Source: a virus. From it: 20,448 nt of DNA. Location: the IMG/VR virus record IMGVR_UViG_3300009129_000112, positions 1 to 20,448 of that record; one strand, given 5' to 3'. A program made the translations under genes and the position numbers. A model generated the notes under the pieces. The model made no database searches. It was not told the origin of the DNA and worked only from the letters and a program-made list of their open reading frames with translations. This document shows positions 1-20,448 of the stretch, one piece after another; position 1 is the stretch's first letter, and each line of letters begins with the position of its first letter.

Positions 1-322
1 CTGCTTCAGCATCAAAATAGATCACCTTCATTCCCATCTTGTTGGCGTTAGCTGCTATAACGGTTGCCATAAACGATTTACCAGCAGATGAAAGACCTGC
101 AAGTTCTGTTATTCTGCCAACTGGAATCCCGGCTTTTTTGCCGGGATATATTGACCAATCCAGCAAAGATGAACCAGTTGGAATCCAATCTTTAATATGT
201 GCTGGGTTGTCATGTTCTAAATCATAAGCCGCTTCAATACCAAGCTTCTTATTTATTGCCTTCACCATATCGGTGGTATCAATCTTTCCCGGCTTAAGAG
301 CCATTTGTAATAGTTTTCCCAT
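1..322 (-). CDS. uvsX: UvsX/RecA-like recombinase (N-terminal part, runs off the left edge)
   Basis: Read from the reverse complement; the gene has no stop inside the window, so only the first 107 residues are present. The ATG at 322 follows a GGAGG site at good spacing. Residues 76-83 read GLSSAGKS, a Walker A loop (GxxxxGKS), after the lead-in GRITELA typical of RecA-class proteins. Residues 101-107 (IYFDAEA) match the RecA strand that carries the catalytic glutamate (here E106). The stretch WIPTGSSLLDW before the P-loop resembles the RecA/UvsX core entry. In T4-like phages UvsX coats single-stranded DNA for strand exchange and recombination-dependent replication, working with gp32, which is also in this window. 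It overlaps the end of the upstream gene by 29 bases, suggesting translational coupling. RecA and UvsX cannot be told apart from this fragment; UvsX is preferred because of the phage context. Confidence 0.88.
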   Translation of the reverse strand, partial: MGKLLQMALKPGKIDTTDMVKAINKKLGIEAAYDLEHDNPAHIKDWIPTGSSLLDWSIYPGKKAGIPVGRITELAGLSSAGKSFMATVIAANANKMGMKVIYFDAEA

Positions 323-908
323 TTAACCTCCAATAATTTTCTAAATCTTGCCTATTATTAATTTTTTGACCATGTTCTTTAATATATTTCCAAGGAATTT
401 TAGGATCATTCAATGAGGTTCCCACCTCTATTGTATAAAATAAACGTCCAAGATCCTCTTCATCTATTTGACCTTCCAACAAAGGAAGTATCTTTGTTTT
501 CGCTTCGATAGAGCCGAAGTATTTTTTCCTACCTTCATTAAAAGGTTTTACAACTTTTTCTTGAATCCAAGGATCTAAAGCATCAAGGGTCAGTGCATAA
601 TGTTCATTAAAATTGCCATTCCATTTGGCACCAGAATATTCACTAAAGACAAATATATTTGTTTTTTTCTTCCATTCTTCTACCTTTTTAAGGCCGAAGC
701 CCCTTGCCGTACTTACATCATTTTTAGACTTAAGTTTATTTTTGCGAATAACAAATTCTGGTTTTGTTTTAAGTTCTACTGTAACCTCTTCATTATCAAT
801 AAATGTTTTTGCGTCTGGCCAATATTGGTTACCTCTGTTGGTTTCTGAAAAATCAGAGAGGCCAAAATGTTTAATTTGGGCCTTTTCTCTAACATCATCT
901 TGTGCCAT
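294..908 (-). CDS. Candidate PD-(D/E)XK-fold endonuclease, 204 aa
   Basis: An upstream in-frame ATG (918-920) exists, but it directly precedes the GGAGG ribosome site; the ATG at 908 sits correctly spaced behind GGAGGATAAA and is the likely start. I do not recognise the family with certainty. Residues 31-47 show P31-D32, then E45-L46-K47 on a predicted beta strand (VTVELKTKP), the spacing of a PD-(D/E)XK nuclease core. The rest is charged and soluble, with no membrane segment or signal peptide. It lies between a ParB-like gene and uvsX, and its 3' end overlaps uvsX by 29 bases. This suggests a role in DNA processing, recombination or host DNA degradation. A restriction enzyme is possible, but no partner methyltransferase is adjacent. 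The nuclease call rests on one motif and is tentative; the coding call is firm. Confidence 0.6.
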   Translation of the reverse strand: MAQDDVREKAQIKHFGLSDFSETNRGNQYWPDAKTFIDNEEVTVELKTKPEFVIRKNKLKSKNDVSTARGFGLKKVEEWKKKTNIFVFSEYSGAKWNGNFNEHYALTLDALDPWIQEKVVKPFNEGRKKYFGSIEAKTKILPLLEGQIDEEDLGRLFYTIEVGTSLNDPKIPWKYIKEHGQKINNRQDLENYWRLNGKTITNGS

Positions 909-920
909 TTTATCCTCCAT

Positions 921-950
921 AAAAAACGAGGCATCTGTAACCCATGCCCC
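921..950 (-). terminator. Intrinsic terminator-like hairpin after the ParB-like gene
   Basis: On the minus strand GGGGCAT pairs with ATGCCTC (7 bp, one G-U) around a 9-base loop, followed by G and six T. It starts 15 bases after the stop of the 965-1903 gene and runs straight into the ribosome site of the next gene. It closely resembles the hairpin at 2095-2127 in both stem and loop, so the two look like copies of one element. Confidence 0.65.
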
Positions 951-964
951 CCTGCGGTCTTAAC

Positions 965-1903
965 TCATTGGTTAAGTTTCTTTTTAAGATGCTTTTTATA
1001 TCCTGAGAAACAGGATGACATCTTATTTTTACCAATAGTCGAACGCTGTGGGCTTTGATAGAATGACTCTATTATGCCCAAGGCAACCGACTCTTCGTGC
1101 ATATTAACAACACTGCCGCCTCTTTGTTTGAAGTCGGAGGCTACATTTCTTTGCTTACCTCTGGCGACAGACATGGCCCCGATGAAAGACTCAAAAGCAC
1201 TTGAAATACTCTTGTCGCCAAGAACACCAGTATTTTTGAATACATGGGCCAAACCACCAAGTAACTCATTTTGAGCCACCTTTTCATTAGTCCAAGTTTT
1301 TTGGATCAAGCTAGAGGCATTAATAACTGGACCTAAACCTGTTTTTTGAACAGTGTTTCTAAATCCGTTAATCTTGACTCTCCAAGCGGTGTTATTGTGT
1401 AACCCACTTGTTGCACCAACAGAGCTACCTTTTTCACCTGTTCCAAGCGACACACACAAGCCAGACTTTGCCAAGTTACGGCTATCCTGCATTGCACTTT
1501 GGTCGCCAGAATGAACTTGGTGAACAAATACCTCATCGGAACTGAGTGATTTTCGACCAGTTTTATTAATAATAACAAAGAGTTCACTTATCTGTTTTAA
1601 ACTATCAACTTTGATAACTTGAACTGGCATTGTTTTAGCGTTTGGAAAAGCTTTTTTCCACAACTGGCGGCGATGGTCGCCGTCGAACAACAATCTTGTT
1701 CCGTCTGGTAGTTCTGCTACCAGTGGTGGTTGCCATAGGCCCCGATGAAACCCACCAACACAACTAATATATTTCTTAATTGTTTGGGATTCCGTTTTCC
1801 TATTAAGATAGGAAGGAATGTTAACATCTATATCAATAACTTGGACACTCTTGTTCAAGTTGTTGACTACGAAGCTTCCATTTCCATATAATTTTATTGA
1901 CAT
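965..1903 (-). CDS. ParB/sulfiredoxin-like domain protein, 312 aa
   Basis: The start is set at the ATG at 1903, six bases after GGAGG; an in-frame ATG four codons upstream overlaps the ribosome site and is less likely. Residues about 55-115 look like a ParB/Srx-type N-terminal domain: QPPLVAELPDGTRLLFDGDH leads into H77-R78-R79, the G-x-H-R box, then a helix and the strand PVQVIKV. The following INKTGRKSL segment is also typical of DGQHR/ParB-like proteins of phages and mobile elements. The C-terminal 190 residues are Ser/Gly/Asn-rich with a very basic end (GYKKHLKKKLNQ). Such domains can bind DNA, bind CTP or act as nucleases. No helix-turn-helix was recognised and no parS-like site was found, so partition is not claimed. 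It is bounded by hairpins on both sides. Confidence 0.72.
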   Translation of the reverse strand: MSIKLYGNGSFVVNNLNKSVQVIDIDVNIPSYLNRKTESQTIKKYISCVGGFHRGLWQPPLVAELPDGTRLLFDGDHRRQLWKKAFPNAKTMPVQVIKVDSLKQISELFVIINKTGRKSLSSDEVFVHQVHSGDQSAMQDSRNLAKSGLCVSLGTGEKGSSVGATSGLHNNTAWRVKINGFRNTVQKTGLGPVINASSLIQKTWTNEKVAQNELLGGLAHVFKNTGVLGDKSISSAFESFIGAMSVARGKQRNVASDFKQRGGSVVNMHEESVALGIIESFYQSPQRSTIGKNKMSSCFSGYKKHLKKKLNQ

Positions 1904-1947
1904 TTTAACCTCCATTTTAGTTTCATATCAATTTGGCACATTTCAAC

Positions 1948-1972
1948 CCGTGCCTACTCACGGTGTTTTTTT
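1948..1972 (+). terminator. Possible plus-strand terminator between the lipoprotein and ParB-like genes
   Basis: On the plus strand CCGTG pairs with CACGG (5 bp, 6-base loop), followed by TG and seven T. No gene is seen on the plus strand, so this would stop antisense transcription or act as the reverse half of a bidirectional terminator. The stem is short and the call is weak. An alternative stem (GGCAC 1935-1939 with GTGCC 1950-1954) competes for the same bases. Confidence 0.3.
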
Positions 1973-1975
1973 ATT

Positions 1976-2083
1976 TTATTCAGCTTGGACTGCTGAATCT
2001 TGATCTTCTGATTGCACTTCTCCAGTGTCTTCAGATTTATCGCCACAAGCTATAAGCATTGCAGCTAACACAAAATACTTCAT
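1976..2083 (-). CDS. Small predicted lipoprotein, 35 aa
   Basis: This short gene was found by reading the reverse complement behind a strong ribosome site (GGAGGAGAC then ATG at 2083). The product begins MKYFVLAAMLIACG: a charged residue, a short hydrophobic run and the lipobox L-I-A-C with a small residue after the cysteine. That predicts cleavage by signal peptidase II and lipid attachment at C13. The mature part of about 23 residues is acidic and polar (many Asp, Glu, Ser and Gln) with no further hydrophobic segment. Phage lipoproteins of this kind can sit in the host envelope and act in superinfection exclusion or lysis control (compare Cor and Llp), but nothing here fixes the role. It stands alone between the gp32 terminators and the ParB-like gene. 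The signal segment is shorter than usual, so the call is moderately sure. Confidence 0.6.
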   Translation of the reverse strand: MKYFVLAAMLIACGDKSEDTGEVQSEDQDSAVQAE

Positions 2084-2094
2084 GTCTCCTCCAT

Positions 2095-2127
2095 AAAAAA
2101 ATGAGGCATCTGTTCAAGCCATGCCTC
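2095..2127 (-). terminator. Second terminator-like hairpin downstream of gp32
   Basis: On the minus strand GAGGCAT pairs perfectly with ATGCCTC (7 bp, 11-base loop), followed by A and seven T. It lies just downstream of another terminator (2139-2175) and ends in the ribosome site of the small lipoprotein gene. Stem and part of the loop match the element at 921-950. Confidence 0.7.
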
Positions 2128-2138
2128 CCTGCGCTTCT

Positions 2139-2175
2139 AAAAATGAAGGGGCGCAATTTATCTCCGCCGCGCCCC
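2139..2175 (-). terminator. Intrinsic terminator after gp32
   Basis: On the minus strand GGGGCGC pairs with GCGCCCC (7 bp, all G-C) around a 14-base loop, followed by TTCATTTTT. It begins 16 bases after the gp32 stop codon and is the first of two tandem hairpins, as expected for a highly expressed gene. Confidence 0.7.
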
Positions 2176-2190
2176 ATGTGGCGGATGGTC

Positions 2191-2952
2191 CTAACTGTTC
2201 ATGAATTTATTAAACGCAGCATCTACCTTATTTTCGGTATTATACTTTTGCGTTTCCACAGAACGAGACTCAGAGGTTGCATCGGAGGAAAGATATTCAT
2301 CCAACAAAGCTTTAACTTCTTGAGTTGTAAGTCGTTGGAACAAAGTCTCAATTTCTGGGATAGATTCAACAAGTTCCTCACAATTCGCAACAGCCTCATC
2401 ACATAACGCCGATGGTCTACGGCGCGGCTTTAGTTGGGTTTTGGGGAACGAGCCGGGAGTTCCGGGAACAGTATAAGTTAGGACCAAATCGGTTCCTGTC
2501 TCTGGATGTGTAATATCACCGTAATCTGGGTCAAGGACATATCCAAGAAGAGTTTCATATGCCATCTTGCCGTAAGACCAGACCTTAACACCGTCTTTTT
2601 CTTTTCCTCTCACAAGAATCGGTGAAAAGTAACGCTTACGAACAAACAGCTTCTTTGCTTCACGCTTGGCAGTATCATCATTGTTTGAAACGCCATCTCT
2701 CCAAAGAGATGAAGCGAAATCACAAATGGGACATTCTTCGCCGTGATTCTTCTTAGGACAAAGAATTCCGGGATTTCTACCTACGTTATAATGAAAGTGA
2801 TACTCTTTAAATGGGTCGCCATCTTCAGTGGGCATGATACGAATTGTTTGATCGCCCTCTTGTGGTCGCCATTTTGTACTGTTTTCACTTTTTTTACCTC
2901 CGTTCTTGGAGGCTTCTAGTTTTGCTCTCATTGCTTCTAAATTAATAGCCAT
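2191..2952 (-). CDS. 32: gp32-like single-stranded DNA-binding protein, 253 aa
   Basis: T4 gp32-type SSB protects single-stranded DNA during replication, recombination and repair and cooperates with UvsX and the polymerase. The N-terminal part (KWRPQEGDQTIRIMPT) is the first OB-fold strand region seen in phage gp32 homologues. A zinc site is visible as H52, C65, C74 and C77; the H-to-C spacing of 13 and the final CxxC match the H64/C77/C87/C90 arrangement of T4 gp32. The length is a little below T4 gp32 (301 aa). The C-terminus ends in VDAAFNKFMNS and is less acidic than in T4. The ATG at 2952 follows AAAGGAG. It has its own consensus promoter, a 5' hairpin and two downstream terminators, so it is probably a strongly expressed single-gene transcript. 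Confidence 0.92.
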   Translation of the reverse strand: MAINLEAMRAKLEASKNGGKKSENSTKWRPQEGDQTIRIMPTEDGDPFKEYHFHYNVGRNPGILCPKKNHGEECPICDFASSLWRDGVSNNDDTAKREAKKLFVRKRYFSPILVRGKEKDGVKVWSYGKMAYETLLGYVLDPDYGDITHPETGTDLVLTYTVPGTPGSFPKTQLKPRRRPSALCDEAVANCEELVESIPEIETLFQRLTTQEVKALLDEYLSSDATSESRSVETQKYNTENKVDAAFNKFMNS

Positions 2953-3001
2953 TTTTTTACTCCTTTGTTGTTTGATCTTTATTGGGGATACACCCTAAAG
3001 T

Positions 3002-3021
3002 CGGGGGGCAAAAGCCCCCCG
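3002..3021 (-). promoter_or_regulatory. Perfect 8-bp GC hairpin at the 5' end of the gp32 transcript
   Basis: CGGGGGGC and GCCCCCCG form a perfect stem with a four-base loop (UUUU in the RNA). It lies a few bases after the start site expected from the promoter at 3032-3060 and about 50 bases before the gp32 start codon. No T-run follows it on either strand, so it is not a standard terminator. It could stabilise the mRNA or take part in translational control, as the 5' structure of T4 gene 32 mRNA does. Confidence 0.6.
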
Positions 3022-3031
3022 CTCATGTTAT

Positions 3032-3060
3032 ATTATAGCATTATTTTTGCATATTGTCAA
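3032..3060 (-). promoter_or_regulatory. Consensus sigma-70 promoter for gp32
   Basis: The minus strand reads TTGACA (3060-3055), a 17-base spacer and TATAAT (3037-3032): a perfect match to the bacterial housekeeping consensus at ideal spacing. The -35 box lies in the last codons of the preceding small gene. Transcription would start near 3025, about 70 bases before the gp32 start codon. Confidence 0.85.
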
Positions 3061-3295
3061 ATGAAATTTCGACTGTTTTTTTACTCACGGTTCCATGGGC
3101 CGTTCCCCAGTTAAAGGTGCGAAAACCTTTTGCATTTACATCATAGACAATTTCTTGTCCAGTTTGAGTTTGGTGTGGCTTCTTCTTCCCCTCAAAGAGA
3201 GAAGATGGCATGTCGCCTGTCCGAACAAAAGTCATTGTACGAGTTTGGCCACCTTTGGTGGTAAAAGTTCCGGTATATGCGTTGTAGCTACTCAT
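3041..3295 (-). CDS. Small SH3-like (WYL_2-type) protein, 84 aa
   Basis: The ATG at 3295 follows AAGGAG at ideal spacing. The protein is beta-rich. The segments TRTMTFVRTGDMPSSLF and GQEIVYDVNAKGFRTFNW resemble the small phage proteins annotated as WYL_2 or Sm-like SH3 beta-barrel fold (DUF2693), common in T4-like and marine phages. Those are thought to bind nucleic acid or protein, but I know of no firm function. It lies between the methyltransferase and gp32 with its own promoter, so it may be an early regulator or accessory replication protein. The family call comes from the pattern of strands and the VYDV...FRTFN motif only. Its final codons hold the -35 box of the gp32 promoter. Confidence 0.7.
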   Translation of the reverse strand: MSSYNAYTGTFTTKGGQTRTMTFVRTGDMPSSLFEGKKKPHQTQTGQEIVYDVNAKGFRTFNWGTAHGTVSKKTVEISFDNMQK

Positions 3296-3345
3296 TGATT
3301 CTCCTTTATTTTAATGATTGCTTTTTTGTCTTAATTGACTCTTAT

Positions 3346-3374
3346 AATATAGCCGCTTTTGACTATATTGTCAA
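3346..3374 (-). promoter_or_regulatory. Sigma-70 promoter upstream of the small SH3-like gene
   Basis: The minus strand reads TTGACA (3374-3369), a 17-base spacer and TATATT (3351-3346), followed by ATAA. It lies between the methyltransferase stop and the next gene. It shares TTGACAATAT, an internal AAAA and CTATA-TATAA with the gp32 promoter, so the two look like copies of one promoter. Confidence 0.8.
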
Positions 3375-3383
3375 GTACTTTTT

Positions 3384-4253
3384 TTATTTTTTTCCTATCA
3401 TCAATATCTCCCTCGCTTTTTTGGCACTATGGGTGCCGTCAGCGTTTTTCTTCCTTCTCCCTGCTGTATAAGTTACGTCGAAATAGACTAACTCATGATT
3501 GCCTGTGCGTTTTTCAAAGAATTGATCACCGATATCTCTGTTAGACATCAATGTATACGCTCCCTTGTCAACACAGGTATTTAAAAATTTAATAACTCTT
3601 TCTTGCATCTTGTCATCAAAATCGACTCCATATTGTGTAAATGAACCTCTGTATGGTGGGTCCAGAAAGACGTATGAGTCGCTCTGTACATAAGGTGTAC
3701 TATCGGCAAAATCTCCGTCCAGCAATGTACACTGTTTGAGTGCTGTATGCCATGCTTTTACGTTATCTTTGTCGTATACCTTGGTCTTTTGATTTAGCAA
3801 GCCGCTTGGGGTCCCAAAGCGATTGTTGGTATTTTTATTAATTTGCCAAATGCCGTTAAATCCGGTTTTCATCAAGAAATAGAGTGACGCGCATTCTTCG
3901 GTCTTGGTCCACTTCTCATGATCATATGCATGTTCTTGTCGAAGAGCATAATAGAACTTCTTACGACCGTCTTTGTCCAAAGGTAAATATGCATCAGACA
4001 ACTGATCCATTCTTTTAAGAAACGGCTCTAAATCGCTTTTAATCGCTCGATATATGTTCATGATTGATTCATTATAATCATTAAGAACAAACTTTGCAGT
4101 TGGATTTAATTTATAGGCCCAAATAAACATTGCACCTCCGCCCAAAAATGGCTCAACATAATGATTAACAGTTTCAGGCAAATAAGGTGCATATTTTTTA
4201 AGCATCTTGTTCTTGCCACCAGCCCACATAAATAAAGGTTTCATCTTGCTCAT
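3384..4253 (-). CDS. Dam-type N6-adenine DNA methyltransferase, 289 aa
   Basis: This is a class alpha (Dam/EcoRV-like) enzyme transferring a methyl group from S-adenosylmethionine to adenine N6. Residues 8-14 (FMWAGGK) match the F-x-W-x-G-G-K motif, residues 33-41 (VEPFLGGGA) the SAM-binding motif I, and D198-P199-P200-Y201 the catalytic DPPY motif. The conserved Dam segment FLMKTGFNGIWQIN followed by NRFGTP lies near residues 126-149. The length is normal for the family and the gene looks intact. Its ATG overlaps the nuclease stop (ATGA), with AAGGAG inside the end of that gene, so the two are translationally coupled. The obvious role is to protect phage DNA from the partner nuclease. The recognition sequence cannot be read from the protein. 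Confidence 0.93.
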   Translation of the reverse strand: MSKMKPLFMWAGGKNKMLKKYAPYLPETVNHYVEPFLGGGAMFIWAYKLNPTAKFVLNDYNESIMNIYRAIKSDLEPFLKRMDQLSDAYLPLDKDGRKKFYYALRQEHAYDHEKWTKTEECASLYFLMKTGFNGIWQINKNTNNRFGTPSGLLNQKTKVYDKDNVKAWHTALKQCTLLDGDFADSTPYVQSDSYVFLDPPYRGSFTQYGVDFDDKMQERVIKFLNTCVDKGAYTLMSNRDIGDQFFEKRTGNHELVYFDVTYTAGRRKKNADGTHSAKKAREILMIGKK

Positions 4254-4765
4254 ATTATCTCCTTAGTTAAGGTTTCTATTTCCATTTCCAAGTAATCAAT
4301 CATATTTTGCTTCAACCAATCGCGTGAAAAGCCACCTTCATTCAAAAAACATGAAGGCCCCAAGTTGTGAAAAATGTTATATTTGCCTTTGTGGGGCCTA
4401 TAAAGAGTTTTCCAGATCGGGTTATTGGGGCGAACACCAGAGCCAATTGCATATGTTACCAATGGGCAGCGGGGATTAGTAGACCTAATATGATCATAAT
4501 TTTTAAACCAACGCTCTATGGCATTTCCTTCGTCATTTTGTTTCTTTCCCTCAAAGCTAGCTATAAGATGACCATCATAGAACCAAATTCCGCCATCGGG
4601 CTGGCAAGCACCGATACCATCAAGAAAGTATTCTTTGGGCAATTTATGTTTTCTTTCAAGAAGAGGATATTTTTCCATCATCTCATGGGCCACTTCTTTA
4701 GATATTTTTCGTATCATATCGTCATGTGATTTAGATTTTTCATCATATGCTTTTTTTCCTTGCAT
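4250..4765 (-). CDS. EcoRI-like type II restriction endonuclease, 171 aa
   Basis: Predicted to cut double-stranded DNA at an AATT-containing site. The core is a PD-(D/E)XK nuclease: P56-D57-G58-G59-I60, then E72-G73-K74. Four residues later comes DEGNAIERWFKN. EcoRI carries PDGGI, then E-A-K, then GNAIER, whose Asn, Glu and Arg contact bases in GAATTC; here N81, E84 and R85 keep that pattern. The protein is much shorter than EcoRI (277 aa): the loop between the catalytic Lys and GNAIER and part of the C-terminus are missing. The ATG at 4765 follows AAGGAG, one base after the stop of the tubulin-like gene. It overlaps the Dam-type methyltransferase by 4 bases, which supports a restriction-modification pair. 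EcoRI-family membership is strong from the motifs; the exact target is inference. Confidence 0.85.
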   Translation of the reverse strand: MQGKKAYDEKSKSHDDMIRKISKEVAHEMMEKYPLLERKHKLPKEYFLDGIGACQPDGGIWFYDGHLIASFEGKKQNDEGNAIERWFKNYDHIRSTNPRCPLVTYAIGSGVRPNNPIWKTLYRPHKGKYNIFHNLGPSCFLNEGGFSRDWLKQNMIDYLEMEIETLTKEII

Positions 4766-4766
4766 A

Positions 4767-5570
4767 CTATTCTCCTTGGATGAAGTGGGTTGATTTTACT
4801 GAGTAATAAAACGATTGCTCATGCGGAGAAGAGAAAACTGCAAAAGATGAAAGAATTTCATTTTCCTTGTCCATTGCAACTCTATCTGTAATCAGCGAAA
4901 GAATATCGTTTTGTTCTTCAAGTTCCTCTTGATTGATACTATACATGTATCCCGTTTCCTTTATATTGTCAAGGGGAAATACTAACTTTTCTTCACTTTC
5001 TTCTAAGGAACCCAATCCAAAGGTTCTAATCCTTGAAATTTCTTTTGGCTTTGCAATGGAGCCCAGAACTGGGTCTTCTTTATTAAAATATTCTATTGTC
5101 TCGATAATACTTGCAATCGTTCTGTTAACATTCTCATATACTGAACTAATTGGACCTTCACCAACAATACTAACCATTTGTTCATTTGAGACAAGATATA
5201 CGGCGTTTAAGAGCCCTGAGCGTGCAAACTGCTGAAGGACACCAAAGCATACTCTATGCCTCTTTAATTGAATTGGGGTCGAGAGAAGTTCATCAGGACA
5301 AAGGTAAACAACGTTTATTGTTTTATTCTTTATCTTCTCCAGAATTCTTAAAGTGGCACCAGATACTTTTCCAGCACCACTAACAAATACCCAACACTCT
5401 TTTGCGCGGAATCCAAGCTCTTTCTTAAATGCGGGACATTTAGCCTCGTAATCTTCAACCTTTTTGCAAGTCGAAGGAAACTTATCCGCAGTGAATAATA
5501 TTTTTTTATGACCTTTGGAAAAACAAGACGCAACGTTGCATCCAGCTTGGCCAATTCCTATAACTACCAC
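4767..5570 (-). CDS. Tubulin/FtsZ-like GTPase, 267 aa
   Basis: Members of this superfamily bind GTP and form filaments; phage examples (PhuZ, TubZ) position DNA or capsids. Residues 2-12 (VVIGIGQAGCN) fit the first strand and T1 loop of tubulin/FtsZ (GxGQAG). Residues 61-73 (VFVSGAGKVSGAT) align with VTAGMGGGTGTGA of FtsZ, but the signature glycine box is degenerate: only parts of GGGTGSG remain. Then follow a strand with a proline turn (NVVYLCPDELLS), a helix, the strand NAVYLVSNEQM (compare LIVIPNDRLL), a helix with VNRTIASII, and N163-x-E165-D166 where the catalytic T7 loop (NxDxxD) would lie. It is shorter than PhuZ (about 315 aa). The start is GTG at 5570 behind GAGAGG, overlapping the polymerase stop by 7 bases. 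The fold call is by eye; GTPase activity is uncertain. Confidence 0.72.
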   Translation of the reverse strand: MVVIGIGQAGCNVASCFSKGHKKILFTADKFPSTCKKVEDYEAKCPAFKKELGFRAKECWVFVSGAGKVSGATLRILEKIKNKTINVVYLCPDELLSTPIQLKRHRVCFGVLQQFARSGLLNAVYLVSNEQMVSIVGEGPISSVYENVNRTIASIIETIEYFNKEDPVLGSIAKPKEISRIRTFGLGSLEESEEKLVFPLDNIKETGYMYSINQEELEEQNDILSLITDRVAMDKENEILSSFAVFSSPHEQSFYYSVKSTHFIQGE

Positions 5571-6754
5571 ATTAACCTCTCAAAGTTTTTAAGATCCTTC
5601 CCAATATGTACTGATGTGTTGAATATACCTAGTTTTGTATCGCTGAAAAGCTCCAATAGTGTTGGAAGAACCTGCCTTTCTTCTGTTTTTAAATCGATGA
5701 TAATCGAGTCATGAACTACAGAATGGACAAATGACTCTTTATCCTTCAGAAACTTATTAATTTTAATTGCTGAATATAAGCAGTTATCCGAAGAAGAAGA
5801 TTGAAGCAAGTAGTTTAATGCATGGAAGTCATCTGATTGGATCTCTCTTCCAAACGGGGTTGAAACAACGCCATTATTATAATATTTTTTTAGGACCTCG
5901 GATCGATTGTAAAACTTCTCTGTTTCTACATCAGTTGAGTTCGGATTATAAAGCCAAGCAAAGAACCTCTGTTTTGCCTTTGCTCTCGTATCTACTTCGT
6001 GGTAGATATTCTTCATATTCCATTCATGAATATCGCCCTCTGGTTGTTCTTTTCCGGCCAATGATAAAAGCGTTCTAATCTCGGCCCCATTGAAGTCCAA
6101 TTGGATAAAAACGTCATTCTTTGGAATCACACAATCGGCTATTTCTTTCTTCAAGTTGAGAATCGGAAATGACCCTGTTTTCGTGGTCAAACGTCCGGTT
6201 ATAGAACCCCATACATCGTACATAATACGCTGTTCTTCGCCTTTAACTTGGTTAAATAGGTGGTACGCCTTCCTATCATTCTTGCTATGCCTAAACAGCC
6301 GATTTAGGTCAATAGAGACGATGTTCTCAGAAATATCTTCGGTCATTTCAAGTAGGTCAACCATGAACTGATGGTTCTTTGGTTTTTCAAGATTTTCAAA
6401 GATCCATTGGCAAATTTCGTTCTTTACTTCGCAATAGTGGCGTAGGTGGTGATCGGGAACAATTTCAAACAAACAAACATCATCAAAGCGGATTTTGGCG
6501 TTTGTCATCGACCTGAGAAATCCTTTGATTTTCCTTGATCTCACTTCAAAGCGGTCAACGAGGTGAGGAGGGCCAACCTCTCCAATGGGCTTTCCTTGAC
6601 ACCATATTTGAGCATATTCGATGTTCTTCCCGGCGAGATTGCGGTTCCATGACCATGTTTGATCAAAGCCATTTGGAAGCTTATCGTATGTGAAAGATCC
6701 ATTAGAATAAACGCCGAAACATTGTTCTCGGTCATCCAAAATTTGAAATATCAT
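5564..6754 (-). CDS. polA: Minimal family A DNA polymerase (no exonuclease domain), 396 aa
   Basis: Replicative or repair DNA synthesis. The C-terminal 220 residues carry the PolA palm and fingers in order: G187-R188-L (TGRLTT), motif A QLDFNGAEIR with D220 and E225, D241-I-H243, motif B with R257, K261, F265 and Y269 at the Klenow O-helix spacing (R754, K758, F762, Y766), then A312-x-N314 with Q318 and D323, and motif C VVHDS with D349. The usual glutamate after that aspartate (HDE) is Ser350. Phe265 predicts strong rejection of dideoxynucleotides. The N-terminal 180 residues lack recognisable 3'-5' exonuclease motifs, and the protein is far shorter than T7 polymerase (704 aa). T4 itself uses a family B enzyme. 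The ATG at 6754 follows AGAGG, 11 bases after the structural gene, with the tubulin-like gene coupled behind it. Confidence 0.88.
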   Translation of the reverse strand: MIFQILDDREQCFGVYSNGSFTYDKLPNGFDQTWSWNRNLAGKNIEYAQIWCQGKPIGEVGPPHLVDRFEVRSRKIKGFLRSMTNAKIRFDDVCLFEIVPDHHLRHYCEVKNEICQWIFENLEKPKNHQFMVDLLEMTEDISENIVSIDLNRLFRHSKNDRKAYHLFNQVKGEEQRIMYDVWGSITGRLTTKTGSFPILNLKKEIADCVIPKNDVFIQLDFNGAEIRTLLSLAGKEQPEGDIHEWNMKNIYHEVDTRAKAKQRFFAWLYNPNSTDVETEKFYNRSEVLKKYYNNGVVSTPFGREIQSDDFHALNYLLQSSSSDNCLYSAIKINKFLKDKESFVHSVVHDSIIIDLKTEERQVLPTLLELFSDTKLGIFNTSVHIGKDLKNFERLMW

Positions 6755-6765
6755 TTAAACCTCTT

Positions 6766-8139
6766 TTAGTCAAAACCATGTTCAAAACCGGCCCCTGAAG
6801 ACTCATCAAATTCTTCAATTGTCGTCACTGGGGGCCTACGGTTTGGACGGGTTGGCCTACGTGATGATTCATCTTTATTTGATTGTGATAGGGGTCCGAC
6901 TTTAGTCGCAGGTTTGATGTGTGAATTCCTTCTTTTTAGTTTTTTCGCGAGTGAGTTTAAACCACCCGGCTTAGATTTATATGTTTTTCTAAACTCTTCA
7001 TTAATATATCCTATATCTTCTTGGTTGTCAATAGAAAAATTACTATTTTTTGCTTTTTGTATGATTCTATTAATTTTTGGCCTTGAAATAACGCCATTTT
7101 CTTCAATGTTTCTTACTTGCACATAAAAATTCAACCAATCATGATGTGAATATTCTTGATCAAGAGTTTCCATTGTGACTGGTCTTCTTAGAAACATATT
7201 AAAAATAGTATTATTTTTACAATTGCAGCCCAACTCTTTTTCAGACACAAAAGAAGAGGCAAATCTATTATAATATTCAAGAACCAAATCTTTTAATAAT
7301 AAAATATCTTTATTATATGCAATCTCAAATCTTTTTTCAAATAGACTTTGTGGTGAATTTATAATATACGGCAATCGCAAAGAATATTTCATCATAGGTG
7401 CGGATAATACATCAGCAACTAATACCCAAGGCGCATTATGTGAAATCAAAAAACCGTGTTCCTTGCAAATATTGAGATAAAATGGATATATTGGATTATC
7501 TAAAAACGATTCTTCTTTTATTTTATCATCATCAATTGGAAGATCAGCTATACTTATCGCCAGTCCGGATGTAAAGATGCTGGATAATCTTGATCGTTGC
7601 CACGAAGTAAATGTCAAAGGTGCAAGTTTTTTATTGTCTCTTATAAAAAAATGTAAGTTATTAATAAAGTCTTTTATTTTTAAGACATTCTGTTTTTTAT
7701 TTTGAGAGACCAAATAATCGTTTATATATTCATCCATCAAATTTTCTATGTATTTACTATATTCAACAAAAGGATCAACAAATCCACGGACAGCCTTAAT
7801 ATGAGATAAGAATGGATCATTTGTTGGTATAATGTTGGTTCTACAAGCTTGATCGAATTTTTTAACAAGATCGGAAAAAGCATCCGCAACAAAATCTATT
7901 GCTCTAGGATTAATATCAGAGGTTTGAATCGAGGTCAAATATTTCATGTATGATTCTATTGGATATACTGTATCCATTCTTGTATTAATACATCCATACA
8001 TTGAGCTTTCAACAAAATTTAAATTTCTAACTTGATCGGGACCGGATGGGGTATCATAGGCTGTCAATCTATAATCGGCTCTTTCAAAAAAAAGATCAAT
8101 TGTAGAGTCTATATCATTTTTTCCATAAAAATTGGTCAT
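6766..8139 (-). CDS. Unrecognised structural protein, 457 aa
   Basis: The ATG at 8139 follows AAGGAGG. I do not recognise a characterised family. The protein has no signal peptide or clear membrane segment. It is largely helical in appearance, with many Tyr, Phe and Asn. The segment ISHNAPWVLVADVLSAPMM in its middle is the most distinctive piece. The last 75 residues are low-complexity and basic, rich in Lys, Arg, Pro and Ser (RRPTRPNRRPP), ending in an acidic tail. It is the last gene of the tail/baseplate run, 18 bases after the giant hub-like gene, and precedes the DNA polymerase. Position suggests a baseplate or tail component, or an assembly factor. Codon use is very AT-rich, like the C-terminal half of the neighbouring giant gene. 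Confidence 0.7.
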   Translation of the reverse strand: MTNFYGKNDIDSTIDLFFERADYRLTAYDTPSGPDQVRNLNFVESSMYGCINTRMDTVYPIESYMKYLTSIQTSDINPRAIDFVADAFSDLVKKFDQACRTNIIPTNDPFLSHIKAVRGFVDPFVEYSKYIENLMDEYINDYLVSQNKKQNVLKIKDFINNLHFFIRDNKKLAPLTFTSWQRSRLSSIFTSGLAISIADLPIDDDKIKEESFLDNPIYPFYLNICKEHGFLISHNAPWVLVADVLSAPMMKYSLRLPYIINSPQSLFEKRFEIAYNKDILLLKDLVLEYYNRFASSFVSEKELGCNCKNNTIFNMFLRRPVTMETLDQEYSHHDWLNFYVQVRNIEENGVISRPKINRIIQKAKNSNFSIDNQEDIGYINEEFRKTYKSKPGGLNSLAKKLKRRNSHIKPATKVGPLSQSNKDESSRRPTRPNRRPPVTTIEEFDESSGAGFEHGFD

Positions 8140-8157
8140 TCGTTATCCTCCTTTCCA

Positions 8158-11100
8158 TCAAGAATCTTCTTTCTTCTTTTCGGCCTCCTGCATTTCTTTT
8201 AATTTTTTCAATGCGGCTTCATATTCCTTTTTATATTTTCTTTTCCGCCTTTTAAGCTGGCGGCTGCGTTCGCCCTTTTTCTTTTTCAAGTCGCTTGGTT
8301 TGACAGAATACTTTTCATTAAATTCTTCTTGAGCCTTTTGAAGTGCGGTTTTTTCTGCTGGTTTCTTTTTAGCTATCGACTTGGGCGAGTTCTTATCAGA
8401 TACATTAAATCCGAAAACGGGAACCTTACCAGCCAAAGCAGCTTCTGTTGCTCGCTCCACGACACCCGCACACAGAGCATCTGATTTATTGCCTGAGTCT
8501 GTAATATCAGAAGAAATTCTAGTTGGTTCGCCAGTGCTTGCAATGAGGCTTGCTTTTCCATCTCCACTGTAATGGAATTGAGCGTCAACAACTGTTTCAA
8601 ATTTTTCAGGAGTTATAGTTGATTTTACTTTTGTAACTATGTGATATCCACCAATTCCCAAAGCATTTGCTATTGAAGCTTCTCTGCGAATTACGTCATT
8701 TTTATCCACTTCTTGTGGAATCGTTGGGTCAAAATCTGGTCCTCCGAGGCCCCTCGGATCTATAAAAAGTTCCATTCCCGGATAATACAAAGTATTTCCA
8801 ATCATATTAAGGGTGGCTTTATAAACCGCTCCCAACTGCATCAATCCATCGTGACCATGATTAAAAAATCGGGCTTCTCTAATGTACTGCATATCGACCT
8901 TACTAAATTTAACAGTTTTTAATAAACCTCGATTTGAGCCTATTTGATAATGATAAATTCCTTCTTCTTCATCAATATGCTTCTTGCCTTTCCCTGTATG
9001 TGTTGAAGCATTCATTGATGTAACGGGGTATATAAAAACATAATTCCAAAAATCATCTATATTGGTGCCGTATTCAGAAGTGTTTAAGGGAAGATCTTTG
9101 GAATTATGTCTTTTATCGACATTAATCATATATGGAACATTGCCTTTAACTTTGTCACCTTTAGATAAAGATCTCATAGCTGCCATTGGCTCATTTCCAG
9201 TTGTAGTTGCCAAAGCAAGAATTTGACCTGTTTCCAGAGAAATCGATTTATCAACCTGCCTATTAATACATGTCTCTAAAAATAAGTTAATTATCATTTG
9301 ACACAGGTCTCTAATAAAATCTAATACTGGATAAGATTTTCTATCTGGTTCAACTACATTCTCTGTCATCCATTTTTGAAAATATTCAAAAGACACTGGT
9401 ATTTCTGATAAATTAATGTCATTAAACTTTTGTTTTTTATCTTCTGGTGTGCTGTTATAATCGTCATATACAAAAGAAGATAAAAGAAGTCTTGTTCGGG
9501 CCACATCCGACCTCATTTTACCTTGAGATATGGAACCGGCACCATAAGGATCATATTCTTCATCAACAGCCCCAGCAGGCTCATACATGCAATCAAGAAT
9601 AGTGTGTAACAAGTCTCCTATAAAAAAGAAATTTATCTTTTGTTTGTAATCCCCCTTATTCATTTGTTCTATCTGATCCAAATCATATTCAAATTTGTTT
9701 CTAGCAATATGTATATCCCCATCACCGAGGACTGGCATTTTGCCGTCATTCACAAAATCTCTAATATGAACCGAAGTAACATCTGCGTGATAAACTTTTT
9801 GCCTTTGAATTAGCCTTCTTTTGATAGATTGGTATTGGGCTTTCACAAAATTTTCTTGATTTTTAGAAAACAAACCTCTAATATAATTAAGATCAAAATC
9901 ACTACAATGCCCTCCAGTGATTAACTCTCGCATTTTTTTATCTTGAAGACGCTTCACTGCTATTGACTCAGGAGTTGACAAAGCGTCCAAACTGCTGGAT
10001 CTCAATGTTGATTCTATATAAGCAGCGTAAGTGATCTTAACTTCAACTGTTCCATCTGGTTTAATATCTAAATCATGATCAATCATATTTAAATAAAATG
10101 ATTTATTAATTTTATTCAATCCATCGTTAAATGTTGTAAGAGGGTCTTTAATATCTTTAAATACTGGGTCGAGAGCACACCTTTTATTCAAAATTTGTAT
10201 AAAAGCATCATCATTTCTAGATTGCCATCCAACATCGGCGCGGATTTTATAATCTCCAGCCGAATAGCGATATGGGTGCCTATTCGGCTGGTCTTTGGGA
10301 GGCGCAGAAGGAAACAATAATAATTCAACAAAGCTATATTCTTCATTTGGAGTAAATTTTCTCTTTTTTGTTAAGTCAAGAAAATTTTGAAAATACAAAA
10401 CCAATTCTGCTTTTATATCTTTTCTAGCAGTCGCTGGGGTGGTCCCATCAAACGAAAATGAAAAAGATTTAATACCGGCACCATGTCCCTTATCCATAGC
10501 AGAATCCATAAAACTATTCATATCAACATTAGTAATATTTTCAAAAATAAATTCAACTTCTTTGTATTTATCTCCTGCTCCTTGATTAAACACTTTAAAT
10601 AATCTTATTTTAGGAGTAAGTGCTGAAATAATATCTGGTGTTACTTCTGTAAACATTTTAACTGCGTCTTTTTTTGGAAGAGACAAGAGACTAGGAATTT
10701 TTGAATGTTCTTGTCCCGTATGATTTAAAAGATAAAACCTATCGCTATATGCAGATCCGGCATGAACAAGGTTATTTCCTTTCTCTCTTATTTCGCTTTT
10801 GTTTTGTTCCCGATATTGTTTTTTTATTTTTTCAAGATTTCCCAAAAGCGTGCATTGACCAGCAAATTTTTCTCTTTCTCTTTGTTTTTCTTTGGCCTTG
10901 TCAGCCGCTGCTGATCTTTTATTTGCCAAGTCCATTGCTTCTCTACGAGCTTTAGCAGCGGCGGCGGCTTTTCTTCGCTCTTCCATTTCTTTTGCCAACG
11001 CTGCATCAGCGGCAGATATAACTTTTTCTCTGTTTTTACCGGCCCACTCAGCAAGTTCAGCGGGTGATTTATCTTTCTTAGCGGCTTGGTCGGCAAGGGC

Positions 11101-13653
11101 GTACCAAAGGTACACAATTGTATTGTTTGCTTTGATCCATTGGTGCCATTGCCAAGTAGCAAATGAAGCATACCAAAGATAATTTTTCAGCATACCGTGA
11201 GCACCAATGGACGTATCATCGTCTCTAGCGACTTTGCCAATCGACTTGGCTCGCAATCTTGCATTGAAAGCATCGCAAAAAGTGTCGGAAATCATTGCGA
11301 TTTTATCAAAATGATTATATATTCCTTTAAAACGAGGAATTCGGCCTTGGTTTGCCATAAAAGGCTCCAGCAGTGCTTTATCCGCTTCATTGCCTCCAGA
11401 TTTGTGTTCCTCCATATCCGAAACCTCGGCGGCCCTTTGTGCGTCCACTTTGTTTTGCAGTTTTCCAACCAAATCCCTTGCGCCAGTGCCTTCCGGGGCG
11501 GCCCCATGAGACATCCAACTTTTGAAATTAAATCCTTTAAAAATTGGCTCTTGATATTTTTCAAACACACCACCGTTTGTGGAAGACTTTGCGAAATTGG
11601 TTGCTTGTTGCATTTTCAGATCATAGGCCGGAATACTGTCTGAAACATAAATTAAAGGATCTCTCTTATAATCTGCCTCAAGGGGGTTTCGGATCAGATT
11701 TGCCATACGTTCGGCCTTTTCTTTTTTTGAAATCGTCGCAGTCGGATATTCAGGAACGGGTTTTAGGGCTCCCACTCCGGTTTTGCCTTTGGGATATCCT
11801 TCAGTAAAAAATGGAATACCCATATTGTGTATTGCTTGTTCATATTGGGCATCTATGGCCTTCGACGGATCGGTTGACCCGTCTGCAAATTTTCCAAAAG
11901 CACGAAATATGGCATGTCTGCCATAGGCATTCCATATGGGGGCCCCGAAGCAATATGCCAATTTGTGTTTTTTCTGTTTTACAAAAGAATTTTGTACTGC
12001 GTTCCATTCACCGGCGGGACGGTCGAGGTTGCCTATTTTAAAAAGCTGTTTTTCGGAGCCCCACAAATGATAACCCGGATCTTGCGGGTCTTCAGATTTC
12101 ATCGCGCCCCAAGATTGGGGCACTATTCCGCCCTTGAAATCGGCAAAGCTGAAATTCTCTGTGGGGGTGTAAGCGGCGGCGACATCCTGACCTGCGAAAG
12201 ATCCTGAACTGAGGGACTTCCATCCCACCGCGTGGAATGCGCCCTCACCCGCATTTATCTTGGGGTGACCATGGACAATAATTTTTGAAAATGCATCACG
12301 GGTAATCCCGCCCTCGGAAGTGAGTTGGTCTGCTTCAAGAATACCCGTTAACATTTCTGCAACGGGCCTTTTTGGCATTGGGGGAGCAGTGTCCTTGTTC
12401 ATCGCCAACTCCTGCCAATATTTTTGACAACCTCTTACCAGATCTGCTGTCGCCCCCGCGTCCGGGTTGTAAAGTTGATCATACATGGTCGCCTCGCTCA
12501 TTTTAGTGAACGGATTGATGCTGTTGCTATTGTCCCAACCAGTCTCAGTGGACGACTTTCGGAACTTTGGGGCACCTTGGACGGACGCATCGGCGCGTCC
12601 AGAGACAGCGATAGATTTTTTGTTCGTGTAATAGGCATGAGCACAAGGATGCACACCGGTTTCACTTGGGGGGCCAGTCATCAAATAAAAGAGAGCACAC
12701 TCTTCTTTGGTCATATTGATATCTAAGATTCTGTCGCCATCAGAACTATAACCAATTTTCTTAGATTGCCACAAATATCTACAAAAGCCCCATGCAATGC
12801 TATGTCTTACTCCCGCGCCTGTTTGAAAGCCAATACACTGCATTGGGTGGAAAACATACCTTGTCATAACACACTGTCGCCATTGGTTGAAAAGGGCGAT
12901 TGCTTGGAGATCTTGTGTGCCAAATTTCGCTTTCATTTGGGTACCCCATATGCCTCCTTCTGCTCCAACAGGATATAATAGAGCACCGCCACCCCATCTG
13001 CCGGTTTCACCGTGATTCTGATCTCCTTCTTCGCCCATGCGAGTGCCCTTGAGATTATAAACGTCCCAAAGATCGTTGAGGGCTCCGAAGAGAGGTCCAG
13101 CCTTGAGGGTTTTTGGGTAGTCTTCATGGGCTGATTGTCTAGCTCCAAAATATCCAGATGATGAAAATGTCGCCTTCATCAAAGCATCGGAGTTGTTAAG
13201 GAGGTTCAGGTCGCAGTCCTTGTCTTCAATATTCCAATTTTCACCGTCTGGCTTCAATGTAAAATCAGCCATTGGGTAACACGCAAGTACCCACTTTGAA
13301 AAATCTTCTGTCCAATAAAAGTCATCTGAATCGCACATCACATAACTCCAAGCGCATCCTGCGCCAAGGGGGAATCTTTCTGGTGGGTTACCATTATTGC
13401 TCTGTGCGGGCCAGCCCTTTGGTGGGCGTGCCCATAGCCAACCATCTTCTGTGGTTGATGGTCCACCAAATTTTCCACTAGTGAGATTTCTTTTCAAAGA
13501 TTTTATGTGACCAGCATTATCCCGTTTCCATGTATCACCCTTCATCGAAGCTTCACCCAAAACATAAGTTAAAAGACTTAAAAAAGCAAATTGTGTTGAC
13601 ATATCGCTTGATGGGGATTTTCCGACTTCTTCAAATACATCTCTAACTCCCAT
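8158..13653 (-). CDS. Giant baseplate hub-like structural protein, 1831 aa
   Basis: Far longer than any T4 baseplate protein. Residues about 1-850 form a Trp-, Gly- and His-rich region I cannot assign. Residues about 850-935 are a charged Ala/Lys/Glu/Arg coiled coil (EERRKAAAAAKARREAM). Residues about 1000-1750 look like phage hub or large tail structural proteins: the stretch around 1608-1700 (ATLNMIGNTLYYPGMELFID, then ALGIGGYHIVTKVKSTI) is typical of them. The last 75 residues are a highly basic Lys/Arg coiled coil. The N-terminal half is visibly richer in G+C than the C-terminal half, with the change near the coiled coil, which suggests fusion or recombination. The ATG at 13653 shares a base with the stop of the gp53-like gene (TAATG). 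A lytic domain could be hidden in the N-terminal half, but no catalytic motif was recognised. Confidence 0.72.
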   Translation of the reverse strand: MGVRDVFEEVGKSPSSDMSTQFAFLSLLTYVLGEASMKGDTWKRDNAGHIKSLKRNLTSGKFGGPSTTEDGWLWARPPKGWPAQSNNGNPPERFPLGAGCAWSYVMCDSDDFYWTEDFSKWVLACYPMADFTLKPDGENWNIEDKDCDLNLLNNSDALMKATFSSSGYFGARQSAHEDYPKTLKAGPLFGALNDLWDVYNLKGTRMGEEGDQNHGETGRWGGGALLYPVGAEGGIWGTQMKAKFGTQDLQAIALFNQWRQCVMTRYVFHPMQCIGFQTGAGVRHSIAWGFCRYLWQSKKIGYSSDGDRILDINMTKEECALFYLMTGPPSETGVHPCAHAYYTNKKSIAVSGRADASVQGAPKFRKSSTETGWDNSNSINPFTKMSEATMYDQLYNPDAGATADLVRGCQKYWQELAMNKDTAPPMPKRPVAEMLTGILEADQLTSEGGITRDAFSKIIVHGHPKINAGEGAFHAVGWKSLSSGSFAGQDVAAAYTPTENFSFADFKGGIVPQSWGAMKSEDPQDPGYHLWGSEKQLFKIGNLDRPAGEWNAVQNSFVKQKKHKLAYCFGAPIWNAYGRHAIFRAFGKFADGSTDPSKAIDAQYEQAIHNMGIPFFTEGYPKGKTGVGALKPVPEYPTATISKKEKAERMANLIRNPLEADYKRDPLIYVSDSIPAYDLKMQQATNFAKSSTNGGVFEKYQEPIFKGFNFKSWMSHGAAPEGTGARDLVGKLQNKVDAQRAAEVSDMEEHKSGGNEADKALLEPFMANQGRIPRFKGIYNHFDKIAMISDTFCDAFNARLRAKSIGKVARDDDTSIGAHGMLKNYLWYASFATWQWHQWIKANNTIVYLWYALADQAAKKDKSPAELAEWAGKNREKVISAADAALAKEMEERRKAAAAAKARREAMDLANKRSAAADKAKEKQREREKFAGQCTLLGNLEKIKKQYREQNKSEIREKGNNLVHAGSAYSDRFYLLNHTGQEHSKIPSLLSLPKKDAVKMFTEVTPDIISALTPKIRLFKVFNQGAGDKYKEVEFIFENITNVDMNSFMDSAMDKGHGAGIKSFSFSFDGTTPATARKDIKAELVLYFQNFLDLTKKRKFTPNEEYSFVELLLFPSAPPKDQPNRHPYRYSAGDYKIRADVGWQSRNDDAFIQILNKRCALDPVFKDIKDPLTTFNDGLNKINKSFYLNMIDHDLDIKPDGTVEVKITYAAYIESTLRSSSLDALSTPESIAVKRLQDKKMRELITGGHCSDFDLNYIRGLFSKNQENFVKAQYQSIKRRLIQRQKVYHADVTSVHIRDFVNDGKMPVLGDGDIHIARNKFEYDLDQIEQMNKGDYKQKINFFFIGDLLHTILDCMYEPAGAVDEEYDPYGAGSISQGKMRSDVARTRLLLSSFVYDDYNSTPEDKKQKFNDINLSEIPVSFEYFQKWMTENVVEPDRKSYPVLDFIRDLCQMIINLFLETCINRQVDKSISLETGQILALATTTGNEPMAAMRSLSKGDKVKGNVPYMINVDKRHNSKDLPLNTSEYGTNIDDFWNYVFIYPVTSMNASTHTGKGKKHIDEEEGIYHYQIGSNRGLLKTVKFSKVDMQYIREARFFNHGHDGLMQLGAVYKATLNMIGNTLYYPGMELFIDPRGLGGPDFDPTIPQEVDKNDVIRREASIANALGIGGYHIVTKVKSTITPEKFETVVDAQFHYSGDGKASLIASTGEPTRISSDITDSGNKSDALCAGVVERATEAALAGKVPVFGFNVSDKNSPKSIAKKKPAEKTALQKAQEEFNEKYSVKPSDLKKKKGERSRQLKRRKRKYKKEYEAALKKLKEMQEAEKKKEDS

Positions 13654-13985
13654 TATGACACCACCTGAAGGGCTTCTGAAAGATTAACCGGAATTCTGAT
13701 TTCATCTCCAATTAAATTATGAGCTTCTGTTGGTTTTTTATTGAAAGAGGCGATAATCCACCAATATCTTGAATCACCATAAAATAGCCTTGCCAGCCTC
13801 CAATAAGAGTCTCCCATAGACCACATATGAGATTGATATTCAATGGAATCTAAAACTTTTTGTTCAACCGGGGTAGAAATAGGAGTTCTATATTGTTCTA
13901 TTTGAAGAACGCCGCGTTGTTCAAACATTTTATCGTATTGTTCTTCAAAATTAATAGCTGTTACTCTTCTTGAATATCTAGACAT
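13653..13985 (-). CDS. 53: gp53-like baseplate wedge protein with LysM-type domain, 110 aa
   Basis: The C-terminal 60 residues read as a LysM-like fold: MGDSYWRLARLFYGDSRYWW, then IIASFNKKPTEAHNLIGDEI and the closing strand RIPV. This W-x-L-A-x-x-F-Y-G-D-x-x-Y-W-W-x-I-A-x-x-N pattern is that of T4 gp53 and of small LysM tail proteins in other contractile systems, where it holds baseplate wedges together or sits at the tube/hub junction rather than binding murein. T4 gp53 is longer (196 aa), so this is a compact version. The gene is joined to both neighbours by TAATG stop/start overlaps and lies between the junction protein and the giant hub-like protein, which fits a baseplate role. Confidence 0.8.
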   Translation of the reverse strand: MSRYSRRVTAINFEEQYDKMFEQRGVLQIEQYRTPISTPVEQKVLDSIEYQSHMWSMGDSYWRLARLFYGDSRYWWIIASFNKKPTEAHNLIGDEIRIPVNLSEALQVVS

Positions 13986-14845
13986 TATCCGTTTCCTTCT
14001 GATTTATTTGCGTCTGCTGTTTTCTGTTCCTCTGTAACTTTGGAATCGGCATCTTTTTGGCTTTGATCGGCTGGCTTCTTGGGTGCAGCGGATTTTCCTT
14101 GTTTTATTCCATCGCTTTTATGGGAATGGGGTCCCGGAAAAAAGCTCTGACTCTTATATAAAGTTTGTGTTTTATTATCCCTATTCCAGCCGAGATCGGC
14201 TTGGTGTAGGACGGTCATTCCAAAGCTTAAATTAATAACTTTGGGATATATGTTCCCAGACCCATCAAGAAACACGCCCATATCCAAAGCAGGAGACCAG
14301 TTTAAACCATCTAAATATCCGAGAAGACCTTCAGAGTCCTGTTTTCCTTGTGATGGCTTTGAAGATTTTAACAAATTTGCAAATCTAACCTTTACCAAGG
14401 GCGGATGCGAGATTACTGATCCCATCGAAACTACTTTCCCAGCATTAACAATTTCCTCTTTTTTGGCCTTTTTTTTGTCTTCATCGGTTTGTTTTTTTAT
14501 TCCCAATTCTTGAACACTGATATTGTTATAAGCTGGGTAGAGGAACTTCATTAAATGGTCGCACTGTTTTAATGCGGCTTGAGCTTGTGCTATATTTCCC
14601 GATGGAATATCAAATGCCAATGATATTGTTCTAGTGGTTCCTTGAAAAGTTGCAATTGGATCATTTCTGCCATATACTCTTTCTTCATTCCAATTGGATT
14701 TAAAAGCTTGGCTAAAATCGGACAAAAAAGCAGCAAATACTATCTGTTCCAAAGTAATCATACTTTGAATGATCAGTTCCCCTTGGCCGCTTTTTCCTGC
14801 ATAAGCGCGAGTTGCTTTACTATATAATGTACTTGGTATGGTCAT
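13985..14845 (-). CDS. Tail tube/baseplate junction protein (possibly gp48/gp54-like), 286 aa
   Basis: The ATG at 14845 follows GAGGA, 10 bases after the tape-measure stop. The protein has no signal peptide or membrane segment. Features include NWNEERVYGRNDPIATFQGT, then RTISLAFDIPSGN, a variable Lys-rich loop (about residues 117-135), HPPLVKVRFANLL, and a second beta-rich segment ending PKVINLSFGMTVLH. The phrase combining R-N-D-P-I-x-x-F-x-x-T-x-R with a mirrored strand pair resembles tail proteins with tube-like beta domains in other contractile phages. The last 50 residues are Lys/Asp/Glu-rich and disordered. Between a tape measure and a gp53-like protein it would be expected at the base of the tail tube, as gp48 or gp54 in T4. 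That assignment is from position and general appearance, not from a firm motif. Confidence 0.65.
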   Translation of the reverse strand: MTIPSTLYSKATRAYAGKSGQGELIIQSMITLEQIVFAAFLSDFSQAFKSNWNEERVYGRNDPIATFQGTTRTISLAFDIPSGNIAQAQAALKQCDHLMKFLYPAYNNISVQELGIKKQTDEDKKKAKKEEIVNAGKVVSMGSVISHPPLVKVRFANLLKSSKPSQGKQDSEGLLGYLDGLNWSPALDMGVFLDGSGNIYPKVINLSFGMTVLHQADLGWNRDNKTQTLYKSQSFFPGPHSHKSDGIKQGKSAAPKKPADQSQKDADSKVTEEQKTADANKSEGNG

Positions 14846-14855
14846 AAATAAATCC

Positions 14856-17594
14856 TCATGCTACTGAAAAGCTAGTATCAGCTTCGGCATCAGCTATTGC
14901 TTCTTTAAATAGCTTCTCTGTTGCAGGTCCGTCTAATTTTAGTGTCACTTTCATCTTTTCTTTGTCCTTTCCGAGCCCCATAATGCTGTCCACGACACTG
15001 CCCAAGGCACCAGCGAGACCACCACCAGCGGCACCTTTCATTTTTTCTGCTGAAGTTCCGGTTGATATTAAAGCCATATTTTCCAAAACAGAAGTTATCT
15101 TTACTCCACTTCCGGCCTCCAAGGATTGAAGTTGAGTTTGCGCTTTCCAGAGAGAGGGTCCGAGTTCGCCAATAGATTTAGATAAATCAACATCTCCTAA
15201 TTTAGCCAATTCTGTGGCCATAGTTCCAATGGCCTCTGCCATTGATGCCATCGCTAAAGCTGCGCCAATGACACCAAGAAATAATCCTGCCAAAATGCCC
15301 ACTGCGGCCCAACTTACCGGATTTGAACCAAGGGCGTTTAAGGCCAGTGTGATAGCAGCGATTCCCAAAGCTATAAGGAAAAATCCTGCTGCTGCTTGAA
15401 AAGCAGAATCTCCAGCTTCAACAAATATATCAACAAGATATGCAAAAGATAAAATAATGGCAACAATTCCCAAAGCAATCAAAACTAAAGCACCAGCAAC
15501 ACCAGCCATTGCGCCAGCAAACGACCAAACTCCAGCAGATGCGCCGCCAGCGGCGGTTCCGAGCGCACTAACACCACCAGCGGCTGTTGAAGACGCAGTG
15601 CCAAATAATGGTATCAGTCCATTCAAGGCCGTAATCGGAAGATTCGCGGCGGCGGCGGCGGTTCCGAGGGTTCCAGTAGCTGTTGCCAAGGCCGCCAACC
15701 CACCAGCGGCGACAACGGCTTTTGAAAGGGCCGTCATTTGGACTGCGAGTGCCCCAACAGGGACAGCAGCAGGTGTTGATGCTGCTCCCAAAGCTGAAAT
15801 TGCTGGTACTAATGTAGCTGTTATTGAGATACCAGCAGCCGGGGCGTGCTTGGCTATTTTTTTGATAGCTTTAGATTGGGCAATAAGCCCTCCAGCACTA
15901 GCAAAAGAAGCAACCTTTAAGGCTTTTATGGGCCCAAGTATGGTTGAAAGGATTGATGTTAAAACAAAAAAGACAGCAACAACTCCACCAATCTTTACAA
16001 GGAGACCATCTTGCCACGATAGCCATTCAGCCAATTTTTCAATAAACGGGACCAAAGTTTCTTCAACAAACGGACCCATTGTTATTGCAAATTCCATAAA
16101 TGCGGCCTTAAGTTTCTCAACAACAGACATTGCTTGCATCATCCTTTCTTGAAATTCTTCCTCGGCTTTGGCGTTGTCTTTGGCGGCATCTTTAAAGCTT
16201 CTATATTCTTTTAAGTTCATACCAAAAATCTTTTGAGCTTTAGACATATCTTTAATGCCCACTGTGGCTGCGATTGCTTTTTGAGTAAAGCGATCCATAT
16301 TTTTAAACTGTTTGCCTTGAGCTTGCATGGTTCTCATTAATATTTCAATTCTTTCTTCTTCGTTCGCCATTAACATTTTAGTTGAAGAAAGTTGAGTTCC
16401 CATAATAGCATTTAGTTTAGCAGTGGATTCAGCAGCACCGGCAAAAGTATCAAATTTATCTGCAAGACCCAAAAGATCATCAACCTCAACACCAGCGGCT
16501 TGTGCGGCGGCGGCCACACCTTTAAATATTTTTGGGGCCTGTTTGCCATAGACAGCCAAAGACTTCATTGCCTTATTGAAGCCTTTTGTTATTTTACTTG
16601 CTGACATGCCTAAAGCCTTTCCAACCATAGCCATTTCTTTAGTGGCATTTGCTGCTGCTGCTCCTGCTAGTCCTAAGTTTTTACTCATAAACATAATACT
16701 TTCTGATGAGTCACTTCCTGAAACTTTCAATTTTTCTAAACCAGCAACAATATATTCCATTTCTTCGCGGGTCTGAGAACTCAAATTTAAAAATCCGGGG
16801 AATGCATTAAAAAGATCCCCGGCGGCTTTTGCTGCATCTTTGGCAGATATTCCAAAACGTCTAAAGTTTGATCCAACTTCTGCTATGTCATTATACAAAG
16901 CCTTACCTGCGCCTGTCTGCGCTGCGAAGGAGGCTGTTGCTTCGTCAACCGCAAGTGCATATTTTATTGTTTGTTGTGTAATATTTGTAAGCAAGCCAAT
17001 AGCGAGACTCATTGGATTAATAACTTCTTTGAAGGCCATTTTCATCCCGGCTATGCCGCCTTTAGATCTGGCAAATTGTCCTATCGATATCATATTGCCA
17101 ACTATTTTGTTTCCTTTTTGAGAAACTATTCCCATATGAGTTGCCATATCTTGGAACATTGGGCGAAGCTTTTTTTGGGCGGCTTTGCCAGCTTCACCCA
17201 TTTCTTCATACGCCTCTTTGAGCTTCAATGCCTCTTTTTCCGTTTTTTCCATCTGGTCGCGGGTGAAACCCATTTGGGCGGCAAATTTAGCCTCGGCGGT
17301 GGCGAGGTCTTCTTCGGACTCAATAAGATCGTCCATTGCTTCTTTTTTAGCTTTTAAAAACTCATTTGCTGCTTCGTATTGTGCAGTTGTGTCTCGCAAG
17401 ATTCCAGCAAGTTCCATTTCGCGAGCGGATCTTTCTAAAGTAGCACGGGAAGACTCCTCAGACAATTTGTTATTTTCCAACAGCTTGTCATTCATTTCTT
17501 TATAAATCTCTAGTTTTTCTTTTTCAGTGAGATTTAGTTTTTTATTTGCTTCTGTTTGTTGTTCTGTATTTTGAGTCTTCTTATCTTTGGACAT
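14856..17594 (-). CDS. Tail tape measure protein, 912 aa
   Basis: Sets tail length and occupies the tube lumen; its end may enter the host envelope during DNA injection. The N-terminal 150 residues are a Lys/Glu-rich coiled coil. The middle is Ala- and Lys-rich helical, and there are strongly hydrophobic stretches at about residues 540-580 (VVAVFFVLTSILSTILGPIK) and 685-790 (ALVLIALGIVAIILSFAYLV and others). That mix of coiled coil, Ala/Gly-rich low complexity and membrane-like segments is characteristic of tape measures. At about 0.15 nm per residue, 912 residues would imply a tail near 137 nm, by the rule known from lambda-like phages. The ATG at 17594 follows GAGG, three bases after the upstream stop. 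Repeated GCG/GCC codons in the Ala-rich part create long open frames on the other strand. Confidence 0.92.
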   Translation of the reverse strand: MSKDKKTQNTEQQTEANKKLNLTEKEKLEIYKEMNDKLLENNKLSEESSRATLERSAREMELAGILRDTTAQYEAANEFLKAKKEAMDDLIESEEDLATAEAKFAAQMGFTRDQMEKTEKEALKLKEAYEEMGEAGKAAQKKLRPMFQDMATHMGIVSQKGNKIVGNMISIGQFARSKGGIAGMKMAFKEVINPMSLAIGLLTNITQQTIKYALAVDEATASFAAQTGAGKALYNDIAEVGSNFRRFGISAKDAAKAAGDLFNAFPGFLNLSSQTREEMEYIVAGLEKLKVSGSDSSESIMFMSKNLGLAGAAAANATKEMAMVGKALGMSASKITKGFNKAMKSLAVYGKQAPKIFKGVAAAAQAAGVEVDDLLGLADKFDTFAGAAESTAKLNAIMGTQLSSTKMLMANEEERIEILMRTMQAQGKQFKNMDRFTQKAIAATVGIKDMSKAQKIFGMNLKEYRSFKDAAKDNAKAEEEFQERMMQAMSVVEKLKAAFMEFAITMGPFVEETLVPFIEKLAEWLSWQDGLLVKIGGVVAVFFVLTSILSTILGPIKALKVASFASAGGLIAQSKAIKKIAKHAPAAGISITATLVPAISALGAASTPAAVPVGALAVQMTALSKAVVAAGGLAALATATGTLGTAAAAANLPITALNGLIPLFGTASSTAAGGVSALGTAAGGASAGVWSFAGAMAGVAGALVLIALGIVAIILSFAYLVDIFVEAGDSAFQAAAGFFLIALGIAAITLALNALGSNPVSWAAVGILAGLFLGVIGAALAMASMAEAIGTMATELAKLGDVDLSKSIGELGPSLWKAQTQLQSLEAGSGVKITSVLENMALISTGTSAEKMKGAAGGGLAGALGSVVDSIMGLGKDKEKMKVTLKLDGPATEKLFKEAIADAEADTSFSVA

Positions 17595-17597
17595 TTA

Positions 17598-17954
17598 TTA
17601 TTCCTCATCTTTAAAGGGCCACAATAATCCTGTGGTTGCCTCAAACTTCCTTACTGCTGTATTTAGTCTTTCTCTGGCTTTTGCGGTTTGAAGATGATCT
17701 TTTCCGTGTTGAGAATAAGCATCAAGATAGTTTTTTTCACTAACAATGGCATCAGCATAAGATTTAACATCTCTATGTTTGCCTCTAATAATAAATTTAG
17801 GACCTTGGACTACTTCTTCGTCGTCTTCATTCAAATTGGCAACCATTTGAACGTCATCGCCATACATCCATTTTAAAAGAGTTTTAGACCAAGCTCCAAG
17901 TGCTTCCATATAACTCTCTTTTAATAGTTTTTTGTTTGAAAAATCTATAATCAT
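17598..17954 (-). CDS. Unrecognised small protein upstream of the tape measure, 118 aa
   Basis: The frame is open from 18005, but the ATG at 17954 sits behind a GGGGGGA ribosome site and starts a normal soluble sequence (MIIDFSNKKLLKES), whereas the upstream extension would begin in the terminator region. I do not recognise the family. It is a hydrophilic, mostly helical protein with WSKTLLKWMYG near the N-terminus, an acidic stretch (NEDDEEVVQG), a basic segment (IIRGKHRDVKSY) and an aromatic end (LLWPFKDEE). It stands three bases before the tape measure and just after a terminator. Position suggests a tail assembly factor or a minor tail protein. It is the first gene after the terminator, yet no consensus promoter is visible before it. 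Confidence 0.7.
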   Translation of the reverse strand: MIIDFSNKKLLKESYMEALGAWSKTLLKWMYGDDVQMVANLNEDDEEVVQGPKFIIRGKHRDVKSYADAIVSEKNYLDAYSQHGKDHLQTAKARERLNTAVRKFEATTGLLWPFKDEE

Positions 17955-17991
17955 AAAAAAATCCCCCCAATCAAGAATAAATAGTTTGAAT

Positions 17992-18015
17992 AAAAAAATG
18001 CCCAAGGGGGCATTT
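17992..18015 (-). terminator. Intrinsic terminator between the baseplate chaperone and tape-measure genes
   Basis: On the minus strand AAATGCCC pairs with GGGCATTT (8 bp, perfect) around a CCTT loop, and the T-run continues to seven T. It starts two bases after the stop of the small chaperone-like ORF. It would reduce transcription into the tape-measure operon. Confidence 0.85.
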
Positions 18016-18017
18016 CA

Positions 18018-18287
18018 TTATCTTTTTCTAGACGCTTTATCATAATGCTTTTTTTCGTCTTCAAACTGTTTTTCAAGTCTTTTCAAGAACCAAAGTCGAA
18101 GTCCGACAGGCAAATTATATGCCTCTGTTAACGACCAACCACCATGATATTTTAATAGAAAAAACTGTTCATAAACAGCTTCCATATATCTATCGGTCAG
18201 GCCAAAAAAAGTCCGCTGTAAAGGGCACCTCCATGTCCTCTTCATGATTACAGGAGGAGCAAACATAGTTTTCTGTAATCTGGACAC
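18018..18287 (-). CDS. Small tail/baseplate assembly chaperone domain, probably made as a frameshift extension
   Basis: The open frame spans 89 codons, but the first half overlaps the gp26-like gene in another frame, and none of its ATG codons has a good ribosome site. The part after the overlap is well formed: LTDRYMEAVYEQFFLLKYHG, then GWSLTEAYNLPVGLRLWFLK and a Lys/Glu-rich helical end. A short aromatic helical domain with a G-W-S-x-x-E-x-x-x-L-P pattern fits tail assembly chaperones of the gpT or gp51 kind. The frames meet at a T7 run (18204-18210), where a +1 (or -2) slip would join residue 279 of the gp26-like protein to 61 residues of this ORF, giving about 340 residues. Separate initiation at the ATG at 18185 (55 residues) is possible but has no Shine-Dalgarno. 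T4 has gene 51 after gene 26, which fits the order. Confidence 0.6.
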   Translation of the reverse strand: MSRLQKTMFAPPVIMKRTWRCPLQRTFFGLTDRYMEAVYEQFFLLKYHGGWSLTEAYNLPVGLRLWFLKRLEKQFEDEKKHYDKASRKR

Positions 18288-19041
18288 TGGGTGTGGCTTC
18301 TTTATAACATGCTCTCAAGTGACGAGAGTCCAAAGTTGGCATATTATTTACATAATGATTAATAACGCCTTGATCAGTGTGTCCCTCAACTGAAACTATC
18401 ATTCTTTTATATTGATCAGAGAACATAGCATCGGCATCTTTTGCTTTGGACTTCTTTAGAGTCAATTGACTAAGATAAGTTTCATCTTTTCCCATTAATA
18501 ATTTAAATTTTACTTTAAATTTCGATAAAGGCATTTCAGTTGCAAAGTATCCATCTTCAGATTTGGTTAAGTCTATCTTTTCGTTCAATCGACTTTCATC
18601 AATCGTTCTTTTGTTTAGATCAAATGTAAAATGCACTTTCTCCCCACAAGAAGGACAGCCAACTTGTGTTTCATAATCTGCCCCATAGCCAGAAATTCTA
18701 GCTGAAATCAAAATTGCATTACGATCCCCAACAAGCATTTCCGATGCTTTAAGATTTTTATTAACAATAATATTATCTAAAAATCTTTCAACAGCAAGAC
18801 CTTTTTTTAATAATGTGCGAGAAGACAAAATATCTTCATCTTTTGCTGTCATAAACCTTATTTCTATTGTTTCTTGGCCGCAGAGGGGGTGACCCTCTGG
18901 ATATCCAACCCCGACAGAAGGCAGTTCAACAAATTCTGTCGGTGCAACAAAGTGTAAAGGACTTACACCTGATTCAACTGGAGGAGGCGGTTCAGCCTGA
19001 ACTGTGGCTCCGGTTCTCTCCAAATTATTTCTTTTACCCAA
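18190..19041 (-). CDS. 26: gp26-like baseplate protein with zinc ribbon, 283 aa
   Basis: The start is TTG at 19041, behind GCGAGGTG; no better ATG precedes the conserved region. The conserved segment VELPSVGVGYPEGHPLCGQE followed by IEIRFMTAKDEDIL is that of the T4_baseplate (gp26) family of contractile phages. Two cysteine pairs, C129-x-x-C132 and C261-x-x-C264, would form a zinc ribbon holding the two ends of the fold together. T4 gp26 (208 aa) is needed for hub assembly. The N-terminal 25 residues are Pro-rich and variable. The gene ends in FFWPDR over a T7 run, where the reading frame of the following small ORF begins to diverge, which makes a frameshifted longer form likely. Confidence 0.8.
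   Translation of the reverse strand: MGKRNNLERTGATVQAEPPPPVESGVSPLHFVAPTEFVELPSVGVGYPEGHPLCGQETIEIRFMTAKDEDILSSRTLLKKGLAVERFLDNIIVNKNLKASEMLVGDRNAILISARISGYGADYETQVGCPSCGEKVHFTFDLNKRTIDESRLNEKIDLTKSEDGYFATEMPLSKFKVKFKLLMGKDETYLSQLTLKKSKAKDADAMFSDQYKRMIVSVEGHTDQGVINHYVNNMPTLDSRHLRACYKEATPSVQITENYVCSSCNHEEDMEVPFTADFFWPDR
18204..18210 (-). other. Candidate programmed frameshift site (T7 run)
   Basis: In the gp26-like frame the codons are GAC TTT TTT TGG. Two Phe-tRNAs on TTT TTT can slip forward one base and still pair fully with T residues. The next codons then read GGC CTG ACC, entering the small chaperone-like frame. A -2 slip by one tRNA would reach the same frame. Classical -1 slippage would not. 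Confidence 0.5.
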
Positions 19042-19066
19042 TTTTCACCTCGCTTAAAAAAGAAAA

Positions 19067-19552
19067 TTATTTTATATCACACCATTCATAGGATATAGTT
19101 ATCTCTATAGTATATAGTTCGTCATCAGAATAATCTAGCTCTCCATAAGATATCCCGGAGATAAACCAGTCATTTAATTCAAAAGCTTGACCTGCTTTTG
19201 CGCCACTTTTATCAAGAAGTTCAATCAACATTTTTTCTTGAAGGGGGCCTTTAAAGTTACTCACTATTCCACCTTTGGGAGAAGCTGGATTCCAGTTATG
19301 TCCATTGTTATGAACGAGGGCTGTAATCTTTTCTAATGTTTTGCTATCTGCGACAAGTGTAATTGTAATGTCTTGCCAACTTAAAACCCCTGCAACCTTT
19401 GTCATATGATTTAGGACTTGATAAGAATTTTGATTTACTTCAAACGTTGGAAGTGTTACTGATTTAACAAGATGGATGTCTTCAGTGAGACCTGTGACTT
19501 TGAATCTATACTTTCTTAAAGGTTCAGATTCTGTGCTACTCCAAAATCCCAT
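19067..19552 (-). CDS. Second tail tube-like protein (gp19 family), 161 aa
   Basis: A paralogue of the gene just upstream: both begin M-(A/G)-F-W-S-S and continue with x-x-Y-R-F-K-V-T. They share the middle strand SWQDITITLV (compare SWSEVTVNMV) and the end GELDYSDDELYTIEITISYE (compare GDLDYSNDELKTVELTIRYD). This is the T4 gp19-type tube fold. The ATG at 19552 follows AGAGG. Which copy forms the main tube cannot be read from sequence; the other may make the first or last ring (gp54 or terminator-like) or a spike adaptor. It follows the first copy by 13 bases, in the order sheath, tube, tube, gp26. Confidence 0.85.
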   Translation of the reverse strand: MGFWSSTESEPLRKYRFKVTGLTEDIHLVKSVTLPTFEVNQNSYQVLNHMTKVAGVLSWQDITITLVADSKTLEKITALVHNNGHNWNPASPKGGIVSNFKGPLQEKMLIELLDKSGAKAGQAFELNDWFISGISYGELDYSDDELYTIEITISYEWCDIK

Positions 19553-19565
19553 TTATTAACCTCTG

Positions 19566-20096
19566 TTAGGCACCCTCTTGGGTAAAATAAGTCGCACCGT
19601 CGGAGTCGGTATGAACAGCCCAGTCATAACGAATTGTAAGTTCAACTGTTTTTAATTCATCATTGCTATAATCTAAATCTCCAAATTTAGCAGCTTTAAT
19701 AAAAGAATTCTTTAACTCCCACTTTTCGACGGATACGCCTTCTTTATCAAGAACCTCGATTACAACAAGTAAACCACTATTCGTTTTGTCAATGGTAGCT
19801 TTGTTCACTGCACTAGTTGAGCCTCCGGGAACAAGATATCCCATCTCCTTCAACATCTTATTTAATTCGGCGGCTGCATCGGGAGTAATTGGATCAACCA
19901 TATTAACGGTAACCTCCGACCAGCTAACTCTACCCGGAAAATAATATTTATTATCCATATGATTATGTTCTACCTCAGAAACATCATAAGAGGGTAAAGT
20001 ACAAGTTTTAGCATACCAAATGGCATTGCCTCCAATGGTAACTTTAAATCTATAATTTCTCTTTGCTTCTGAGTCTGCGCTGCTCCAAAATGCCAT
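19566..20096 (-). CDS. 19: Tail tube protein (gp19-like), 176 aa
   Basis: Forms the inner tube of the contractile tail. Residues 13-40 (NYRFKVTIGG, then TCTLPSYDVS) and the C-terminal GDLDYSNDELKTVELTIRYD give the strand pattern of T4 gp19 and related tube proteins; the length (176 aa) is close to T4 gp19 (163 aa). The start is the ATG at 20096 behind AGGAG, at a rather long spacing. It directly follows the tail sheath gene, the usual gp18-gp19 order. The acidic and basic loops (residues about 100-120, with GGSTSAVNKATIDKT) differ most from the downstream copy. Confidence 0.92.
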   Translation of the reverse strand: MAFWSSADSEAKRNYRFKVTIGGNAIWYAKTCTLPSYDVSEVEHNHMDNKYYFPGRVSWSEVTVNMVDPITPDAAAELNKMLKEMGYLVPGGSTSAVNKATIDKTNSGLLVVIEVLDKEGVSVEKWELKNSFIKAAKFGDLDYSNDELKTVELTIRYDWAVHTDSDGATYFTQEGA

Positions 20097-20137
20097 AATA
20101 TGTTTTCTCCTGTTACTTTATATTAAGTAGTTGATTA

Positions 20138-20448
20138 TTAAAATTCAATGCCGCTTCTGGTAACAATAAAGTCGATTGCAATGAATTCGATTGATTTTGT
20201 TGGTTTAATAAAAATCTTAGCGTTCATAATGTTCTGATCTTTTTCCGCGTCTGTGGTTGTTGAGTCATCTAATACAATCTTGTATTCTTCAATACCAAAT
20301 CTTCCTTGAACATCTCTCAAGATCAAATCGGCTTTGGTGCTAAATTTGGTCCAAGTAGTTTGCTCGTTCGGATCGAAAAGAATCGAATCAGCAACTTTAC
20401 TAATTTTCTTTTTAAGATAAACTAGAAGTCTTCGGACATTTACCCTAT
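20138..20448 (-). CDS. 18: Contractile tail sheath protein (C-terminal part, runs off the right edge)
   Basis: The frame is open to the window edge and the start is outside. The last 103 residues begin RVNVRRLLVYLKKKISKVAD and continue FDPNEQTTWTKF, DLILRDVQGRFGIEEYKIV, DDSTTTDAEKDQN and end IKPTKSIEFIAIDFIVTRSG. This is the conserved C-terminal domain of contractile tail sheaths (gp18-like), which contacts the tube and links neighbouring sheath subunits. It is followed 41 bases later by the tail tube gene, the classical arrangement. Confidence 0.95.
   Translation of the reverse strand, partial: RVNVRRLLVYLKKKISKVADSILFDPNEQTTWTKFSTKADLILRDVQGRFGIEEYKIVLDDSTTTDAEKDQNIMNAKIFIKPTKSIEFIAIDFIVTRSGIEF

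Follow-up and report, generated by a model that had tools for sequence, protein, structure and literature searches.

Does a lytic phage carry a restriction-modification (R-M) system of its own and, if so, which DNA would it cut? The question is raised by two overlapping genes in IMG/VR virus record IMGVR_UViG_3300009129_000112, a 20,448-bp fragment of a marine phage that is referred to here, at its full length, as the window. An initial annotation, made from the sequence alone, described these genes as an EcoRI-like nuclease and a Dam-type adenine methyltransferase, with which a phage could modify itself and cut unmodified host or rival DNA. Our analyses indicate that the pair is very probably a compact Type IIP R-M system of a lytic-type myovirus, in which the nuclease would cut AATT and a D12-class enzyme would provide the methylation. 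If so, a complete and unusually small Type II R-M system occurs across marine T4-like cyanophages and in at least one other myovirus lineage, and R-M is here used by viruses, not against them.

The gene pair and its carrier

Both genes lie on the minus strand. The nuclease gene (4250..4765) encodes 171 aa and the methyltransferase gene (3384..4253) encodes 289 aa, and the two share an ATGA (4250..4253) that contains the stop of the former and the start of the latter. The two ORFs agree exactly with the initial annotation, and the overlap is 4 bp. A 55.5-kb contig (L002, also G001) holds an identical copy of the pair, together with genes for a tail sheath, a baseplate hub, a gp32-like SSB, a DnaB-type helicase and a family A polymerase. 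The tail sheath and baseplate hub genes identify the carrier as a myovirus. It is of lytic type and outside the known cyanophages, to which megablast gave no match.

Several neighboring genes deserve mention. A ParB/DGQHR-like gene (965..1915, minus strand) is related to PHROG 2558 (1.5e-4) and to the protein encoded between nuclease and methyltransferase in phage S-RIM2 (BLASTP, 7e-7). Adjoining it, a 208-aa ORF (294-920, minus strand) has PD...ExK-like spacing (WPDAKTF...TVELKTK) and no family match; it is possibly a second nuclease. On the minus strand of the parent contig, L068, an adenylosuccinate synthetase-like protein (16379-17383) matches the PurZ-type PHROG 1211. In this protein GDEGKGK is retained, including the catalytic Asp of PurA, so it is PurA-like and a 2-aminoadenine genome is not supported. 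The same strand of the contig has ClpS-like adaptor and phosphate-permease-like genes (1879-2199 and 3311-4393), recognized by eye only.

A short nuclease related to EcoRI

The initial annotation placed PDGGI, E-x-K and GNAIER in the order in which they occur in EcoRI, and profile alignment with hhalign puts all three in register. PDGGI (residues 56-60; 4586..4600, minus strand) contains the predicted catalytic Asp57 and corresponds to P90-D91-G-G of EcoRI, with Asp57 at D91. The predicted catalytic Glu and Lys of E72-G-K74 (4544..4552, minus strand) align with E111-A-K113. GNAIER (residues 80-85; 4511..4528, minus strand) corresponds to EcoRI residues 140-145, of which Asn141, Ala142 and Arg145 contact the AATT bases (PMC4081073). 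Since GNAIER is the AATT-contacting segment of EcoRI, an AATT core is predicted for the phage nuclease. P56, D57, E72, K74, G80-N81-A82 and R85 are invariant over 36 phage members. The protein is also, as had been noted, about 100 residues shorter than EcoRI (171 versus 277 residues), and the loop from the catalytic Lys to GNAIER is nearly deleted, with 5 residues versus 26.

The window nuclease belongs to PHROG 2400, a family of unknown function (2e-35). Its match to the Pfam EcoRI family (PF02963; 1.3e-3, 18.3 bits) is under the gathering score of 22, and the nucleases of S-RIM2, S-BM1 and S-CREM2 gave no match to PF02963. A profile of 36 phage sequences had EcoRI entries as its best matches in PDB (E = 0.0025). 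In hhalign, the 36-member profile matched an EcoRI-family profile (96.5%, E = 8e-10, score 68.8), far above 30 column-shuffled controls (maximum score 16.9) and a reversed one (15.1). By these profile comparisons, the phage nuclease is homologous to the EcoRI family beyond chance.

AlphaFold2 models were confident (pLDDT 87.6 for the window nuclease, and 87.0), with the element order H-E-E-E-H-E-H-E-H and a strand order compatible with EcoRI. Foldseek searches of PDB with the two models returned nothing below E = 0.001; XPF/Mus81 domains were listed and EcoRI was not retrieved. Membership in the EcoRI fold thus rests on sequence profiles. At one locus (L052:1569-2140), the nuclease ORF is broken into two overlapping frames, as a result of either a frameshift in a pseudogene or misassembly.

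A D12 methyltransferase that is not a GATC Dam

The methyltransferase matches Pfam D12 (PF02086, 6e-35), PHROG 56 and TIGR00571 (168 bits, cut-off 115). FMWAGGK (4212..4232), EPFLGGGA and DPPY (3651..3662, minus strand, as are all motifs of this gene) are present as initially reported, the last aligned with the catalytic DPPY of DpnM and EcoDam. With these two enzymes it shares the D12 fold class, W-x-GGK and DPPY. The term Dam-type therefore holds for the protein class (D12/alpha). It fails for specificity: EcoDam Lys9 and Arg124, which we take to be the GATC-reading residues, are both replaced in paired enzymes of the window type, Lys9 by a hydrophobic residue, Met or Ile (Met in FMWAGGK) and Arg124 by Gln (in FNGIWQ, 3843..3860). 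These replacements rule out a GATC-specific Dam. Among the matches listed, F[IMV]W[AC]GGK and FNG[IV]xQ are common to nuclease-paired methyltransferases; the exception is the more distant enzyme of S-CREM2, which keeps the Lys. S-RIM2 and S-BM1 encode a further D12 enzyme at another place in the genome, clearly distinct from the paired one. The partner enzyme is predicted to act on AATT, the same site as the nuclease.

Distribution of the gene pair

By tblastn, relatives of the nuclease were found solely in 65 Synechococcus phage records (S-RIM2, S-BM1 and S-CREM2). A profile scan added 52 IMG/VR loci, the window's twin among them, giving 55 nuclease loci with the three phages; these are metagenomic fragments and related lineages. 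A scan of genome contigs for bacterial members yielded no confirmed relative. The S-CREM2 nuclease is already annotated in GenBank as 'restriction endonuclease EcoRI' but receives no discussion in the S-CREM2 paper.

A D12 methyltransferase gene follows downstream on the same strand at 48 of the 55 loci. The two genes are adjacent at 31 of these, with the exact -4 overlap of the window at 23; a ParB-like PHROG 2558 gene lies between them at 10 and other genes at 7. The remaining seven loci have no downstream methyltransferase, two of them being cut by the contig end.

PHROG 2558 genes between nuclease and methyltransferase recur in L003 (gene at 5542-6654), L009, L013, L018, L019, L026, L031, L039, L040 and L052. 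In the window and in L034 such a gene is found downstream of the pair, and at other loci PHROG 5778 or 33124 genes fill the in-between slot. The ParB/DGQHR-like gene is a possible third, accessory component of the cassette.

AATT depletion in phages carrying the nuclease

Median AATT O/E is 0.29 in nuclease carriers versus 0.87 in 12 Kyanoviridae, mostly with Synechococcus hosts, that are nuclease-negative by profile search. When 16 palindromic tetramers were compared between carriers and non-carriers, only AATT was depleted (p = 1.3e-5; next lowest p, 0.094), these p-values being optimistic because several of the compared lineages are related. AATT O/E ranges from 0.65 to 0.99 across the 12 controls and from 0.08 to 0.82 across 19 carriers with a methyltransferase. 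The genome-wide signature is one of a nuclease that endangers AATT sites of the very phages that encode it. AATT persists in methyltransferase-bearing carriers and is absent in two lineages in which no methyltransferase was seen.

Surviving AATT sites in the depleted sets have no strict flank requirement, which points to bare AATT, a 4-bp site. The 6-bp sites GAATTC and CAATTG were ruled out on the same grounds, and also by contigs (G002-G004, see below) from which all AATT is gone. The recognition site of the nuclease is therefore likely to be palindromic AATT. The window phage itself has an AATT O/E of 0.79, inside the nuclease-negative range; for this phage, an AATT site would rest on homology and would imply full protection by its methyltransferase.

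Other tetramers are also lost in these phages. Most Kyanoviridae sampled (L136-L161, G002-G005) have no CCGG or almost none, whether or not they carry the nuclease. TTAA is fully absent in 40 kb of S-ShM2 (L152-L153), a phage without the AATT nuclease, and GATC in S-M1 (L138-L139) is at 0.21 of expectation. The latter two losses may be signs of further nucleases, of phage or host origin.

Carriers with no methyltransferase seen

Loss of AATT is complete in two related lineages of nuclease carriers. G003 (112 kb) has none of 339 expected sites, G004 represents the same phage (99.99%), and G002 (74 kb; 87% identical) has none of 233. Shuffling of synonymous codons in the ORFs produced 451 AATT sites in G003 and 323 in G002, versus 0 observed. 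AATT and CCGG are the only ones of 256 tetramers absent in G002-G004; among nuclease-negative cyanophages, CCGG is missing from most and AATT from none. Searches of these contigs with three family profiles (PF02086, PF01555 and PF05869), tblastn and a PPY/PPF-motif scan found neither the usual partner nor an alternative methyltransferase, the contigs being partial, so that such a gene could sit outside them. We see an even chance that these G002-G004 phages keep an AATT nuclease without a methyltransferase, and that their self-immunity would come from complete site extinction and not from DNA modification. The nuclease would then be a weapon with which the phage cuts any host or rival genome containing AATT.

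Contigs in which no methyltransferase was found have an oxygenase-like gene (L020:5467-6054 and L032:5485-6054), judged by eye to be of the 2OG-Fe(II) type, that overlaps the 3' end of the nuclease gene and occupies the slot that the methyltransferase has in relatives. The sole group off the simple pattern consists of G005 and L041, with an intact nuclease, near-normal AATT and no methyltransferase in the fragment. G005 (L088-L089) is a 23-kb fragment with AATT at 0.73. The partner methyltransferase of this group may lie outside the fragments.

Alternative explanations

AATT avoidance could have been imposed by restriction enzymes of the hosts; the methyltransferase would then protect the phage from restriction and the nuclease of the phage would be incidental. 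Phages are known to respond to host restriction by losing sites (PMC6286503), and the CCGG loss across Kyanoviridae resembles it. AATT behaves differently: its depletion tracks the nuclease gene, whose catalytic residues are invariant, and the 12 nuclease-negative Kyanoviridae have AATT at 0.65-0.99 of expectation. We rejected host-imposed avoidance on these controls and consider it very unlikely; nuclease-negative close relatives with normal AATT on the same hosts have largely been seen already. Still slightly less probable is that a homing-type or DNA-processing PD-(D/E)xK enzyme happens to lie beside an unrelated orphan Dam. Cyanophages do have homing nucleases and other D12 methyltransferases, the methyltransferase was not seen in some carriers, and the structural search listed XPF/Mus81 domains in place of EcoRI. 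Such an enzyme would leave unexplained why the nearest relation is EcoRI, why site depletion is specific to one tetramer, and why the overlap recurs with methyltransferases of a single signature, distinct from the second D12 enzyme of these phages.

The pair could also be a genuine R-M system that mainly stabilizes its own locus, as a selfish addiction element, or that has decayed to a remnant, in neither case attacking host or rival DNA. Selfish behavior is known from R-M systems, the window phage has no AATT depletion, and the nuclease frame is split in L052; on the other hand, the active site is invariant in 36 members, and the site loss, strong and still under way in many carriers, implies that the enzyme is active. 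We regard this possibility as unlikely, if less so than the two above.

Proposed function

A phage R-M pair, as first proposed, is strongly supported by the overlapping genes in many phages, the invariant catalytic residues and the AATT depletion found only in nuclease carriers. In the mechanism we propose, a stripped-down EcoRI relative would act as a dimer and cut unmodified AATT, and the D12 enzyme would methylate an adenine of AATT on phage DNA. The ATGA overlap would allow the pair to be co-translated, beginning with the nuclease. In an infected cell, this enzyme would cut AATT that lacks methylation, in the host chromosome and in competing phages, while methylation shields the phage DNA; phages in which no methyltransferase was seen would be shielded by having no AATT. 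The partial depletion in methyltransferase-bearing carriers suggests that protection is not instantaneous, perhaps because the nuclease is made first or because replication outruns methylation. We infer a role in infection, either in host DNA degradation or in the exclusion of rivals.

R-M in viruses, nucleases of EcoRI type and methyltransferases of the D12 class are all known already, as is the S-CREM2 annotation. The literature searched contained no earlier account of the cassette, nor of cyanophages avoiding AATT. As far as that literature shows, the spread of the cassette, the predicted AATT site, the non-GATC methyltransferase and the site-purged lineage apparently without a methyltransferase are new. 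The AATT site is predicted from site extinction, in agreement with the recognition motif. The system would offer a minimal EcoRI scaffold, a bacteriophage counterpart to chlorovirus R-M and a case of a phage apparently immune to its own nuclease through loss of a four-letter word from its genome.

Comparison with known systems

EcoRI (PF02963; 1CKQ, 1ERI, 2OXV) and RsrI share with the phage system the PD...E-x-K site, GNAIER and a gene beside an adenine methyltransferase. The phage nuclease differs in its length, its short Lys-GNAIER loop and its viral location, its predicted site is AATT and not GAATTC, and its partner is a D12 enzyme and not a member of the EcoRI_methylase family (PF13651). 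MluCI cuts AATT itself. Both MunI and MluCI are AATT-core nucleases and have been grouped with EcoRI as possible mosaics (PMC4081073); what they share with the phage enzyme would be the AATT core.

The initial annotation considered a Dam-class partner unusual for an EcoRI-type nuclease. There is a precedent on plasmid pCP157_17 of Paracoccus marcusii (L058), where overlapping genes encode an EcoRI-family nuclease and a D12 methyltransferase, so phages are not alone in having this combination. The plasmid nuclease is of intermediate length (238 aa), the methyltransferase gene comes first, and the D12 enzyme is only distantly related to that of the phage. Closest to the window are the S-RIM2, S-BM1 and S-CREM2 cassettes, whose nucleases belong to the same PHROG 2400 family (36-40% identical). 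The methyltransferase type of the window recurs in S-RIM2 and S-BM1 (about 50% identical), with the ParB-like gene in between in S-RIM2; in S-CREM2, two genes separate the pair, and the methyltransferase is 33% identical to that of the window. Among other viruses, the chloroviruses (CviAI/CviAII of PBCV-1) likewise have a virus-encoded nuclease adjoining its methyltransferase, with short sites, and degradation of host DNA has been ascribed to that nuclease (PMC7019647). On the chlorovirus side, the host is eukaryotic, the enzymes are carried in virions and the sites, GATC and CATG, are unrelated.
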